From NCBI RefSeq assembly GCF_017876295.1, contig NZ_JAGINT010000001.1:2108001-2172000 (forward strand): a stretch of 64,000 nucleotides of DNA. The letters are read 5' to 3'. The translations under genes were made by a program, and so were the position numbers. The stretch's first letter is position 1. The number at the start of each line of letters is the position of its first letter. Shown piece by piece: positions 1-64,000 of this stretch. The notes under the pieces are model-generated. The model was not told where the DNA came from. It made no database searches and saw only the letters and a program-made list of their open reading frames with translations. Origin of the DNA: Kribbella aluminosa. Its GTDB lineage: Bacteria > Actinomycetota > Actinomycetes > Propionibacteriales > Kribbellaceae.

Positions 1-268
1 CGAGGCCTTCGAATGTTGTGGAGATGGTGTGCAGCAAGCTTCGGTAGTTGGCCAGGGGTTGGGCGGTCAGGTGGGGTGCTGCGGCGCGGATCGTGGTGGC
101 GATCTTCTCGCCGCCGGGGACTTCGCCCAGGCCGACGTTGCCCGTGCTGTCGGTCACGATCACGACGTTGCGGGTGAAGAACGGGCTGTGCGCGCCGCTC
201 AGGTTCAGCAGCATGCTGTCGTGCCCAGCCACCGGCACGACCTCCACCGACACGACGGTAGGCGTCAT
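1..268 (-). CDS. gudD: Glucarate dehydratase, N-terminal part (cut by window edge)
   Basis: Only the first 89 codons are visible; the frame leaves the window at base 1, so the catalytic barrel cannot be examined. The residues [19 protein letters not shown] and GEVPGGEKI are the typical capping-domain start of the enolase-superfamily enzyme that dehydrates D-glucarate to 5-dehydro-4-deoxy-D-glucarate. The ATG at 266-268 overlaps the stop of the upstream kdgD-like gene (ATGA), so the two are translationally coupled. The neighbour consumes the product of this enzyme, which strengthens the call. Confidence 0.88.
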
Positions 269-1179
269 TTGATCCTTCCGATCAGCGCCGTCAGCAACGA
301 CACCTCGTCCGCGGTGAGATCCTGCAGCGGCGGCCGTACCGGACCGGCGTTCCGGCCGATCGCATTCACCCCGGCCTTCACGATCGACACCGCGTACCCC
401 TTGGTCCGATCGCGGATGTCCAGGTACGGCAGCACGAACTCCCGCAGCTTGCCGTAGACAGCGTCGCGATCCTGCGCCAGCACGTCCGCATAGAACCCGA
501 GCGCGAACTCCGGCACGAAGTTGAAGATCGCCGACGAGTACGTGCTGTACCCGAGCTGCAGCAGCGGCAGGGCGAACGTCTCCGCGGTCGGCAGCCCGCC
601 GACGTACGTCAGCCGCTCGCCGACCAGCGCGTACGTCCGGGTCATCTGCTCGACGTTCCCGACGCCGTCCTTGAGGCAGACCAGGTTCGGGTTCCGGTCC
701 GCGAGCTCGGCGACCGTCACGTCGGTGAGGATCGCGTTCGCCCGGCTGTAGACCGTCACCCCGAGCCCGGTACTGCGGCACACCGCCGACACGTGCTCGA
801 TCAAACCACGCTGCCCGGCCTCCGTCAGGTACGGCGGGAACAACAGGAGGCCGTCCGCGCCCGCCGCCTCGGCCGCCCGCGCGCCGTCGATCGCCGCCGC
901 AGTCCCGCCGGTCGCGGGCGCGATCACCGGCACCCGCCCGCCGACCTCGGAGACAGCGGTCCGTACGACGGTGTCGATCTCGGCCGGCGTCAGCGAGAAC
1001 CCCTCGCCGGTACCACCCGCCGCGAACAGTCCCGCGACGTCGTACTGGCTCAACCATGCCAGATGCTCGCGGTACGCCGCCTCGTGGAAGCTGAGGTCGG
1101 GGTGGAAGGCGGTCACGGGGAACGAGAGCAGCCCGGTCTTGAGCTGAGCGGCCAGCTCGGCGGGGGAGTAGTGGGTCAC
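265..1179 (-). CDS. kdgD: 5-dehydro-4-deoxyglucarate dehydratase
   Basis: A 304-residue protein of the dihydrodipicolinate synthase/aldolase family, predicted to convert 5-dehydro-4-deoxyglucarate to 2-oxoglutarate semialdehyde with loss of water and CO2. GTGE is at residues 57-60, the family tyrosine near 144 and the Schiff-base lysine near 170 (VCLKDGVGN). Length is normal for the family. It lies between the regulators and gudD and overlaps gudD by four bases; glucarate and galactarate dehydratases on either side of the locus both make its substrate. A generic DHDPS-like aldolase is the alternative, made unlikely by context. Confidence 0.9.
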
Positions 1180-1212
1180 GCAGGTCAGCGTAGGAACGCC
1201 GGTGGATACCTG

Positions 1213-1233
1213 TCCAAGATCGTTTTTGGATCT
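1213..1233. promoter_or_regulatory. Interlocked inverted repeats upstream of kdgD
   Basis: TCCAA (1213-1217) pairs with TTGGA (1226-1230), and AGATC (1217-1221) with GATCT (1229-1233). The element lies in the 52-bp gap between the lysR-like gene and kdgD, 34 bp upstream of the kdgD start, and touches the LysR stop codon. A LysR-type operator/promoter for kdgD-gudD is the simplest reading; a weak intrinsic terminator is the alternative. Confidence 0.35.
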
Positions 1234-2110
1234 AGTGATGCTCTGAGAGCATCGTGAGGACGCGCTGCAGTACCGGGCTGGTCGCGTCCCGCCGCCAGAT
1301 CGCGTGCAGCTCGACGAGATCGTCGGGGCCGTCCAGGTCGCAATACGTGACTCCCTCGACGCCCAGGTTGCGCGCGGACGCCGGGACCAGAGCGACGCCG
1401 CGCCCGGCCGCGACCAAGAGGATCACGGTGAGGATCTGCTGCACCCGCTGCTCGATCCGCGGGTGCGACTCGGCGAGGAAGCGGACGGTCAGCTCATGAA
1501 AGTACCGGGCCTGGGTCGGCGAGTAGCTGATCACCTGTTCGCCGGCGAAGTCCGCGGCGGTCAGCGGCCGCCCGAGCGACTCGAGCCGATGGTTGCCGGG
1601 GACAACGGCACACATCGGCTCCCGGAACACGATCCGCGAGTCCAGTACGTCGCGATCGAACGGCGGCCGCCCGAGCCCGAGGTCCAGCTCGCCGCGCAGC
1701 AGCCCGTCGACCTGCGCCGGGGTGACCCGTTCGTGCAGGATCACGTCGACGTCCGGCAGTTCCTCGGACAGCCTGCGCAGCAACGGCCCGAGCGTCCGGA
1801 TCGCCGACGTGGCGGTGAATCCGAGCCGCAGCGTCCCGGCCGCGCCCTGATCCACTCGGCGGGCAAGGTCGCCCGCGGTCTCCACCAGCGCCAGCAACCG
1901 CCGCGCCTCGACCAGGAACGCCTGCCCGGCCTCGGTCAGCTCGACCCTCCGGTGGTCGCGTTCGAGCAGCCGGGCGCCGACCGCCCGCTCGAGCTTCTGC
2001 ACCTGCCGGCTCAACGGCGGCTGCGTCATGCTCAGCCGCTCGGCGGCCCGCCCGAAGTGCAACTCCTCGGCGACCGCGACGAACGCACTCAGCTGCTCGA
2101 GGGAAAACAT
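1232..2110 (-). CDS. LysR-family transcriptional regulator
   Basis: 292 residues, the usual LysR length. An N-terminal winged HTH covers about residues 1-60 ([20 protein letters not shown]), followed by a periplasmic-binding-like effector domain. Its ATG overlaps the stop of the GntR gene by one base (TGATG), so both regulators are made from one message. Position inside the glucarate/galactarate cluster suggests a sugar-acid or pathway-intermediate effector; the effector itself cannot be read from sequence. Confidence 0.88.
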
Positions 2111-2778
2111 CAGCGCAGCCGCTCGCGGGTGTTCGCCAGGTGCACCCGCGTCGCCGCCCGGGCCGCCTCGGGATCGGCGCGGGCGATCGCGGCGTGGATG
2201 TTCTCGTGCTCGTGGACCACCCTCGTCAGGTGCTCGGGGTCGGACATCTCGTACGCCGGGTCCAGCCGGGTCCGCGGCAGCATGATCATCATCGGGCCGA
2301 GGTCCGCGATCAGGTCGCCGTAGAAACGGTTGCCGGAAGCAACGGCGACCTTCAGGTGGAAGGCGAAGTCGGCCTCCACCGACCGGCTCGGGTCGTCGCC
2401 GATCCGCCGGAAGTCGTCCAGCGCCCGCTCGATGCCCTTGAGTTGATGGGCGGTACGCCGGACCGCCGCCAGTCCGGCGGCCTCGCTTTCGACGCCGATC
2501 CGGAAGTCCATCAGCTCCAGGACGTCGCTGTGCGAGCGGACCGCGCGCAGTCCCGGCGTACGCTCGGGAACCTCGAGGACGAACGAGCCGCGACCCTGGA
2601 ACGTCTCCACCAGCCCGGCCGCCTGCAGCCGCGACACCGCCTCGCGGACGACGGTCCGGCTGACCCCGAACTCCTCGACCAGGCCGTTCTCGCCCGGCAG
2701 CCTCTCGCCGGGCGCGATCTCGCCGTTCAGGATCCGCTGCTTCAGCTCCTCGACGATCTGGTACGCCAAATTACTCAT
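2110..2778 (-). CDS. GntR-family regulator, FadR/FCD subfamily
   Basis: 222 residues. The N-terminal winged HTH has the typical LVEEFGVSRTVVREAVSRL recognition region (about 32-50). The helical FCD domain follows, with DFAFHLKVA and HENIHAAI supplying likely metal/effector-binding residues. It lies 75 bp after the talarate/galactarate dehydratase gene. FCD regulators commonly repress sugar-acid pathways and are released by substrate; the ACAAGT/ACTTGT repeat upstream of the first gene (3981-3999) is a good candidate operator. Confidence 0.88.
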   Translation of the reverse strand: MSNLAYQIVEELKQRILNGEIAPGERLPGENGLVEEFGVSRTVVREAVSRLQAAGLVETFQGRGSFVLEVPERTPGLRAVRSHSDVLELMDFRIGVESEAAGLAAVRRTAHQLKGIERALDDFRRIGDDPSRSVEADFAFHLKVAVASGNRFYGDLIADLGPMMIMLPRTRLDPAYEMSDPEHLTRVVHEHENIHAAIARADPEAARAATRVHLANTRERLR

Positions 2779-2853
2779 CGGCGTGCTCGCTTCGCACCGG
2801 GCGCCGACGAGGCACGACCGGGCTGTGATGTTTGGTGCCCTCGCTCCGCTCAG

Positions 2854-3969
2854 TCACGTGAACTCGCAGCTGTCGACCGTCCAGCGCGCGCACTGCTCAC
2901 TGGTGGTGAAGCCGAGACCGGGGCGGTCCGGGACCAGCATCCGTCCGTCGACCGTCTCCAGACGCTCGTTGAACAAGGGATTCAGCCACTCGAAGTGCTC
3001 GACCCAGGGCTCCCGCGGGTACGCCGCGGCGAGGTGCAGGTGGATCTCCATCGCGAAGTGCGGCGCGAGCTGCAGACCGTTGTGGTCGGCAAGCGTCGCG
3101 AGCCTGAGGAACGGCGTGATGCCGCCGATCCGCGGCGCGTCCGGCTGGATGATGTCGGCGGCCCGCGCCTCGATCAGCCGGACGTGTTCGCCGACGCTGG
3201 ACAACATCTCGCCGGTCGCGATCGGCGTGTCCAGTGCGCGCGCCAGCTCGGCGTGACCGTCCGCGTCGTACGCGTCCAGCGGTTCCTCGATCCACACCAG
3301 GCCGAACCGCTCCAGCACCCGCCCGACCCTGAGCGCCGTCGGCCGGTCCCACTGCTGGTTCGCGTCCACCATCAGCGGTACGTCGTCGCCGAGGTGCTCG
3401 CGGACGGCGCGGACGCGCTCGAGGTCGATCCGCGGATCGGGCTGACCGACCTTGAGCTTGATGCCGCCGATCCCGTCGGCGAGCGACTTGGAGGCGTTCT
3501 CCAGCACCTCGTCGATCGGCGCGTGCAGGAACCCGCCGGAGGTGTTGTACGTGCGGACCGAGTCCCGGTGCGCGCCGAGCAGCTTGGCCAGCGGGAGACC
3601 GGCGCGCTTCGCCTTCAGGTCCCAGAGCGCGATGTCGATCGCCGCGATCGCCTGGGTCGCGACGCCGGACCGCCCGACCGAGGCGCCGGCCCAGAGCAGC
3701 CTGTCGTACACCTTGCCGATGTCCGACGGGTCCTCGCCGATCAGGTTGCCCGCGATCTCCTTCGCGTGCGCGTACTGCGCCGGACCGCCGGCCCGCTTGG
3801 AGTAGCTGAACCCGATCCCGTGCTGCTCCTGCTCGGTCGCGATCTCCGCGAACAGGAACACGATCTCGGTCATCGGCCGCTGCCGCCCGGTCAGCACCTT
3901 CGCGTCACTGATCGCCCGCTCCAACGGCAACACCACGGACGACAACCGCACCTGCCGAATCCGGTCCAT
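2854..3969 (-). CDS. L-talarate/galactarate dehydratase-type enolase-superfamily enzyme
   Basis: 371 residues. Catalytic residues are in place: KLK at 171-173, metal ligands D202 (MVDANQQW), E228 (WIEEPLD) and E254 (ATGEMLSS), and general base H304 (LAPHFAMEI). The spacings 29, 26, 26 and 50 match those I recall for the Salmonella talarate/galactarate dehydratase (K197, D226, E252, E278, H328). Galactarate dehydration gives the substrate of KdgD, so this gene and gudD feed one pathway. It is the first gene of the minus-strand cluster. Confidence 0.87.
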   Translation of the reverse strand: MDRIRQVRLSSVVLPLERAISDAKVLTGRQRPMTEIVFLFAEIATEQEQHGIGFSYSKRAGGPAQYAHAKEIAGNLIGEDPSDIGKVYDRLLWAGASVGRSGVATQAIAAIDIALWDLKAKRAGLPLAKLLGAHRDSVRTYNTSGGFLHAPIDEVLENASKSLADGIGGIKLKVGQPDPRIDLERVRAVREHLGDDVPLMVDANQQWDRPTALRVGRVLERFGLVWIEEPLDAYDADGHAELARALDTPIATGEMLSSVGEHVRLIEARAADIIQPDAPRIGGITPFLRLATLADHNGLQLAPHFAMEIHLHLAAAYPREPWVEHFEWLNPLFNERLETVDGRMLVPDRPGLGFTTSEQCARWTVDSCEFT

Positions 3970-3980
3970 GGCAGGTGATC

Positions 3981-3999
3981 GTACAAGTACTCCACTTGT
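3981..3999. promoter_or_regulatory. Candidate GntR operator upstream of the galactarate cluster
   Basis: GTACAAGTACTCCACTTGT contains ACAAGT (3983-3988) and ACTTGT (3994-3999) as an inverted repeat, with a further CAAG half-site shortly after (4003-4006). It begins 12 bp upstream of the talarate dehydratase start codon, where a repressor would block transcription. FCD-type GntR proteins often bind CTTGT/ACAAG half-sites; pairing it with the regulator at 2110-2778 is inference. Confidence 0.5.
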
Positions 4000-4092
4000 C
4001 CAACAAGATGCCCGGTTGACGCAGCCGTAACGTCAGGTGACCGAACCGGAAATACGCAACGGACAAGCTGTTGCCGCCGAGGCCCATGACCC

Positions 4093-4111
4093 GCCGCGAC
4101 GGAGTCGCGGC
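4093..4111 (+). promoter_or_regulatory. Leader hairpin upstream of glsA (copy 1 of a shared element)
   Basis: GCCGCGAC, loop GGA, GTCGCGGC form a perfect 8-bp stem. The preceding ATG at 4086 reads MTRRDGVAAS and continues in frame into the glutaminase. A close copy at 14254-14283 has the same ATGACCCGCCGCG start and a stem with one compensatory pair change, but ends in a stop codon. This suggests a structured leader. I cannot assign it to a known riboswitch class. Confidence 0.5.
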
Positions 4112-4160
4112 ATCAATTCCGTCGGGTGCTCGCGTTTGTTCTGGGGAAGGGAAGCCGACA

Positions 4161-5588
4161 TTGGACGTGTCTCCGACGCAGCTGTTCGACTCGTTCCGGA
4201 CGATCGACAAGGACAACGACGGCCGGATCTGGGCCTGGGAGCTGCTCAGCGCGCTGGGACGCGCCGGGATCCAGCCGGGTGATCCACGGGTACGCGCGGC
4301 GCTCGCCGACGTTCGGGATCCCGACGGCCGGCCGGTGGGGGTGGACAGCCAGCCGGTACAGCTCGACCTCCGGCAGTACTCCGCGATCGCCCAGCACGGC
4401 GACGGTGTGGTGCACCGGGCGCTGAACGACGAGCTGGCGGTGTCGGCCGAGGAGTTCCGGGAGTTCGCGCGCGGCGTCGAGGCGATCTACGCCGACGTAC
4501 TGCCGAACCGGGACGGCGCCAACGCCGACTACATCCCGACGCTGCGGGACGCGGATCCGGAGAAGTTCGGGATCGCGATCTGTACCGCCGACGGGCAGAC
4601 GTTCTCGATCGGGGACGCCGACCTCGGGTTCAGCGTGCAGTCGACCTCGAAGCCGTTCAGCTACGCGATGGCGCTGGAGCAGCTGGGGCCGACCGAGGTA
4701 CATCAGTGGGTCGGGCAGGAGCAGAGCGGCGGGACGTTCAACGACTACCGGCTGTCGCTCGGCGACGGCCGCCGGCCGCACAACCCGATGATCAACGCGG
4801 GCGCGATGGCGACGCTCGCACTGGTCGATCACGGCAAGCAGACCAGCGACCGGTACCGGACCGTGCGCGGGACCTGGACCCGGATGATGGGGCAGGCGCC
4901 GGGGTTCGACCAGGAGACGTACCTGGCGGAGAAGGCGACCGGGGACGGGAACCGTGGGCTCGCGAGTCTCATGAAGGCCGCGGACATGCTGAAGGCATCG
5001 GGCGAGGACGGGGCGGCGCGGACGGCCGACTTCTACTTCCAGGTCTGCTCGCTCGAGGTGGATGCGCAGCGGCTCGCGGCCGCGGGTGCCACGCTCGCGA
5101 ACGGCGGTATTGCGCCGTACTCGGGCGAGCGCGTGTTCTCCCAGGAGACCGCAGGCCGAGTGCTGTCGGTGATGGGGCACAGCGGCATGTACAACGACTC
5201 CGGGAAGTTCTCCGACCAGGTCGGGCTGCCCGCCAAGAGCGGCGTGTCCGGAAACGTGATGCTGGTCGTCCCGTCGAAACGGCTCGCCGTCGTCACGTTC
5301 TCACCCCGCCTGGACGCGGCCGGGAACTCGGTCCGCGGGGTCGAGGTGTCCAAACGCCTGGTCAACGACTTCAACCTGCACCCGTACCGCGCCCTCGGCG
5401 CCGACCGTACCCGCCGCCTGGGCAGCCTGAACCCGGCCGACCGCCGAGCCGAGGCCGCGAGCGCCGCCGACCGCGCCCTGAGCGGCATGACCCCACCAGG
5501 CGCCAGCACCCCCACCACCAAACACCCCACCACAGAAGCCGCCACAACCACCCGCCGCACCCCACCGCCCCCCACCCACCAACTCTGA
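4161..5588 (+). CDS. glsA: Glutaminase A with N-terminal EF-hand
   Basis: Serine-dependent glutaminase hydrolysing L-glutamine to glutamate and ammonia. The core has SVQSTSKPF (Ser-x-x-Lys pair), NPMINAGAM, YFQVCSLEV and GLPAKSGVSGN, all diagnostic. Before it lies an EF-hand-like loop DKDNDGRIWAWE, so calcium sensing is possible. The last 30 or so residues are a Thr/Pro-rich tail with no domain. I chose TTG at 4161 because GGGGAAGGGAAG lies just upstream; an in-frame ATG at 4086 would add 25 residues that coincide with a leader hairpin and do not look like protein. Length from TTG is 475 aa. Confidence 0.9.
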   Translation: MDVSPTQLFDSFRTIDKDNDGRIWAWELLSALGRAGIQPGDPRVRAALADVRDPDGRPVGVDSQPVQLDLRQYSAIAQHGDGVVHRALNDELAVSAEEFREFARGVEAIYADVLPNRDGANADYIPTLRDADPEKFGIAICTADGQTFSIGDADLGFSVQSTSKPFSYAMALEQLGPTEVHQWVGQEQSGGTFNDYRLSLGDGRRPHNPMINAGAMATLALVDHGKQTSDRYRTVRGTWTRMMGQAPGFDQETYLAEKATGDGNRGLASLMKAADMLKASGEDGAARTADFYFQVCSLEVDAQRLAAAGATLANGGIAPYSGERVFSQETAGRVLSVMGHSGMYNDSGKFSDQVGLPAKSGVSGNVMLVVPSKRLAVVTFSPRLDAAGNSVRGVEVSKRLVNDFNLHPYRALGADRTRRLGSLNPADRRAEAASAADRALSGMTPPGASTPTTKHPTTEAATTTRRTPPPPTHQL

Positions 5589-5666
5589 ACGCGAGCGCTC
5601 CTCCGCCGCTCGGCGGGCGGGGGGTGCCGCCTGACACCGAGTGGGGGATCGGCTCCAGCAACGAAC

Positions 5667-5701
5667 GCAGCCCCCGTCGCGCGAAGCGCGACGGGGGCTG
5701 C
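5667..5701. terminator. Bidirectional terminator between glsA and glmS
   Basis: A perfect 16-bp inverted repeat, GCAGCCCCCGTCGCGC, with a three-base GAA loop, lies between two convergent genes. No U-tract is needed for actinobacterial terminators of this type, and the position fits stops for both transcripts. Confidence 0.85.
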
Positions 5702-5712
5702 TGGTGTTGGTG

Positions 5713-7533
5713 TTACTCGACGGTGACGGACTTCGCGAGGTTGCGGGGCTTGTCGACGTCGTGGCCGAGGGCTACGGCTGCGTAGTACGCGATGATCTGC
5801 AGGGGGATCGTGAGCAGGATCGGGTCCAGCTCGGGCTCGTTCTTCGGGACGACGATCTTCGCCTCGACGCCGTCGGGAATGTCGACGCCCGGGTGCGTGA
5901 CGACGTACAGCGGGCCGGAGCGGGCGCCGATCTCGTGCAGTGCGCCGATGTTGCGGTCCACCAGTTCGTCGTCCGGGACGATCGCGACGGTCGGCACGTC
6001 CGGCGAGATCAGCGCCAGCGGGCCGTGCTTCAGCTCCGAGGTCTGGTACGCCTCGGCGTGCCGGTACGAGATCTCCTTCAGCTTCTGCGCACCCTCCCGC
6101 GCCACCGGGTAACCGCGGGTGCGGCCAACGAAGAACAGGCTCTCGTGCTGCGCGAGCCGGCCGGCGATCTTGGCCAGCTCCTCCTCCTGCGCGACGATCG
6201 CGGCGATGTCCGCGGGCAGCTTCTTCAGCCCCTCGATCAGCCGCCGGCCGTCCGCGGGGGAGACGTCCCGGATCCGCCCCAGGTGGATGCCGAGCATCGC
6301 GAACCCGACCGCCATGTTGGTCAGCGCCTTCGTCGACGCCACCGAGACCTCCGGGCCGGCGTGCAGGTACACACCGCCGTCGACCTCACGCGCGATGCTC
6401 GACCCGACCGCGTTCACCAGGCCGATCACCCGGCCGCCCTTGCGCTTCAGCTCCTGTACGGCGACCAGCGTGTCGAGCGTCTCGCCCGACTGCGACACCG
6501 CGACGTACAGCGTGTCCCGCTCGACCACCGGGTTCCGGTACCGGAACTCCGAGGCCGGCTCCGCGTCGGCGGGGATCCGCGCGACCTCCTCGATGAACTG
6601 GGCGCCCATCTGGCCCGCGTAGTACGCCGAGCCGCAGCCGAGGATCTTGACCCGCTTGATCTCCCGCGCCTCGCGGGCGTCCATGTTCAGGCCGCCGAGG
6701 TGGACGGTGTGGAAGCGCTCGTCCAGCCGGCCACGGGTGACCCGGCCGACCGCGTCCGGCTGCTCGTGGATCTCCTTCATCATGAAGTGCTCGTGCAGGC
6801 CGCGCTCGAACTCCTCGGCCTCCCACTCCACGGTCTTCGCGGTCTTCGTGGTCGGCGCCGCGTCCTGGGTGAAGGTCCGGTAGCCGTCCGCGCGGACGGT
6901 GGCCAGCTCGCCGTCGTCCAGGTACACGACCTGGCGGGTGTAGCGGATCAGCGCAGCCGCGTCCGACGCGATGTGCATCTCGCCGTCGCCGATGCCGAGG
7001 ATCAGCGGGCTGCCGTTGCGGGCCACCACGATCCGGTCCGGGAAGTCCAGGTCGACGACCGCGATGCCGTACGTGCCCTCGATCCGGCGCAGGCTGGCCA
7101 GCACCTTCTCCTCGAGCGTGTCGCCCTCGGCCTGCTGGATCAGGTGCGCGAGTACCTCGGTGTCGGTCTCCGAGCGGAGCTTGACGCCGGACTCCTCCAG
7201 CTGGCGGCGGATCGCCGCGGCGTTGTCGAAGATGCCGTTGTGCACGACCGCGATCCGCTCGTTGCCGCTGGCGTGCGGGTGCGCGTTGTCCTTGCTCGGA
7301 CCGCCGTGCGTCGCCCAGCGGGTGTGCCCGATGCCGAGCTTGCCGCCGAACCGCTTCGGCAGCGACGCCTCCAGTTCACGGACCCGGCCGGCGTCCTTGT
7401 GCACCTTGAGCTCGCTGGACCCGACGACGGCGATGCCTGCCGAGTCGTACCCCCGGTACTCGAGCCTGGCCAGGCCGTCCACCAGGATGGGCGCGGCCGG
7501 CTTGGTGCCGACGTACCCGACGATTCCGCACAT
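5713..7533 (-). CDS. glmS: Glutamine-fructose-6-phosphate aminotransferase (isomerizing)
   Basis: 606 residues, the standard GlmS length. MCGIVGYVG supplies the N-terminal nucleophile cysteine of the glutaminase domain (about 1-235), with GHTRWATHG and HNGIFDN; two SIS domains follow (CGSAYYAG, SQSGETLDT), and the C-terminus KSVTVE is canonical. It makes glucosamine-6-phosphate for peptidoglycan and other amino sugars. The start is fixed by the catalytic Cys2. Its convergent neighbour is a glutaminase, so two glutamine-consuming enzymes face each other across one terminator. Confidence 0.97.
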   Translation of the reverse strand: MCGIVGYVGTKPAAPILVDGLARLEYRGYDSAGIAVVGSSELKVHKDAGRVRELEASLPKRFGGKLGIGHTRWATHGGPSKDNAHPHASGNERIAVVHNGIFDNAAAIRRQLEESGVKLRSETDTEVLAHLIQQAEGDTLEEKVLASLRRIEGTYGIAVVDLDFPDRIVVARNGSPLILGIGDGEMHIASDAAALIRYTRQVVYLDDGELATVRADGYRTFTQDAAPTTKTAKTVEWEAEEFERGLHEHFMMKEIHEQPDAVGRVTRGRLDERFHTVHLGGLNMDAREAREIKRVKILGCGSAYYAGQMGAQFIEEVARIPADAEPASEFRYRNPVVERDTLYVAVSQSGETLDTLVAVQELKRKGGRVIGLVNAVGSSIAREVDGGVYLHAGPEVSVASTKALTNMAVGFAMLGIHLGRIRDVSPADGRRLIEGLKKLPADIAAIVAQEEELAKIAGRLAQHESLFFVGRTRGYPVAREGAQKLKEISYRHAEAYQTSELKHGPLALISPDVPTVAIVPDDELVDRNIGALHEIGARSGPLYVVTHPGVDIPDGVEAKIVVPKNEPELDPILLTIPLQIIAYYAAVALGHDVDKPRNLAKSVTVE

Positions 7534-7572
7534 GTAGTGGTGCCCCTTCGTAGGTTCGGTTGAGCGCGCCCG

Positions 7573-7887
7573 TCAGCCGTAGACGATCCGTCGCAGCTGC
7601 CGGGCGGAGAGTTCGGGCGAGCGGACCGGCCAGTGCCGGAGCTCGGTGCCGAGCCGGGCGAAGATCTCGTCGTTGCGAGCACCGTAGGTCTGCAGCTCAC
7701 GGTGCCGGCGCCGGACGTAGTCCTCGGTCGTCTCGGTGAAATAGGCCAGTACGTCGGCGACCACGCGTCGCGCGACCTCGGCCGGCAGCCCGGTCGTCCG
7801 GCTGACCTGATCGGCCAGCTCGTCGACCGGCTCCACGGCCGCCGCCTCACTGATCACCCGTCCACCATGCAGTGTTTCGAGGTCCAC
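7573..7887 (-). CDS. Small conserved-looking helical protein of unknown function
   Basis: About 104 residues, charged and predicted mostly helical (ADQVSRTTGLPAEVARRVV, then YFTETTEDYVRRRHRELQ). No catalytic motif, signal peptide or membrane segment. The TTG at 7893 is only a few bases from GGAG; the in-frame GTG at 7887 has GGAG at a better distance, so I prefer it. It is 39 bp upstream of glmS on the same strand and probably co-transcribed. I do not recognise the family and assign no function. Confidence 0.65.
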   Translation of the reverse strand: MDLETLHGGRVISEAAAVEPVDELADQVSRTTGLPAEVARRVVADVLAYFTETTEDYVRRRHRELQTYGARNDEIFARLGTELRHWPVRSPELSARQLRRIVYG

Positions 7888-7950
7888 CGCCAAGCTCCTG
7901 CCCGAAATCGGGCAAATTTCCTGCTTTGTCAGGAGTTACCCCCGCACACC

Positions 7951-8003
7951 TTGAGAAGCCACCAACCACTTTTCGCCGCGAGAACTGGTTGGTGGCTTCT
8001 CAA
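7951..8003. terminator. Perfect 18-bp inverted repeat downstream of nucS
   Basis: TTGAGAAGCCACCAACCA (7951-7968) is perfectly complementary to 7986-8003 with a 17-base loop. It begins seven bases beyond the nucS stop codon on the minus strand and precedes the next minus-strand gene, so a terminator is the likeliest role. It is unusually long and AT-rich for this genome. Confidence 0.75.
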
Positions 8004-8009
8004 AGTCGG

Positions 8010-8669
8010 TCAGAAGAGGCGGAGTACGTCGGACTCCATGCCGCGGAGCGCGTCGTAGTCGACGGTCAGGCACTCGAGGCCGCGGTCCGTGGCGAGGAAC
8101 TGCGCCTGCGGCTTGATCAGCTGGGCGGCGAAGATGCCGCGCACCGGGGCGAGCAGCGGGTCCCGGTTCAGCAGCTCGACGTATCGGGTGAGCTGCTCGA
8201 CGCCGTCGATCTCGCCGCGGCGCTTGATCTCGACCGCGACGTGCCTGCCGTCGGCGTCGCGGAGCAGCAGGTCGACCGGGCCGATCGCGGTCGGGTACTC
8301 CCGCCGTACCAGCGTCCAGCCGTCGCCGAACGTCTGCACGTGCTCGGCGAGCAGCTCCTGCAGGTGCGCCTCGACGCCGTCCTTGATCAGCCCGGGGTCC
8401 TGCCCGAGCTCGTACGAGGTGTCGCTGTGCACCTCCTCGAGCGTGATCCGGAGCTCCTCACCCGCCTTGTTGGTGACGCTCCAGACCCCCTCCTCCGCGG
8501 TCAGCTTGCACGGCGGAGACATCCAGTTCAGCGGTTTGTACGACCCGCCGTCGGCGTGAATCAGCACCGACCCGTCCGCCTTCACCATCAGCAACCGCGG
8601 CGCCATCGGCAGATGAGCCGTCAGCCGCCCCGAGTAGTCAACAGAACACGTAGCAATCACCAAGCGCAC
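8010..8669 (-). CDS. nucS: Mismatch-specific endonuclease NucS (EndoMS)
   Basis: 219 residues. NucS gives actinobacteria non-canonical mismatch repair in place of MutS/MutL. The N-terminal DNA-binding part has [30 protein letters not shown], and the C-terminal nuclease core has [20 protein letters not shown], with the acidic and lysine residues of the RecB-like active site; the tail ends LRLF, consistent with a beta-clamp contact. Start is GTG at 8667-8669 (VRLVIA...), which matches the usual NucS start; upstream in-frame sequence runs through a gene on the other strand and is rejected. Confidence 0.94.
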
Positions 8670-8718
8670 GAGAAAGCACCGTAGTGCACTGGCCGGGTGG
8701 AGTGGGAGGGTGGTGAGC

Positions 8719-9042
8719 ATGATGCCGAAGGTGAGCGACGAGGCGGTCGCGGCGTACGACGCTGTCGCGGCCGGGCTGGAGGCGGCCGGGGTGGTGCGCG
8801 GCAGCATGTTCGGGATGCCGTGCCTGAAGATCGGGAAGAAGGTGCTCGCGGGGATGTTCGGTGACGCGATGACCTTCAAGCTGCCGCCGGAGCCGCGGGA
8901 GCGGGCGCTGGCGCTCGAGGGAGTGGAACAGTTCGATCCGGGTATGGGTAGGCCGATGAAGGAGTGGGTGGAGATCCCGCTCGACCGGTCCGCCGTCTGG
9001 GCGGAGTACGCCGCCGAGGCCCTGGAGTACGTCGCCCGATGA
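8719..9042 (+). CDS. TfoX N-terminal-domain-like protein
   Basis: 107 residues from ATG 8719, with GGAGGG 8 bases upstream; GTG codons at 8710 and 8713 are too close to that site. The fold signature is [19 protein letters not shown] followed by an amphipathic C-terminus. Members are small basic proteins first known from competence regulation; single-domain actinobacterial homologues have no firm function. The stop overlaps the next start (ATGA), making it the first gene of a three-gene unit. Confidence 0.72.
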
Positions 9043-9920
9043 ATCTGATGTGTCCCGCACGGATCCTGCTGCTGCCGGGTGACGTCCAGAACCCGGCGGT
9101 CGGCGAGCGGGTCGCCCAGGTGTACGCCGGCCCGTTCGAGGCGGCGGCCGGTTCCCGGCTGGCGGAGCACCTCGGCGTCCGGCTCACCGTCGTACCCGAG
9201 CTGACCGAGCACCCGGACGCGGAACTGGAGGCGATCGCCGACCTGCACCGCGGGGAGACCGTCGTCGTCCTCGGGCTCGACCTCGGCCTCAAGCTGCCCG
9301 CCGTCGTCGAACACACCGGCGACGGCTGGACCCGGGTCGCCTCGGACAACGAACTCACGCTGGCCGCCTACGACCAGGCCGCGGAGAAGTTCCGCGACAC
9401 GATCCCCAAGGACGCCAACCACGACCTGATCGACCTCCTCGCCGCCCGCATCACCCCGGGCGGACGAGTGCTCGAACTCGGCAGTGGCACCGGCCGGGAC
9501 GCGATCGAGCTCGAGCGCCGCGGCTACCTCGTACGCCGTACCGACGCGAGCCGGGCGTTCGTCGAGATGATGCGCGCCGACGGGTACGCCGCCGACGAGC
9601 TGAACGCGCTCAGCGACGAGTACGGCGGCCCGTACGACGCGGTGTTCGCGAGCGCGGTGTTCCTGCATTTCGACCGGGCTCAGCTGGCCGACGTACTGCG
9701 GAGATCGGCACGGACCGCCCCGCTGCTCGCGTTCGCGACCCGGGAGGGCAAGGGCGAGGAGTGGTCGAGCCGGCACCTGGACCTCCCGCGGCACTTCGTG
9801 CTCTGGCAGGAGGGCCCGCTGCGTGACCTGCTCGCCGCATCCGGGTGGACTGTGGAACAGCTCGTACGTACGGAGTCCAAGATCGGCACGTGGTTCCAGG
9901 TCCTGGCGAGGCGGTCGTGA
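9039..9920 (+). CDS. SAM methyltransferase with degenerate histidine-phosphatase-like N-terminus
   Basis: 293 residues. About residues 130-290 form a class I methyltransferase: [19 protein letters not shown] is SAM motif I, followed by RTDASRAF and [10 protein letters not shown]. About residues 6-92 resemble a histidine phosphatase ([49 protein letters not shown]), but the RHG motif is LPGD and the second catalytic histidine is missing, so this part should be inactive. The ATG at 9039 overlaps the preceding stop. The substrate is unknown; a small molecule is more likely than nucleic acid judging from motif style. Confidence 0.7.
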
Positions 9921-10363
9921 TGCGGGCGGGCGTCGTACTGCTGACGAACGACGGGCTCGCGGCGATCGAGCGGGTGCGCGACGGGCGGACGTACCACGTG
10001 CTTCCCGGCGGGCAGGTGGAGGACGGCGAGAGTCCGGCGGAGGCGGCGCGGCGGGAGGTGTACGAGGAGCTCGGGCTGCTGGTGAAGATCCGGGACGCGA
10101 TCGCCGTCGTGCACTTCGGGGACAGCACGCAGCACTACTTCATCGCGGACGTGATCGGCGGCGAGTTCGGTACGGGCGACGGTCCGGAGTTCACCGGTCA
10201 GGGCGCAGGGACCTACCGTCCTGTCTGGCTGCCGCTGCCTGAGCTCACCGCGCGGGACCTACGGCCGCGCCCGATCGCGGCCGCGCTTGAGGGTGCGCCG
10301 GATCCGTGGTGGCTGCTCGACGGCTGGACCGTGACGCCGGTGGTGCTGGACGAGCCCGTGTGA
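9920..10363 (+). CDS. Nudix hydrolase
   Basis: 147 residues. A perfect Nudix box occurs at about residues 32-54: [18 protein letters not shown] followed by YEELGL, matching Gx5Ex7REUxEExGU. The family hydrolyses nucleoside diphosphates linked to another moiety; the substrate is not readable here. The start ATG at 9920 overlaps the methyltransferase stop by one base (TGATG), so it closes the three-gene unit and is probably translated by reinitiation. Confidence 0.85.
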
Positions 10364-10427
10364 GGTTGGCCTCGCCGGTGACCCATCTCATGGGCGGACC
10401 AGTGTCCGGACTGGCATAGTGCACAGC

Positions 10428-12206
10428 ATGGCTCGGGAATTGACGACAGTCGGTGTGGTGGGTCTCGGCACGATGGGCGCCGGGATCGCCGAGGTGTTCG
10501 CGCGCCACGGGTTGACCGTGGTCGGCGTCGAGCGTGACGAGGAGGCCGCCGAGCGCGGCCGCGGGCACATCCAGCACTCCACCGACCGGGCCGTGAAGCG
10601 CGGCAAGCTGTCGGTCGAGGACCAGCAGGCGCTGTTCGACCGGGTCACGTTCGCGACCACGATGGAGGCGCTGGCGGACTGCGACCTGGTGATCGAGGCG
10701 GTCGTCGAGCGGCTCGAGCTGAAGCGCGAGATCTTCGCCGCGCTGGACAAGATCGTCCGCGAGGACGCGATCCTCGCCACCAACACGTCGTCGTTGTCGG
10801 TCACCGAGATCTCGGTCGCCACCCAGCGGCCGCGGCGCGTGGTCGGCATGCACTTCTTCAACCCGGCGCCGGTGCAGGAGTTCGTCGAGGTGATCAAGAC
10901 GGTCGTCACCGAGCCGGACGTGGTGGACGACGTACAGGCGCTGGCCCGGCGGCTCGACAAGGTCCCGGTGGTGGCCGCCGACCGGGCCGGGTTCATCGCG
11001 AACGCGCTGCTGTTCGGGTACCTGAACCACGCGGTGTCGATGGTGGAGTCCCGGTACGCGACCCGTGAGGACGTGGACGCGGCGATGCGGCTCGGCTGCG
11101 GGTACCCGATGGGTCCGCTGGCGCTGCTCGACCTGATCGGGCTGGACACGGCGTACGAGATCCTCGACACCATGTACAAGCAGGGCCGGAACCGGCTGCA
11201 CGCGCCGGCGCCGATCCTCAAGCAGATGGTCACCGCCGGGCTGCTCGGCCGGAAGACCGGGCGCGGCTTCTACACCTACGAGTCGGCCGATTCGCCGGTC
11301 GTGGTCGACGACGAGAACACGCCGGCCGTCGACGGTGACGAGATCGCCGTACGGCCGGTCAAGCAGGTCGGCGTGGTCGGCTCCGGGACGATGGCGGTCG
11401 GCATCGTCGAGGTGCTCGCGAAGGCCGGGTACGACGTCCTGTACGTCGCCCGCGGTACCGAGAAGGTGGACCGGGTCCGCGGGGTGCTGGAACGCTCGCT
11501 GGAGAAGGGCGTGCAGCGCGGCAAGCTCTCGTCGGAGGAGCGGGACGCGGCGCTGCGCCGGGTGACCGGTACGGCGAAGCTCGACGACCTCTCGCCGGTC
11601 GACCTGGTGATCGAGGCCGTGGTCGAGGAGCTCAGCGTCAAGCAGGCGCTGTTCGAGTCGTTCGACGAGATCTGCAAGCCGGGCGCGATCCTGGCCACCA
11701 CGACCTCCTCGCTGCCGGTCATCGACCTGGCGGTGGCGACCAAGCGCCCGGCCGACGTGGTCGGCCTGCACTTCTTCAACCCCGCGCCGGTGATGCAGCT
11801 GGTCGAGATCGTCAGTACCGTGAGCACGTCCGCCGAGGTCGCCGACACCGTCGCGGCCGTAGCCGTTGCCGCCGGCAAGCACCCGGTCCGCTGCGGCGAC
11901 CGCGCCGGCTTCATCGTCAACGCCCTCCTGTTCCCGTACCTGAACGACGCCGTCCGGATGCTCGAGGCCCACTACGCCGGCGTCGACGACATCGACGCCG
12001 CCATGAAGCTGGGCTGCCGCCTCCCGATGGGCCCCTTCGCCCTCCTCGACGTAGTGGGCCTGGACGTCTCCCTCGCCATCCAACGCACCCTCTACCTGGA
12101 ATTCCGCGAGCCCGGCTTCGCCCCGGCCCCCCTCCTGGAACACCTGGTAACCGCCGGCTACCTAGGCCGCAAAACCGCCCGCGGCTTCCGCGACTACAGC
12201 AGCTGA
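10428..12206 (+). CDS. 3-hydroxyacyl-CoA dehydrogenase, two complete copies fused in tandem
   Basis: 592 residues made of two homologous units of about 290. Unit 1 has GVVGLGTMGAGIAEVF, NTSSLSVTEI, MHFFNPAPV and the C-terminal PMGPLALLDLIGLD; unit 2 repeats these as GVVGSGTMAVGIVEVL, TTSSLPVIDL, LHFFNPAPV and PMGPFALLDVVGLD. Both keep the NAD-binding glycines and the HFFNPAP histidine region, so both may be active; unit 2 has GTMAVG for the usual GTMGAG. It would oxidise or form 3-hydroxybutyryl-CoA-type substrates. An upstream GTG at 10419 is possible; ATG 10428 is preferred. Stand-alone on the plus strand. Confidence 0.92.
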   Translation: MARELTTVGVVGLGTMGAGIAEVFARHGLTVVGVERDEEAAERGRGHIQHSTDRAVKRGKLSVEDQQALFDRVTFATTMEALADCDLVIEAVVERLELKREIFAALDKIVREDAILATNTSSLSVTEISVATQRPRRVVGMHFFNPAPVQEFVEVIKTVVTEPDVVDDVQALARRLDKVPVVAADRAGFIANALLFGYLNHAVSMVESRYATREDVDAAMRLGCGYPMGPLALLDLIGLDTAYEILDTMYKQGRNRLHAPAPILKQMVTAGLLGRKTGRGFYTYESADSPVVVDDENTPAVDGDEIAVRPVKQVGVVGSGTMAVGIVEVLAKAGYDVLYVARGTEKVDRVRGVLERSLEKGVQRGKLSSEERDAALRRVTGTAKLDDLSPVDLVIEAVVEELSVKQALFESFDEICKPGAILATTTSSLPVIDLAVATKRPADVVGLHFFNPAPVMQLVEIVSTVSTSAEVADTVAAVAVAAGKHPVRCGDRAGFIVNALLFPYLNDAVRMLEAHYAGVDDIDAAMKLGCRLPMGPFALLDVVGLDVSLAIQRTLYLEFREPGFAPAPLLEHLVTAGYLGRKTARGFRDYSS

Positions 12207-12235
12207 TTCGGGGTAGCGTTGCCCCTCACCAGCTG
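12200..12235. terminator. Hairpin after the hydroxyacyl-CoA dehydrogenase
   Basis: CAGCTG (12200-12205) and GGGG (12210-12213) pair with CCCC (12222-12225) and CAGCTG (12230-12235). It straddles the stop codon region and ends just before the next ribosome binding site, so it may reduce read-through. Confidence 0.4.
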
Positions 12236-12250
12236 TAGAGGGGGCCGACG

Positions 12251-12562
12251 ATGCCGGACGGTGGCGAGCGGAGCAGGCACCTCACGGAGGCGCTCGGTGG
12301 TCGCGCGGGCGCGCCGCTGAGCGACGAGGATCGGCTTGAGGGGGAGCGTGTCCGGGACCTGATCCAGGCCGTGGCCGCCTGCTACAACACCCTGGTCAGC
12401 CGGGAGACCGGCACCAGCCGGAGCCTCGACCTGGTGGCCAGGCGCTCCTTCTACGACGGCGAGTTCCGCCGGCGGGCGGCCATGACGGCGGCCGAGCGGG
12501 CCGAGGTGATCCGCAGCTACCCCGAGCTGCTGGCGCGACTCCGCGCCGAGATCGACCGATGA
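12251..12562 (+). CDS. Hypothetical protein, 103 aa
   Basis: Begins ATG 12251 with a strong AGAGGGGG six to seven bases upstream. Soluble, charged and helical; no motif recognised. Residues around 34-44 (VRDLIQAVAACYNTLVSR) form the most hydrophobic helix. Its stop overlaps the next start (ATGA), so it is an operon partner of the frameshifted gene that follows. No function can be proposed from sequence. Confidence 0.6.
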   Translation: MPDGGERSRHLTEALGGRAGAPLSDEDRLEGERVRDLIQAVAACYNTLVSRETGTSRSLDLVARRSFYDGEFRRRAAMTAAERAEVIRSYPELLARLRAEIDR

Positions 12563-13282
12563 CGGCCGATCCCACCCTGACCCCGGCCGAGGCGGACGCG
12601 GTCATCGCCCGTCGGCTGGCCCAGATCACGCCGCTGTGGCTGCCCGAGCGGGCCGCGGGCTACCGGATCGCGGTCGTCTACATCGCCACCAACGAAGCCA
12701 ACAGCCTGCTCGGTATGGCGGACCGGTATCAGCGGGCGAAGGACACCGTCGGCTACGGCCGCTGGCTGGAGCCGGAACTCCACAACCGTGCCTATGCGGG
12801 AATGCCCGACGCGGCGCACGCACTGGAGCTGCAGGGCCGCGTCGACGACATCTACGTAGTCGACCGGGACGGCAACGTGCTGTACGAGAATCACCGTGCG
12901 GACGACGGCGTGATGCCGCCGCCGTACCAGGCCCGGGAGACGATCCTTGCCGAGCGCAATCGTCCGCCGACACCGGCCGAGCAGCAGCGCTTCCTCGCCA
13001 CCGCCGTCCCGCTGCTCGACCGGGGCCGGCGCGCTGGAGCGTCCGGTCCTGGAGCTGGTCCAGACCGCGATGCGGGTGCAGAGCGAGCGGCCGGCCGCTC
13101 GGCTCATCGCCCGGGAGTCCGGGCATCGCCTCGACCATCGACTGACGGATCTGCAGCGGATCACCGGCTCCGGCATCGCGGCGCCGTCGACGATCTCCAC
13201 GCGGCCGGTGCCGGAGAGCGCGCGCGTACCGGACGGCGGGCGTTCCGGCCCGTCCCAGGACCGCGAACCCCCAACCCGCTGA
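12559..13282 (+). pseudogene. Unknown-function gene interrupted by a +1 frameshift
   Basis: The first 154 or so codons look coding (AVVYIATNEANSLLGMADRY, VDDIYVVDRDGNVLYENH, PPPYQARETILAERN), then the frame turns into Arg/Gly/Pro-rich nonsense near 13022. One base later the next frame reads GALERPVLELVQTAMRVQSE and ESGHRLDHRLTDLQ, and ends at 13282. Removing one G from the GGGG run at 13022-13025 joins the two into one protein of about 240 residues. It may be a real disruption, a sequencing error or a programmed shift. No family recognised. Confidence 0.6.
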
Positions 13283-13301
13283 AACCGGGCCCGCCGGCAA
13301 T

Positions 13302-13382
13302 CTCGCTCGGCAGACCCGCTGGGCCAACCTCGCTCGGCAGACCCGCTGGGCCAACCTCGCTGGGCAGACCCGCTGGGTCGAT
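13302..13382. repeat. Three tandem 27-bp repeats
   Basis: Units at 13302-13328, 13329-13355 and 13356-13382; the first two are identical (core CTCGGCAGACCCGCTGGGCC) and the third carries four changes. They lie in the convergent gap between the frameshifted gene and the PhyH gene, so they are probably non-coding, although the longer frame would translate them as SLGRPAGPT repeats. Confidence 0.85.
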
Positions 13383-13391
13383 CGGCGCTGT

Positions 13392-14174
13392 CTACGGCTC
13401 CATTTCGGCGTAGTCGCCGCAGGGGCCGCCGCCGAGGGCTTCGGGGAGGATTGTTTCTCGGTGGTCGGGGCGGATGAGGGGGTTGTAGAAGGAGGCGATT
13501 TCCACGCTGTCCTCGGGGATGTAGTGGAAGATCAGGGCGCGGCGGAAGCGGTCGGGGGTGGAGTTGGGCCGGGAGCCGTGGACGACGCTGCCGTGGAAGA
13601 ACAGGACGTCGCCGGCGGTCATCTTGGTCTGGACCTTGGACAGTCCTTCGGGTACGGCGACCTGGGCGTTGCTGAACGACTCGGCCAGGTCGGCCGGTTC
13701 GGGGCAGAGGAGTTCGGTGCGGTGCGAGCCGGGGACGACCTGGAGGCCGCCGTTCGCGGAGTCGACGTCGTCGATCGCGATCCAGGCTGCGAGGCAGGTC
13801 TCGGGGTCGGCGCGCAGGAACGTGTTGTCCTGGTGCAGGGCCTGGCCGCGGGCGCCCGGCGGCTTGAAGTAGAACATCGACTGGGCGCCCAGCGGCGGGC
13901 CGATCAGGGCCTGGACGACATCGAGGATCCGGGTGTCGAGCATCAGCTGGAGCGCGATCGCACCGGCCTCGGTGTCGGCCCGCCGGTGCGGGTGCACGAA
14001 CCGCGGGTACTTCTTCAGCGGGTCGTCGTCGGGGACCCCGTCGTCGTGGGCGAGTGAGAGGTCGGCCTCGACCTGCTCCATGTAGACCTTGCGGATCCGC
14101 TCGACCTCGGCGGGTTCGAGCAACTGCGGAACCTGGACGATGCCGTCCCGCTGGTAAACGTCGGCGATGGTCAT
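13392..14174 (-). CDS. Phytanoyl-CoA dioxygenase (PhyH) family protein 1
   Basis: 260 residues of the Fe(II)/2-oxoglutarate oxygenase fold. HQD in ALHQDNTFLR gives two iron ligands, HGSVVHGSRPN the distal histidine, and RRALIFHYI the 2-oxoglutarate-binding arginine. Family members hydroxylate diverse small molecules; the substrate is unknown. It is transcribed away from the AraC regulator at 14344, the usual arrangement for a regulator and its target. Its ribosome site GGGAGG with flanking bases is repeated in inverted orientation at 14234-14244. Confidence 0.85.
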   Translation of the reverse strand: MTIADVYQRDGIVQVPQLLEPAEVERIRKVYMEQVEADLSLAHDDGVPDDDPLKKYPRFVHPHRRADTEAGAIALQLMLDTRILDVVQALIGPPLGAQSMFYFKPPGARGQALHQDNTFLRADPETCLAAWIAIDDVDSANGGLQVVPGSHRTELLCPEPADLAESFSNAQVAVPEGLSKVQTKMTAGDVLFFHGSVVHGSRPNSTPDRFRRALIFHYIPEDSVEIASFYNPLIRPDHRETILPEALGGGPCGDYAEMEP

Positions 14175-14178
14175 CGGG

Positions 14179-14244
14179 CCTCCCGGTCTGGACTGAGGAG
14201 CGTAGGGAGCGGAGCGACCGGAGCGACGAGGGAAGACCGGGAGG
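14179..14244. promoter_or_regulatory. Inverted repeat spanning the AraC/PhyH divergent region
   Basis: CCTCCCGGTCT (14179-14189) is complementary to AGACCGGGAGG (14234-14244). The left arm holds the ribosome binding site of the minus-strand PhyH gene and the right arm the ribosome binding site of the nine-codon leader ORF at 14254. In a plus-strand transcript the left arm would sequester the leader Shine-Dalgarno sequence. Confidence 0.5.
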
Positions 14245-14253
14245 TGAAGCCCG

Positions 14254-14283
14254 ATGACCCGCCGCGCCGGAGGCGTGGCATGA
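14254..14283 (+). CDS. Putative nine-residue leader peptide with hairpin (copy 2 of the shared element)
   Basis: ATG at 14254 is preceded by GGGAGGTGA at ideal distance and reads MTRRAGGVA before a TGA stop. Within it GCCGCGCC, GGA, GGCGTGGC form an 8-bp stem (one G-U pair). The same block lies before glsA (4086-4115), where the A-T pair of that stem is a C-G pair here. It is 60 bp upstream of the AraC start. A translated regulatory leader is the best guess; translation has not been shown. Confidence 0.5.
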   Translation: MTRRAGGVA

Positions 14284-14343
14284 GCACTGTCATGACACCA
14301 GAATCAGGTGGCACGACTGCCTGAGGCGATAGCCTATTGAGCT

Positions 14344-15141
14344 GTGAACCTTCGATATCCTGCTGAGTCGCCGCATCCGACGGTGCGCCGGCTGGTGGTC
14401 GGTGAGTTCGACGAAGGGCCTGAGTACGCGACCTACCGGCGGCGCGGGACCACCGACTGGCTGCTGGTACAGACCCTCGACGGACAGGGACGATTCGGCT
14501 CTGTCGCCGCCGTGCCGGGCAGCGTGACGCTGGTCCGCCCGGACACGCTGCACGACTACGCGACGATCGGCGACCGCTGGCACTTCCTGTACACGCACAT
14601 GCACCCGAAGCCCGACTGGCTGCCGCTGCTCGACTGGCCGGAAGTTGCCCCGGGCATCGTCCAGCTGCACCCGGCGGCACCCACCTTCGACAGGATCGCC
14701 GACCACCTGCGGGACGCCGTACGGCATCAGCACAGCGTCCTTCCACAGGCGGAGCAGCTGAGCGCGAACTCGCTCGAGGCCGCGCTGCTCTGGTGCGACA
14801 CCCAGAACCCGAAGGCGGTGCAGATCGACGACCGCCTGCTGCGCGCGATCGAGCTGATCGACCAGGACCTGACCGCGAACCTCGACGTACCGCGCCTCGC
14901 CCGGGCGGTGAACCTGAGCGTCTCCCGCTTCGCGCACCTGTTCCGCGCGCAGCTCGGCGTCACCCCGCAACAGTTCGTCGAACACCGCCGCCTCGACGCC
15001 GCCGCCCGCCTCCTCGAGCTCACCAGCCGCCCCGTCGCCTCGGTCGCGGCCCAGGTCGGGTACGCCGACCCGCTCTACTTCGCGACCCGCTTCCGTCTAC
15101 ACACCGGATCAAGCCCCACCAAGTACCGGAAGAGGTCCTAG
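14344..15141 (+). CDS. AraC-family transcriptional regulator 1
   Basis: 265 residues from GTG 14344. An N-terminal cupin-like sensor (VTLVRPDTLHDYATIGDRWH) is followed by a C-terminal double HTH: LTANLDVPRLARAVNLSVSR, FRAQLGVTPQQFVEHRRL, and PVASVAAQVGYADPLYFATR with the terminal SSPTKYRK. It is divergent from PhyH 1 and only 10 bp upstream of an amino acid ABC transporter, so it may control both. AGGC/GCCT and TGTCATGACA palindromes just upstream could serve for autoregulation. Confidence 0.9.
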   Translation: MNLRYPAESPHPTVRRLVVGEFDEGPEYATYRRRGTTDWLLVQTLDGQGRFGSVAAVPGSVTLVRPDTLHDYATIGDRWHFLYTHMHPKPDWLPLLDWPEVAPGIVQLHPAAPTFDRIADHLRDAVRHQHSVLPQAEQLSANSLEAALLWCDTQNPKAVQIDDRLLRAIELIDQDLTANLDVPRLARAVNLSVSRFAHLFRAQLGVTPQQFVEHRRLDAAARLLELTSRPVASVAAQVGYADPLYFATRFRLHTGSSPTKYRKRS

Positions 15142-15151
15142 AGTTCTCCGC

Positions 15152-16012
15152 ATGAGAACGCGTGCTGTTGTGGTGGGGCTGGCCGTGCTGGCGGTCGTGG
15201 GGCTGGCAGCGTGTGCGCCGGCGGACAACAACTCGTCCGGTACGTCGACGCCGTCGGGCGTGGATGCCTGCGCGAAGGACAAGCTGGCGGTGACGACGGC
15301 CGGAACGTTGACGGTCGGCACCGACAAGCCGGCGTACGAGCCGTGGTTCAGCAACAACGACCCGAGCAACGGCAAGGGGTACGAGTCGGCGGTCACCTAT
15401 GCGCTGGCGAAGAAGCTCGGGTTCGGGCAGGCCGAGGTGAAGTGGCAGACGGTGCAGTTCAACACGGCGTTCGCACCCGGGCCGAAGGCGTTCGACCTCG
15501 ACGTGAACCAGGTGTCGATCTCCGAGGAGCGCCGCAAGGCCGTCGACTTCTCCTCCGGGTACTACGACGTCCGGCAGACCGTGATCACCACCGCGGGCAG
15601 CAAGATCGCGAACGCCAAGTCGCTGGCCGACCTGGTCGACGCGAAGCTCGGCGCACAGGTCGGTACGACGAGTTACACCGAGCTGCGGGATGTGATCAAG
15701 CCGAAGCAGACGCCGGCCGTGTTCGACTCCAACGACCTGGCGGTGCAGGCGCTGAAGAACAAGCAGCTCGACGGCATCGTGGTGGACCTGCCGACCGCGT
15801 TCTACATGACCGCGGCGCAGCTCGGCAACGGCAAGATCGTCGGCCAACTGCCGGCGGGCGGTAAGGCCGAGCAGTTCGGGTTCGTACTCGCGAAGGGCTC
15901 GAAGCTGACCGGCTGCGTCACCCAGGCGGTCGACGCGCTGAAGGCGGACGGCACGCTGGCCAACCTGCAGAAGCAGTACCTGACCGAGTCAGGCGCTCCC
16001 GAACTCTCGTGA
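15152..16012 (+). CDS. Polar amino acid ABC transporter, substrate-binding lipoprotein
   Basis: 286 residues. The signal peptide MRTRAVVVGLAVLAVVGLAAC ends in a lipobox (LAAC), so the mature protein is lipid-anchored outside the membrane. The remainder is the family 3 solute-binding fold (TLTVGTDKPAYEPWF, FDLDVNQVSISEERRK, AKLGAQVGTTSYTEL). It starts 10 bp after the AraC gene and overlaps the permease by four bases. The ligand is probably an amino acid or related cation; it is not determinable more closely. Confidence 0.9.
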   Translation: MRTRAVVVGLAVLAVVGLAACAPADNNSSGTSTPSGVDACAKDKLAVTTAGTLTVGTDKPAYEPWFSNNDPSNGKGYESAVTYALAKKLGFGQAEVKWQTVQFNTAFAPGPKAFDLDVNQVSISEERRKAVDFSSGYYDVRQTVITTAGSKIANAKSLADLVDAKLGAQVGTTSYTELRDVIKPKQTPAVFDSNDLAVQALKNKQLDGIVVDLPTAFYMTAAQLGNGKIVGQLPAGGKAEQFGFVLAKGSKLTGCVTQAVDALKADGTLANLQKQYLTESGAPELS

Positions 16013-16860
16013 ACGAATGGCAACCGTCCGAGCTCCAGCAAGAGCGGATCGCATACCGACGTAGACGGGCCCGGCGGTCGACGCTGATCGCCGTGGTCAG
16101 CTCGGTGGTCCTGCTCGCGCTGGTTGTCGTGGGCATCGGTTCCACGCCCGGCTGGCCGCGGGTCCGGGCGACGTTCTTCGACGTGCACCGCGGCTGGGTG
16201 GCGTTGCCGATCGTTGCCCAGGGCCTCTGGCTGAACGTCCGGGTGATGCTGGTCTGCGCGGTGCTGATCGTCGTGTTCGGGATGACCCTGGCGATCATGC
16301 GGACGTTGCGCGGCCCGATCTTCTTCCCGTTCCGGGTGTTCGCGGCGGCGTACACGGACGTGTTCCGCGGGCTGCCGTTGCTGCTGGTGATCTTCCTGCT
16401 CGGCTTCGGCGTGCCGGCGCTGCAGTTGCGCGGTCTGCCCAACCAGGCGGTGATCTGGGGTGGCGCCGCACTGGTGCTGACCTATTCGTCGTACGTCGCC
16501 GAGGTCTTCCGCGCCGGGATCGAGTCCGTGCATCCGTCCCAGCGGGCCGCGGCGCGTTCGCTCGGGCTGACCTACCGCCAGACGCTCCGCTTCGTCGTAC
16601 TCCCGCAAGCGGTACGCCGGGTGCTGCCGCCGTTGCTGAACGACTTCGTCAGCCTGCAGAAGGACTCCGGGCTGATCGCAGTACTCGGGGTGATCGACGC
16701 GATCCGGGCCGCGCAGCTGGAGACGGCCGAGGACTTCAACTTCACGCCGTACGTCGTGGCCGGGCTGCTGTTCGTCGCGCTGACGATCCCGCTGACCCGG
16801 CTGACCGACTACGTCGCCCGGAGACAGGGCTGGTACGGCGGGGGAGGCGGACCGGTATGA
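16009..16860 (+). CDS. Polar amino acid ABC transporter, permease
   Basis: 283 residues. An N-terminal cytoplasmic stretch, then a first membrane segment (LIAVVSSVVLLALVVVGIG) and the HisM-type permease core. The coupling motif is RAGIESVHPSQRAAARSLG followed by VLPQAVRRVLPPLLND, matching the EAA loop that contacts the ATPase. Starts GTG at 16009 within the stop of the binding protein gene and itself overlaps the ATPase gene by four bases. Confidence 0.9.
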   Translation: MNEWQPSELQQERIAYRRRRARRSTLIAVVSSVVLLALVVVGIGSTPGWPRVRATFFDVHRGWVALPIVAQGLWLNVRVMLVCAVLIVVFGMTLAIMRTLRGPIFFPFRVFAAAYTDVFRGLPLLLVIFLLGFGVPALQLRGLPNQAVIWGGAALVLTYSSYVAEVFRAGIESVHPSQRAAARSLGLTYRQTLRFVVLPQAVRRVLPPLLNDFVSLQKDSGLIAVLGVIDAIRAAQLETAEDFNFTPYVVAGLLFVALTIPLTRLTDYVARRQGWYGGGGGPV

Positions 16861-17600
16861 GCCTGCTGACGATGCGTGGAGTGCGGAAGGCGTACGGCGA
16901 CAACGTCGTACTGGACGGGTTCGACCTGGACGTCGCGGCGGGGGAGTGCGTCGTACTGATCGGGGCGTCCGGCTCCGGGAAGTCGACGCTGCTGCGCTGC
17001 GTGAACCTGCTGGAGACCGTGGACGACGGCGTGATCGAGCTGGCCGGCGAGGACATCACGGATCCGCGGGTGGACGCGGACAAGGTGCGGTCCGGGATCG
17101 GGATCGTGTTCCAGTCGTACAACCTGTTCCCGCACCTGTCCGTGCTGGACAACATCACGCTGGCACCGATCCGCGTGCACCGGATGCCGCGGGACACCGC
17201 GCGGGCCCGGGCGCTGCGGATGCTGGACCGGGTCGGACTGGCGGACAAGGCGTCGGCCAAGCCGGACGAGCTGTCCGGCGGTCAGCAGCAACGTGCCGCG
17301 ATCGCCCGAGCGATGGTCAACTCGCCGCAGCTGATGCTGCTCGACGAGGTCACGTCCGCACTCGACCCCGAGCTCGTCGGCGAGGTCCTCGACCTGCTCC
17401 GCGAGCTCAAGTCCGAGGGCATGACGATGGTCGTCTCCACCCACGAGATGGCCTTCGCCCGGGACGTCGCCGACCAGGTCTGCTTCCTGCACCAGGGCCG
17501 GCCGCTGGAAGTCGGTCCACCGCGTCAGGTGATCGACAGCCCGCAACAAACCCGCACCCAAGAATTCCTCAGCAGGATCAGCGGGACGACAGGTAGGTGA
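16857..17600 (+). CDS. Polar amino acid ABC transporter, ATP-binding protein
   Basis: 247 residues. Walker A GASGSGKST near residue 40, Q-loop FQSYNLFP, signature LSGGQQQRAAIARA, Walker B LMLLDEVTSALDPE and switch histidine STHEMAFA are all intact. Length and motifs match GlnQ/HisP-type importers. The 3' end overlaps the convergent response regulator gene by 23 bp, leaving no room for a separate terminator between the two transcripts. Confidence 0.93.
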   Translation: MSLLTMRGVRKAYGDNVVLDGFDLDVAAGECVVLIGASGSGKSTLLRCVNLLETVDDGVIELAGEDITDPRVDADKVRSGIGIVFQSYNLFPHLSVLDNITLAPIRVHRMPRDTARARALRMLDRVGLADKASAKPDELSGGQQQRAAIARAMVNSPQLMLLDEVTSALDPELVGEVLDLLRELKSEGMTMVVSTHEMAFARDVADQVCFLHQGRPLEVGPPRQVIDSPQQTRTQEFLSRISGTTGR

Positions 17601-18225
17601 GGACCGCCATCACCCGGCGGTTGTCGTCCTCGGACGGCGGCAGGTCGAGCTTGGCGAAGATGTTGTTCGTGTGCTTGCTGACCGCCTTCTCGGTGACGAA
17701 CAGCGCGCTCGCGACGGCGGCGTTCGAGCGGCCTTCGGCCATCAGGCCGAGGACCTCGGACTCCCGGGGCGTGAGCCGGCTGATCGGGGAGTCCTTGGTG
17801 CTGCGGGCCAGCAGCTGACCGATTACGTCCGGGTCCATCGCGGTACCGCCGCCCGCGACCCGGCGTACGGCGTCCAGGAAGTCGGCGACGTTCGACACCC
17901 GGTCCTTGAGCAGGTACCCGACACCGCCTCCGCCGCCGGTGAGCAGCTCGCGGGCGTAGAGCTGCTCGACGTACTGCGAGAGCACCAGGATCGGCAGGCC
18001 GGGGACCTGGGTACGGGCGTCGATCGCGGCCTTGAGGCCCTCGTCGGTGAACGTCGGTGGCAGCCGTACGTCGACGACGGCGACGTCCGGCCGGTGCTCC
18101 ACGAGCGCGGGCACCAGCCGGGGCCCGTTGTCGACCGCCTCCACGACCTCGAAGTCGTGCGCCTCCAGCAGGCGGATCAGGCCGTCCCGGAGGAGGGCGT
18201 GGTCTTCAGCGATGAGGACTCGCAA
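17578..18225 (-). CDS. NarL/FixJ-family response regulator
   Basis: 215 residues. Receiver domain with acidic pocket E7-D8, phospho-acceptor D52 (VAVVDVRLPP) and the conserved lysine in YLLKDRV; C-terminal LuxR HTH (LTPRESEVLGLMAEGRSNAA, VSKHTNNIFAKL). The start is TTG at 18223-18225, supported by GGAG six bases upstream and by the canonical MRVLIAEDH beginning. It overlaps the histidine kinase gene by 49 bp, so the pair is translated together. Confidence 0.92.
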   Translation of the reverse strand: MRVLIAEDHALLRDGLIRLLEAHDFEVVEAVDNGPRLVPALVEHRPDVAVVDVRLPPTFTDEGLKAAIDARTQVPGLPILVLSQYVEQLYARELLTGGGGGVGYLLKDRVSNVADFLDAVRRVAGGGTAMDPDVIGQLLARSTKDSPISRLTPRESEVLGLMAEGRSNAAVASALFVTEKAVSKHTNNIFAKLDLPPSEDDNRRVMAVLTYLSSR

Positions 18226-19487
18226 GGCAGCTCCATGATCACGGTCGTCGGCCCGGCGTTCGGGCTCACCACGGTCAACGTACCGTCGAAGGCGGCCAGC
18301 CGCCGCTCGATACCGTACAGACCGCCGCCGGGCTTGACGGTAGCGCCTCCCACGCCGTCGTCGCCGACGATCATGTGCAGCTTCTCGTCCTCATGGGTGA
18401 TCTGGATCCAGGCGTTGGTGGCGGCCGAGTACTTGACCGCGTTCGCCAGGCACTCGGCGACCGCGAAGTACGCCGCGGACTCGACCGGTGCGTGCGGCCG
18501 GCCGGGGACGTCGAAGGTGACGTCGACCGTGAACGGGCAGGTCAGCGCGAGCGCCTTGACCGCACCCTCGAGCCCGCGGTCGGCGAGCACCGGCGGGTGG
18601 ATGCCGCGGACCAGGTCGCGGAGCTCGGACAGCGCCGTACTCGCGGACTCCCGGGCCTCGGTCAGCAGTGCGGCGGCCTGGGCCGGGTCGCGGGCGACCA
18701 TCTCCTCGGCCATCCCGAGGTTCATGCTGAGCGCGGCCAGCCGGGCCTGCGCGCCGTCGTGCAGGTCGCGCTCGATCCGGCGCAGCTCGGCCGCCTGGGT
18801 GTCGACGGTCTCGGCGCGGGACTCGGACAGCTCGCGGACCCGCATCGCCAGCCTGGCACTCTCGGTCGGGCCGAGCAGCGAACGGGCCAGGAAGGCGTTC
18901 GCCTTCAGCAGCCGCTCGCCGGCCGCCTGCCAGATCAGGAACGCGACCAGCGCGACCGGCATCATCACGAAGCTGGTCCAGAAGTTCACCGTGAACAGGC
19001 CGCCGAACGGCTCGGTGAACACGCCCTTCGGCGTCACCCCGACGAGCAGCGGATAGACCAGGTAGAACAGTGTGGCCAGGAACAGTACGGCGCTCAGCAG
19101 GCAGAGGGTGAATCCGATGACGGCGTTCACCAGCAGCCAGGCGATGTCCCGCCAGGTCTGCGGGTCGGTGAGGATCGTCCGCAGCCGCATCAGCATGCCG
19201 GGGATCGGCGGCTGCTTGTACGGCCGCGGGATCCGCTCGCCGAGGAAGCCGGCCATGATCGTGCGATGACAGTTCGCGAACCAGCGCGCGGTCGGGACGA
19301 CCACGAGCAGTAGCGGGATGCCCACCCAGACCGCGATCAGCGGCACGGACACCACGCTCAGCACGAACAGGGCGATCCCCAGCTCGGCCAGGATCGCGAG
19401 GAACAGCGCGATCCACGGCTGGGCGAACTTCGGGTACCTCATCGGCGGTGCTTCGGTGGTGGCGACAGTGCTCATGACACCCATCAT
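18177..19487 (-). CDS. Sensor histidine kinase (HisKA_3 type)
   Basis: About 432-436 residues (ATG at 19487, or 19475 giving MSTVATTEAPPM). An N-terminal multi-pass membrane region with four hydrophobic segments resembles the putative-sensor domain found in actinobacterial kinases. The dimerisation/phospho-acceptor helix is RIERDLHDGAQARLAALSMN, with the histidine in DLHDGAQ; ATPase motifs are ECLANAVKYS (N box), VGDDGVGGA and GGGLYGIERRL. It phosphorylates the overlapping response regulator. A GGAGTTAACTCC palindrome at 19513-19524 lies upstream and may be a binding site. Confidence 0.92.
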   Translation of the reverse strand: MMGVMSTVATTEAPPMRYPKFAQPWIALFLAILAELGIALFVLSVVSVPLIAVWVGIPLLLVVVPTARWFANCHRTIMAGFLGERIPRPYKQPPIPGMLMRLRTILTDPQTWRDIAWLLVNAVIGFTLCLLSAVLFLATLFYLVYPLLVGVTPKGVFTEPFGGLFTVNFWTSFVMMPVALVAFLIWQAAGERLLKANAFLARSLLGPTESARLAMRVRELSESRAETVDTQAAELRRIERDLHDGAQARLAALSMNLGMAEEMVARDPAQAAALLTEARESASTALSELRDLVRGIHPPVLADRGLEGAVKALALTCPFTVDVTFDVPGRPHAPVESAAYFAVAECLANAVKYSAATNAWIQITHEDEKLHMIVGDDGVGGATVKPGGGLYGIERRLAAFDGTLTVVSPNAGPTTVIMELPCESSSLKTTPSSGTA

Positions 19488-19665
19488 GACTCAGCGTGTG
19501 CTCAGGCGCGGTGGAGTTAACTCCCCACCGGCCGGAGGGCTGCCACCACCAGCCATTTGGGTAGTAGCTCTCATGTTTTCAGCGGTTAGGGCGCAGAGGG
19601 TTGATGCCGTACGCTGGCCGCGGCTGTACGCCTAGGCCTTCCACCGCTCATGAGACGAGGACCTG

Positions 19666-20694
19666 ATGGCTCAGCCAACCATGTCATCCGTTGCTGCCCG
19701 TGGATCGGACTTCTCCCCGCTGTTGCGGGAAGTCAAGGCCGCCGGCCTGCTCGAGCGCCGTACCGCGGCGTATGCGATGGCGATCGGGATCAACGTGGTG
19801 CTGATGGCCCTGACCTGGGCGGGAATCGCCGTGATCGGCGCCTCCTGGTGGGTGGTGCTGCTCGCCGTACCGCTCGGGATCCTGACCACCCGGGCCGCGT
19901 TCTTCGGGCACGACGCGGGGCACCAGCAGATCGGCAGCTCGCGCAAGCTGCACGACTGGATCGGAATGCTGCACGGCAACCTCGTGCTCGGCATGAGCTA
20001 CGCCTGGTGGAACGACAAGCACAACCGCCACCACGCGAACCCGAACCACACCGACAAGGACCCGGACGTCGGCGAGGGCGTCTTCGTCTGGACCCTCCAG
20101 CAGGCCGAGGGCCGTAAGGGCCTGGAGGGCTGGCTGACCCGCAACCAGGCGCGGATCTTCTTCCCGCTGCTGACCCTGGAGGGCTTCAACCTCAAGGTGT
20201 CCAGCATCCGCTTCCTGCTGGCCCGTCGCCGTACGCAGCAGCTCGAGCTCGGCCTGATGGCCGCGCACATCGTGCTGTACTTCACCGCGTTGTTCCTGAT
20301 CATGTCGCCGGCCCAGGCGCTGGTGTTCGCGCTCGTCCACCACATGGTCTTCGGCCTGCACCTCGGCAGCGTGTTCGCGCCGAACCACAAGGGCATGGAG
20401 ATGCCCGAGGCCGACAGCGACTGGGGCCACCTGGAGAAGCAGGTGCTGACCTCGCGCAACGTGAACGGCGGTCTGGTCGTCGACTGGATGATGGGCGGGC
20501 TCAACTACCAGGTCGAGCACCACCTGTTCCCGAGCATGCCGCGGGCCAACCTCCGGTTCGCCCAGCCGATCGTCCGGGAGTACTGCGAGAGCATCGGAAT
20601 GCCCTACGTTTCAACGGGTCTGATCGATTCGTACCGAATGGGGTTGCGCCACATGCACGCGGTCGGCGAGGAACTTCGGAGCAATCCTGAGTAA
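19666..20694 (+). CDS. Membrane fatty acid desaturase
   Basis: 342 residues. The three histidine boxes of the di-iron centre are present: GHDAGHQQ, HNRHHANPNH and QVEHHLFPSMPR. Hydrophobic pairs at about 40-80 and 195-225 give the usual four membrane segments. It introduces a double bond into acyl lipids or acyl-CoA in the membrane, affecting fluidity. GAGGA lies upstream of ATG 19666. It is transcribed alone, next to the sensor kinase on the other strand; a link between that two-component system and membrane lipid state is possible but only inferred. Confidence 0.9.
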   Translation: MAQPTMSSVAARGSDFSPLLREVKAAGLLERRTAAYAMAIGINVVLMALTWAGIAVIGASWWVVLLAVPLGILTTRAAFFGHDAGHQQIGSSRKLHDWIGMLHGNLVLGMSYAWWNDKHNRHHANPNHTDKDPDVGEGVFVWTLQQAEGRKGLEGWLTRNQARIFFPLLTLEGFNLKVSSIRFLLARRRTQQLELGLMAAHIVLYFTALFLIMSPAQALVFALVHHMVFGLHLGSVFAPNHKGMEMPEADSDWGHLEKQVLTSRNVNGGLVVDWMMGGLNYQVEHHLFPSMPRANLRFAQPIVREYCESIGMPYVSTGLIDSYRMGLRHMHAVGEELRSNPE

Positions 20695-20766
20695 CCCCTA
20701 GGCACTCAGCCGGGTCTCAGTTACGGTCTGGTCTTCTCGGGGCCGCCCACCGACAGGGAGACCTTC

Positions 20767-22164
20767 ATGACCGACAGATCCGGTCCCAGCCAGGGCCTCA
20801 GTCGCCGGGGCCTGCTCGGCGCCGTAGCCGGCGTTACCGCAGCCTCGGCACTGACCGCCGCGCCCGCCTGGGGCGTCGACGACCTACGGCCGGGCGCGGT
20901 GACCCGGCCGAAGCTGGACAGGTACGACCGGGAGATCGTCTCCGGTCTGTCCTCCGACCGCGCGTTGCAGCATCTGCAGATGCTCTCCGAGCGGATCGGG
21001 CCACGCATCGGCGGTACGCCGAGCGAGAAGCGCGCCGCCGACTACATCGCGAGCCAGCTCGACAAGTTCGGCTACCGGACCCGGCTCGAGCCGTTCCCGG
21101 TCGCGGACAAGTTCCTCGCGCAGATCACCGACGTACGCGGAATGCTGCCGGACGACATCTGCTGGCAGGCCGGGGCCGCGCCGGGCGGGAAGCTCGACGT
21201 GACCGTCCAAGGACCGGTGCGGGATGTCGGGCCGGCGACCGCGCCGGCGTGGCCTGCTGAGGTGGCCGGGTCGATCGTGATCGCGGACGACAGCGCGGCG
21301 GCGCGGCCCGCGTTCGTCACGGAGGCCGCGGCGCGCGGTGCGGTCGGCGTGATCCTGTTGCCGGCCGACCAGGTGTACCCGCGGCGCGCGTCGGCGTTCT
21401 CGCCGAGCGGTCTGACCGACGCGCCGATCCCGGTGATCGGTGTCGCCCAGGTGCAGAAACGCCTGATCCGCGAGGCCCTCGCCGTCGTCACCTCGCTGCC
21501 GTTGAAGATCAGTACGGCGGCACACCGCGGCCTGATCTCCAACAACGTGATCGGCGAACGTCGCGGGAAGTCCAACGGCCCGATCGTGATGGTCAGCGGC
21601 CACTACGACACGGTTCCGGGCGCTCCGGGGGCGAACGACGACGGCTCGGGCACCGTGCTGACGATGGAGCTGGCGCGGGTGTTCAGCCGGATCCCGACCA
21701 ACGCGACGCTCCGGTTCGCGCTCTGGGGTTCGGAGGAGCAGGGCCTGATCGGCTCGCGGTACCACGTCGCGCAGCTCGCCCATGACCAGCGCGACCGGTA
21801 CCGCGCGGTGTTCCAGAACGACATGGTCGCGACCAGCTGGGACCCGGCCGTCACGTACTGGCTGCTGTCGTTCACCGGGCTCGGTAACACCGCGACGGAC
21901 TCGGTCCGCGCGGCCGGCCAGCGGCTCGGGTACGACGCACAACTGGTCGGACCGGTGCAGCGGGGTGCCTCGGACCACCAGTCGTTCCAGGAGGTCGGGA
22001 TCGCGTCCGCGAACTTCTCCTGGCGCGGCGAGCTGGCCCCGTCGTTCCTCGAACCGCCGTACCACTCGCCCGAGGACACGATCGCGAAGAACGTCAGCCT
22101 GGAGCGCCTCCAGGTCTCGATGGAGCTGATCGGCTGCGCGGCGTACGCGGTCGCCAGGGCTTGA
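20767..22164 (+). CDS. Secreted M28-family zinc aminopeptidase, Tat substrate
   Basis: 465 residues. The N-terminus LSRRGLLGAVAGVTAASALT is a twin-arginine signal. A PA-type insert occupies about 125-250. The M28 zinc residues are in SGHYDTVPG, ANDDGSGT, WGSEEQGLIG, QNDMVA and SDHQSFQEVG, as in Streptomyces griseus-like aminopeptidases. The enzyme should remove N-terminal residues from peptides outside the cell. GGGAG lies six bases before ATG 20767. Stands alone on the plus strand, with a short gap to the next gene. Confidence 0.92.
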   Translation: MTDRSGPSQGLSRRGLLGAVAGVTAASALTAAPAWGVDDLRPGAVTRPKLDRYDREIVSGLSSDRALQHLQMLSERIGPRIGGTPSEKRAADYIASQLDKFGYRTRLEPFPVADKFLAQITDVRGMLPDDICWQAGAAPGGKLDVTVQGPVRDVGPATAPAWPAEVAGSIVIADDSAAARPAFVTEAAARGAVGVILLPADQVYPRRASAFSPSGLTDAPIPVIGVAQVQKRLIREALAVVTSLPLKISTAAHRGLISNNVIGERRGKSNGPIVMVSGHYDTVPGAPGANDDGSGTVLTMELARVFSRIPTNATLRFALWGSEEQGLIGSRYHVAQLAHDQRDRYRAVFQNDMVATSWDPAVTYWLLSFTGLGNTATDSVRAAGQRLGYDAQLVGPVQRGASDHQSFQEVGIASANFSWRGELAPSFLEPPYHSPEDTIAKNVSLERLQVSMELIGCAAYAVARA

Positions 22165-22190
22165 ACCTGACCGACTAGCCTTGAGGGGCT

Positions 22191-22484
22191 ATGTCGCGCA
22201 GAAAGCCTTCGAAGTGGCAGCGGCCGGTCGGTGACCGGCCGCTGCTCGGCGGTACCCAGTCGCGGGAGACCAAGACGGACGGCGAGTGGAATGTCCGGCG
22301 GGTCTCGGGGTCCGCGTCGGCGAAGTCGTACCGCTGTCCGGGCTGTGACCAGCAGATCCCGCCGGCCACCCCGCACGTCGTGGTGTGGCCGGACAACCCC
22401 AGCCTGCTCGGCGCGCTGGGCGGTGCGCAGTCGCTCGACGAGCGGCGCCACTGGCACACCGCGTGCTGGCAGCGCAGTCGGTGA
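22191..22484 (+). CDS. Small zinc-ribbon-like actinobacterial protein
   Basis: 97 residues, basic N-terminus. CPGCDQQIPPATPHVVVWP in the middle and HWHTACW at the end arrange Cys-x2-Cys and His/Cys pairs as a likely single treble-clef or zinc ribbon. No enzyme motif. It is 10 bp upstream of the alpha/beta hydrolase and probably co-transcribed. Similar small proteins next to hydrolases are seen in actinobacteria, but I know of no function. Confidence 0.7.
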   Translation: MSRRKPSKWQRPVGDRPLLGGTQSRETKTDGEWNVRRVSGSASAKSYRCPGCDQQIPPATPHVVVWPDNPSLLGALGGAQSLDERRHWHTACWQRSR

Positions 22485-22494
22485 AAGGTAGGCG

Positions 22495-23262
22495 ATGAAG
22501 CTTCCGGTCACGTCGTACGGCGAAACGGGTACGCCGGTCGTGGTGATGCACGGGCTGTTCGGCTCGGGGCGGAACTGGATGACCGCGGCCCGCCGGCTCG
22601 CGGACCGGCACCGGGTGTTCGCGTTCGACCTGCGCAACCACGGCAGCTCGCCGCACGTCGCGACGATGAGCTATCCGGAGATGGCCGACGACGTCCGGGA
22701 GACGATCGAGTCGCTCGGCGTCGGGCCGGTCGCGCTGGTCGGGCACTCGATGGGCGGTAAGACCGCGATGCTGACCGCGCTGCAGCACCCGGCGGTGGTC
22801 GAGCGGCTCGTGGTGGTGGACGCTGCGCCGGTCGCGTACCCGCCGGCCTTCGTCGAGTACGCCCGCGCGATGCGGAACGCCGACCTGTCGTCGGTGACCC
22901 GGCGCGCCGAGGTCGATGCCCAGCTGGTGGACGCCGTCCCGACGCCCGGCACCCGGGCGTTCCTGCTGCAGAACCTGATCCTGGACGCCGACGGCGCCCG
23001 CTGGCGCCCGAACCTGCCGGTCATCGAGGCCGGCCTCCCGCAGATCTCCGGCTGGCCTTCAGCTGCCACGGGGCTGGTGTACGACGGCCCGACCCTGTTC
23101 ATCTACGGCGGCAAATCCGACTACGTCCAGCACGACCACCGCGCGACGATCGCGTCGTACTTCCCGCACGTCCAGTACGCCGAGATCCCGGAGGCCGGCC
23201 ACTGGGTCCACGCCGAACGCCTCGACGACTTCCTCGCCGCCCTGACGCCGTTCATCGATTGA
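22495..23262 (+). CDS. Alpha/beta hydrolase, YbfF/ABHD11-like esterase
   Basis: 255 residues. HGLFGSGRNW supplies the oxyanion region, GHSMGGKTAM the nucleophile elbow Ser, and GHWVHAE the catalytic His; the acid is probably in IYGGKSDYV. RNHGSSPH is typical of the YbfF branch, which hydrolyses short acyl esters or acyl-CoA. AAAGGTAGGCG precedes the ATG. Downstream, two TTGACC-type promoter-like sequences mark the start of a new transcription unit. Confidence 0.88.
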   Translation: MKLPVTSYGETGTPVVVMHGLFGSGRNWMTAARRLADRHRVFAFDLRNHGSSPHVATMSYPEMADDVRETIESLGVGPVALVGHSMGGKTAMLTALQHPAVVERLVVVDAAPVAYPPAFVEYARAMRNADLSSVTRRAEVDAQLVDAVPTPGTRAFLLQNLILDADGARWRPNLPVIEAGLPQISGWPSAATGLVYDGPTLFIYGGKSDYVQHDHRATIASYFPHVQYAEIPEAGHWVHAERLDDFLAALTPFID

Positions 23263-23319
23263 CCTTGGCAAACGGTTGTCCGTAATCTATTGACCTTCGA
23301 CTGCGATCGTCGGTAAGTT
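23259..23319 (+). promoter_or_regulatory. Two overlapping sigma-70-type promoter candidates for the namZ operon
   Basis: TTGACC at 23259-23264 is followed after 18 bp by TAATCT (23283-23288), and TTGACC at 23290-23295 after 18 bp by TAAGTT (23314-23319). Both copies begin with ATTGACCTT, as if duplicated. They occupy the only gap before a seven-gene operon. Confidence 0.45.
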
Positions 23320-23365
23320 TTCAACTCAGTTCCTGCAGGATCCATGATCTGGGTTGGTGGTAGCG

Positions 23366-24481
23366 ATGGTGGTCCGGACCGGCGCACAGCGTCTGGCCGA
23401 GGACCCGGGGTTGGTGCCCGACGGGCGCCTGGGACTGATCACGAACTTCACCGGTGTACTGCCGGACCTCACGCCGACCTCGGTCGGGTTGCGTGCGGCC
23501 GGGTTGCCGTTGACGGCGTTGTTCGGTCCCGAGCACGGACTCCGGGGTACGGCGCAAGCGGGCGCCAGCGAGGGTGAAGGCGTCGACCCGGACACCGGGC
23601 TGCCGGTCTTCGACACGTACCGGCGGAAGGGCCGCGAGCTCGACGACCTCTTCTCGGGCGTCGACGTACTGCTGTTCGACATCCAGGACATCGGGACGCG
23701 GTTCTACACCTACGTCTGGACGATGTACGACTGCCAGCAGGCGGCCGCGCGGCTCGGCCTGCCGTTCGTCGTGCTGGACCGGCCGAACCCGCTCGGCGGC
23801 GTACGGGTCGAGGGGCCGACGCTGCAGCCCGGGTTCGAGAGCTTCGTCGGACGGGCGCCGATCCCGTTGCGGCACGGGCTGACCGTCGGCGAGCTGGCGC
23901 TGCAGCTGGGTACGGCGAGCGTGGTCGAGCTGGAGGGCTGGACGCGCCGCAGCTGGATCGGGGCCCGCGGTGTCGAGCCCTGGGTCCCGCCCTCCCCGAA
24001 CATGCCGACCCCGGACACCGCGCTGGTGTACCCGGGCACCGGCCTGTTCGAGGGTACGAACCTCAGCGAGGGCCGCGGTACGACGCGACCGTTCGAGACG
24101 ATCGGGGCGCCGTACGTCGACGACCGGTTCGCGCCGGCACTCCGCGAACTCGGCCTGCCAGGGGTGGTCTTCCGGCGGACCTGGTTCGAGCCGGTGTTCA
24201 GCAAGTACGCGGGCCAGGCGGTGTCCGGCGTACAGCTGCACCTGGTGGATCGGGACACGTTCGAGCCGGTGCGGACCGCGCTGGAGATGCTGCGGGTGCT
24301 GAGAGAGTTGTACCCGGACGACTTCGCGCTGCTGCCGTCGCTGGACAAGCTGTGGGGGTCGGACTCGCTGCGGAAGGCGCTGGAGGCGGGCGACGACCCG
24401 CTCGACCTTTTGCCCGCGGCAACCACACCTGCCGGGTGGGTGCGTCCCGGCGTACTGCTTTATGAAGAGGATGCCCGATGA
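23366..24481 (+). CDS. namZ: Exo-beta-N-acetylmuramidase family (NamZ/DUF1343)
   Basis: 371 residues from ATG 23366 (GGTGG five bases upstream; a TTG at 23354 is possible). Motifs FGPEHGLRG, LLFDIQDIGTRFYTY, LDRPNPLGG and SEGRGTTRPFE are characteristic of DUF1343, whose characterised member removes MurNAc from the non-reducing end of peptidoglycan fragments. No signal peptide is seen, so it would act on imported fragments unless exported otherwise. It heads an operon with a GNAT protein, a sugar ABC importer and a PIG-L deacetylase, consistent with cell-wall sugar recovery. The stop overlaps the GNAT start. Confidence 0.88.
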   Translation: MVVRTGAQRLAEDPGLVPDGRLGLITNFTGVLPDLTPTSVGLRAAGLPLTALFGPEHGLRGTAQAGASEGEGVDPDTGLPVFDTYRRKGRELDDLFSGVDVLLFDIQDIGTRFYTYVWTMYDCQQAAARLGLPFVVLDRPNPLGGVRVEGPTLQPGFESFVGRAPIPLRHGLTVGELALQLGTASVVELEGWTRRSWIGARGVEPWVPPSPNMPTPDTALVYPGTGLFEGTNLSEGRGTTRPFETIGAPYVDDRFAPALRELGLPGVVFRRTWFEPVFSKYAGQAVSGVQLHLVDRDTFEPVRTALEMLRVLRELYPDDFALLPSLDKLWGSDSLRKALEAGDDPLDLLPAATTPAGWVRPGVLLYEEDAR

Positions 24482-25443
24482 TCCGTGCCTTCCAGGTCGG
24501 CGACGGACCGGCGATCGCTGCCGCGTGGACCGCCGCGGCGCCGGCCGACCCGATCTCGTACCAGCGGCTTCGCGACCTGTTCCTGCTCGACCGGAACTTC
24601 GACGCGGCCGGTCTCCAGGTGGCGGTGATCAATGATCAGATCGTCGGCGCCGCGTACGCCGTCCGCCGGCTGATCGCGGTCGACGCCGACGACCTGGAGC
24701 CGGCGTCCGGCTGGATCCCGTTCTTCTTCGTGCATCCCGACCATCGGGGGCAGGGGCTCGGCCGCGAGTTGTTGACCGCGGCAACCGACTGGCTGCGGTC
24801 CCACGGGCGGACCGAGGTCTTCTTCTCGTCGTACACGCCCAACTACTTCCTCCCCGGCCTCGACGCGGCTCGCTACCCGGCGGCCGCCGGGCTGCTCGCC
24901 GCGCTGGGATTCCAGCGCGGGTACGACGCGGTCGCGATGGACCGCAGCCTCGTCGGGTACGCCGTACCGGACGAGGTCCGCAAGCGGATCGACGCGCTGA
25001 CCGCCGAGGGCTACAGCTTCGGTACACCGTCCGACGACGAGCTGACCGCGCTGATCGCGATCGCCGGCACGGAGTTCAACCCGGACTGGGGGCGCGCGAT
25101 CCGCGAGGGCGTCGTCGCCGGACTGCCACTGGATCGGATCGTCGTCGCACGCAACCCTGACCGGGAGATCCTCGGCTGGGCGATGCACGGGACGTACGAA
25201 GGCGTGATCGACCGCTTCGGGCCGTTCGGCGTACTGCCGGCGTCTCGCGGTACCGGGCTCGGCAAGGTGCTGCTGCACCTGACGCTGGAGCGGATGGTCG
25301 CCGCCGGCGCGCACAGCGCCTGGTTCCTGTGGACCGGCGAGAAGTCCGCCGCCGGGCAGCTGTACTTGAAAACGGGGTTCGACATCACGCGCACGTTCAC
25401 CATCCTCCGGGCGCCGTTGCACCCGGCCGGCGAGAAGGAATGA
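24478..25443 (+). CDS. Protein with two tandem GNAT acetyltransferase domains
   Basis: 321 residues. Each half has an acetyl-CoA pyrophosphate loop: HPDHRGQGLGRELL near residue 85 and LPASRGTGLGKVLL near residue 260. The first domain ends in YTPNYFLPGLDAARYPAA, the second in AGQLYLKTGFDITRTF. Such double GNATs include mycothiol synthase, but the lengths and neighbours do not point to that. Overlapping ATGA with namZ suggests a joint role in amino-sugar metabolism, perhaps N-acetylation; this is inference. Confidence 0.85.
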   Translation: MIRAFQVGDGPAIAAAWTAAAPADPISYQRLRDLFLLDRNFDAAGLQVAVINDQIVGAAYAVRRLIAVDADDLEPASGWIPFFFVHPDHRGQGLGRELLTAATDWLRSHGRTEVFFSSYTPNYFLPGLDAARYPAAAGLLAALGFQRGYDAVAMDRSLVGYAVPDEVRKRIDALTAEGYSFGTPSDDELTALIAIAGTEFNPDWGRAIREGVVAGLPLDRIVVARNPDREILGWAMHGTYEGVIDRFGPFGVLPASRGTGLGKVLLHLTLERMVAAGAHSAWFLWTGEKSAAGQLYLKTGFDITRTFTILRAPLHPAGEKE

Positions 25444-25445
25444 TC

Positions 25446-26729
25446 ATGAGGATTGCCAAGGGTTTGCGGCTCGCTGTCGCGCTGGGCCTGCTGGCCACCG
25501 GCGCTGCCGCGTGCGGCGGGGGCAGTGGCTCCGGGGGCTCCGGCGGCAAGGTCGAGCTGACGCTGCTGAGCCACTACAGCGACGGCCCGTCCAAGGAAGG
25601 CCTGGACAAGATGATCCAGGAGTGGAACAAGGAGAACCCGAAGATCCAGGTGAAGTCGCAGGTGGTCAAGTTCGACGACCTGCTGACCACGATGACGGTC
25701 CGGCAGACCGGCGGCCGCGGCGCGGACATCGTCAGCGCGTACGGCCTGTGGGGCGGCCAGCTGATGAAGGCGAACGTCGTGGCCAAGGTGCCGGACGACA
25801 TCGCGACCAAGATCAAGGCGGAGTACAGCCCGGCGGCGCTCGGCGCGGTCACCACCGGCGGCACGCTGCTCGGGTACCCGACCGAGCTGAACACCTACGT
25901 GCTGTTCTACAACAAGAAGATCCTCGCGGCGGCCGGGATCAGCAAGCCGCCGTCGACCTGGGCGGAGCTCGCGGACGCCGCCAAGAAGACCGTGAAGCGT
26001 GATGCCAACGGCAACATCCAGGTCGAGGGCCTGAGCCTGATCCAGGACGGCGACAACAAGTCGGTGCACCCGTTCCTGTCGCTGCTCGACTCCGCCGGCG
26101 GCAAGTTCCTCGCTCCCGACGGTACGGCGCAGTTCGACGACGCCGCGGGCAAGGCGGCGCTGAAGTTCGAGGCGGACCTGGCGGCCGCGAAGGCGACCAA
26201 CCCGTCGATCATGCCGACCAAGCAGTTCCGCAGCGGCGGCGTCGCGATGGCGATCCAGGCCGGCTGGTGGATCGGCAGCCTGAAGAACCAGATGAAGGAC
26301 AAGTACTCCGACGTCGGCGTCGCCGCGATCCCCGGCCCGACGCCGGGCAGCAAGGGATCGCTGGCGTACGGGTTCTTCATGGGCGTGAACCAGCGCAGCA
26401 AGCACGCCGACGAGGCGTGGAAGTTCCTCACCTGGATGAACGAGCACAAGACGCCGGACGGCAAGGTCACCGAGACCGGCAAGTGGCTGGCCGACCAGGG
26501 CCTGATCCCGCCGCGGACCGCGGACCAGGAGGAGTACAAGAAGTCGCTGTCCGACCCGAACCTGGCGCCGATCTACGAGGCGGCGACGTACGCGATGGCC
26601 GAGCCGAACCAGCCCGGGGCCTACGAGGCGAAGACGGCGCTGCACAACGCGATCATGGGAGTGCTTGCCGACGGCAAGAACCCCGACGACGCGCTGGCGC
26701 AGGCGGCGAAGGCGGTCAAGCCGCAATGA
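25446..26729 (+). CDS. Sugar ABC transporter (CUT1), substrate-binding lipoprotein
   Basis: 427 residues from ATG 25446, six bases after AAGGA; ATG at 25440 is too close. The signal MRIAKGLRLAVALGLLATGA ends at an AAC lipobox-like cysteine (residue 24). Family 1 extracellular binding protein: ADIVSAYGLWGGQLMKANVV, YPTELNTYVLFYNKKIL, VAMAIQAGWWIG. Ligand unknown, plausibly a muropeptide-derived or amino sugar from context. Overlaps the first permease by four bases. Confidence 0.92.
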   Translation: MRIAKGLRLAVALGLLATGAAACGGGSGSGGSGGKVELTLLSHYSDGPSKEGLDKMIQEWNKENPKIQVKSQVVKFDDLLTTMTVRQTGGRGADIVSAYGLWGGQLMKANVVAKVPDDIATKIKAEYSPAALGAVTTGGTLLGYPTELNTYVLFYNKKILAAAGISKPPSTWAELADAAKKTVKRDANGNIQVEGLSLIQDGDNKSVHPFLSLLDSAGGKFLAPDGTAQFDDAAGKAALKFEADLAAAKATNPSIMPTKQFRSGGVAMAIQAGWWIGSLKNQMKDKYSDVGVAAIPGPTPGSKGSLAYGFFMGVNQRSKHADEAWKFLTWMNEHKTPDGKVTETGKWLADQGLIPPRTADQEEYKKSLSDPNLAPIYEAATYAMAEPNQPGAYEAKTALHNAIMGVLADGKNPDDALAQAAKAVKPQ

Positions 26730-27673
26730 CGACCGCGGTCTCCCGGGTCGGCGACAGTCGCACGGCGGCGGCGCCGGCCCGGCGGCTCGGCAGGCTGCAG
26801 CGCGAGGGGCGGGCGGCTTACCTGTTCCTGTCCCCGGCGCTGCTGTTCTTCTGCGTGTTCCTGATCCTGCCGTTCGTCTTCGCGATCATCCTCGCGTTCT
26901 CGGACTGGGGCGGCTTCGACCTCGGCACGCTGAAGTGGGCGGGTGCGGCGAACTTCCGCGACGTGCTGAGCTTCAACGGCACCTTCGTGAAGCCGATCCT
27001 GGTGAACACACTGCTGTTCGCGTTCGGGTCGGTGTTCCTGGCCACGTTCGGGTCGGTACTCGTTGCCTACTGCATCGACCGGCTGTCGTTCCAGGGCTTC
27101 TGGCGGGTGCTGTACTTCCTCCCGGTGGTCGCCACGGTGGTGGCCATCGGCAACGTGTGGAAGATGATGTACCAGCCGGCCGGGATGATCAACGGCGTAC
27201 TCAACAAGCTTGGCGTGAACAGCATCGGGTTCCTGTCCGACGCGTCGTACGCACTGCCGTCGGTGACCGTCGTCCAGGCCTGGGCGTCGATCGGCGGCGC
27301 CGTACTGATCCTGACCGCCGGGCTGAAGGCGATCCCGGAGATGTACTACGAGGCGGCCGAGGTGGACGGCGCGAACTCGTGGCACATGTTCTGGTCGATC
27401 ACACTGCCGTTGCTGCGGCCGGCGTTGCTGTTCGTGCTGATCACGCAGTTCATCGGCGGGCTGCAGTCGTTCGCGCTGATCATCGTGATGACCGGGGACG
27501 GCGGGCCGGTGAACGCGACCAACGTGGCCGCGTTCGAGATGTACCAGCGGGCGTTCAAGTACGGCGCCTGGGGGACGGCGAGCGCGATGGCGATGGTGCT
27601 GTTCGTGATCATCCTGGCGATCACGCTGCTGCAGCTGTGGATCGCCCGGCGGCGCGGGGAGGAGACCTCGTGA
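26726..27673 (+). CDS. Sugar ABC transporter (CUT1), permease 1 (MalF-like)
   Basis: 315 residues. N-terminal cytoplasmic Arg/Ala-rich region, then six membrane segments beginning with YLFLSPALLFFCVFLILPFV. The EAA motif is YYEAAEVDGANSWHMFWSIT followed by LPLLRPALLF. ATG 26726 overlaps the binding-protein stop (ATGA) and the 3' end overlaps permease 2 (GTGA), so subunits are made in step. No ATPase gene is present in the operon. Confidence 0.93.
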   Translation: MTTAVSRVGDSRTAAAPARRLGRLQREGRAAYLFLSPALLFFCVFLILPFVFAIILAFSDWGGFDLGTLKWAGAANFRDVLSFNGTFVKPILVNTLLFAFGSVFLATFGSVLVAYCIDRLSFQGFWRVLYFLPVVATVVAIGNVWKMMYQPAGMINGVLNKLGVNSIGFLSDASYALPSVTVVQAWASIGGAVLILTAGLKAIPEMYYEAAEVDGANSWHMFWSITLPLLRPALLFVLITQFIGGLQSFALIIVMTGDGGPVNATNVAAFEMYQRAFKYGAWGTASAMAMVLFVIILAITLLQLWIARRRGEETS

Positions 27674-28548
27674 GACGACGTGGTGGCAAGTTCCCGTGGG
27701 TCGCGTACCTGGTGGTGATCCTCGGCGCGGTGGCGATGGTGATGCCGTTCCTCGACATGGTGATGAGCTCGTTCAAGGGCGCGGGCGAGTACGGCGTGAT
27801 CCCGTACAAGCTGCTGCCGTCGTCGTTCAACCTGGACAACTACCGGGAGGCGTTCTCGCAGCTGGAGCTGCCGCGGCTGTTCCGGAACAGCGTGATCGTG
27901 ACGGTTTCCGTGACGGTGTCGGTGCTGGTGACCTCGTCGATGGCGGGGTACGCGCTGGCCAAGCTGCGGTTCCGTGGGCGCGCGGTGATCTTCCGGTTCA
28001 TCCTCGCGACGATGATGCTGCCGCCGTTCCTGCTGCTGATCCCGACGTTCCTGATCATGCTCAACTGGCCGCTCGCCGGTGGCAACGACATCCTCGGGCG
28101 CGGCGGCGACGGCGGGCTGACCACCAGCCTGGTGGCGCTGATCCTGCCGTTCACGGTCAGTGGTTTCGGTATTTTCCTGATGCGGCAGTTCATGGTGTCG
28201 CTGCCGGACGAGATGCTCGAGGCGGCCAAGATCGACGGCGCGAACCAGTGGCAGACCTGGCGGCTGATCGTGCTGCCGCAGACCAAGCCGGTGGCGATCA
28301 CGCTCGGGCTGATCACGTTCATCGGCACCTGGAACGAGTACATCTGGACGCTGCTGATCTCGTCGTCCGACCCCTCGTTGCAGACGTTGCCGGTCGGGAT
28401 CCAGCTGCTGCAGAGCTTCCTCGACCCGGACCGCACGATGCCGATCGTGATGGCCGGGCTGGTGATCAGCACGCTGCCGGTGCTGGTCGTGTTCCTGCTG
28501 TTCCAGAAGTACTACGTGCGTGGCGTCGTACTCAGTGGCCTGAAATGA
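27670..28548 (+). CDS. Sugar ABC transporter (CUT1), permease 2 (MalG-like)
   Basis: 292 residues starting GTG 27670. Six membrane segments; the EAA motif is MLEAAKIDGANQWQTWRLIV followed by LPQTKPVAI, and the C-terminus FLLFQKYYVRGVVLSGLK is typical of MalG-type permeases. As no ATPase follows, energy is probably supplied by a shared MsiK-type ATPase encoded elsewhere, as in other actinobacterial CUT1 systems. Confidence 0.93.
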   Translation: MRRRGGKFPWVAYLVVILGAVAMVMPFLDMVMSSFKGAGEYGVIPYKLLPSSFNLDNYREAFSQLELPRLFRNSVIVTVSVTVSVLVTSSMAGYALAKLRFRGRAVIFRFILATMMLPPFLLLIPTFLIMLNWPLAGGNDILGRGGDGGLTTSLVALILPFTVSGFGIFLMRQFMVSLPDEMLEAAKIDGANQWQTWRLIVLPQTKPVAITLGLITFIGTWNEYIWTLLISSSDPSLQTLPVGIQLLQSFLDPDRTMPIVMAGLVISTLPVLVVFLLFQKYYVRGVVLSGLK

Positions 28549-28558
28549 GGAGCGTCCT

Positions 28559-29317
28559 ATGACCAGCAATGCAACCCGCTCGGTGCTGGCGATCGGCGGA
28601 CACATCGGCGACATGGATCTGACCGCCGGTCCGACGCTCGCGAAGCTCGTACTGGAGGGCGCGTCGGCGACCATCGTCGCGCTCACCCCCGGCGAGCGCG
28701 GCCACCCGCGGATGACGCCGGCCGACTACCGGAAGCAGAAGATCGCGGAGGGGTCCGCGTTCGCGGCGGCGATCGGCGCGGACTTCCAGGTGCTCGACCA
28801 CAGCGACGGGTTCCTGCCGGCCACCGACGACGTGGCGCTGGAGCTGGCCCGGATCATCCGGGAGAAGCAGCCGGACACGATCATCACGCACTGGAAGCAC
28901 TCGATCCACAGCGACCACGAGCACACCGCCCAGGTGGCCGAACGCGCCCGCTTCCTGGCCGGCCTCCCGATCGAGTCGGACGAGGACTTCAAGGCGCTGA
29001 CGCCGTACGCCGAACTGGCGGCCCGCGTGGCCGAGCTGCCGCGGCACGGCGTCCGTACCTTCATGCACGCCGAGAACTGGGAGGACATGGAGGGCTTCAC
29101 GCCCACCCGGTACGTCCCGATCTCCGACGAGGCCTTCTACCGCTGGGTCTCCGCCATCCGCCACCAGGCCTTCGCCCGCGGCGAGACCTACGGCTTCCGC
29201 TACATCGACTACTACACAGCCCTGATGACCACCCGCGGCTGCCTGGCCGGCTACCCCCGGGCCTGCGCCTTCCACACCAGCCCAACCCCCGAAGTCAGCA
29301 AACTGGCAGGCCCGTAG
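28559..29317 (+). CDS. PIG-L/LmbE-like deacetylase with altered zinc motif
   Basis: 252 residues. Family features: VLAIGGHIGDMDL at the N-terminus in place of the usual AHPDDE, TPGERGHPRMT, and THWKHSIHSDHEHTAQVAER for the C-terminal zinc histidine. In MshB the first motif gives zinc ligands His13 and Asp16 and base Asp15; here the base position is Gly. Whether it still de-N-acetylates an amino sugar is open. It ends the namZ operon, 10 bp after permease 2, preceded by GGAGCG. Confidence 0.82.
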   Translation: MTSNATRSVLAIGGHIGDMDLTAGPTLAKLVLEGASATIVALTPGERGHPRMTPADYRKQKIAEGSAFAAAIGADFQVLDHSDGFLPATDDVALELARIIREKQPDTIITHWKHSIHSDHEHTAQVAERARFLAGLPIESDEDFKALTPYAELAARVAELPRHGVRTFMHAENWEDMEGFTPTRYVPISDEAFYRWVSAIRHQAFARGETYGFRYIDYYTALMTTRGCLAGYPRACAFHTSPTPEVSKLAGP

Positions 29318-29335
29318 CCGTGGCTCCCGCGGCGT

Positions 29336-30103
29336 TCAAGTGCGGAGCGTGAGGATCTGGGCGAGGGTGCCGATCGGGCCGTGGGTGTCGTGGAGGACGC
29401 TGCTTGTCAGGCCGATGCCGGTGGGTCCGAACGTGACGGTGGTGTCGAAGCCGACCCAGTCGCCGCGCGGTTCGGCGAACAGGTGTGCCGTGAGGTCGAC
29501 GTTCGGGAACGCCACCTCCTTCGGGTCCGCCCGTACCGTCATCCCGTTCGCGATGTCGAACAGCCCGGCGGCGCGGGCGAGCGGGCTGACGTCCTCCTCG
29601 TCGATCAGGCGCACCGCCGTACGGACCCAGAACGCGGCCCGCCCCGGCTCCACCTGCTCCCGCCGTACGTCGGCCGACTCGATGAACCCACCCGGCCACA
29701 CCGACGACGGATCCCACGGCGCCATGTCCTCCGCGGGCGTGATCTTCGGGTACGCCGTACCCCGCAAAGCCGCGGTATCACCGGGCCGCAGCAACCACGC
29801 CCGCAGCAGGACCGCGTCCCGCCCGCCGTGGCTGAGCGCCGCCTCCACCAGCTCCACGGTCCGCCCGGGCCGGACGACCCGCACCCGCACGTCCACCACC
29901 TCGATCGGGATCGTCCCGAGAATGTCGTACGACAACCGCCCGACCACGATCCCGTCCGTACGCCGCGCGTCCCGATCCCGCTCGACCACATGCACCAGCA
30001 GCCCGAGCGCAGGCGCGATGTGCTGGGTCGCGGTGTCCCACGCCCCACCGACCTCCTCGGTCGCGCGGTACGCGGCATCGCCGACCCGTTCGAAGTAGGC
30101 CAT
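29336..30103 (-). CDS. Acyl-CoA thioesterase-like protein (double hot-dog)
   Basis: 255 residues of the TesB-like thioesterase superfamily: AWDTATQHIAPALGLLVHVV and GRLSYDILGTIPIEVVDVRV in the first half, NVDLTAHLFAEPRGDWVGFD and GPTGIGLTSSVLHDTHGPIG in the second. It would hydrolyse medium or branched acyl-CoA esters. It converges on the namZ operon with only 18 bp between stops and is otherwise alone. ATG at 30101-30103, with GGAGG just upstream. Confidence 0.85.
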   Translation of the reverse strand: MAYFERVGDAAYRATEEVGGAWDTATQHIAPALGLLVHVVERDRDARRTDGIVVGRLSYDILGTIPIEVVDVRVRVVRPGRTVELVEAALSHGGRDAVLLRAWLLRPGDTAALRGTAYPKITPAEDMAPWDPSSVWPGGFIESADVRREQVEPGRAAFWVRTAVRLIDEEDVSPLARAAGLFDIANGMTVRADPKEVAFPNVDLTAHLFAEPRGDWVGFDTTVTFGPTGIGLTSSVLHDTHGPIGTLAQILTLRT

Positions 30104-30197
30104 CCGGTCGAACCTCCTCGGCGTACGTGGGATGACACGGTACCGCTGGCCTCATCGACCAATGGACAGGATCCCGGCGGGACGCATGGATCGGGTC

Positions 30198-30283
30198 GCT
30201 GGTCAGGGGCGAGCTTCCGTAGTGCGACTGGTCAGGGAGAGCGTTCGTAGTGCGGCTGGTCAGGGGTGGGCTTCCGTGGTGCG
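30198..30283. repeat. Three tandem 28-29 bp repeats spanning the AraC 2 stop codon
   Basis: Units at 30198-30226, 30227-30254 and 30255-30283 share [G/A]CTGGTCAGGG at the start and GTAGTGCG or GTGGTGCG at the end. The third unit contains the last codons (RTTEAHP) and the stop of the minus-strand AraC gene, so the other two are downstream copies of that gene's 3' end. Confidence 0.85.
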
Positions 30284-30997
30284 CAGGGCGCCGGGGGCGG
30301 AGCCGGTCGCGGACTTGACGTGGCGGGAGAGGTGGCTGACCGAGTGGTAGCCGGTCAGGTCGGCGACGGCCTGCAGGGGGAGCGTCGAGTTGCGGATGTG
30401 GGCGAGTGCGTGGCGGAGGCGTACGGCCTGGAGAGCCGCCTGCGGGCTGGTGTTGCGCAGGCGGGCGAACGCGGCGCGCAGCCCCGACGTGGAGATGCCG
30501 AGGTCTCTGGCGACGTCGGCGATCCGCAGCCCGATGGCGAAGCGTTCCTCGAACAGTTGCTCAGCTTGGGCGACGAGCTGTTCGGCGGGCGTCGGTGGTG
30601 GGGCGGCGGCGCGGCGGAGGCGGATGTCGAGCTCGGTCAGCAGGATCGCGCGCAGCTCGTCGCTGTCGGTCTCGCGGACGAGCGCGTCGAACACCCGGCG
30701 CAGGGTGTGGTCGGTGTCGTCGTAGCACCGGCGCGGCCACGGGTGGTTGCTTGCAGCATCTACCTGGAGGAAGCGGTTCGCGTAACCGGTGCGGCTCTGT
30801 TCGGCGTGCCAGGTGTTCGGTGGGGTGAGCAGGACGGTGCCGGGCGTGGCGTCGTACGTCTCGTCGCCGACAGGGCAGGTGATGCGGCCGCGAACGTAGT
30901 ACACGAGTTCCCAGGACGTGTGGGCGTGCGACGGGTAGTCCTTGCCCGCGGCGGCGGTGTGGACGCCGGCGCCGAGGAGTCGTGGCGATTTGTGCAT
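30260..30997 (-). CDS. AraC-family transcriptional regulator 2
   Basis: 245 residues from ATG 30997 (ATG 31018 would add seven residues, MQKTTGL; an earlier start would run through the divergent gene). N-terminal cupin: YPSHAHTSWELVYYVRGRIT, VLLTPPNTWHAEQ. C-terminal double HTH: RIADVARDLGISTSGLRAAF and PLQAVADLTGYHSVSHLSRH. It is divergent from PhyH 2 across an 85-bp gap with a perfect palindrome, so it probably regulates that gene. The 3' end lies in a tandem repeat. Confidence 0.88.
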   Translation of the reverse strand: MHKSPRLLGAGVHTAAAGKDYPSHAHTSWELVYYVRGRITCPVGDETYDATPGTVLLTPPNTWHAEQSRTGYANRFLQVDAASNHPWPRRCYDDTDHTLRRVFDALVRETDSDELRAILLTELDIRLRRAAAPPPTPAEQLVAQAEQLFEERFAIGLRIADVARDLGISTSGLRAAFARLRNTSPQAALQAVRLRHALAHIRNSTLPLQAVADLTGYHSVSHLSRHVKSATGSAPGALRTTEAHP

Positions 30998-31034
30998 AAG
31001 CCCTGTCGTCTTCTGCATTGTTTCTCTGCTGGGT

Positions 31035-31058
31035 CGGATCGATGCTGGCATCGATCCG
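31035..31058. promoter_or_regulatory. Perfect palindrome between AraC 2 and PhyH 2
   Basis: CGGATCGATGC and GCATCGATCCG form an 11-bp perfect inverted repeat around a TG centre. It sits midway between the two divergent starts (30997 and 31083), the natural place for an operator controlling both. Confidence 0.6.
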
Positions 31059-31082
31059 TGCATCTTGGGAAGGGACAGCTCG

Positions 31083-31844
31083 ATGGATATGCAGACCGCG
31101 TTGCGCGAGCTCGGCGTGACCGACGACGTACTGACGCCGGCCGAGAAGGAACAGCTGGACCGCGACGGGTTCCTTCCGCTGGAGGGGATCCTGTCGGCGG
31201 AGGAAGTGTCCGCGATCGTCAAACGCCTCGCCGAACTGACCGCGGCCGAGGGAGACCGGGCCGGCCTCGAAGTACACCAGGAGAAGGGCACGGACCGGCT
31301 GGCGGACCTGGTGAACAAGGACCCGATGTTCGAGGTCTGCTTCAGCCATCCGCGGGTGCTGGCCGCGATGCACCACGTGCTCGGCGAGTTCCGCCTGTCG
31401 TCCCTCAACAGCCGCGCAGCCCTATCCGGCCAGGGCCACCAGGCCCTCCACACCGACTTCGGCCACCCCGTCGAACCCGGCGCCTACCAGGTCTGCAACT
31501 CCATCTGGCTCCTCGACGACTTCACCCCCGAGAACGGCGCCACCCGAGTGGTCCCCGGCTCCCACCGCCGCGGCACCATGCCCGCCGACGAAATGCCCGA
31601 CCCCGCCGCCCCACACCCCGACGAAATCCAGCTGACCGCCCCCGCGGGCACGGTCGTCATCTTCAACAGCCACCTCTGGCACGGCGGCACCCAGAACCAC
31701 ACCCAATCTCCGCGCCGAGCCCTCCACTCCTACTTCACCCACCGCCACCTACCCCAGCAACTGGACCAGCAGACCTACCTCCGCGTAAACACCTACAACC
31801 GCCTAACCCCCGCCCAACACTTCATCCTCGACGTCACCGGTTAG
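31083..31844 (+). CDS. Phytanoyl-CoA dioxygenase (PhyH) family protein 2
   Basis: 253 residues from ATG 31083, preceded by GGGAAGGGA. Iron ligands HTD in ALHTDFGHP, distal histidine in FNSHLWHGGTQN, 2-oxoglutarate arginine in SPRRALHSYF; VVPGSHRRG is also typical. Sequence differs strongly from PhyH 1, so it is not a recent duplicate, yet the gene order (divergent AraC) is the same. The substrate is unknown. The stop codon lies in a 21-bp tandem duplication. Confidence 0.87.
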   Translation: MDMQTALRELGVTDDVLTPAEKEQLDRDGFLPLEGILSAEEVSAIVKRLAELTAAEGDRAGLEVHQEKGTDRLADLVNKDPMFEVCFSHPRVLAAMHHVLGEFRLSSLNSRAALSGQGHQALHTDFGHPVEPGAYQVCNSIWLLDDFTPENGATRVVPGSHRRGTMPADEMPDPAAPHPDEIQLTAPAGTVVIFNSHLWHGGTQNHTQSPRRALHSYFTHRHLPQQLDQQTYLRVNTYNRLTPAQHFILDVTG

Positions 31845-31864
31845 ATCCTCGACGTCACCGGTTA
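31824..31864. repeat. Tandem 21-bp duplication across the PhyH 2 stop codon
   Basis: ATCCTCGACGTCACCGGTTA occurs at 31824-31843 and again at 31845-31864. The first copy contains the stop codon TAG (31842-31844). The second is non-coding. Confidence 0.9.
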
Positions 31865-31928
31865 CCTCGAATCCGTGGAGGTCGGCCCGCGTCAGCCGCC
31901 CAGGTCGGCGCGAATCGCGAGCAATCCA

Positions 31929-32015
31929 AGGGGTTAACCTCTGACATGGCTCCTTCGCCCACTGCATGCCAGGGGCGAAGGAACCATCTCAGGGGCTAAC
32001 CCCTGACATGGCTCC
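31929..32015. repeat. Palindromic repeat pair around a 14/15-bp hairpin
   Basis: A 25-bp block, AGGGGTTAACCTCTGACATG plus GCTCC (31929-31953), recurs at 31991-32015 with 23 of 25 bases the same; the second has the exact palindrome TCAGGGG-CTAA-CCCCTGA (31989-32006). Between them 31946-31960 pairs with 31973-31987 (one mismatch, 12-base loop). The gap separates two convergent genes, so the hairpin can terminate both; the flanking palindromes look like a REP-type element. Confidence 0.7.
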
Positions 32016-32066
32016 CAGACCAGGAGGAACCGGCGGGTAATCCTCCCCAGATGGTCGTTCTGTGCG

Positions 32067-33479
32067 CTACGAAGCGTCGGCTTTGCGGACCCAGACCTCT
32101 CGGATGATGAGGAGGATGGCGGCGGCGGACGGGATGGCGAGGAGGGCGCCTACTACGCCGAGGAGGGCGCCGCCGAGGAGGGCGGCGATGACGGTGACGG
32201 CGCCGGGGATGTCGACCGCGCGGCGCATGATGCGCGGGGCCACCACGTAGTTCTCGATCTGCTGGTAGACGATGCCGTAGATCAGGCAGGCGATGCCGGT
32301 CCAGAGGCCGCCGGTGAAGCCGATCAGGGCGACGGAGGCGACGCCGATGAAACCGCCGACCATCGGGATGAAGTCGCAGAACATCACCACGATCGCCAGC
32401 GCCACGGCGTACTGGCGCAGCCCGATGATCTCCAGGAAGACGAACATCGTGACGCCCGCGCACAGCGCCACCATGAACTGCCCGCTGACGTACCCGCCGA
32501 CCCTGCCGAGCACCTCGTCGCCGAGGATCGAGACGCGCCGGCGACGGGTACGGGGGACCAGGCTGTACACCGCCCGCTTGACCGACGGGAGCGACGCCAG
32601 GAAGTACAGCGTCAGCACCAGGATCGTGAACGTATTGAACAGCGCGCCCGCGACCACTTTGCCGACACCGAGGATGCCGCCGAACGCGCGCTGGGCGAGC
32701 GCCGGGTCCTGGATGTACTCCTGGGCCTTCTGGATGAAGTGGTACTTGTTGTTCAGGTTCGTCAGCGTCTTGGACTTCGCGAGCAGATCCAGATAGCCCG
32801 GCGCGTTATTGATCAGGCTGTTGATCTGGTCGGTGACGACCGGGACGATCGCGAAGCCGACGCCGACGACCGCGAGGATCATCAGCAGGAACACCACGGC
32901 GACCGACAGTCCGCGCTTGAGACCACGGCGCATGAACCATTCGACGAGCGGGTTCAGGCCGACCGCGATGAAGATCGAGACCAGCAGCAGGATCAGTACC
33001 GAGCGTGCCTGGCCGAGGGAGTTCCACAGGCCCCAGGCGACGAGTACGCCGAGCGCCGCGAAGAACCCGAACGTGAACGGGTTGCCGCGCCGGATCGGCG
33101 GACCCGGCTGCCCCATCCCCTCGGACGGGTGCCGCTCTTGGATCAGGAGTTCGTCCGCGATGTCGAGATCCTCGTCGGCCCGGTCGGCCGCGACGCCGGC
33201 ATGTACCGCGGCGGCCTCCGCGCTGTGTGCCGAGCCGTCGGCCTCGCTCGCGGATTCCCGCGCCTTGCCGGCGGCGCCGTTCGCTGCGGTGGCCGAGGTC
33301 TTCGCGTCGTCGGCCGAGTCGTCGGCCTCGTCGGCGGAGGTGTCCGCGTCGGTTGCTGCTCGTTCACTTCTGCCGGCGGCGGCTTCGGCCTTGGCGGCCG
33401 CGGACCGTGCTTCGCGAGTGGCTTCCGCGAGGTCCGCGTCGGTGGTCGCTGTCGAGGTGTCGTCGCCGGGCGGCGTCAC
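32067..33479 (-). CDS. AI-2E-family (PerM) membrane transporter with long Ala/Asp-rich N-terminus
   Basis: 470 residues. The first 125 or so are an Ala/Asp/Glu-rich, probably coiled or disordered cytoplasmic region (ATREARSAAAKAEAAAGRSE). The remainder is the AI-2E transporter family with about eight membrane segments: NPFTFGFFAALGVLVAWGLW, FIAVGLNPLVEWFMRRGLKR, PMVGGFIGVASVALIGFTGG. Substrate unknown; the family spans quorum-signal and Na+/H+ exporters. It starts GTG 33479, overlapping the stop of the DivIVA-like gene, so the two may act together at the membrane. Confidence 0.87.
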   Translation of the reverse strand: MTPPGDDTSTATTDADLAEATREARSAAAKAEAAAGRSERAATDADTSADEADDSADDAKTSATAANGAAGKARESASEADGSAHSAEAAAVHAGVAADRADEDLDIADELLIQERHPSEGMGQPGPPIRRGNPFTFGFFAALGVLVAWGLWNSLGQARSVLILLLVSIFIAVGLNPLVEWFMRRGLKRGLSVAVVFLLMILAVVGVGFAIVPVVTDQINSLINNAPGYLDLLAKSKTLTNLNNKYHFIQKAQEYIQDPALAQRAFGGILGVGKVVAGALFNTFTILVLTLYFLASLPSVKRAVYSLVPRTRRRRVSILGDEVLGRVGGYVSGQFMVALCAGVTMFVFLEIIGLRQYAVALAIVVMFCDFIPMVGGFIGVASVALIGFTGGLWTGIACLIYGIVYQQIENYVVAPRIMRRAVDIPGAVTVIAALLGGALLGVVGALLAIPSAAAILLIIREVWVRKADAS

Positions 33480-35587
33480 ATCTTGTCCTTCGGGGATCGC
33501 GCGCTCGAGCCGGCCGCATCGGTCTTGCCGTCGGCGGCGGCTTTACCTCCGGACTTCGCCGAGGCGGACGGCCGCGCCTGCACCTGAGTGTCCTCGTTCG
33601 CCCGGTCACTCAGCCGAAACTGATCCACCATGGTGGACTCCTTCGGCTCCTCGTCAACGGAACTCCCGCGACCCGAGCCGGCCGAACCGACGGCGCTACC
33701 CGAGCCGGCCGAACCGACGGCGCTACCCGAGCCGGCCGAACCGACGGCGCTACCCGAGCTCGCCGAACTGCCAGACGCGCCGGACCCGGCGGCGGATCCA
33801 GCGGAGCCCGCTGTAGTACCTGCACCTGTCCCGATGCCCGCGCTGCTTCCGGTGCCTGCGCCGGTGGTGGTTGGGCCGCCGGCGGTTTTGCTGGTCCTGC
33901 CGGCGAGGTTGCCGGCGTCCTTCGCGTCGACTCGCAGGCCGGTCTCGATCCGGGTCTCGTCGACCCGCGCGTCCCCGGCACCGGTCCCGACGAACGGGCT
34001 CGCACCGGTGAACGGACCCTCGTCGTACGACGACGTACCGCCAGGCGTCGCACCCGGGAACGGGTTGTCCGCCTCGGTCGCCGCCGGGTACGAACCCGAA
34101 CCCCCAGCCACCGAACCAGCCGCCCGACCGGCGGCCGAGCCACCGACCGCCGAGCCACCGACCGCCGAGCCGCTCGTCGCCGAGCCGCTCGTCGCGCCTC
34201 CGGCAGGCCCGCTCACCGCGGATCCCGTCGGCCCGCTCACCGCGGATCCCGTCGAACCGCTGCCAGCAGCCGGCGAAGCAGTCCCCGTACCCTTCGCGCC
34301 CTCGGCACCGAACGCACTCTCGGCGCCGAACGGCGCGGACGCCCCACCCGAAGTCGGCGAGGTGCTCCCCGTGCTCTCGGCGCCGAACGCGCTCTCGGCG
34401 CCGAACGGCGCGGAGGTCTCGCCCGACTTCTCCGGAGCGAACGGGCTGCCGACCCCCGTCCCCGGCGCGCCGGCCGCGGCGGTCCGCGGGGACTCGGCCG
34501 GGCGGGTGAACGGGTTCACGTACGGCGCCGCGGACGTCTCGGAGTCCAGCTCGGCCGCCTGTCGCGCGATGTTGCTGGCGATCTCGTTCAACCCGGCGAT
34601 CTGGGTCAGGATCCCGTCCCGCCGCTTCGCCAGCCGCTCGGTCTCGCGGGCGACGACGGTCCGCGAACGCTCCGCCTCGTCCGACGCGTTCGCCAGCTCG
34701 GCATCGGAACGCGTCCGGGCCGTGGTCAGCAGCTGCTCGGCCTCGCGGCGGGCCCGGGAGAGCGTACGCTCGGCCGACTCCTCCGCCTCGGCGCGGATCT
34801 TGCGGGCCTGCTCGGTCGCCTCGGCCACCCGGCGCTCGGACGCCTCGGCGGCCTCCTTCATCTGGGTGGTCAGGCTGTCGGTGTCGGCCGCGATCTGCTG
34901 GTGCTTGTCGGCCAGCTCCTTGGCCTGCTGCTCTCGCTCGTCCGCCAGCCGCGCGCGCAGCGCCGCCGACTCACGCTGGATCGCGGTACGGATCTTCTCC
35001 GCCTCGTGCAGCGCCCCGTTCTTCAGCGTGCTCGACTGCGACTCGGCCGTCAGCTGCAGCTGCTCGGCCTTTCGGCGGGCCGCCTGCAGTACCTCGGCGG
35101 CCTCGGTCTCCGCCGTACGGCGCAGCTCGGCCGCGTCGCCCTCGGCGGTACGCCGCATGCTGTCCGCCTCGTTCAGCGCGACCGTGCGGATGTCCTCGGC
35201 CTCGCGGTCGCCGGTCGCCCGCGCGGCGGCTGCCTCCTTGGCCGCGTTCGCGCGCAGCTCGTCGGCCTCGCGCTTGGCCTCCTCGAGCGCCTCGGACGCC
35301 TGGTCCTGGGCGAGCCGGAGGATCTGCGCGGCCCGGTCGCCGAGTCCGGCGTACGACGGGTTCGCGCTGGCCTCGAGCTGCCGGCGGGTCTCCTCGAGCT
35401 GGTGCTGCAGCGGCGCCACGCTCTGCTGCAGGCCGTCGGCTCGATGCCGCGCCTCGGCGAGTTGCATCTCCAGTGCGCGGACGTAATCGTCCACGGCCTG
35501 CTTGTCGTACCCACGGCGACTGACCGGGAAGCCCCCGGCCGCGGTCGCCGTTCGGTCGAAGAACGGCAGGCTCGACTCGTCAGGCAT
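33476..35587 (-). CDS. DivIVA-like coiled-coil protein with low-complexity tail
   Basis: 703 residues. The N-terminus FPVSRRGYDKQAVDDYVRAL is DivIVA-like. Residues about 35-350 are one long coiled coil rich in Ala, Glu and Arg with heptad-like units (EAKREADELRANAAKEAAAA), resembling Streptomyces Scy/FilP-type polarity scaffolds. From about 370 the protein is Gly/Ser/Ala/Thr-rich, built from short repeats such as APFGAESAFGAE and GSAVGSAGS. It probably organises the cell pole or septum. It overlaps the membrane transporter gene by four bases. Confidence 0.83.
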   Translation of the reverse strand: MPDESSLPFFDRTATAAGGFPVSRRGYDKQAVDDYVRALEMQLAEARHRADGLQQSVAPLQHQLEETRRQLEASANPSYAGLGDRAAQILRLAQDQASEALEEAKREADELRANAAKEAAAARATGDREAEDIRTVALNEADSMRRTAEGDAAELRRTAETEAAEVLQAARRKAEQLQLTAESQSSTLKNGALHEAEKIRTAIQRESAALRARLADEREQQAKELADKHQQIAADTDSLTTQMKEAAEASERRVAEATEQARKIRAEAEESAERTLSRARREAEQLLTTARTRSDAELANASDEAERSRTVVARETERLAKRRDGILTQIAGLNEIASNIARQAAELDSETSAAPYVNPFTRPAESPRTAAAGAPGTGVGSPFAPEKSGETSAPFGAESAFGAESTGSTSPTSGGASAPFGAESAFGAEGAKGTGTASPAAGSGSTGSAVSGPTGSAVSGPAGGATSGSATSGSAVGGSAVGGSAAGRAAGSVAGGSGSYPAATEADNPFPGATPGGTSSYDEGPFTGASPFVGTGAGDARVDETRIETGLRVDAKDAGNLAGRTSKTAGGPTTTGAGTGSSAGIGTGAGTTAGSAGSAAGSGASGSSASSGSAVGSAGSGSAVGSAGSGSAVGSAGSGRGSSVDEEPKESTMVDQFRLSDRANEDTQVQARPSASAKSGGKAAADGKTDAAGSSARSPKDKM
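33672..33752. repeat. Three tandem 27-bp repeats inside the DivIVA-like gene
   Basis: Period 27 bp (33672, 33699, 33726) with core GAGCCGGCCGAACCGACGGC; encodes a nine-residue repeat of Gly, Ser, Ala and Val on the minus strand. A larger imperfect duplication encoding APFGAESAFGAE lies at about 34300-34430. Confidence 0.85.
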
Positions 35588-35733
35588 TCCCGAGGTTCCC
35601 TTCTGGCGGCTCAGCGTGAACTCCCCACGATAAGCCTGTCAGAAACCCGTTCAAACGCCTAAACGCCCCCAGAGCACGCCGATGCACCGCACCGAGCACC
35701 TGCTCGCGACGGCGAGCGATCGGGAAACATGCC

Positions 35734-37065
35734 CTACCTGTCGCGGAAGCGATTGATCTGGTCCAGGTGCCGGGCGCGGAGTTCGGGGTCCCGGACGCCG
35801 AGGCCTTCGGTGGGGGCGAGGGTGAGGACGCCGACCTTGCCCTGGTGCAGATTGCGGTGCACGTCGTACGCCGCCTGGGCGGTCTCCTCCAGCGGGTAGA
35901 CCTTGCTGACCGTCGGGTGCACCATGCCGCGGGCGATCAGCCGGTTGGCCTCCCACGCCTCGCGGTAGTTGGCGAAATGAGAGCCGATGATCCGTTTCAG
36001 GTTCATCCACAGGTACCGGTTGTCGTACTCGTGCATGAACCCCGACGTCGACGCACAGGTCACGATCGTCCCGCCGCGCCGGGCGACGTACACCGACGCC
36101 CCGAACGTCTCCCGCCCCGGATGCTCGAACACGATGTCCGGGTCGTCCCCGCCGGTCAGCGCGCGAATCCGGGCGCCGAACCGCTTCCACTCCTTCTGGT
36201 CCTGGGTGTGCTCGTCCTTCCAGAACCTGTACCCCTCCGCGGACCGGTCGATGATCAGCGAGGCACCCATCGCGCGGCAGATCTCCGCCTTCTCCGGCGA
36301 CGACACCACACACACCGGGATGGCCCCGCCGTTCAGCGCGAACTGGGTCGCGTACGAACCGAGACCGCCGGACGCTCCCCAGATCAGCACCACGTCGCCC
36401 TGTTTCATGTCGGCGCCGTTCGACGAGACGAGCTGCCGGTACGCCGTACTGTTCACCAGCCCGGGCGACGCCGCCTCCTCCCAGGTGAGGTGCGCCGGCT
36501 TCGGCATCAGCTGGTTCGACTTGACCAGCGCGAGCTCCGCGAGCCCGCCGAAGTTCGTCTCGAATCCCCAGATCCGCTGCTCGGAGTCGAGCATCGTGTC
36601 GTTGTGCCCGTCCGGCGACTCCAGCTCGACCGACAGGCAGTGCGCGACCACCTCGTCGCCGGGCTTCCAGGCGTTCACGCCAGGCCCGGTCCGCAGTACG
36701 ACGCCCGCGAGGTCCGAGCCGACCACGTGGTACGGCAGGTCGTGCCGGGCGGTCAGCGGCGACAGCTTCCCGTACCGCTTCAGAAAGGAGAACGTCGACA
36801 CCGGCTCGAAGATCGACGTCCAGACCGTGTTGTAGTTGATCGCGCTCGCCATCACCGCGACCAGCGCCTCACCCGGCCCGAGCTCCGGCGTCGGTACGTC
36901 GTCGAGATGCAGGCTCTTCCGCGGATCCTTCTCCTTGGTGTCCATCCCGTCGAACATCGACGCCTCGTCGGCGTGCACGGTGATCCCGCGGTAATGGTCC
37001 GGTACGTCGAGCCCGCCGACGGCCGCGTTGTCGCCGGAGAGGATCGCTTCGAGGATCTGCTTCAC
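35734..37065 (-). CDS. ccr: Crotonyl-CoA carboxylase/reductase
   Basis: 443 residues, the usual Ccr length. Reductive carboxylation of crotonyl-CoA to ethylmalonyl-CoA (or reduction to butyryl-CoA). It is a zinc-less MDR fold: AINYNTVWTSIFEPVSTF, YHVVGSDLAGVV, GFETNFGGLAELALVK, WGASGGLGSYATQFA for NADPH, and FEHPGRETFGASVYVARRGG. Start GTG 37065 is fixed by AGGAGGT seven bases upstream; the longer frame to 37173 is not needed. Epimerase, thiolase and MeaB lie nearby, forming an acetyl-CoA assimilation/extender-unit neighbourhood, though no ethylmalonyl-CoA mutase is present here. Confidence 0.95.
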   Translation of the reverse strand: MKQILEAILSGDNAAVGGLDVPDHYRGITVHADEASMFDGMDTKEKDPRKSLHLDDVPTPELGPGEALVAVMASAINYNTVWTSIFEPVSTFSFLKRYGKLSPLTARHDLPYHVVGSDLAGVVLRTGPGVNAWKPGDEVVAHCLSVELESPDGHNDTMLDSEQRIWGFETNFGGLAELALVKSNQLMPKPAHLTWEEAASPGLVNSTAYRQLVSSNGADMKQGDVVLIWGASGGLGSYATQFALNGGAIPVCVVSSPEKAEICRAMGASLIIDRSAEGYRFWKDEHTQDQKEWKRFGARIRALTGGDDPDIVFEHPGRETFGASVYVARRGGTIVTCASTSGFMHEYDNRYLWMNLKRIIGSHFANYREAWEANRLIARGMVHPTVSKVYPLEETAQAAYDVHRNLHQGKVGVLTLAPTEGLGVRDPELRARHLDQINRFRDR

Positions 37066-37203
37066 GAAAGTACCTCCTGCAGCGGGGGTCTGGTGAGCGG
37101 TGAACCTACCGCTGAGTATGCGCCCCTGGCTGTGCCGTGTAACACAGCGGACCCCGGGTGAGACGACCGTCACTCCATGAGTCCACCGTTGTCAGTGGTC
37201 CTA

Positions 37204-38118
37204 TCACCGCAACCGGGTGTGCAGCCGTACCTGGGTCCAGTCGTCGCCCGACCGCAACTGCGCCAGGTCGCACAACTGGTTGGCCAGCCAGACGCCGCGT
37301 CCGCCGAGCCCGTCGAGCGGCGGCAGCACCCGTCCGACCAGCAGGGCGTCGATCCGCCCGTGGTCCGTGATGTCGCAGATCAGCGCGCCGTCCGCGATCC
37401 ACACGGCGAGCGTCCCGCGCCCGCCGCCGAACCGGATGCTGTTCGTGCAGATCTCGTGCAACGCCAGCGCCAGGTCGTCGAGCCGGTCCCGCGACACCCC
37501 GTGCGAAGCCGCCTGACCGCTCAGCCACTGCCGAACCTGGCCGAGCTCGTCCGGCCCGAACTCCCACCGCTCGGCCCGGTTCGGTACGTCGTCCAGCGGC
37601 GTCCGGAACGCCTTCTCCGCAAGGCCATCAACGGTCAGCACAGTGCCGCCCGCATGGGTTGCCGTCGGATCGATCCCGACCGACGCCTCGTAAGCGCAGT
37701 ACAGCCGGAACGAGCGGTCGGTTGCGAAAGCGATGTCGGACAGCGCCTCGTGCAGCAGCACCTCGTCGTACTCCGCCGCGCTCCGGCCCGGGTACGCCGC
37801 CTCGCTGAGCCCACGCACCGGACCGGGATGCTGCTCGAGCACGTCCCGCCAGAACGGGATCAGCCGTGCAGGGTTGCCGCCGGCAACGGTCATATCGATA
37901 AAACGGACCGCGTGCTGTTCCGCACCGAGGGCCTCGCGCAGTACGGCGATCCGCTTCGGTGGCAGCACGGCCACGATGGTTTCCCCCGCCGCCGGACCCT
38001 CGGTCAAGAACGCAGCCGCGCGCTGCACGAAGACCGCGTCCGAGGCATGGACGAAGGCATCGTGCTCGAACCCGGCCGGCGCACCGTGCAAGGAGTCGGT
38101 GGCGCTGTCCTTCAGCAC
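37204..38118 (-). CDS. MEDS-domain sensor with anti-sigma-type ATPase domain
   Basis: 304 residues from GTG 38118. Residues about 18-170 form a MEDS (DcmR sensory) domain: FEHDAFVHASDAVFVQRAAA, GETIVAVLPPKR, RSAAEYDEVLLHEALSDIAF. Residues 190-304 form a GHKL ATPase of the RsbW type: LALALHEICTNSIRFGGGRG and GGRGVWLANQLCDLAQLRSG. Such fusions regulate sigma factors or anti-sigma antagonists in stress signalling. It lies directly upstream of ccr on the same strand but 138 bp away, so linkage is uncertain. Confidence 0.85.
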   Translation of the reverse strand: MLKDSATDSLHGAPAGFEHDAFVHASDAVFVQRAAAFLTEGPAAGETIVAVLPPKRIAVLREALGAEQHAVRFIDMTVAGGNPARLIPFWRDVLEQHPGPVRGLSEAAYPGRSAAEYDEVLLHEALSDIAFATDRSFRLYCAYEASVGIDPTATHAGGTVLTVDGLAEKAFRTPLDDVPNRAERWEFGPDELGQVRQWLSGQAASHGVSRDRLDDLALALHEICTNSIRFGGGRGTLAVWIADGALICDITDHGRIDALLVGRVLPPLDGLGGRGVWLANQLCDLAQLRSGDDWTQVRLHTRLR

Positions 38119-38169
38119 CCGAACAGAGTAGTCCGCCGCACCGACAAGCAGCAGTTGTCCAGCGTGCCG

Positions 38170-38601
38170 TCACCCGGTGTGCGAGGTCGATGGCTCCACG
38201 AGTTCGACCAGGACCCCGCCGGCCGACTTCGGGTGGATGAAGTTCACCCGGGACCCGGCCGTACCGCGCTTCGGTTCGTCGTACAGCAGCCGCGCACCGC
38301 GTTCCCGCAGTACGGCGGAGACCGCGTCCAGGTCGTGCACCCGGTACGCGAGCTGCTGGATGCCGGCGCCGCGCTGGTCGAGGAACTTCGCGATCGGCGA
38401 CGCGTCCGACAGCGGTGCCAGCAACTGGATCGACGACCCGGAGTCGCCGACCGCGAGCATCGCCTCCCGGACGCCCTGCTCCTCGTTGATCTCCTCGTGC
38501 GCCACGCTCATGCCGAACACGTCGGCGTAGTACCGGACGGCCTCGTCGAAGTCGGCCACCGCGATGCCGACGTGGTCGATCGCGTCGAACAGCTGATCCA
38601 T
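38170..38601 (-). CDS. mce: Methylmalonyl-CoA epimerase
   Basis: 143 residues from ATG 38599-38601, normal length. Vicinal-oxygen-chelate fold that interconverts (R)- and (S)-methylmalonyl-CoA (or ethylmalonyl-CoA). Metal and catalytic positions: His in DHVGIAV, Gln in SIQLLAPL, and Glu in VLVELVEP. The usual HH of GxGxHHxAY is QQ here (GAGIQQLAYRV); related actinobacterial proteins appear to share this. The longer frame upstream has no start support. Divergent from the thiolase gene across 125 bp, an arrangement that suggests shared control. Confidence 0.9.
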   Translation of the reverse strand: MDQLFDAIDHVGIAVADFDEAVRYYADVFGMSVAHEEINEEQGVREAMLAVGDSGSSIQLLAPLSDASPIAKFLDQRGAGIQQLAYRVHDLDAVSAVLRERGARLLYDEPKRGTAGSRVNFIHPKSAGGVLVELVEPSTSHTG

Positions 38602-38726
38602 CCACCCAGCCTGGCGTACGGCGATGTCGCAGGCCATCGAAAGTGGCCCACTCGACACGATCCGTGTGACCCGTCTGACGTGCTCGACCAGCGGCGTACC
38701 AGTGCCGTCGCAGGTATCGTGACAGC

Positions 38727-39929
38727 ATGTCTGACACGCGGAACTCAAGCGTCATCGTCGCCGGTGCACGGACCCCGATCGGGCGGTTGCTGGGCGGCCT
38801 CAAGGGCTTCACCGGCGCGGACCTCGGCGGGTTCGCGATCCAGGGCGCGCTGCGGAAGGCGGGCGTCGCCGCGGACCAGGTCGAGTACGTGATCATGGGC
38901 CAGGTCCTGCAGGCCGGCGGCGGTCAGATCACCGCCCGCCAGGCCGCGGCCAAGGGCGGTATTCCGATGGACGTGCCGGCCATCACGATCAACAAGGTCT
39001 GCCTGTCCGGGCTGAACGCGATCGCGCTCGCCGACCAGCTGATCCGGGCCGGCGAGTACGAGATCGTCGTGGCCGGCGGCATGGAGTCGATGACGAACGC
39101 GCCGCACCTGCTGCCGAAGTCCCGCGAGGGCTTCAAGTACGGCGACACCACGCTGGTCGACTCGATGGCGTACGACGGGTTGTGGGACGCGTTCACCGAC
39201 CAGGCCATGGGCGCGCTCACGGACCAGGCGAACAACGAGCGCCAGAAGCTGAGCCGCGAGGAGCAGGACGAGTTCAGCGCCCGGTCGCACCAGCGCGCCG
39301 CGGAGGCCTGGAAGAACGGCCTGTTCGCGGACGAGGTGGTCCCGGTCGAGGTGCCGCAGCGCAAGGGCGACCCGATCGTGGTGGACAGCGACGAGGGTGT
39401 TCGCGGTGACACGTCGGTCGAGGTGCTGGCGAAGCTGCGGCCGGCGTTCGGCAAGGACGGGACGATCACGGCCGGGTCGGCGTCGCAGATCTCCGACGGC
39501 GGGTGTGCCGTGGTCGTGATGAGCAAGGCGAAGGCCGAGGAGCTCGGGCTCAGCTGGATCGCCGAGATCGGTGCGCACGGTTCGGTCGCCGGGCCTGACT
39601 CGACGCTGCAGAGCCAGCCGGCGAACGCGATCGCGAAGGCGTGCTCGAAGGAAGGCATCCAGCCGGGTGACCTCGACCTGATCGAGATCAACGAGGCGTT
39701 CGCGGCGGTCGGGATCGCGTCCGCGCGCGAGCTGCAGGTCAGCGAGGACAAGGTCAACGTGAACGGCGGCGCGATCGCCCTCGGGCACCCGATCGGGATG
39801 TCCGGCGCACGGCTCGTGCTGCACCTCGCCCTGGAGCTCGGCCGTCGCGGCGGCGGCATCGGCGCAGCCGCCCTGTGCGGCGGCGGCGGCCAGGGCGACG
39901 CCCTGATCATCCGAGCCCCGAAGAGCTGA
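38727..39929 (+). CDS. Acetyl-CoA C-acetyltransferase (thiolase)
   Basis: 400 residues. Nucleophile Cys in [20 protein letters not shown] with the Asn/His region, [10 protein letters not shown] and the C-terminal active Cys in [11 protein letters not shown]. It condenses two acetyl-CoA to acetoacetyl-CoA or cleaves it. With the hydroxyacyl-CoA dehydrogenase at 10428 and ccr it gives most of the route from acetyl-CoA to ethylmalonyl-CoA/butyryl-CoA. ATG 38727; a GTGACAGC stretch rather than a strong Shine-Dalgarno sequence precedes it. Confidence 0.94.
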
Positions 39930-40038
39930 TGCCAACCCCGACCCCCCACCCACGTCGCGTGCAGATCCTGCGCCTGCGGGGTGAGCGGAGCCGCCGTCTG
40001 GCGGGCGCGCGGTCCTCGGTTGGGTGGTGGGGGGTTTG

Positions 40039-40995
40039 ATGGCGCGGCGGAGTGCGCCGGTAGGTGAGTTGGTTGAGCGGGCTCGGGACGGGGAGTCCCG
40101 GGCGGTGGCTCGGTTGATTTCGCTTGTCGAGGACGAGTCGCCGTTGTTGCGGGACGTGATGGCAGCGCTGGCGCCGTACGCCGGGAACGCGCACATCGTC
40201 GGCATCACCGGATCGCCCGGAGTCGGCAAGTCCACGTCGACGTCCGCGCTCGTGACGGCGTACCGCGAGACCGGCAAGCGGGTCGGCGTACTCGCGGTCG
40301 ACCCGTCGTCCCCGTTCTCCGGGGGAGCGCTGCTCGGCGACCGGGTCCGGATGCAGGACCACGCGACCGACCGGGGCGTGTTCATCCGGTCGATGGCGTC
40401 CCGCGGGCATCTTGGCGGACTGTCCTGGTCCACGCCGCAGGCGCTCCGGGTGCTGGACGCGGCCGGGTTCGACGTCGTGCTGGTGGAGACTGTCGGCGTC
40501 GGGCAGTCCGAGGTGGAGATCGCCGGTATGGCGGACACCACGCTGGTACTGCTGGCCCCCGGGATGGGCGACGGGATCCAGGCCGCGAAGGCCGGGATCC
40601 TCGAGGTCGGCGACATCTACGTGGTGAACAAGGCGGACCGCGACGGCGCCCATTCGGTGATCCGGGACCTGCGGTCGATGCTGGCGCTGGCCGAGCGTGC
40701 CGAGGGCGCGTGGAAGCCGCCGATCCTGAAGACGGTCGCCTCCCGTACCGAGGGCGTCGCGGAGGTCGTCCAGGCGATCGACGACCGGGTGCTGTGGATG
40801 TCCGGGAACGGCGTACTCACCGAGCGCCGGCGCAGTCGCGCGCGGGACGAGATCGAGGCGATCGCGACGACCGCGCTGCGGGCCCGGTTCGCGCACCTGC
40901 ACGGGGACGCGCGGCTCGACGTACTGGCGGCGAAGGTCGCGGACGGGGCCATTGATCCGTATTCGGCGGCCGACGAGTTGATCGCCGCTTTGTGA
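40039..40995 (+). CDS. meaB: MeaB/ArgK-family GTPase, chaperone of B12 acyl-CoA mutases
   Basis: 318 residues from ATG 40039 (GGTGGGG just upstream; GTG 40024 is less likely). P-loop GSPGVGKST, switch I/II DPSSPFSGGALLGDRVRM and VETVGVGQSEVEI, NKAD for guanine. MeaB guards methylmalonyl-CoA or isobutyryl-CoA mutase against inactivation and gates cofactor loading. The matching mutase is 11 kb downstream (52458). A terminator-like repeat starts at the stop codon. Confidence 0.93.
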   Translation: MARRSAPVGELVERARDGESRAVARLISLVEDESPLLRDVMAALAPYAGNAHIVGITGSPGVGKSTSTSALVTAYRETGKRVGVLAVDPSSPFSGGALLGDRVRMQDHATDRGVFIRSMASRGHLGGLSWSTPQALRVLDAAGFDVVLVETVGVGQSEVEIAGMADTTLVLLAPGMGDGIQAAKAGILEVGDIYVVNKADRDGAHSVIRDLRSMLALAERAEGAWKPPILKTVASRTEGVAEVVQAIDDRVLWMSGNGVLTERRRSRARDEIEAIATTALRARFAHLHGDARLDVLAAKVADGAIDPYSAADELIAAL

Positions 40996-41036
40996 CACTT
41001 GTCTCGCCGTGCAACAGCCGGCCACGCAGTGTCACA
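40991..41036. terminator. Inverted repeat at the meaB stop codon
   Basis: TGTGACACT (40991-40999) pairs perfectly with AGTGTCACA (41028-41036), followed by TTGTGTCTTTGCTTTT. A large loop lowers confidence, but the T-rich follow-up and position suit termination. Confidence 0.5.
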
Positions 41037-41217
41037 TTGTGTCTTTGCTTTTCGTTCACCGTGAGTTGTTCCGATTCCGGGCAAATGCCGCAGAATTTCC
41101 GGTGCCGAAGGCCATCAGCGTCTCACGGCGGCGCGCCGGTGGGTGCCATGCCCCCGGATCCGTTACAGAATGGACCTTGTACCTGGTGAGCATTGTGCGG
41201 TGGGCTGTGTTCAGTCA

Positions 41218-41232
41218 GTGACAATTGGTCAC
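41218..41232. promoter_or_regulatory. Palindrome upstream of the 52-aa membrane protein gene
   Basis: GTGAC-AATTG-GTCAC is a 15-bp palindrome 61 bp before the start at 41294. The 41037-41293 stretch is less GC-rich than its surroundings and holds no other gene that I can support, so it is probably the control region of the small gene. Confidence 0.45.
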
Positions 41233-41293
41233 GGTCCGTGATACAAACTCAAACACAGTCGACCGAGTGGGTTGGGAACAAGGGAGTGGCGAC

Positions 41294-41452
41294 ATGCCGA
41301 AGAAGTTGTTGATCTGGGCGCTCATCGCCTTTGCCGGCTTCTATCTGTTCACTCAGCCGGCGAACGCTGCCGGCGCAGTCGGTGGTGCGTTCTCGGCCGT
41401 GGGCTCTGCCTTCGGGAGTGTCATCACCTTCCTGAGCGCGCTGTTCAAGTGA
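41294..41452 (+). CDS. Small single-span membrane or secreted peptide, 52 aa
   Basis: MPKKLLIWALIAFAGFYLF is a signal/anchor segment; the rest (GAVGGAFSAVGSAFGSVITF, then LSALFK) is Gly/Ala/Ser-rich with an amphipathic end. AGGGAG seven bases before ATG 41294 and a terminator after the stop mark it as a real monocistronic gene. Cleavage after ANA is possible, which would release a short peptide. Function unknown. Confidence 0.7.
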   Translation: MPKKLLIWALIAFAGFYLFTQPANAAGAVGGAFSAVGSAFGSVITFLSALFK

Positions 41453-41462
41453 GCACCCGCTG

Positions 41463-41495
41463 AGTGTCCCGTAGCGAGCGATCGTGCGGGACACT
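41463..41495. terminator. Terminator after the 52-aa gene
   Basis: AGTGTCCCG (41463-41471) pairs with CGGGACACT (41487-41495), then TGTTT. It begins 11 bases after the stop codon. Confidence 0.8.
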
Positions 41496-41541
41496 TGTTT
41501 CCACGGGGTCACACACAGGTGCGTGACAGGGGAGTGAGTGG

Positions 41542-42264
41542 ATGGCCGGAATAGGCCTGTTCCGGATCTTCGACCCGAAGGTCCGGCGCCATCTGATCTC
41601 GGACGAGGGCGAAGTCGTCATTGACGAGGTTCGGCACCACTGGGTGGTGTTCGCGCTGCCGATGCTCGAGGTGGTCATCGCCGCGGCACTGCTGGTGACG
41701 ATGGCGGTCACCTCGATCGGAGCGCAGCCGGTGCTGCTCGCGATCGTGCTCATCCTGCTGGTGCACGCCTTCTGGCAGTTCCTCACCGAGCACCGGGACC
41801 GGTTCGTGGTCACGAACATGCGGGTGATGCGGATCCGCGGCGTGTTCTCGCAGACCGTCGCGACGACGCCGATCGCGCGGGTCCTGGACATCACGCTGCA
41901 GAAGCCGATCATCGGGCGGATGCTGGGCTACGGCCACTTCGTCTTCGAGTCCGCCGCCCAGGACCAGGGCTTCCGGGAGATCAAGTGGGTCAGCCGTCCC
42001 GACGACCGGGACCTGACCATCCAGCGCGTCATCCAGCGCACCGGCCTGCGGGCGTCCGCGAGCGTCGACGTACTCCAGGGGGACGAGGACTCCGACGACG
42101 ACGGCACCGGCCCGATCGGGATGGACTCCGCCCAGGAGGTCACCACCAGCACCCCGGCGCCGGCCGCCGCGCAATCCTCGTCCCGCCCGTCACCGCCCCC
42201 GTCGTCGTCCGCAACCAAGTCGATCTTCAACAGCGAACGCGGCAACTGGATCGACAACGACTGA
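41542..42264 (+). CDS. Membrane protein with bacterial PH domain
   Basis: 240 residues. Two membrane segments form a hairpin at about 37-82 (WVVFALPMLEVVIAAALLVT; PVLLAIVLILLVHAFWQFL). RFVVTNMRVMRIRGVFSQTV and TPIARVLDITLQKPIIGRML form the bPH_2/YdbS-like domain, with GHFVFESAAQDQGFREIKWV at its end. The last 60 residues are acidic then Ser/Pro-rich and disordered. Such proteins sit in the cytoplasmic membrane; the function is unclear. Begins 47 bp after the upstream terminator. Confidence 0.82.
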   Translation: MAGIGLFRIFDPKVRRHLISDEGEVVIDEVRHHWVVFALPMLEVVIAAALLVTMAVTSIGAQPVLLAIVLILLVHAFWQFLTEHRDRFVVTNMRVMRIRGVFSQTVATTPIARVLDITLQKPIIGRMLGYGHFVFESAAQDQGFREIKWVSRPDDRDLTIQRVIQRTGLRASASVDVLQGDEDSDDDGTGPIGMDSAQEVTTSTPAPAAAQSSSRPSPPPSSSATKSIFNSERGNWIDND

Positions 42265-42434
42265 CCCGCCCGCAGATCGGTGGAATCGTTGCGACCGTCG
42301 ACACCAACTGGGGCCCTGGGGCATGAAATACCTTGTCCAGCGTCCCCGGTCGGTGCCCCTGATCTCGGAGCTCTCCTTCTCGTCAGTCGTGAAGGGAACG
42401 AACGGCGACGCCCGGAGAAGACGGTGTCATGCGG

Positions 42435-43157
42435 TCATTGCGACGCCTCGGAAATCCTTCCGCGGAACGCCCGCACGACGTCCGGGTCCCCGGCGACGTC
42501 GATCGCGTCCTCGCCGGCCCGCCCCCACAACCACAGGTAGACCTGCGTCGGATCACCGGTCACCTCGGCCGCCGCGGCACCCTCGGCCCCTTGCCGTACG
42601 TCGACACTCGTCGCGTCGACGACCACCGTCCAGGACCGGCCCGCCGCGGTCAGCCGGATCGTGGCCTCGACCGGGTACTCGGTGTCGCCCTCCTCCCACC
42701 ACGGGCCGCCGACCGTCGGGTACAGCACCTCGTCGATCCCGTCGAGGGCCAGCTCCGGGTCGATCGGCGAGACCGCGTCGTGCGCCTGCTCGACGTCGAT
42801 CCGGTGGATCACGGTCTCGTGCACCATCCGCCGGTGCCAGAACGCCGACGTGCTGTCCCGCGGGTTGAAGGTCCAGGTCGGCCGGTCGGTCCCGGCGCTC
42901 TCCAGCGCGTCGACGACCGCCTGCCGCGCCTCGTCGTACCACTTGAACGTGTCCAGCCCGGAGAAGTCCGGCGGCCACGGATCAGGGAGCGCGCCGAGCT
43001 TCAGCACCTCGACCTTGTGCACGTACACCTGCGCGACGTGCCGCACCACGTCGTCGACCGTCCACCCGGGACAACTGGGCACCGCGGCACCCAGCCCACG
43101 ACGCGCCACCTCACCCAGCCGCACACTCTCGGTCCGCAAGTGATCCAGATATCTCAT
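42435..43157 (-). CDS. Maleylpyruvate isomerase-family (mycothiol-dependent, DinB-like) protein
   Basis: 240 residues from ATG 43155-43157. The N-terminal four-helix metal-binding domain has AAVPSCPGWTVDDVVRHVAQ and WHRRMVHETVIHRIDVEQA, supplying the histidine ligands; a small C-terminal MDMPI domain follows (TGDPTQVYLWLWGRAG). Members use mycothiol, the thiol of actinobacteria, for isomerisation or conjugation. It is divergent from a MarR regulator; GGCACAGTGCC (43161-43171) directly upstream is a likely operator. The longer upstream frame overlaps the MarR gene and is rejected. Confidence 0.85.
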   Translation of the reverse strand: MRYLDHLRTESVRLGEVARRGLGAAVPSCPGWTVDDVVRHVAQVYVHKVEVLKLGALPDPWPPDFSGLDTFKWYDEARQAVVDALESAGTDRPTWTFNPRDSTSAFWHRRMVHETVIHRIDVEQAHDAVSPIDPELALDGIDEVLYPTVGGPWWEEGDTEYPVEATIRLTAAGRSWTVVVDATSVDVRQGAEGAAAAEVTGDPTQVYLWLWGRAGEDAIDVAGDPDVVRAFRGRISEASQ

Positions 43158-43211
43158 ACCGGCACAGTGCCAGACCCCACAGACAGTTTTCAGCGGGCTA
43201 AGGTTCCGCAC

Positions 43212-43715
43212 ATGGCGAGGAAGCGGGCGTTGCCGTTCGATCCGATCGACGAGGCGTCGCGGCAGTGGGGGCGGCGCTGGGGCGCCGTGGAGCAGATGCG
43301 CGCGGTCACGTCGTTGATGCGGGCGCAGCAGATCGTGATCAACGAGCTGGACGAGATCCTGCGCAAGCACGGGCTGACGTTCGCGCGGTTCGAGGCGCTG
43401 GTGCTGCTGACGTTCTCGCGGCGCGGGTCGCTGCCGCTCGGCAAGATGGGGGAGCGGCTGCAGGTGCACCCCACGTCCGTGACGTCGATCGTGCGCCGGC
43501 TGGAGGCGGCCGGGCTGGTGACCCGGACGCCGCACCCGGACGACGGACGGGCGGTGCTGTGCGAGATCACCCCCGAGGGCCGCGACCTGGTCGAACGCGC
43601 GACCGCCGACCTCGTCAAGGCGGACTTCGCCCTCTCCGGCCTCGACGACGACCAGCTGAAGATGCTCTGGTCCGTCCTCGAACCCCTGCGCCGCAACGCC
43701 GGCGACTTCTCCTAA
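43212..43715 (+). CDS. MarR-family transcriptional regulator
   Basis: 167 residues. Winged HTH: LTFARFEALVLLTFSRRGSL, KMGERLQVHPTSVTSIVRRL, wing HPDDGRAVLCEITPEGRDLV. MarR proteins are often released by aromatic or electrophilic ligands, which suits the divergent mycothiol-type enzyme gene 54 bp away. Just past the stop, CAGAACGGTTCCTGA (43721-43735) is repeated as CAGAACTGTTCCTGA (43736-43750). Confidence 0.9.
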   Translation: MARKRALPFDPIDEASRQWGRRWGAVEQMRAVTSLMRAQQIVINELDEILRKHGLTFARFEALVLLTFSRRGSLPLGKMGERLQVHPTSVTSIVRRLEAAGLVTRTPHPDDGRAVLCEITPEGRDLVERATADLVKADFALSGLDDDQLKMLWSVLEPLRRNAGDFS

Positions 43716-43750
43716 CAGAACAGAACGGTTCCTGACAGAACTGTTCCTGA
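43716..43750. repeat. Short tandem repeats after the MarR stop codon
   Basis: A 15-bp unit occurs twice (43721-43735, 43736-43750; one difference) after a partial CAGAA copy. The GAACnGTTC core is itself palindromic, so a protein-binding site is an alternative to simple slippage. Confidence 0.6.
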
Positions 43751-43813
43751 CACAGACCGTGACCGGACGCCTCGGAATCGTGTTACGCACATGCTAAAAG
43801 TTCATTTCCTACT

Positions 43814-43830
43814 GAAACTTCCCAAGTTTC
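43814..43830. promoter_or_regulatory. Inverted repeat before the peptide-transport operon
   Basis: GAAACTT-CCC-AAGTTTC in an AT-rich stretch about 84 bp before the first gene at 43914, followed by TTGACC (43835). It is a good operator candidate for the operon's own regulator at 50149 or the neighbouring MarR. Confidence 0.45.
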
Positions 43831-43913
43831 CCTATTGACCGTCATCGTGTCGGCGTCCAGGATCAGGGATCAAGCCGGCCCACCCCTGCAGGGCCGGGAT
43901 TCTGGAGGACCTC

Positions 43914-45500
43914 ATGAAGCGTGCTGCGGCCTTTCTGCTCGTAGGCACCCTCGCCTTGGCCGGCTGCTCCGGCGGCGGTTCGAAGACGCCGGCCGGCGGT
44001 GGGACGAAGTCGGTCTCGTTCGCCGTCTCCGATCCGGTCACCCTCAACCCCGGTCGCCAGACGATCGCGTTCGCCCAGGTCAAGGAGCTGTTCTCGAGCC
44101 TGACCTTCGTCAAGGCGGACGGGTCGCTGAGCTACCTGAACGCCGAGTCGGTGAAGTCGTCCGACGCGGTGCACTGGACCGTCAAACTGCGCCCGGGCTG
44201 GACTTTCCACAACGGCGAGAAGGTCACCGCCGGGAGCTACGTGAAGGCGTGGAGCACGGTCGCCTACGGCCCGAACGCCTGGGAGAACAGCGGCCAGCTC
44301 GTCAACATCGCCGGGTACGACGCGCTCAATCCAGCGAAGGGCAAGCCGGCCACGACGCAGCTGTCCGGCCTCAAGGTGATCGACGACCTGACATTCACGG
44401 TCACGCTGAAGAGCCCGGACGGGCAGTTCCCGGTCCAGCTCTCGCAGGCCCAGAGCGGATTCTTCCCGCTGCCGGAGGCGGCGTACAAGGACTTCGACGC
44501 GTTCGCCAAGCAGCCGATCGGCAACGGGCCGTTCGAGATGGTCGGCAGCTACACCGAGAACGAGCCGATGACCGTCAAGCGGTACGACGGGTACCAAGGC
44601 CCCAAGCCCAGCGTCGACGAGATCGTCTTCAAGCCGTACACCGACATGACGACGGCGTACACCGATGTGCAGGCCGGGAACACCGACATCGTGTTCGTCC
44701 CGGCCGCCCGGATGGCTCAGGTGAAGAAGGACTTCGCCGACCGGACGTACGTCTTCCAGGGCCTCGGCATGAACTACCTCGGCCTGCCGCTGTGGGACAA
44801 GCGGTACGCCGACGTCCGGGTCCGGCAGGCGATCTCGATGGCGATCGACCGGCAGGCCGTCAGCAACGTGATCTACGGCGGCATCTGGGAGCCCGCGACG
44901 GCACTGACACCGCCGGGTGAGCCTGGTACGCCGAAGGGCCTGTGCGGCGAGCTGTGCACCTTCAACCCGGCGAAGGCGAAGCAGCTCCTCGCCGAGGCGG
45001 GCGGCTTCAGCGGCACCATGGAGATCCGTTACCCGGGCGGCGCGGGCCTCGACGACCTCTACAACGCCTACGCGAACCAGCTCCGGCAGAACCTCGGGAT
45101 CAAGGAAGTGACCGCGACGCCGACCACGGACTTCCCCGAGTTCCAGAAGCTGCGCAACGAGAAGAAGCTGAGCGGCCCGTACTTCTCGCGCTGGGGTGCT
45201 CTCTACGCCAGCCAGCAGAACACGCTGCGCTCCTTCTACACCAAGGCCGGCGGCTGCGTGAACTGCATCCCGTACTACACCCCGCAGGTCGAGCAGCTGC
45301 TGGCCAAGGCGGACGCCCAGGTCGATCCGCAGAAGGCGATCGACGGGTACGTCGACGTACAGAAGGCGATCCTGAAGGACTTCCCGGCCCCGCCGATGTT
45401 CTTCGAGAAGTACACCTACGCGACCTCGGACCGGATCGCCAAGCTGGCCGAGGGCGCGGGCAGCCTCGAGCTCGAGAACACCACGCTGGCGGACAGTTGA
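43914..45500 (+). CDS. Oligopeptide/dipeptide ABC transporter, substrate-binding lipoprotein
   Basis: 528 residues. Signal MKRAAAFLLVGTLALAGC with lipobox LAGC; family 5 binding fold: VKELFSSLTFVKADGSLSYL, VHWTVKLRPGWTFHNGEKVT, MNYLGLPLWDKRYADVRVRQ, AISMAIDR. Ligand likely a short peptide, which the two hydrolases in the operon could process. An internal cysteine pair at GLCGELC and GGCVNC could form disulfides. The stop overlaps the next start by one base. Confidence 0.93.
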   Translation: MKRAAAFLLVGTLALAGCSGGGSKTPAGGGTKSVSFAVSDPVTLNPGRQTIAFAQVKELFSSLTFVKADGSLSYLNAESVKSSDAVHWTVKLRPGWTFHNGEKVTAGSYVKAWSTVAYGPNAWENSGQLVNIAGYDALNPAKGKPATTQLSGLKVIDDLTFTVTLKSPDGQFPVQLSQAQSGFFPLPEAAYKDFDAFAKQPIGNGPFEMVGSYTENEPMTVKRYDGYQGPKPSVDEIVFKPYTDMTTAYTDVQAGNTDIVFVPAARMAQVKKDFADRTYVFQGLGMNYLGLPLWDKRYADVRVRQAISMAIDRQAVSNVIYGGIWEPATALTPPGEPGTPKGLCGELCTFNPAKAKQLLAEAGGFSGTMEIRYPGGAGLDDLYNAYANQLRQNLGIKEVTATPTTDFPEFQKLRNEKKLSGPYFSRWGALYASQQNTLRSFYTKAGGCVNCIPYYTPQVEQLLAKADAQVDPQKAIDGYVDVQKAILKDFPAPPMFFEKYTYATSDRIAKLAEGAGSLELENTTLADS

Positions 45501-46879
45501 TGGCGGCAACGAACGGCGGCCCGCTCCAGGTGATCCTGGAGCGGGCCCACCGCGTCCCCGACCTGACGTCGTTCCCGGGTGTCGACGAGATCAACGCCCG
45601 CCTGGACGCGTTGGCGCAGCGGCATCCCGAGCTCGTCACCAGGCGCCGGATCGGTACGTCGAGACTCGGCGACCCGATCACCATGTACTCGATCGGCGAG
45701 GGTCCCGACCAGGCCCTCGTCTACGCCGGCGTGCACCCGAACGAGCCGATCGGGTTCTGGACCGCGATCCAGCTGGCCGCGGACCTGTGCGCCGATCCGG
45801 ACCTCCGGGCGACCTGCCGCTGGAACATCATCGGCTGTATCGACCCCGACGGCACCCGGCTCAACGAAGGCTGGTTCGCCGGGCCGTTCACCCGGGTCCA
45901 CTACGGCGCGAACTTCCACCGGCCGGCGCCGGCCGAGCAGGTCGAGTGGTCGTTCCCGTTCCAGTACAAGAACGCGTACTTCGACCAGGTGATGCCGGAG
46001 ACGCTCGCGCTGATGCGGGTGATCGACGAGCTGAAGCCGATCATCGCCGTCTCGTTGCACAACACCGAGCTCGGCGGCGTCTACTACTACGTCACCGCGG
46101 AGCTCGACGGGTTCGTCGACGATCTGCACGCGGTGGCCGCCTCGTTCGGGCTGCCGCTCGACCTCGGTGAGCCCGAGACGCCGGTCGCCCGGCCGATCGG
46201 GCCGGCGGTCTACGAGATGATCTCGGCCAAGGAGTCGTACGACTACGCCGAACGGCTCGGCCTGCCGACTCCGAACGAGTCGGGCAGTTCGTCGGCCGCG
46301 TACGCCGAACGGCACGGTACGGTCACCGTCGTCGCCGAGCTGCCGCACTGGACCCACCCGGCCGCGGACGACCGGACGCCGACCGACACGTCGTACCGGA
46401 TGCTGCTGGCGGACGCCGCCGACGAGCTCGAGCGGAACCTGCTGGCGCTGCACGAGATCTTCACCGAAGCACGTCCGTACCTGTCCGACGACTCGCAGCT
46501 GGTCCGCGGGACCGCGGCGTTCCTGCCGTACCTGCTCCGCCGTCCGGAACGCGACCGACGGCGGGCGGCCGGGATCGACCCCGGCCGGCTGGCGACCGTC
46601 GCGGAGGCGTTCTCGCTGCGCGACACCAACCGGATGTTCCGGCTTCGGTACGGCGGGATGCTGGTCCGTGCGATCGAGGGTGAGATCGCTCGGGGCGGCG
46701 CCGCGGCCGCGCTGTACGCACCGGCCGAACGGCTGCGGAAGTTGTACGGCGAGTGGCAGGCCGAGGCCGCGTCGCTCGACCCGGAACTGCGCACGATCCC
46801 GATCAAGGACCTGGTCGGAGTGCAGTACGCCGCGGCCCTGGCGCTGCTGGACGCGGTGCGGAGGAGGACGGACCGATGA
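45500..46879 (+). CDS. M14-family zinc carboxypeptidase
   Basis: 459 residues from ATG 45500. Zinc ligands HPNE (residues 75-78 region, GVHPNEPIGFW) and the later histidine in SLHNTELGG; CIDPDGTRLNEGWF contains the Asn-Glu/Arg region and VVAELPHWTHP the downstream acid. No signal peptide, so it should act on peptides after uptake. It lies between the binding protein and permease genes with overlaps at both ends, unusual for a peptide importer and a clue that the imported peptides need special trimming. Confidence 0.87.
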   Translation: MAATNGGPLQVILERAHRVPDLTSFPGVDEINARLDALAQRHPELVTRRRIGTSRLGDPITMYSIGEGPDQALVYAGVHPNEPIGFWTAIQLAADLCADPDLRATCRWNIIGCIDPDGTRLNEGWFAGPFTRVHYGANFHRPAPAEQVEWSFPFQYKNAYFDQVMPETLALMRVIDELKPIIAVSLHNTELGGVYYYVTAELDGFVDDLHAVAASFGLPLDLGEPETPVARPIGPAVYEMISAKESYDYAERLGLPTPNESGSSSAAYAERHGTVTVVAELPHWTHPAADDRTPTDTSYRMLLADAADELERNLLALHEIFTEARPYLSDDSQLVRGTAAFLPYLLRRPERDRRRAAGIDPGRLATVAEAFSLRDTNRMFRLRYGGMLVRAIEGEIARGGAAAALYAPAERLRKLYGEWQAEAASLDPELRTIPIKDLVGVQYAAALALLDAVRRRTDR

Positions 46880-47802
46880 TGCGCTTCACGGTCCGGCGGC
46901 TGATCGAGCTGGTCCTGGTCTTCTTCGGCGTCACGTTCGCGATCTACGCGGCGGTGTTCGCGCTGCCCGGTGACCCGATCTCCAGTCTCGGCGGTGACCA
47001 GCCGTTGTCGCCGGCGGTGGTGGAACGGATCCGCAACCTCTATCACCTCGACGACCCGCTGTGGTCGCAGTACCTGCGCTACCTCGGCCATCTGCTGACC
47101 GGTGACCTCGGCGTCGACTTCCGTGGCCGGTCGGTGGCCGAGCGGTTGGCGACCCGCTGGCCGGTGACGATGCGGCTGGCGTTGACGGCCTGGGTGATCC
47201 AGGTGGTGATCGGTGTCGGCCTCGGCCTGGTCGCCGGGTTGCGGAAGAACACCTGGATCGACCGTGGTGTGCTGATCCTGACGATCCTGATCGCGTCCGT
47301 GCCGATCTTCGTGATGGCGGTGACCGCGCAGCTGGTGTTCGGGGTCAAGCTGTCGCTGCTCCCGATCGCGGGTGTGACGGACGGCTGGCCGACGTCTTAC
47401 TTGCTGCCGGCAACGGTTCTGGCGGTCTACGGACTGGCCGCGGTGGCGCGGCTGACCCGGGGCAGCGTGGTGGACACGCTGAGCTCCGACTTCGTCCGTG
47501 CGCTGTGGGCGAAGGGCCTCAGCCGTCGTCGTGTGATCGGCGTGCACGTACTGCGGAACTCTGCGATCCCGGTGCTGACCTACCTCGCGATCGATCTCGG
47601 CGCGTTGCTGGGTGGGGCGGTCGTGACCGAAGGCATCTTCAACCTGCCCGGGGTCGGCCAGTTGCTGTTCGAGTCGATCCGGGTGCACGAAGGGCCGACG
47701 GTGGTCGGCATCGCGACCGCCCTGATCCTGATCTTCCTGCTGACGAGTGTGGTCGTCGACCTGCTCAACTCCCTCCTCGACCCGAGGATCCGCCATGACT
47801 GA
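46876..47802 (+). CDS. Oligopeptide ABC transporter permease (DppB-like)
   Basis: 308 residues from ATG 46876 (ATG 46879 also possible). First membrane segment LIELVLVFFGVTFAIYAAVF, long extracellular loop with PLSPAVVERIRNLYHLDDPL, EAA-type loop FVRALWAKGLSRRRVIGVHV followed by LRNSAIPVLTYLAIDLG. Overlaps the carboxypeptidase gene by four bases and the next permease by eight. Confidence 0.93.
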   Translation: MMRFTVRRLIELVLVFFGVTFAIYAAVFALPGDPISSLGGDQPLSPAVVERIRNLYHLDDPLWSQYLRYLGHLLTGDLGVDFRGRSVAERLATRWPVTMRLALTAWVIQVVIGVGLGLVAGLRKNTWIDRGVLILTILIASVPIFVMAVTAQLVFGVKLSLLPIAGVTDGWPTSYLLPATVLAVYGLAAVARLTRGSVVDTLSSDFVRALWAKGLSRRRVIGVHVLRNSAIPVLTYLAIDLGALLGGAVVTEGIFNLPGVGQLLFESIRVHEGPTVVGIATALILIFLLTSVVVDLLNSLLDPRIRHD

Positions 47803-48703
47803 TGCTCTGACACCGACGCCGCGCACGGTCGATCAGATCGCCGCGGGCGCTGAGCAGGACGCGCTCGTCAGCCGCGGTGTCTGGGCGACTGTTCGCCGGC
47901 GCGTGCTCTTCTGGCTGCCGCTCGCGGTGCTCGCCGTACTCCTGCTGATGGCGCTCGTCCCGCAGCTGTTCACCAGCACCGACCCACGCGCATGCGACAT
48001 CTCCGCGAGCGCCCGCCCGTCGTCGGCCGGCCATCCGTTCGGCCAGGATCTGCAGGGCTGTGACGTCTACGCGAGCGTCGTGCACGGCGCCCGCGCGTCG
48101 CTGTCGGTCGGCCTGGTCTGCACGTTGATCGCACTCGCCGTCGCCCTCCTCGTCGGAACCGTTGCCGGGTACGTCGGTGGCTGGGCGGACTCGGTGCTGG
48201 CCCGGTTGACCGACGTGTTCCTCGGATTCCCGTTCCTGCTCGGTGCGATCGTCGTACTGAACAGCCTCGGCGAACGATCGGTCCTGTCGGTGTCGCTGGT
48301 CCTCGCGGTGTTCTCCTGGCCGACGCTGGCGCGGATGGTGCGGACGACGGTCCGCGCGACCCGGCACGCGGAGTACGTCCAGGCCGCGAAGGCGATGGGG
48401 TTCCCGACCAGCCGGATCCTCAGCCACTACGTGCTGCCGAACTCGATCGGCCCGGTGCTCGCGGTCGCGACGCTGACCGTCGGCGGGGTGATCGTCGCGG
48501 AGTCGACGCTGACCTTTCTCGGCCTCGGGCTGCGGGCGCCGTCGATCTCGTGGGGTCTGCAGCTCGCCACCGCGCAGTCGCGGTTCCAGCAGGCGCCACA
48601 CACCCTGATCTACCCGGCGATGTTCCTCGCCGCGACGGTACTCAGCCTGATCACCCTCGGCGACGTGCTCCGCGACGCGGTGAACCCGAAGGGACGCTCC
48701 TGA
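47795..48703 (+). CDS. Oligopeptide ABC transporter permease (DppC-like)
   Basis: 302 residues. One N-terminal membrane segment (FWLPLAVLAVLLLMALVPQL), an extracellular loop with HPFGQDLQGCDVYASVVHGA, then the permease core with EYVQAAKAMGFPTSRILSHY followed by VLPNSIGPVLAVATL. This is the usual partner of DppB. ATG 47795 lies eight bases inside the preceding gene. Confidence 0.93.
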   Translation: MTDALTPTPRTVDQIAAGAEQDALVSRGVWATVRRRVLFWLPLAVLAVLLLMALVPQLFTSTDPRACDISASARPSSAGHPFGQDLQGCDVYASVVHGARASLSVGLVCTLIALAVALLVGTVAGYVGGWADSVLARLTDVFLGFPFLLGAIVVLNSLGERSVLSVSLVLAVFSWPTLARMVRTTVRATRHAEYVQAAKAMGFPTSRILSHYVLPNSIGPVLAVATLTVGGVIVAESTLTFLGLGLRAPSISWGLQLATAQSRFQQAPHTLIYPAMFLAATVLSLITLGDVLRDAVNPKGRS

Positions 48704-48734
48704 ATGCCCACCTACGAACAGAACGGACGCCGCC

Positions 48735-50156
48735 TTGTCCTTTGACATCGAGACCGCTCGCCAAGCTGCCCCCGCGATCGAGAACTGGCTCGAGTACCAG
48801 CGCCGCTACCTCCGGACGCCCGGAGTGCAGGCGGCGGTCCGGGCCGGCGACGAGGTCGTCCTCTCGGCAGCTCTCGGTCACAGCGACGAAGTCGCAGGAA
48901 CGCCGCTGCGGACCGATCACCTGTTCCGGATCGCCTCGCACAGCAAGACCTTCACCGCGACCTCGATCCTGCAACTCGCCGAGCAGGGCAAGGTCCGGCT
49001 CGACGACACGGTCGAGACCTACGTCCCGGAGCTGGCCGGCAGCGACCTGGCGACCGTCACCGTACGCGAACTCCTCGGCCACCAGGCCGGCGTGATCCGG
49101 GACGGCGTCGACAAGGACTACTGGCAGCTGATGGATCCGTTCCCGGACCGGGCCGCGCTGATCGAGCTGTGCCGGTCCGCCGGCCGGGTGTTCGAGCCGA
49201 ACGAGTACTTCAAGTACACGAACATCGGCTACTCGCTGCTCGGCCTGGTGATCGAGTCCGCGAGCGGGTCGACGTACGGCGAGTACGTCGCGAAGAACAT
49301 CGTGGACCGGCTCGGGCTGCCGAACACCGGCGCCGAGTGGGACCCGGCCCGGGCCGGTGAGTACGCCGCCGGGCATACCGGGCTGCTGGACGGGTACGAC
49401 GTACGCGAAGTCATCCCGCACGTGGACACCCGGGCGATGGCCGCGGCCACCGGGTTCTACTCGACCGCCGAAGACCTGACGGTGTACGGCGCCGCGCACT
49501 TCGTCGGGGCGGACGAACTGATCGGGGACGCGAGCAAACGGCTGCTGCAGCGCGACGAGAGCCTGGTGAACGCCAACGGCCGCGAGATCGGGCGCTACGG
49601 CCTCGGGATGGACATCGTCACGATCGGCGGGCGACGGCTGGTCGGCCACAGCGGCGGGTACCCGGGCCACATCACCCGGACCTTCATCGATCCGGTCGAC
49701 CGGATCGTCGTGTCGGTGCTCACCAACTGCATCGGCGGGCCGGCCGGCACGCTGGCCACGGGCGTCGTCAAACTGCTGAACCTCGCGGCGGAGCCACCGG
49801 CCGGTACGCAGGTGCCGAGCGACCTCGACGCCCGGCGGTTCTGCGGGAACTTCGCGAACCTGATGGGCGTGCTGAGCATCGCGCTGCTGGGCGGGCGGCT
49901 GGTCGCGTTCTTCCCCGCGGCGCCGGATCCGGCCGACAGCTACGAGGAGCTCCAGGTCGTCGACGAGAACACGCTGGCCGTCGTACCGGCGGCCGGGTAC
50001 GGGTCGATCGGTGAGAAGGTCGAGTACACGTGGGACGCCGACGGGCAGCCGTCGCTGGTCCGGTACGGCGGGAGCTCCCGCTGGCCGGTGGCGGCGTTCC
50101 GGGCCCGCCGTACCGCGCAGATCGCTGGGGCTGTTCTTGGAGGCCGGGATGAGTGA
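48735..50156 (+). CDS. Serine hydrolase of the beta-lactamase/D-Ala-D-Ala peptidase fold
   Basis: 473 residues. Ser-x-x-Lys in RIASHSKTFTATSI, Tyr-x-Asn in FKYTNIGYSLLG, and HSGGYPGH as the third motif; a C-terminal lipocalin-like region follows. No signal peptide. The only workable start is TTG 48735, with no good Shine-Dalgarno site; a short ATG frame at 48704 (MPTYEQNGRRLVL) stops in between and may promote coupling. D-amino acid peptidase or esterase activity on imported peptides is plausible from the operon. Confidence 0.82.
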   Translation: MSFDIETARQAAPAIENWLEYQRRYLRTPGVQAAVRAGDEVVLSAALGHSDEVAGTPLRTDHLFRIASHSKTFTATSILQLAEQGKVRLDDTVETYVPELAGSDLATVTVRELLGHQAGVIRDGVDKDYWQLMDPFPDRAALIELCRSAGRVFEPNEYFKYTNIGYSLLGLVIESASGSTYGEYVAKNIVDRLGLPNTGAEWDPARAGEYAAGHTGLLDGYDVREVIPHVDTRAMAAATGFYSTAEDLTVYGAAHFVGADELIGDASKRLLQRDESLVNANGREIGRYGLGMDIVTIGGRRLVGHSGGYPGHITRTFIDPVDRIVVSVLTNCIGGPAGTLATGVVKLLNLAAEPPAGTQVPSDLDARRFCGNFANLMGVLSIALLGGRLVAFFPAAPDPADSYEELQVVDENTLAVVPAAGYGSIGEKVEYTWDADGQPSLVRYGGSSRWPVAAFRARRTAQIAGAVLGGRDE

Positions 50157-50676
50157 CGAGCCGTTGTCGGACGACGACTGGGAGGAGGACACCCGCCGTG
50201 CGGACTTCGTCGAGCAGTTCGCCCTGCTACGAGAGCTGGCGGGTTCGCCGCGGATGGAGGGCCGCGTCCTCGGCTACCTGATGGTGAGCAACAAGCCGTA
50301 CGTCGCCTCGGCCGAACTGACCCGGGCGCTGTCGGCGAGCGCCGGGTCGATCTCGAGCGCCACCCGGCGGCTGATCGACCTCGGCTTCATCGGACGGCAC
50401 GCCGTACCGGGAGACAGGAACCACTACTTCAAGGTCGAGGACGACGTCTGGGGCAGCTTCCTGGCCGGGGAGCGGCGGTCCCTCGGCAAGCAACGCCAGC
50501 TGTTCGACGACATGATCGCGGAGCTCCCGGAAGGGATGGCCGGTCCGCGCAAGCGGCTGAAGAACGCGCGCAACTACTTCGACTGGCTGGCGAAGTACCA
50601 CCGGAAGATGCTCGCGGACTGGCAGGAGCACCGCGACAAGCTCGAAGCAGCGTCGGATCAGATGGAGGGCGAGTGA
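50149..50676 (+). CDS. GbsR/MarR-like winged-helix regulator
   Basis: 175 residues from ATG 50149, with GGAGG upstream. HTH region PRMEGRVLGYLMVSNKPYVA, ELTRALSASAGSISSATRRL, followed by HAVPGDRNHYFKVEDDVW. The remaining helices form a dimerisation coil. Embedded in the peptide operon between the serine hydrolase and the ATPase and overlapping both, so it is very probably the operon's own regulator. Confidence 0.85.
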   Translation: MSDEPLSDDDWEEDTRRADFVEQFALLRELAGSPRMEGRVLGYLMVSNKPYVASAELTRALSASAGSISSATRRLIDLGFIGRHAVPGDRNHYFKVEDDVWGSFLAGERRSLGKQRQLFDDMIAELPEGMAGPRKRLKNARNYFDWLAKYHRKMLADWQEHRDKLEAASDQMEGE

Positions 50677-52313
50677 GCGACGAGGTACTGCGGTTCGAGG
50701 AGCTGACTGTCGACTTCACCGTGGGCGGTACGACGCAGCGCGCGGTGGACCGGGTGAGCTTCGGCGTCCGGCCGGGCGAGGTGCTCGCGGTCGTCGGCGA
50801 GTCCGGGTCGGGGAAGAGCGTCACGGCGCTGGCGGCGCTCGGCCTGCTGCCGCCGAACGCCACGGCCGGTGGCCGGATCAGCTTCGGCGGTGCCGACGTA
50901 CTGTCGATGTCGCGGGCCGAGCTGACCGCCCTCCGCGGCCGTCGGATCGCGATGATCTTCCAGGATCCGTCCGGGGCGCTCGACCCGGTCTTCACGATCG
51001 GGTCGCAGCTGGTCGAGATGATCCGCGCGCATCAGCCGTCGCTGTCCCGGGGCGCGGCGCGGGACCGGGCGATCGAGCTGCTCGGGATGGTCGAGATCCC
51101 GGCGAACCGGCTGAAGTACTACCCGCACCAGCTGTCCGGAGGTCAGTGCCAGCGGGTGATGATCGCGATCGCGATGGCCTGCGACCCGGAGCTGCTGATC
51201 GCGGACGAGCCGACCACGGCCCTGGACGTGACCGTGCAGCAGGAGGTGCTCGACGTACTGCTCGCGATGCGGTCGAAGATCTCCGGTGCGATCGTGATCA
51301 TCACGCATGACATGGGAGTGGTCGCGGACGTGGCGGACCGGGTGGTCGTGATGCGCAAGGGCTCGGTGGTGGAGACCGCCGAGGTCCACGAACTGTTCGA
51401 CCGCCCGGCGGAGGAGTACACGCGGACCTTGCTCAACGCGGTCCCTCGCGGCGGCGCCCGCCCCCAAGCCGGCTCCGCCGGGTCGGCCGAGCCTGTTCGT
51501 GTGGTGCCGGCGTTGGCGATTGAGGACCTGGTGGTGGAGTATCGCGGACGCCGGGGGAAGCTCGTCCGCGCGGTGGACCATGTCGACCTGGAGCTCACCC
51601 CGGGCGAGATCACCGGACTGGTCGGGGAGTCGGGGTCGGGCAAGTCGACGATCGGGAAGGCCGTGCTCGGACTCGCGCCGATCACCGCCGGTGAGATCCG
51701 GGTCGGTGGGCAGGCGCTGAGTACGGCGTCGGCCGCGATCCTGCGGCGTACCCGGGCCGGGATCGGGGTCGTGTTCCAGAACCCGGCCGGTTCGCTCAAT
51801 CCGCGAGCCACGATCGGGCAATCGGTCGGCGAGCCACTTGCCGTACACCGCGGGGTCCGCGGCGCCGAGCTCCGGACCCGGGTCGAGGACCTGCTCGACA
51901 GCGTCGAACTGCCCGGCGCCTGGGCAGGCCGGTACCCGCACGAACTCTCCGGCGGCCAGCGGCAACGCGTGTCGATCGCCCGCGCGATCTCCCTCGACCC
52001 GGCCCTGCTGATCGCTGACGAACCCACCTCGGCGCTGGACGTCTCGGTCCAGGCGACCGTCCTCGAACTGCTTCGGTCCATCCAGGAACGCCTGCACTTC
52101 GCCTGCCTGTTCATCAGCCACGACCTGGCCGTCGTCGACCAGTTGTGCGACCGGGTGGCCGTCCTCAGCCACGGCGCCCTGGTCGAGCAGGGGGGCCGCG
52201 AGTCGGTCCTGCGCGATCCGCAGGACGCGTACACCGTCCGCCTGCTGGCGGCGGCGCCGGTCCCGGACCCGCGCGAGCAGGCCCACCGCCGGGGACTGCG
52301 ACTGGCGGGGTAG
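50673..52313 (+). CDS. Oligopeptide ABC transporter, fused double ATPase (DppD-DppF)
   Basis: 546 residues with two complete ATPase domains. Domain 1: GESGSGKSV, LSGGQCQRVMIAIA, LLIADEPTTALD. Domain 2: GESGSGKST, LSGGQRQRVSIARA, LLIADEPTSALD. One polypeptide supplies the two ATPases that peptide importers usually encode separately. GTG 50673 overlaps the regulator stop. Last gene of the operon. Confidence 0.94.
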   Translation: MSDEVLRFEELTVDFTVGGTTQRAVDRVSFGVRPGEVLAVVGESGSGKSVTALAALGLLPPNATAGGRISFGGADVLSMSRAELTALRGRRIAMIFQDPSGALDPVFTIGSQLVEMIRAHQPSLSRGAARDRAIELLGMVEIPANRLKYYPHQLSGGQCQRVMIAIAMACDPELLIADEPTTALDVTVQQEVLDVLLAMRSKISGAIVIITHDMGVVADVADRVVVMRKGSVVETAEVHELFDRPAEEYTRTLLNAVPRGGARPQAGSAGSAEPVRVVPALAIEDLVVEYRGRRGKLVRAVDHVDLELTPGEITGLVGESGSGKSTIGKAVLGLAPITAGEIRVGGQALSTASAAILRRTRAGIGVVFQNPAGSLNPRATIGQSVGEPLAVHRGVRGAELRTRVEDLLDSVELPGAWAGRYPHELSGGQRQRVSIARAISLDPALLIADEPTSALDVSVQATVLELLRSIQERLHFACLFISHDLAVVDQLCDRVAVLSHGALVEQGGRESVLRDPQDAYTVRLLAAAPVPDPREQAHRRGLRLAG

Positions 52314-52329
52314 GTGGACGCCCGCGCAC

Positions 52330-52380
52330 GCACAAGTCGCCTCGACGGCGCCGGAAAGCGCGTGCTGGGGGGACTTGTGC
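52330..52380. terminator. Terminator-like hairpin after the peptide operon
   Basis: GCACAAGTC (52330-52338) pairs with GACTTGTGC (52372-52380); inner bases can pair further. GTGCATGCAC lies at the 3' side. It starts 16 bases beyond the operon's last stop codon. Confidence 0.6.
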
Positions 52381-52457
52381 ATGCACAGACGACCGGGATT
52401 GGAATTTAGTTGGACGTCCTAGTATTTTGGGGACCAGTCCCTAGGGAGGTCTGACTG

Positions 52458-54131
52458 ATGGATGCCGAGCAGATCGCGGCCGGGCGTGACCGGTGGCAGC
52501 AGCGGTACGACGCCGCGCGGAAACGGGAGGCGGACTTCACCACCCTCTCCGGCACCGAGGTCGAGCCGGTCTACGGGCCGCCTGAGGGCGTCGACGACCC
52601 GCGGATGGAGCGGATCGGCTGGCCGGGGGAGTTCCCGTTCACCCGCGGTCTGTACGCGACCGGGTACCGCGGCCGCACCTGGACGATCCGTCAGTTCGCC
52701 GGCTTCGGCAACGCCGAGCAGACCAACGAGCGGTACCGGATGATCCTCAACGGCGGTGGCGGCGGCCTGTCGGTCGCGTTCGACATGCCGACGCTGATGG
52801 GCCGCGACTCCGACGAGCCGAAGTCGCTCGGCGAGGTCGGGCACTGCGGGGTCGCGATCGACTCGGCCGTCGACATGGACCGGCTGTTCAAGGACATCCC
52901 GCTGCAGGACGTCACGACCTCGATGACGATCTCCGGCCCGGCCGTCCCGGCGTTCTGCATGTACCTGGTCGCCGCCGAGCGCCAGGGCGCCGACATCACC
53001 AAGCTGAACGGGACACTGCAGACCGACATCTTCAAGGAGTACATCGCGCAGAAGGAGTGGCTGTTCCCGCCGGAGCCCCATCTGCGGCTGATCGGCGACC
53101 TGATGGAGTACTGCGCGACCACGATCCCGGCGTACAAGCCGCTGAGCGTGTCCGGGTACCACATCCGCGAGGCCGGTTCGACCGCCGCGCAGGAGCTCGC
53201 GTACACGCTGGCCGACGGCTTCGCGTACGTCGAGCTCGGCCTGTCGCGTGGGCTCGACGTCGACGTGTTCGCGCCCGGCCTGTCGTTCTTCTTCGACAGC
53301 CACCTGGACTTCTTCGAGGAGATCGCGAAGTTCCGCGCCGCCCGCCGGATCTGGGCGCGCTGGCTGCGGGACGTGTACGGCGCCAAGACCGACAAGGCGC
53401 AGTGGCTCCGCTTCCACACCCAGACCGCGGGGGTCTCGCTGACCGCCCAGCAGCCGTACAACAACGTCGTACGGACGGCCGTCGAGGCGCTCGCCGCCGT
53501 ACTGGGCGGGACGAACTCGCTGCACACCAACGCACTCGACGAGACGCTCGCGCTGCCGAGCGAGGAGTCGGCGGAGATCGCGTTGCGGACACAGTCGGTG
53601 CTGATGGAGGAGATCGGGATCACGAACGTCGCCGACCCGCTCGGCGGCTCCTGGTTCGTCGAGGCGCTCACCGACGCGATCGAGGCCGAGGCCGAGCAGA
53701 TCTTCGCGCGGATCAAGGAAATAAGCCCGGACGAGACGATGACCGGCGGGATCCTGCGCGGGATCGAGGACGGCTGGTTCATGGCCGAGATCGCCGACGC
53801 GGCCTTCGAGTACCAGCAGAAGCTGGAGAAGAGCGAGAAGAAGATCGTCGGCGTGAACACGCTCACCGACACGGTGTCCGGCGAGCTGGAGATCCTCCGG
53901 GTCTCGCACGAGGTCGAGGTCGAGCAGTGCCGGGTGCTCGCGGAGCGCAAGGCGCACCGCGACGAGGACCGGGTACGGCGTACGCTGTCGGCTCTGGTGG
54001 AGGCGGCCAGCGGCACTGGCAACCTGATCGAGCCCATGCTGGAGGCAGTGCGTGCGGAGGCCACGATGGGGGAAATCTGTCACGTTCTTCGGGAACAGTG
54101 GGGAGAGTACCGAGAGCCCGCCCGATTCTGA
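52458..54131 (+). CDS. icmA: Isobutyryl-CoA mutase-type large subunit (B12-dependent acyl-CoA mutase)
   Basis: 557 residues: the TIM-barrel substrate domain without the C-terminal B12 domain, so a separate small subunit (not in this window) is required. Two substrate-pocket positions are telling: TIRQFAGF has Phe where methylmalonyl-CoA mutase has Tyr89, and KEYIAQKEWLFPPEP has Gln where it has Arg207. These are the isobutyryl-CoA mutase residues; FDMPTLMGRDSDEP agrees. SGYHIREAG keeps the catalytic His. GGAGG precedes ATG 52458. It would link butyryl-CoA and isobutyryl-CoA, fitting ccr. Confidence 0.82.
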   Translation: MDAEQIAAGRDRWQQRYDAARKREADFTTLSGTEVEPVYGPPEGVDDPRMERIGWPGEFPFTRGLYATGYRGRTWTIRQFAGFGNAEQTNERYRMILNGGGGGLSVAFDMPTLMGRDSDEPKSLGEVGHCGVAIDSAVDMDRLFKDIPLQDVTTSMTISGPAVPAFCMYLVAAERQGADITKLNGTLQTDIFKEYIAQKEWLFPPEPHLRLIGDLMEYCATTIPAYKPLSVSGYHIREAGSTAAQELAYTLADGFAYVELGLSRGLDVDVFAPGLSFFFDSHLDFFEEIAKFRAARRIWARWLRDVYGAKTDKAQWLRFHTQTAGVSLTAQQPYNNVVRTAVEALAAVLGGTNSLHTNALDETLALPSEESAEIALRTQSVLMEEIGITNVADPLGGSWFVEALTDAIEAEAEQIFARIKEISPDETMTGGILRGIEDGWFMAEIADAAFEYQQKLEKSEKKIVGVNTLTDTVSGELEILRVSHEVEVEQCRVLAERKAHRDEDRVRRTLSALVEAASGTGNLIEPMLEAVRAEATMGEICHVLREQWGEYREPARF

Positions 54132-55992
54132 GGAGCCGCCGGCATCCGGCCAACCGGACCGTACTGCGGGGTCCGGCACGCTCGACGAGCGACCGGTGGT
54201 GGTCTGCGGCTCGAGCCGGACGATGGTCCGGGTGGTCACCGAACTGGTGAGTTCGGGCGAGCGGGTGATCGCGCTCGTCAACCCCGCGTCGCGGCACCGC
54301 GGCCGGATCGGTGAGCTGGGCGCGAAGGTGATCGACGCCCCGGTGATCAGCGAGTCGCTGCTCCGCCAGGCCGGCATCAACGCCGCCGACGACGGTACGC
54401 CGTCCGCTGCCCGCGCGCTGGTGCTGCTCGACACCGACGACGTCCACAACGTGCACACCGCGCTGACCGCCCGCGACATGGATCGGGACCTGCGGATCAT
54501 CATGCAGATGGTGAACCCGCGGCTCGGCAGCCAGCTGAACAGCCTGCTCGGCGACTGCGTGGTGATCAACGGTCCGTCGCTGGCCGCGCCCGCGTTCGTC
54601 TCGGACGCGCTCGACGACGACGAGCTGACCTGGATGGAGCTCGGCGGCCGGATGGTGGTCGTCGGCGAGGCGGACCTGATCCGGGAGCCGCACCTGACCG
54701 TACTCGCCGACGCCACCTCGTCGGCAACGCCGGTGCTGCTCCCGGAACCGGACGACGAGGAGCAGCCAGACCCGACGTCCGCCGAGCCCGACGACCCGGA
54801 GCAGGCCGGCCGGGCGTCCGCCGGGACGGTCGAGGCGGAGCAAGCGGGCTCGACGGCCGCGGAGACGGCCGAGGGGGACGACGAGCCGAAGGTCGACATC
54901 GTGCTCGGGACCGGGATCCGGCCGGTCTGGTACGGCCGCCGGGTGCGCCCGGCCGGCTGGGCGAAGGCGGTCCGCGACGTCCTGGACAGCCGGGTCCGGA
55001 AGATCGCGGCGCTGATGGCGATGCTGATCGCGATCGGTACGGCGATCGTGCACTTCTTCGGCGGGATCGACTGGTGGCGGGCCCTGTACCTGGCGGCCGG
55101 TGTCGTCACCACGGCAGGCATCGACGACAACCGGTTCAGCGACGCGCCGCCGTGGGTGAAGGTCAGCGCGGTCGTCGTCCAGCTCACCGGGATCGTGCTG
55201 ATGGCGCTGCTGACCGCGGTCGTCGTCGACTCGCTGATCGGCGCCCGGTTGTCGCGGATCATCGGCGGCGTCCGCGGTCGGCCGCGGAACCATGTCGTGG
55301 TCTGCGGCCTCGGTACGGTCGGCGCGCGGGTGCTGGAGATCCTGGTGGACCGGGGCGTCGCGGTGGTCGGTGTCGACCAGGACGACGACGCACCCGGCGT
55401 ACAGGTCGCGCACCGGTTGAAGGTCCCGGTGGTGGTCGGGGACAGCAGCAACGAGGAGACGCTGCGGCTGGCCGGCGTACAGCACTGTCAGGCGATGCTC
55501 GCGATCACCGACGGCGACATCACCAACCTGGAGTCGGCGATGGTCGCCCAGGGTCTCAATCCGGACGCCCGGATCACGATGCGGATGTTCGACCACGACC
55601 TCGCGGACCGGGTCGAGCGGCAGCTGGGGCTGGGCAACAGCCGGTCGGTGTCGATGCTGGTGGCGCCGGCGGTCGCGGCCGCGGTCGGCGACAAGCGGCG
55701 CCAGGTACTCGTACCGGCTGGGCGCCGAGTGCTGCTGCTGACCGAGGTGGTCGTCGAGGCGGACTCGCACGCCGAGGGCCGGACCCTCGGTCAACTGAGG
55801 GAGGCCGGTGGCCTTCGGGTCCTCGCCCGGCAGACGTCGCACGGCCCCTGGGACTGGCAGCCGACCCAAACGGGTTTGGTGAAGGCAGGCGATCGGCTGG
55901 CCGTCGTCGGCACCCGTGCCGGCCTGGCCCGGCTGTTGATGGCGACCCGGGCGCAACGCCGGACCATGGCGTCGGAGAGGATAGGTTTGTGA
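54052..55992 (+). CDS. Two-TM channel-like protein with RCK/TrkA-N domains on both sides
   Basis: 646 residues. RCK/Rossmann domain 1 about 45-215 (VVVCGSSRTMVRVVTELVSS), acidic linker 225-285, TM1 about 315-335 (KIAALMAMLIAIGTAIVHFF), pore-like loop DWWRALYLAAGVVTTAGIDD, TM2 VVVQLTGIVLMALLTAVVVD, RCK domain 2 (VVVCGLGTVGARVLEILVD) and a C-terminal RCK_C-like end. The filter is TTAGID, not TVGYG. GTG 54052 has GGAGG six bases upstream and lies 80 bp inside icmA. Ion selectivity is doubtful; a nucleotide-gated channel is likely. Confidence 0.8.
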   Translation: MRRPRWGKSVTFFGNSGESTESPPDSEEPPASGQPDRTAGSGTLDERPVVVCGSSRTMVRVVTELVSSGERVIALVNPASRHRGRIGELGAKVIDAPVISESLLRQAGINAADDGTPSAARALVLLDTDDVHNVHTALTARDMDRDLRIIMQMVNPRLGSQLNSLLGDCVVINGPSLAAPAFVSDALDDDELTWMELGGRMVVVGEADLIREPHLTVLADATSSATPVLLPEPDDEEQPDPTSAEPDDPEQAGRASAGTVEAEQAGSTAAETAEGDDEPKVDIVLGTGIRPVWYGRRVRPAGWAKAVRDVLDSRVRKIAALMAMLIAIGTAIVHFFGGIDWWRALYLAAGVVTTAGIDDNRFSDAPPWVKVSAVVVQLTGIVLMALLTAVVVDSLIGARLSRIIGGVRGRPRNHVVVCGLGTVGARVLEILVDRGVAVVGVDQDDDAPGVQVAHRLKVPVVVGDSSNEETLRLAGVQHCQAMLAITDGDITNLESAMVAQGLNPDARITMRMFDHDLADRVERQLGLGNSRSVSMLVAPAVAAAVGDKRRQVLVPAGRRVLLLTEVVVEADSHAEGRTLGQLREAGGLRVLARQTSHGPWDWQPTQTGLVKAGDRLAVVGTRAGLARLLMATRAQRRTMASERIGL

Positions 55993-56026
55993 ACATGCGG
56001 AGTCTGCACGGAATGCGAGGCCAGCG

Positions 56027-56950
56027 GTGAGCCAGTCCAACTTCTCCCGTCCCGGGGCGGTCGACCTGTCGTCCCTCCGCAAGCCGGCCGGGGCTACGTC
56101 GGCTGCCGGCGGTGCTCCGGCAGCGGCCGGTGGTGGTGCCTACGCCCTCGAGGTCACCGAGGCGAACTTCCAGGCCGACGTGATCGAGCGCTCGCTGCAG
56201 GCCCCGGTCGTGGTCGAGCTGTGGTCGCCGCGGGCGCAGGGCGGCCTGGGCGACGTGCTGATCAAGCTGTCGACCGAGTACGCCGGGAAGTTCCTGCTGG
56301 CCCGGATCGACGTCGACGCGAACCCCCAGGTAGCGCAGGCGTTCGGCGTCCAGGCCGTGCCGGTGGTGATCGCGATCCTGCGGGGTCAGCCGGTCCCGCT
56401 GTTCCAGGGGGTCCTGGGCGAGCCGGAGGTCCGGCAGTACCTCGACCAGTTGCTGACCGTCGCGGTCGCGAACGGGGTCACCGGGCGCGCTGAGCCGGTC
56501 GGCCCGGTGGCCGAGGACGAGGCGGTGGCGGAGGATGCGCCGAACCCGCGGTACGAGGAGGCCGAGAACGCGGTCGCCGCGGGCGACCTCGACGGCGCGA
56601 TCGCGGCGTACGAGGAGCTGCTCAAGGAGACGCCGAACGACGCCGAGGCGAAGGCGGGGCTGGCGCGGGTGCAGCTGGTCAAGCGCACCCAGGACGTCCC
56701 GGCCGACGTCCGGGCACGGGCCGCGGACAACCCGGCCGACGTCGAGGCGCAGCTGCTGGTCGCGGACGTGGACCTGATGGGCGGCCACGTCGAGGACGCG
56801 TTCGCACGGCTGATCTCGACCGTCCAGGCGACCGCCGGCGACGAGCGCAACGCCGTACGGCTGCACCTGCTGGAGCTCTTCGAGGTCGTCGGCGCGGACG
56901 ACGAGCGCGTCGTGAAGGCCCGCCGGCGGTTGATGGCTGCACTGTTCTGA
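56027..56950 (+). CDS. YbbN-like thioredoxin-fold/TPR co-chaperone
   Basis: 307 residues from GTG 56027 (GCGAGG six bases upstream). After an Ala/Gly-rich N-terminus, a thioredoxin domain spans about 40-145 (ALEVTEANFQADVIERSLQA, FGVQAVPVVIAILRGQPVPL) but WSPRAQ replaces WCGPC, so it has no redox cysteines. TPR repeats follow (ENAVAAGDLDGAIAAYEELL, VDLMGGHVEDAFARLISTVQ). Homologues assist protein folding. The ordinary 34-bp spacing from the channel gene suggests co-transcription. Confidence 0.87.
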   Translation: MSQSNFSRPGAVDLSSLRKPAGATSAAGGAPAAAGGGAYALEVTEANFQADVIERSLQAPVVVELWSPRAQGGLGDVLIKLSTEYAGKFLLARIDVDANPQVAQAFGVQAVPVVIAILRGQPVPLFQGVLGEPEVRQYLDQLLTVAVANGVTGRAEPVGPVAEDEAVAEDAPNPRYEEAENAVAAGDLDGAIAAYEELLKETPNDAEAKAGLARVQLVKRTQDVPADVRARAADNPADVEAQLLVADVDLMGGHVEDAFARLISTVQATAGDERNAVRLHLLELFEVVGADDERVVKARRRLMAALF

Positions 56951-56979
56951 CAGCCGAGGTGGCCGGAATCGGTCAGTGT

Positions 56980-57023
56980 GAATTCTTGTAGATCGTGCTG
57001 ATCTGCTCTGAGAATTCTTTACA
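56980..57023. promoter_or_regulatory. Repeated GAATTCTT sites before the RpiR gene
   Basis: GAATTCTTGTA (56980-56990) and GAATTCTTTACA (57012-57023) are spaced by 32 bp, about three helical turns. The second touches the start codon of the RpiR-type regulator, so binding would block its own expression. Confidence 0.5.
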
Positions 57024-57904
57024 TGAGCGCTGTCGAGTCACCGCCGCCGAGTCTGGAGGCACGGATCCACGGGCTGCTGCCGGTGCTCAGCCCGGCGCAG
57101 GCGCGGATCGCGGCCGAAGTACTGCGGGATCCGGCGGCGGTGGCGTCGTCGACGATCGGGCAGTTGGCGGCGCGTTGCGGTACGTCGCTGCCGAGCGTCA
57201 CGCGGTTCTGCCTGGCGCTCGGCCTGTCCGGGTACGCCGAGCTGCGGCTGACGCTGGCGGCCGAGAGTGGTCGGACCAGTCACAGCTGGGAGCGGGGGAC
57301 CGGGTCCGAGGTCGGACCGGACGACTCGCTGGACGACGTACTGCGGACGCTGCTGCGGACGGATACGCGGGCGCTCGAGGACACGGTTGCCGCGCTTGAC
57401 GTCGGTGCACTCGGGCGGGCTGCGGCGGCGATCTCCGATGCGCGGCGGATCGATCTGTACGCGGTGGCGGGGTCGGCGGCGGTCGCGGAGGATCTGCGGT
57501 TGCGGCTGCATCGGATCGGGCGGGGCGCCAGTACGTGGAGCGATGTCCACACGGCGCTGGCCAGCTCGGCGTTGCTCGGCGCGGGTGACGTCGCGGTCGG
57601 GATCTCGCACAGCGGGGAGACGCTGGAGGTCCTGGAGCCGCTCACCAGGTCCGGCCGGCAGGGCGCGACGACTGTTGCCATCACCAACTATCCGCGGTCG
57701 CCGCTGGCGGAGGCGGCGGACATCGTCCTGATCACCGCCGCCCGTGACGTGACGCTCCGAACCGGGGGACTGGCCGGGCGGCACGCTCAGCTGCTCGTCC
57801 TGGATGCGCTGTACCTGGGCGTCGCCCAACGTGACTACACGCTTGCCGAACAAGCCTTCGACGCGACTGCCGACGCGGTCGCCGCGCACCGGCACCGCCC
57901 CTGA
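57023..57904 (+). CDS. MurR/RpiR-family transcriptional regulator
   Basis: 293 residues. The HTH_6 domain spans about 1-80 (STIGQLAARCGTSLPSVTRF, CLALGLSGYAEL), and the SIS sugar-phosphate isomerase-like domain 130-270 (IDLYAVAGSAAVAEDLRLRL, VAVGISHSGETLEVLEPL). SIS regulators sense phosphosugars such as MurNAc-6-P or GlcN-6-P. It is followed after 49 bp by a secreted glycosidase-like gene that it probably controls. A weak ribosome site suggests low or repressed expression. Confidence 0.9.
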   Translation: MSAVESPPPSLEARIHGLLPVLSPAQARIAAEVLRDPAAVASSTIGQLAARCGTSLPSVTRFCLALGLSGYAELRLTLAAESGRTSHSWERGTGSEVGPDDSLDDVLRTLLRTDTRALEDTVAALDVGALGRAAAAISDARRIDLYAVAGSAAVAEDLRLRLHRIGRGASTWSDVHTALASSALLGAGDVAVGISHSGETLEVLEPLTRSGRQGATTVAITNYPRSPLAEAADIVLITAARDVTLRTGGLAGRHAQLLVLDALYLGVAQRDYTLAEQAFDATADAVAAHRHRP

Positions 57905-57953
57905 CACACCTGCTCGACCGTCCTTTCGTTCGACCGCCTTCCGGAGGAGAGTT

Positions 57954-59354
57954 ATGGAGAGCCCGCACCAGATCCTCGGTCCCAGCCGTCGCAGCCTGCT
58001 GCTCGGCGCCGGCGCGACCGCCCTCACCGCAGCAACCGTCACCGCATCCGCCGGTACTGCGGCTGCCGCAACCGCAGCTGCCACCGGCGCGGCTGCGGGC
58101 GTGCTGCCTGCTGATGTTGCCGTGCCATCGCCGGACACCCTGCCGTTGACCGGTGGGCCGGAGTTTCCGATCGGGTTGTTCTGGCCGCCGCACCCGTACG
58201 CGAGTACGGCGGCGCGGTTCGCGGAGATCAGGAACGCCGGGTTCGACTTCGTCATCTCCGGCAACTACGCGGGCGACGGCAACATCTTCCAGTACCAGCT
58301 CGGCCTGGCGCGCGACGCCGGGCTGAAGCTGCTGATCTCGGACGACATCCAGATCCGGAACATGTCCCGCTGGTTCTCGATCTCCGACACCACCACGGAC
58401 TTCCTCAGCGTGACGCCGGCCGAGGCGCAGGCGCTCTACATCCGGGCCCGCGACGCGTACGGCCCGTACTCCTCCCTGGCCGGGTTCAACTTCTACGACG
58501 AGCCCGGCGCCGGGTGGTTCGGGACGCTCGCGAAGGCGTTGGCGATCTCGCGGGAGCTCGCGCCGCAGCTGCTGCCGTACGTCAACCTGCTCCCGTCCGA
58601 CGACCCGGCGTACTACCGGAACTTCGTCGACGTGGTGCAGCCGTCGCTGGTCTCGTTCGACCGGTACCCGTTGCTGTCCGAGGGCCGCGAGGACGCGAAC
58701 TACTTCCACAACTGGGCGATCGTCCGGGACGCGGCGCTGCACGGCGACATCCCGGCCTGGGTGTTCATCCAGACGCTTGCCTACAACAACCATCGCGAAC
58801 CGACCGCGGCGGAGCTGCTCTGGCAGATCAACATCAGCCTCGCGTACGGCGCGAAGGGCATCCAGTACTTCACCTACTGGACGCCGGAGGCAGCCCGCGG
58901 AGAGGGGTTCGGCCCGGCGCTGATCACGGTCGACGGCCAGCGGACCTCGCGGTACTACGCGGCGCAGCAGATCAACACCGGCTGGCTGCACCCGGTCGGG
59001 CGGGAGCTGAAGCCGCTGGTGTCCGAGACCGTTGAGCACGCCAACGAAACGCCGCTACCGAACGGCGCGGTCGGGTTCACGCCGACGAACCTGGTGTCGG
59101 GCGTCACCGGCAGTGCTGTCGTGGTCGGTACGTTCCGGTCGCGGGACACGGCGTCGACGGACCGCTGGCTGCTGGTCAGCAACCGCTCGCACAGCAGCCG
59201 TGCCAAGGCGGTCGTCGTGGTGAACCAGCAGGCGGTCGGCTCGGTCGGGGTGTTCCAGGCGGCGCGGCAGAAGTACGTCTCGCAGCGCGTCGGGCCGGTG
59301 CAGGTCTCGCTCGCACCGGGCGCCGCGACGCTGATAAAGCTTGGCGCCAAGTAG
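57954..59354 (+). CDS. Secreted TIM-barrel glycoside-hydrolase-like protein, Tat substrate
   Basis: 466 residues from ATG 57954, with GGAGGAGA upstream. Twin-arginine signal SRRSLLLGAGATALTAATVT and an Ala-rich cleavage region. The mature part reads as a beta/alpha barrel: FPIGLFWPPHPYAST, FVISGNYAGDGN, LAGFNFYDEPGAGW with a likely acid, SFDRYPLLSEG, WVFIQTLAYNNH, LWQINISLAYGAKGIQYFTY. A C-terminal beta domain follows. It resembles beta-galactosidase-like or DUF4434-type families; substrate unknown. The RpiR regulator upstream suggests a sugar-linked role. Confidence 0.7.
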   Translation: MESPHQILGPSRRSLLLGAGATALTAATVTASAGTAAAATAAATGAAAGVLPADVAVPSPDTLPLTGGPEFPIGLFWPPHPYASTAARFAEIRNAGFDFVISGNYAGDGNIFQYQLGLARDAGLKLLISDDIQIRNMSRWFSISDTTTDFLSVTPAEAQALYIRARDAYGPYSSLAGFNFYDEPGAGWFGTLAKALAISRELAPQLLPYVNLLPSDDPAYYRNFVDVVQPSLVSFDRYPLLSEGREDANYFHNWAIVRDAALHGDIPAWVFIQTLAYNNHREPTAAELLWQINISLAYGAKGIQYFTYWTPEAARGEGFGPALITVDGQRTSRYYAAQQINTGWLHPVGRELKPLVSETVEHANETPLPNGAVGFTPTNLVSGVTGSAVVVGTFRSRDTASTDRWLLVSNRSHSSRAKAVVVVNQQAVGSVGVFQAARQKYVSQRVGPVQVSLAPGAATLIKLGAK

Positions 59355-59362
59355 TTCTCGGT

Positions 59363-59391
59363 TGGTGGGCTGTCCACGAGGCAGCCCACCA
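59363..59391. terminator. Bidirectional terminator between convergent genes
   Basis: TGGTGGGCTG (59363-59372) pairs perfectly with CAGCCCACCA (59382-59391), loop TCCACGAGG. It sits 9 bases past the plus-strand stop and 3 bases from the minus-strand stop. Confidence 0.85.
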
Positions 59392-59393
59392 CG

Positions 59394-60590
59394 TCAGGTG
59401 GGTTGGCCCGTGTAGATACCCATGGCGCGGAAGCGGAGCGCGGGGGCGGCGTACTCCTCGAGGGCGTGGGCGGTCCAGCCGATCATCCGGGCGATCGCGA
59501 ACAGGGCGTCGCCGGCGTCGGGGCGGAAGTGGTACGCATGCATGATCGCGGCGATCGCGAGGTCGCTGTTCGGGAACGTGGGGGTGTGCTCGGCGATCGC
59601 CCGGACGCTGCCGACGATCGGGTGGTCGCCGAGGAGATCAAGCAGCACTTCGGCGCGCGGGTCGTGGTGCTGGTAGATCCGGTGCCCGAAGCCGGGGATC
59701 GGTTTGCCGGAGCGCAACTGGTCCGACAACGCCTTCAGCGGGTCGTGTTTCGCGCGGTCCAGGAACTCGTAAGCGAGGGTCGGGGCGGCGCCGTGGTACT
59801 GCCCGTCGAGCGCGCCGAGGCCGGCGGAGATCACGGCGTACAGGTTCGCGCGTGCGCTGGCGGCGACGCGGGCCGCGACGGTGGAGACCGCGAGACCGTG
59901 GTCGGCGAGCAGGATCAGTGCGGCGTCGAGCAGCTCCGGGCGCGGCTCGTCGTCGGAGAGCTTCGGCCAGAGCCGGGCGCCCAGTGTCGTTGCGCCGTAC
60001 GCCGTCTTGCCCGGGAGCGCCGTCACCACCGTCCCGATCAACCGCCCCGCCGCAGCCGTCACCGAGCCCGGTGACAGGTCGAACCGCAACGGATCAGCGG
60101 CCCCCAACACGGCCACCGCCACCCGCACTCGATCCGTCAACCGAGCCCCTTCCGGCACCACCTCCATCCCCGCCCGAGCCAACTCCACCCCGTGCCGCTC
60201 AACCTCGAACACCCCACCAACATCCGGTTGATTGGTCCCCTCGGACACCCCGCCAACATCCGGTTGATTGGTCCAAAGGAGGGTGGCCACCTCGGCGACT
60301 GTCGCGGTGGTGGCGAGGGTGCGGGCAGAGTGGCCTCGGTAGTAGAGCTCGTCGTTCTCGAGGAGGGTCAGTTGGGATTCGATGCGTTCTACTACGCCGG
60401 AGTGTTCTATCGAGCGTGCGGCCAGGCGCTCCACCTCGTCGGCCGAGAAGAGGCTGCCGCGGCGGCCGCGGGCTCGGGTGCTGGTGAGCAGGCCTCGGCT
60501 GACGTACGCGTAGACGGTGGCGGGTTTGACCTGGAGGCGGCGTGCGACCTCGGCGGTGGTCAGGTAATTCTCGTCACCTTCGGCCGGCAT
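59394..60590 (-). CDS. Citrate synthase-family enzyme with N-terminal helix-turn-helix
   Basis: 398 residues from ATG 60588-60590 (GAGGAG five bases upstream). Residues about 8-58 are a MerR/excisionase-type HTH (LTTAEVARRLQVKPATVYAY). The citrate synthase part keeps YHGAAPTLAYEF, GFGHRIYQHHDPR and NSDLAIAAIM with the catalytic His, His and Asp, so it may be active. A 12-residue tandem repeat, TNQPDVGGVSEG and TNQPDVGGVFE, is inserted near residue 107. It is divergent from a second citrate synthase across palindromes that its HTH could bind. Confidence 0.87.
   Translation of the reverse strand: MPAEGDENYLTTAEVARRLQVKPATVYAYVSRGLLTSTRARGRRGSLFSADEVERLAARSIEHSGVVERIESQLTLLENDELYYRGHSARTLATTATVAEVATLLWTNQPDVGGVSEGTNQPDVGGVFEVERHGVELARAGMEVVPEGARLTDRVRVAVAVLGAADPLRFDLSPGSVTAAAGRLIGTVVTALPGKTAYGATTLGARLWPKLSDDEPRPELLDAALILLADHGLAVSTVAARVAASARANLYAVISAGLGALDGQYHGAAPTLAYEFLDRAKHDPLKALSDQLRSGKPIPGFGHRIYQHHDPRAEVLLDLLGDHPIVGSVRAIAEHTPTFPNSDLAIAAIMHAYHFRPDAGDALFAIARMIGWTAHALEEYAAPALRFRAMGIYTGQPT
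60209..60274. repeat. In-frame tandem duplication inside the HTH-citrate synthase
   Basis: A 30-bp block with core CCAACATCCGGTTGATTGGT recurs 36 bp apart (60209-60238 and 60245-60274) with one base difference, keeping the reading frame (12 codons). Confidence 0.9.
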
Positions 60591-60610
60591 TCGCGCTCCT
60601 CGCAGCATTC

Positions 60611-60653
60611 ATATTGACTGGATCAATATTGACAATAGTTGATTGGCTGTCAA
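60611..60653. promoter_or_regulatory. Divergent promoter/operator between two citrate synthase genes
   Basis: ATATTGA-CTGGA-TCAATAT (60611-60629) is a perfect 7-bp palindrome. TTGACA (60629-60634) and TGTCAA (60648-60653) form a second inverted pair. The 73-bp gap between start codons is markedly AT-rich and must hold both promoters. Confidence 0.65.
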
Positions 60654-60663
60654 CGCTGAAGAT

Positions 60664-61803
60664 ATGTCAACAACGATCACTGTTCCGCCCGGTCTGCGCA
60701 ACGTCGTCGTCACCGAGACCACCCTCGGCGACGTCCGGGGTGACGAGGGGTTCTACCACTACCGGCAGTACTCGGCGATCGACCTCGCCAAGTCCAAGAC
60801 GCTCGAAGACGTCTGGTACCTGATGTTCGAGGGCCGCCTCCCGACCGACGCCGAGCGCGCCCGGTTCGTCGCGGAGCTTGCCCCGCTGCGCGTCCTCCCC
60901 GACGAGGTCCGCGCCGTACTCCCAGCGATCGCCGCCGCCGGACCGACGTTCAATCCGCTCGCCGGCCTCCGTACGGCGCTCTCCCTGCTCGCGGCGGTTC
61001 GCGCCCTGCCGCCGCTCTGGGACGTGGACCCGGCCCGCCGGAAGGCCGACGCGATGCTCGTCTGCGCGGTGACGCCGACGATCCTCGCCGCGCTCTATCG
61101 CCTCCGCGAAGGGCAGCAACCGCTGGAGCCGCGCGCCGACCTCACCGCCGCGGAGAACTGGCTGTACCTGGTCACCGGCGAGGAGCCGACCGCCGTCCAC
61201 ACGACCGCGATCGAGCACTACCTGGTCTCGACCGTCGACCACGGCTTCAACGCGTCCACCTTCACCGCCCGCGTCATCGCGTCCACCGGCGCAGACGTGG
61301 TGTCGGCAGTAGCCGGAGCGATCGGTGCGTTCTCCGGTCCGCTGCACGGCGGCGCCCCGGACCGCGCGCTCGCCAGCCTCGACGAGATCGGTACACCGGA
61401 CCGCATCGACGCATGGGTCCGGGCGAAGGTGTCGGCCGGCGACCGGATCATGGGCTTCGGGCACGCGGTGTACCGCACCGAGGACCCGCGCTCGCTGATG
61501 CTGCGCGACATCGCCCGCGGGATCGGCGGCGACCTGGTCGACTTCGCGACCACCGTCGAGCAGCGCATCGTCGACGTCCTCGCCGAACTCAAGCCGGGCC
61601 GCAACCTGTACGCGAACGTCGAGTTCTACGCCGGCGTCGTGATGGAACTGTGCGGCATCCCCCGCGCGATGTTCACCCCGACGTTCGCCGTCAGCCGCAT
61701 CATCGGCTGGGCCGCCAACATCCTCGAACAGTCCACCGACCCCAAAATCATCCGCCCCGCCGCCTCCTACGTCGGCCCCCACCCACCAACCCCAATCCCC
61801 TGA
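60664..61803 (+). CDS. Citrate synthase-family enzyme 2
   Basis: 379 residues from ATG 60664. Motifs GPLHGGAPD and GFGHAVYRTEDPRS give the two active histidines; the catalytic acid position reads NVEFYAGV, Glu instead of the canonical Asp of NVDFYSG. It condenses acetyl-CoA (or propionyl-CoA) with oxaloacetate; citrate versus 2-methylcitrate cannot be settled. The pairing with an HTH-containing paralogue suggests coordinated or autoregulated expression. A Pro-rich tail ends the protein just before a repeat array. Confidence 0.9.
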   Translation: MSTTITVPPGLRNVVVTETTLGDVRGDEGFYHYRQYSAIDLAKSKTLEDVWYLMFEGRLPTDAERARFVAELAPLRVLPDEVRAVLPAIAAAGPTFNPLAGLRTALSLLAAVRALPPLWDVDPARRKADAMLVCAVTPTILAALYRLREGQQPLEPRADLTAAENWLYLVTGEEPTAVHTTAIEHYLVSTVDHGFNASTFTARVIASTGADVVSAVAGAIGAFSGPLHGGAPDRALASLDEIGTPDRIDAWVRAKVSAGDRIMGFGHAVYRTEDPRSLMLRDIARGIGGDLVDFATTVEQRIVDVLAELKPGRNLYANVEFYAGVVMELCGIPRAMFTPTFAVSRIIGWAANILEQSTDPKIIRPAASYVGPHPPTPIP

Positions 61804-61859
61804 CCAACCGCCCCTTGCCCCTCAACTGGCGCGTCGCCCACCGACAATCCGACCAGACA

Positions 61860-62554
61860 ACCCTCCACCTGCCCAGGCAACCCTCCACGTGCGCGGGTGA
61901 CCCTCTACGTGCGCGGGTGACCCTCCACCTGCCCGGACAACCCTCCACGTGCGCGGGCAGGCGTCCATCCGGGTGGGCAACCCTCTGCTCGAGTGGGTAA
62001 CCCTCCACCCGAGTGGGGGCCTTGGCGCTTCGGTGGGTGGGTTGGGGGAGGGGCGGCTGGGGGTGTTCGTGGCGATGCTGGAGGGGTTGCCCACTCAATT
62101 GGTGGGTTGCCTACCCAGAATCCGAGTGGGCGACCCTCCACCTGAGTGGGCAACCCTACTGCTCGAGTAGGCGACCCCTCCGCCTGTGCGGCGACGCCCT
62201 CCGTCTGTCTGAGTGGGCCACCCTCCGTCTGCGCGGGCAGTCGCCGATCCGGGTGGGGCAAACCTCCGTCTGCGCGGGCAACCCTCCGTCTGCAGGGGCA
62301 TCCTCCGCCTGCACGGGGGCATCCTCCATCTGAGTGGGCAGCCCTCCAACCGAGCGGGCAAACGTCCGACGGAGCGCGCAGACCTCCAACGGAGCGGGCA
62401 AGCCTTCAACGGAGCGGGCAAACCTCCAGCGGAGCGGCAAACCTCCAGCGGAGCGGCAAACCTTCAACGGAGTGGCAAGCCTCCAGCGGAGCGGCAAGCC
62501 TTCAGCGGAGCGGCAAGCCTTCAGCGGAGCGGCAAGCCTTCAGCGGAGCGGGCA
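61860..62554. repeat. Degenerate 19-21 bp repeat array, about 30 units
   Basis: The 61804-62579 stretch has no gene I can support. Block 1 (61860-62019) holds eight units in exact 20-bp register, for example ACCCTCCACGTGCGCGGGTG. Block 2 (62113-62554) holds about 22 units that run from 20-21 bp (ACCCTCCACCTGAGTGGGCA) to nearly identical 19 bp (AGCCTTCAGCGGAGCGGCA). Block 2 units 3, 5, 7 and 10 vary in length (up to 26 bp). Many units hold a small palindromic core such as CCACnCGnGTGG. All six frames read through in places, but unit length is not a multiple of three, so it does not encode a repeat protein. Confidence 0.9.
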
Positions 62555-62579
62555 GAGCTCCAGTTCAGGGGGCGGCTGG

Positions 62580-64000
62580 TTAGGTGAAGTGCATGATGCC
62601 GTCGGTGACTGGTTTGAGGTGGAGGGAGAGGAGGTCGCGGGGGTAGTTCTGGCGGAGGCGCCAGGGGCCTTGGGTGCCTTGGCGGGGGAGGATGGAGGCG
62701 GCGCGGCGGATGTAGCCGGAGGAGAGGTCGACCACCGGGCGGGGTGGGGCGTCGTACTCGGCTGGGTCGACCTCGGGGCGGCAGGTGTGGGTGCCGGTGG
62801 CGGACAGGTGGTTGAGGAGGCGGCAGACGTACTGCGAGGTGAGGTCCGAGCGCAGTGTCCACGAGTTGTTGGTGTACCCGATGCACCAGGCGAGGTTCGG
62901 TACGCCGCTGAGCATCATGCCTTTGTAGACGAACGTGTCGTGCGGCGCGACCGACGAGCCGTCGACGGTGAGCTTGATGTTGCCGAGTGCAACCATGCGG
63001 AGGCCGGTCGCGGTGACCACCAGATCGGCCTCCAGCTCGGCACCGGATCGCAACCGTAGACCGGTCGGGGTGAACCGCTCGATCTCGTCGGTCACCACCG
63101 AGGCCGACCCGTCCCGCAGCGCCTTGAAGAGATCCGCGTCCGGGACCAGGCAGAGCCGCTGGTCCCACGGTTTGTACAGCGGCGTGAAGTGCGGATCGAC
63201 CGGGATCGACGGCGGCAACTGCCGGGCCACGCCGCTGTTCAGCAGCCACGCCGCATGCGCCGGCCATCGCCGGAAAGCGCTGTAGAACAAGGTGCTCAGC
63301 GCAACGTTCTTGCCGCGGATCACCCGGTGGGCGAGGTTCTCCGGCAGGACCGCGCGAATGCGGTCGGACAGCCCGTCGACAGCGGGGCGGGACGCCACGT
63401 AGCTCGGCGAGCGCTGCAGCATCGTCACGTGCTTCGCCGTACCGGCCATCGCCGGCACCAGCGTGACCGCGGTGGCGCCGCTGCCGATCACGACCACCCG
63501 CTGTCCGGTGTAGTCCAGGTCCGTGGGCCAGTGCTGCGGGTGCACGATCCGCCCGCGGAACTCGTCCCGCCCCTCGAAGTCGACCACATGCCCCGCGTCG
63601 TAGTCGTAGTACCCGCTGCACACGTAGAGGAACGAGCAGGTGTACGTCGTGTCAGCGGTGTGCACGGTCCACCTCGCGTCCGCCGACGACCACGATGCAC
63701 GGACGACGCGGGCGCCGTACCGGATGTGCTTGTCGATCCCGTACGCCGCTGCGGTCTCCCGCAGGTACGACAGGATCGACGGGCCGTCGGCGATCGCCTT
63801 CGCCGCTGTCCACGGGCGGAACGGGAACCCGAGCGTGAACATGTCCGAGTCCGACCGCACTCCCGGGTACCGGAACAGGTCCCAGGTGCCGCCGAGCGCA
63901 GCGCGCGCCTCGAGGACGGCGTACGTTCGGTCGGGGCAGCGGGTCTGCAGCCGGTACGCCGCTCCGATCCCGGACAGCCCCGCGCCGACGATCAGAACGT
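62580..64000 (-). CDS. Flavin-containing monooxygenase / Baeyer-Villiger-type (5' end outside window)
   Basis: At least 473 residues; the start lies beyond base 64000. The visible N-terminal FAD site is VGAGLSGIGAAYRLQTR, followed by GGTWDLFRYPGVRSDSDMFT, which fits class B monooxygenases, and a second Rossmann motif VVIGSGATAVTLVPAMAG for NADPH. The fingerprint FEGRDEFRGRIVHPQHWP is FxGxxxHxxxW-like, with the usual His as His-Pro-Gln-His. Such enzymes insert oxygen next to ketones or oxidise N/S atoms. The C-terminus ends 25 bp from the repeat array. Confidence 0.87.
   Translation of the reverse strand, partial: VLIVGAGLSGIGAAYRLQTRCPDRTYAVLEARAALGGTWDLFRYPGVRSDSDMFTLGFPFRPWTAAKAIADGPSILSYLRETAAAYGIDKHIRYGARVVRASWSSADARWTVHTADTTYTCSFLYVCSGYYDYDAGHVVDFEGRDEFRGRIVHPQHWPTDLDYTGQRVVVIGSGATAVTLVPAMAGTAKHVTMLQRSPSYVASRPAVDGLSDRIRAVLPENLAHRVIRGKNVALSTLFYSAFRRWPAHAAWLLNSGVARQLPPSIPVDPHFTPLYKPWDQRLCLVPDADLFKALRDGSASVVTDEIERFTPTGLRLRSGAELEADLVVTATGLRMVALGNIKLTVDGSSVAPHDTFVYKGMMLSGVPNLAWCIGYTNNSWTLRSDLTSQYVCRLLNHLSATGTHTCRPEVDPAEYDAPPRPVVDLSSGYIRRAASILPRQGTQGPWRLRQNYPRDLLSLHLKPVTDGIMHFT

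Follow-up and report, generated by a model that had tools for sequence, protein, structure and literature searches.

What gave rise to the run of short tandem units that lies between a citrate synthase gene and a flavin monooxygenase gene in Kribbella aluminosa, and does this run do anything on its own? The locus belongs to a stretch of 64,000 nucleotides (hereafter 'the window'), and positions given without a contig or locus name refer to it. With a probability of roughly two in three, we favour the view that a dispersed palindrome of REP-like character gave rise to the array, a minisatellite, that the hairpins of this type are tolerated or useful as bidirectional ends, and that the array is passive. 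The mechanism by which the array formed would thus be ordinary and its origin unusual, and we regard the palindrome families as the more interesting object.

Architecture of the array and its seed palindrome

The convergent arrangement of the two genes, noted in a first-pass annotation made from the letters alone, is borne out by Pfam matches and a gene caller (Table 1), and the start codon of the monooxygenase is located at or past the end of the window. The plain citrate synthase gene has a divergent neighbour (positions 59394-60590, minus strand) in which a citrate synthase domain is located behind a helix-turn-helix (HTH_17, MerR-type, Pfam). The fused and plain genes are kept as an adjacent pair in most relatives, and the fused gene carries an in-frame 36-bp duplication (positions 60203-60274, 94% identical) in which TNQPDVGGV is repeated.

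The tandem organization reported in the first-pass annotation, namely eight 20-bp units, a break, and about 22 further units whose length falls to 19 bp, was recovered by two methods. Tandem repeats are reported by TRF over positions 61858-62563, with a period of 20 and then 19 bp, and wrap-around alignment to the unit AACCCTCCACCTGAGTGGGC gives a score of 548 versus at most 28 in shuffled sequences, with approximately 22 units of the right array at positions 62112-62573. Six units at positions 62420-62533 have the 19-bp length. Most units of the array differ from one another, and identity between neighbouring units climbs rightward in the right half (Spearman 0.57, p 0.005) with no trend in the left half, so that the increasing uniformity holds for the right half only. 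The proposal that the array grew in one direction, through slippage or unequal crossover, is well supported for the right half, where a uniform 19-bp end is set against an older 20-bp end. The array is also non-coding in any stable frame, as had been proposed, given that a period of 20 bp is not divisible by three and that the gene caller calls no gene there, though low-scoring ORFs cross it. It is not organized as a CRISPR, since its units abut with no spacers between them.

Other parts of the earlier description need to be replaced. A 90-bp interruption had been taken for a break in the array; it actually consists of a G-rich spacer followed by the left arm, in inverted orientation, of a near-perfect 75-bp palindrome. 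The arms of this palindrome (positions 62084-62119 and 62121-62156) are 36 nt each, are separated by one base, are 81% complementary, and each equal about 1.7 array units of 20 bp. A short palindrome, CCACnCGnGTGG, was said to be carried by many units, yet it occurs exactly once in the array, and the real palindrome arises between units and not within each unit. The array units on both sides share the orientation of the right arm. The region may therefore comprise two palindromes whose right arms were each amplified, in which case positions 62018-62082 would be the flank between them. We infer this arrangement rather than assert it because the palindrome at the left end is a weak match, and that one match is what would tie the left array to it.

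Table 1. Positions and supporting evidence for the features discussed in the text.
Feature	Position	Strand	Evidence or remarks
Family-2 palindrome (AGGGGTTAACCTCTGACATGG...GGGGCTAACCCCTGA), between another convergent pair	31926-32021		Match G000:C1:2139931-2140016; z -7.0 DNA, -7.7 RNA
Citrate synthase gene, left convergent neighbour	60664-61803	+	Pfam PF00285, E 9e-110; gene caller
Degenerate family-1 palindrome, left end of left array (putative seed)	61815-61884		R1 34.3 bits, E 3.9e-4 genome-wide, G000:C1:2169815-2169884
Left array: 8 units, exact 20-bp steps, right-arm orientation	61859-62017	+	Wrap-around alignment; TRF
G-rich spacer (57% G, 15% C), resembles right flank of other palindrome copies	62018-62082		Composition
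Family-1 palindrome, seed of right array	62083-62157		Inverted repeat; R1 83.3 bits, E 2.5e-16; fold z
Right array, older part: divergent units of ~20 bp	62158-62419	+	Wrap-around alignment
Right array, younger part: near-identical units, six of 19 bp and one of 20 bp	62420-62553	+	Wrap-around alignment; TRF period 19
Terminal remnant AGAGCTCCAGTTCAGGGGGC, similar to outer box beside other copies (e.g. CCTCCAGTTCAGGGGGC in L012)	62554-62574	+	Sequence comparison
Flavin monooxygenase gene, right convergent neighbour	62580-63998	-	Pfam FMO-like PF00743, Pyr_redox_3

Each half-array probably grew from one palindrome arm, through replication slippage or unequal crossover, with the most recent growth at the end spanning positions 62420-62553. 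The first-pass annotation had also raised repeated binding by a protein, and both the 20-bp periodicity of the left half and a nearly palindromic unit core, GGGTTGCCC, would be expected of binding sites for a DNA-binding protein. However, the units slip from a 20-bp to a 19-bp register and the youngest of them lack the GGGCAACCC core, which fits passive slippage and not spaced binding sites; moreover, the array and the palindrome are missing at this site in most relatives. We consider it very unlikely that the array serves as a repeated binding site, and most likely that it is passive.

The suggestion that the locus might yield a structured transcript stands in part. The palindrome at positions 62083-62157 folds far beyond shuffled sequences (DNA z -7.5, RNA z -8.7), whereas array stretches fold no better than shuffles (RNA z -0.5 and +0.9). 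That the array is transcribed as a structured RNA regulating a neighbour is a reading that the fold of the palindrome favours; the array units themselves, the absence of any Rfam match above threshold (there was one sub-threshold chance match), and a scan for the sigma-70 consensus that found no promoter-like site all speak against it, and we judge it highly improbable. An assembly artefact seems to us scarcely credible: the number of near-identical tandem units can be mis-assembled, but this 8.9 Mb genome is in two large contigs, the units are mostly unlike one another, and dozens of other loci, as well as the assemblies of other species, contain the unit.

A palindrome family dispersed through the genus

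When searched against the genome and its relatives, the unit proved to be part of a palindrome family (family 1), overlooked until then, that extends across the genome and the genus. The array used as a genome query recovers the palindrome at many sites, and frequently on the two strands simultaneously, as a palindrome should be. A covariance model built on 18 copies (R1) identifies 27 copies in this genome that score at least 60 bits, along with about ten of lower score. At an E value of 1e-5, R1 matches are present in 35 of 38 Kribbella genomes versus none of 110 sampled genomes from other genera of the order, and plasmid records gave no match. Not one of the 36 copies examined is centred in a called gene. 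The 75-bp hairpin is a genus-wide intergenic element whose copies are mostly located at the 3' ends of genes, and species differ in its presence at the same site. At one family-1 site (L217), the flank is highly variable between species and permitted no clean comparison. The earlier annotation would have been refuted by identical arrays at every convergent gene end, but this is not the pattern found: the feature shared by gene ends is the palindrome, of which only a few copies have grown into arrays.

Expansion has nonetheless happened elsewhere. At C1:3855756-3855949, eight near-identical 20-bp units (GGGTTGCCCCCTCACGTGGA) lead directly into a family-1 palindrome, and in four relatives (G012, G022, G048 and G005) a 21-bp unit of the genome's own hairpin, which is of a different family, is tandemly repeated beside that hairpin. 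Because of these additional arrays, we regard arm amplification as recurrent. A dispersed palindrome can seed a bacterial minisatellite from one of its arms, with more than one independent case here. Known bacterial minisatellites, or VNTRs, include the MIRU loci of Mycobacterium tuberculosis. The Kribbella array resembles these in being head-to-tail, intergenic and presumably variable in unit number, but its unit is shorter and derives from a palindrome that is dispersed. Unrelated minisatellites are also common near the palindromes. One of these, at L230:3070-3604, is a perfect 13-bp repeat (CGGCGTACGAGAT) of 41 copies, with a family-1 palindrome about 400 bases away. A 27-bp tandem repeat in another convergent gap of the window (positions 13298-13377) has no obvious relation to the palindrome families.

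Family 1, with its 27 strong copies, constitutes a set of dispersed extragenic palindromes, and it shares with REP/BIME elements and their RAYT partners the extragenic setting, high copy number, placement at 3' ends, occasional clustering or tandem arrangement, and species-specific families. REPs have been defined as elements of 20-40 bp with a terminal GTAG or CGTC, and a RAYT (Y1 transposase) is associated with the GTAG type, in a survey in which Kribbella and Streptomyces go unmentioned (PMC3733652). The Kribbella elements, in contrast, are 75-110 bp in length, and the 75-bp consensus has no terminal GTAG or CGTC, with GTAG present only inside some loops. They also differ in that this genome has no RAYT (PF01797). 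Matches to RAYT are found in only one of the 38 Kribbella genomes, while control genomes do yield them, and this absence here and from 37 of the 38 rules out RAYT as the present-day mobilizer; no enzyme that could take its place was identified. We found no description of these elements, REP-like palindromes that lack RAYT and have given rise to minisatellites, among open-access papers, which is weak evidence of novelty. The palindromes may spread, or be homogenized, by a route that does not use RAYT. The findings point to REP-like palindromes in a large actinobacterial genus that lack RAYT, the known REP mobilizer, and that turn over between close species.

Different hairpins at the same gene ends

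Family 1 is not the only hairpin family in this genus. Family 2 (TGAGGGGTTCACC...GGTGAACCCCTGA), which is distinct in sequence, gives 30 hits in this genome and zero to one in each of four relatives (G017, G013, G014 and G046), and a third family gives none here and 41 in each of G022 and G048; the hit counts for both families cover both strands, so that elements are fewer than hits. Among the 27 family-2 copies examined, one is inside a called ORF. The family-2 palindrome in Table 1 is part of a 241-bp stretch in whose place G017 and G002 have 22-26 bp, and at positions 31845-32066 G022 and G005 have yet another hairpin. In addition, an exact 21-bp tandem duplication (positions 31824-31864) extends over the stop codon of the gene adjoining this palindrome, and it is single copy in G017 and G002.

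The citrate synthase site varies in a similar manner. In 19 of 23 relatives, the stop codons of the two genes overlap or have no more than 23 bp between them, and there is no array (a gap value of -56 at this site is a computational floor and not a measured overlap). Among other relatives, G017 has a family-1 palindrome at this location, G007 has a family-2 palindrome together with its own unrelated minisatellite, G014 has a short remnant-like stretch, and G006 has 304 bp with no strong hairpin in them. Insertions that are absent from the corresponding site of relatives are therefore seen both here and at positions 31845-32066, as is typical of MITEs and other non-autonomous palindromic insertions, which are likewise short, non-coding and patchy among species. 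However, the whole Kribbella element is a hairpin and not a central segment bounded by two terminal repeats. Visual inspection of positions 31845-32066 shows no flanking duplication, and the flanks of the citrate synthase site are too diverged for a target-site duplication to be read. Mobility of the elements is accordingly suggested by their patchiness alone.

Two sites on the second contig (C2:1049400 and C2:1050496) carry a hairpin in many species, with strong scores that were never reached by control DNA of similar length (none of 60 window pieces scored 15 or more, and none of 120 coding pieces scored 13 or more). In this genome, both sites are family-1 palindromes, and between them is gene B (L233:4156-5091; G000:C2:1049555-1050490), which has a weak match to the antitoxin domain AbiEi_4. 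A TTATCCACAG motif is located upstream of gene B in many species. Gene B was considered as a general mobilizer and rejected, given that none of the other genes next to element loci is similar to it. Within a genome, these neighbouring sites are more alike than when genomes are paired at random, with a mean similarity score of 103 versus 56 (p 5e-5, uncorrected for relatedness), and G020 and G014 each have private sequences common to both sites. This likeness within genomes, together with the difference between species, looks like concerted turnover. Alternatively, for this pair of sites, the whole cassette (element, gene B, element) may have been transferred jointly. In six genomes (G010, G011, G023, G044, G045 and G008), gene B and both palindromes are absent together and the outer genes abut.

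We put forward, tentatively and at less than even odds, that Kribbella harbours an undescribed hairpin system without RAYT, whose families are replaced genome-wide in concert and which would present unrelated sequences of similar architecture at the same gene ends across species. If true, such replacement would imply an unknown mobilizer or homogenizing process as well as a selected role in ending transcription in both directions. Spread without RAYT, and selection on hairpins at convergent gene ends, would become testable in a culturable genus.

Placement of the elements and a possible role at gene ends

The elements favour the 3' ends of genes and avoid divergent promoters. Among 53 elements of the two families, 29 are located between convergent genes versus 15 of 111 background gaps (p 1e-7), 22 versus 63 are between tandem genes, and two versus 33 are between divergent genes (p 7e-5), where background gaps are those of at least 60 bp in 264 kb sampled from the genome. 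The same bias is also expected from purifying selection against insertion near promoters.

Palindromes may thus persist at 3' ends either because they are harmless there or because they are useful as putative bidirectional transcription-end hairpins. The flanks of the elements are C-rich on the left and G-rich on the right in the convergent and in both tandem orientations, with control gaps near zero, and so each strand meets a C-rich stretch ahead of the hairpin. A C-rich, G-poor strand upstream is what a Rho-dependent end would present. The terminator reading has no exclusive claim on the switch from C to G, which also accompanies tandem genes in either direction. Nor does the hairpin have the form of an intrinsic terminator, since it has no T-run and no terminator-like site was found within positions 61700-62700. 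The putative two-way end would therefore combine a C-rich approach on both strands with a GC-rich hairpin that lacks a T-run. Hairpin terminators without a U-tract are known, as are Rho-dependent ends with a C-rich approach. The Kribbella elements resemble these in that convergent genes are separated by a GC-rich hairpin and that the strand upstream is C-rich on each side, but ordinary terminators share no sequence across dozens of loci, as the Kribbella hairpins do.

The principal competing explanation is that the palindromes are purely selfish or neutral non-autonomous mobile elements, that 3' ends merely tolerate them, and that the array is junk amplification. The patchy, lineage-specific families and the 22-26 bp gaps that stand in place of the 241-bp stretch are in keeping with this explanation. 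However, the stems of family 2 contain 23 compensatory cells versus 8.2 in shuffled alignments, a value equalled by none of 500 shuffles, which suggests that stem pairs are kept; family 1 has hardly any compensatory change, and an alignment (A3) in which both strands of each palindrome are mixed was left out of the covariation analysis. The recurrence of hairpins unrelated in sequence at the same gene ends also hints at a need for a hairpin there. We regard the selfish or neutral explanation as a serious contender, only somewhat short of even odds, and on account of this recurrence we lean slightly towards hairpins that are useful rather than merely tolerated. A further strong hairpin of other sequence (ACCTTGAGAAGCCACCAACCA...TGGTTGGTGGCTTCTCAAAGT) is located between two tandem genes at positions 7858-8009 of the window.
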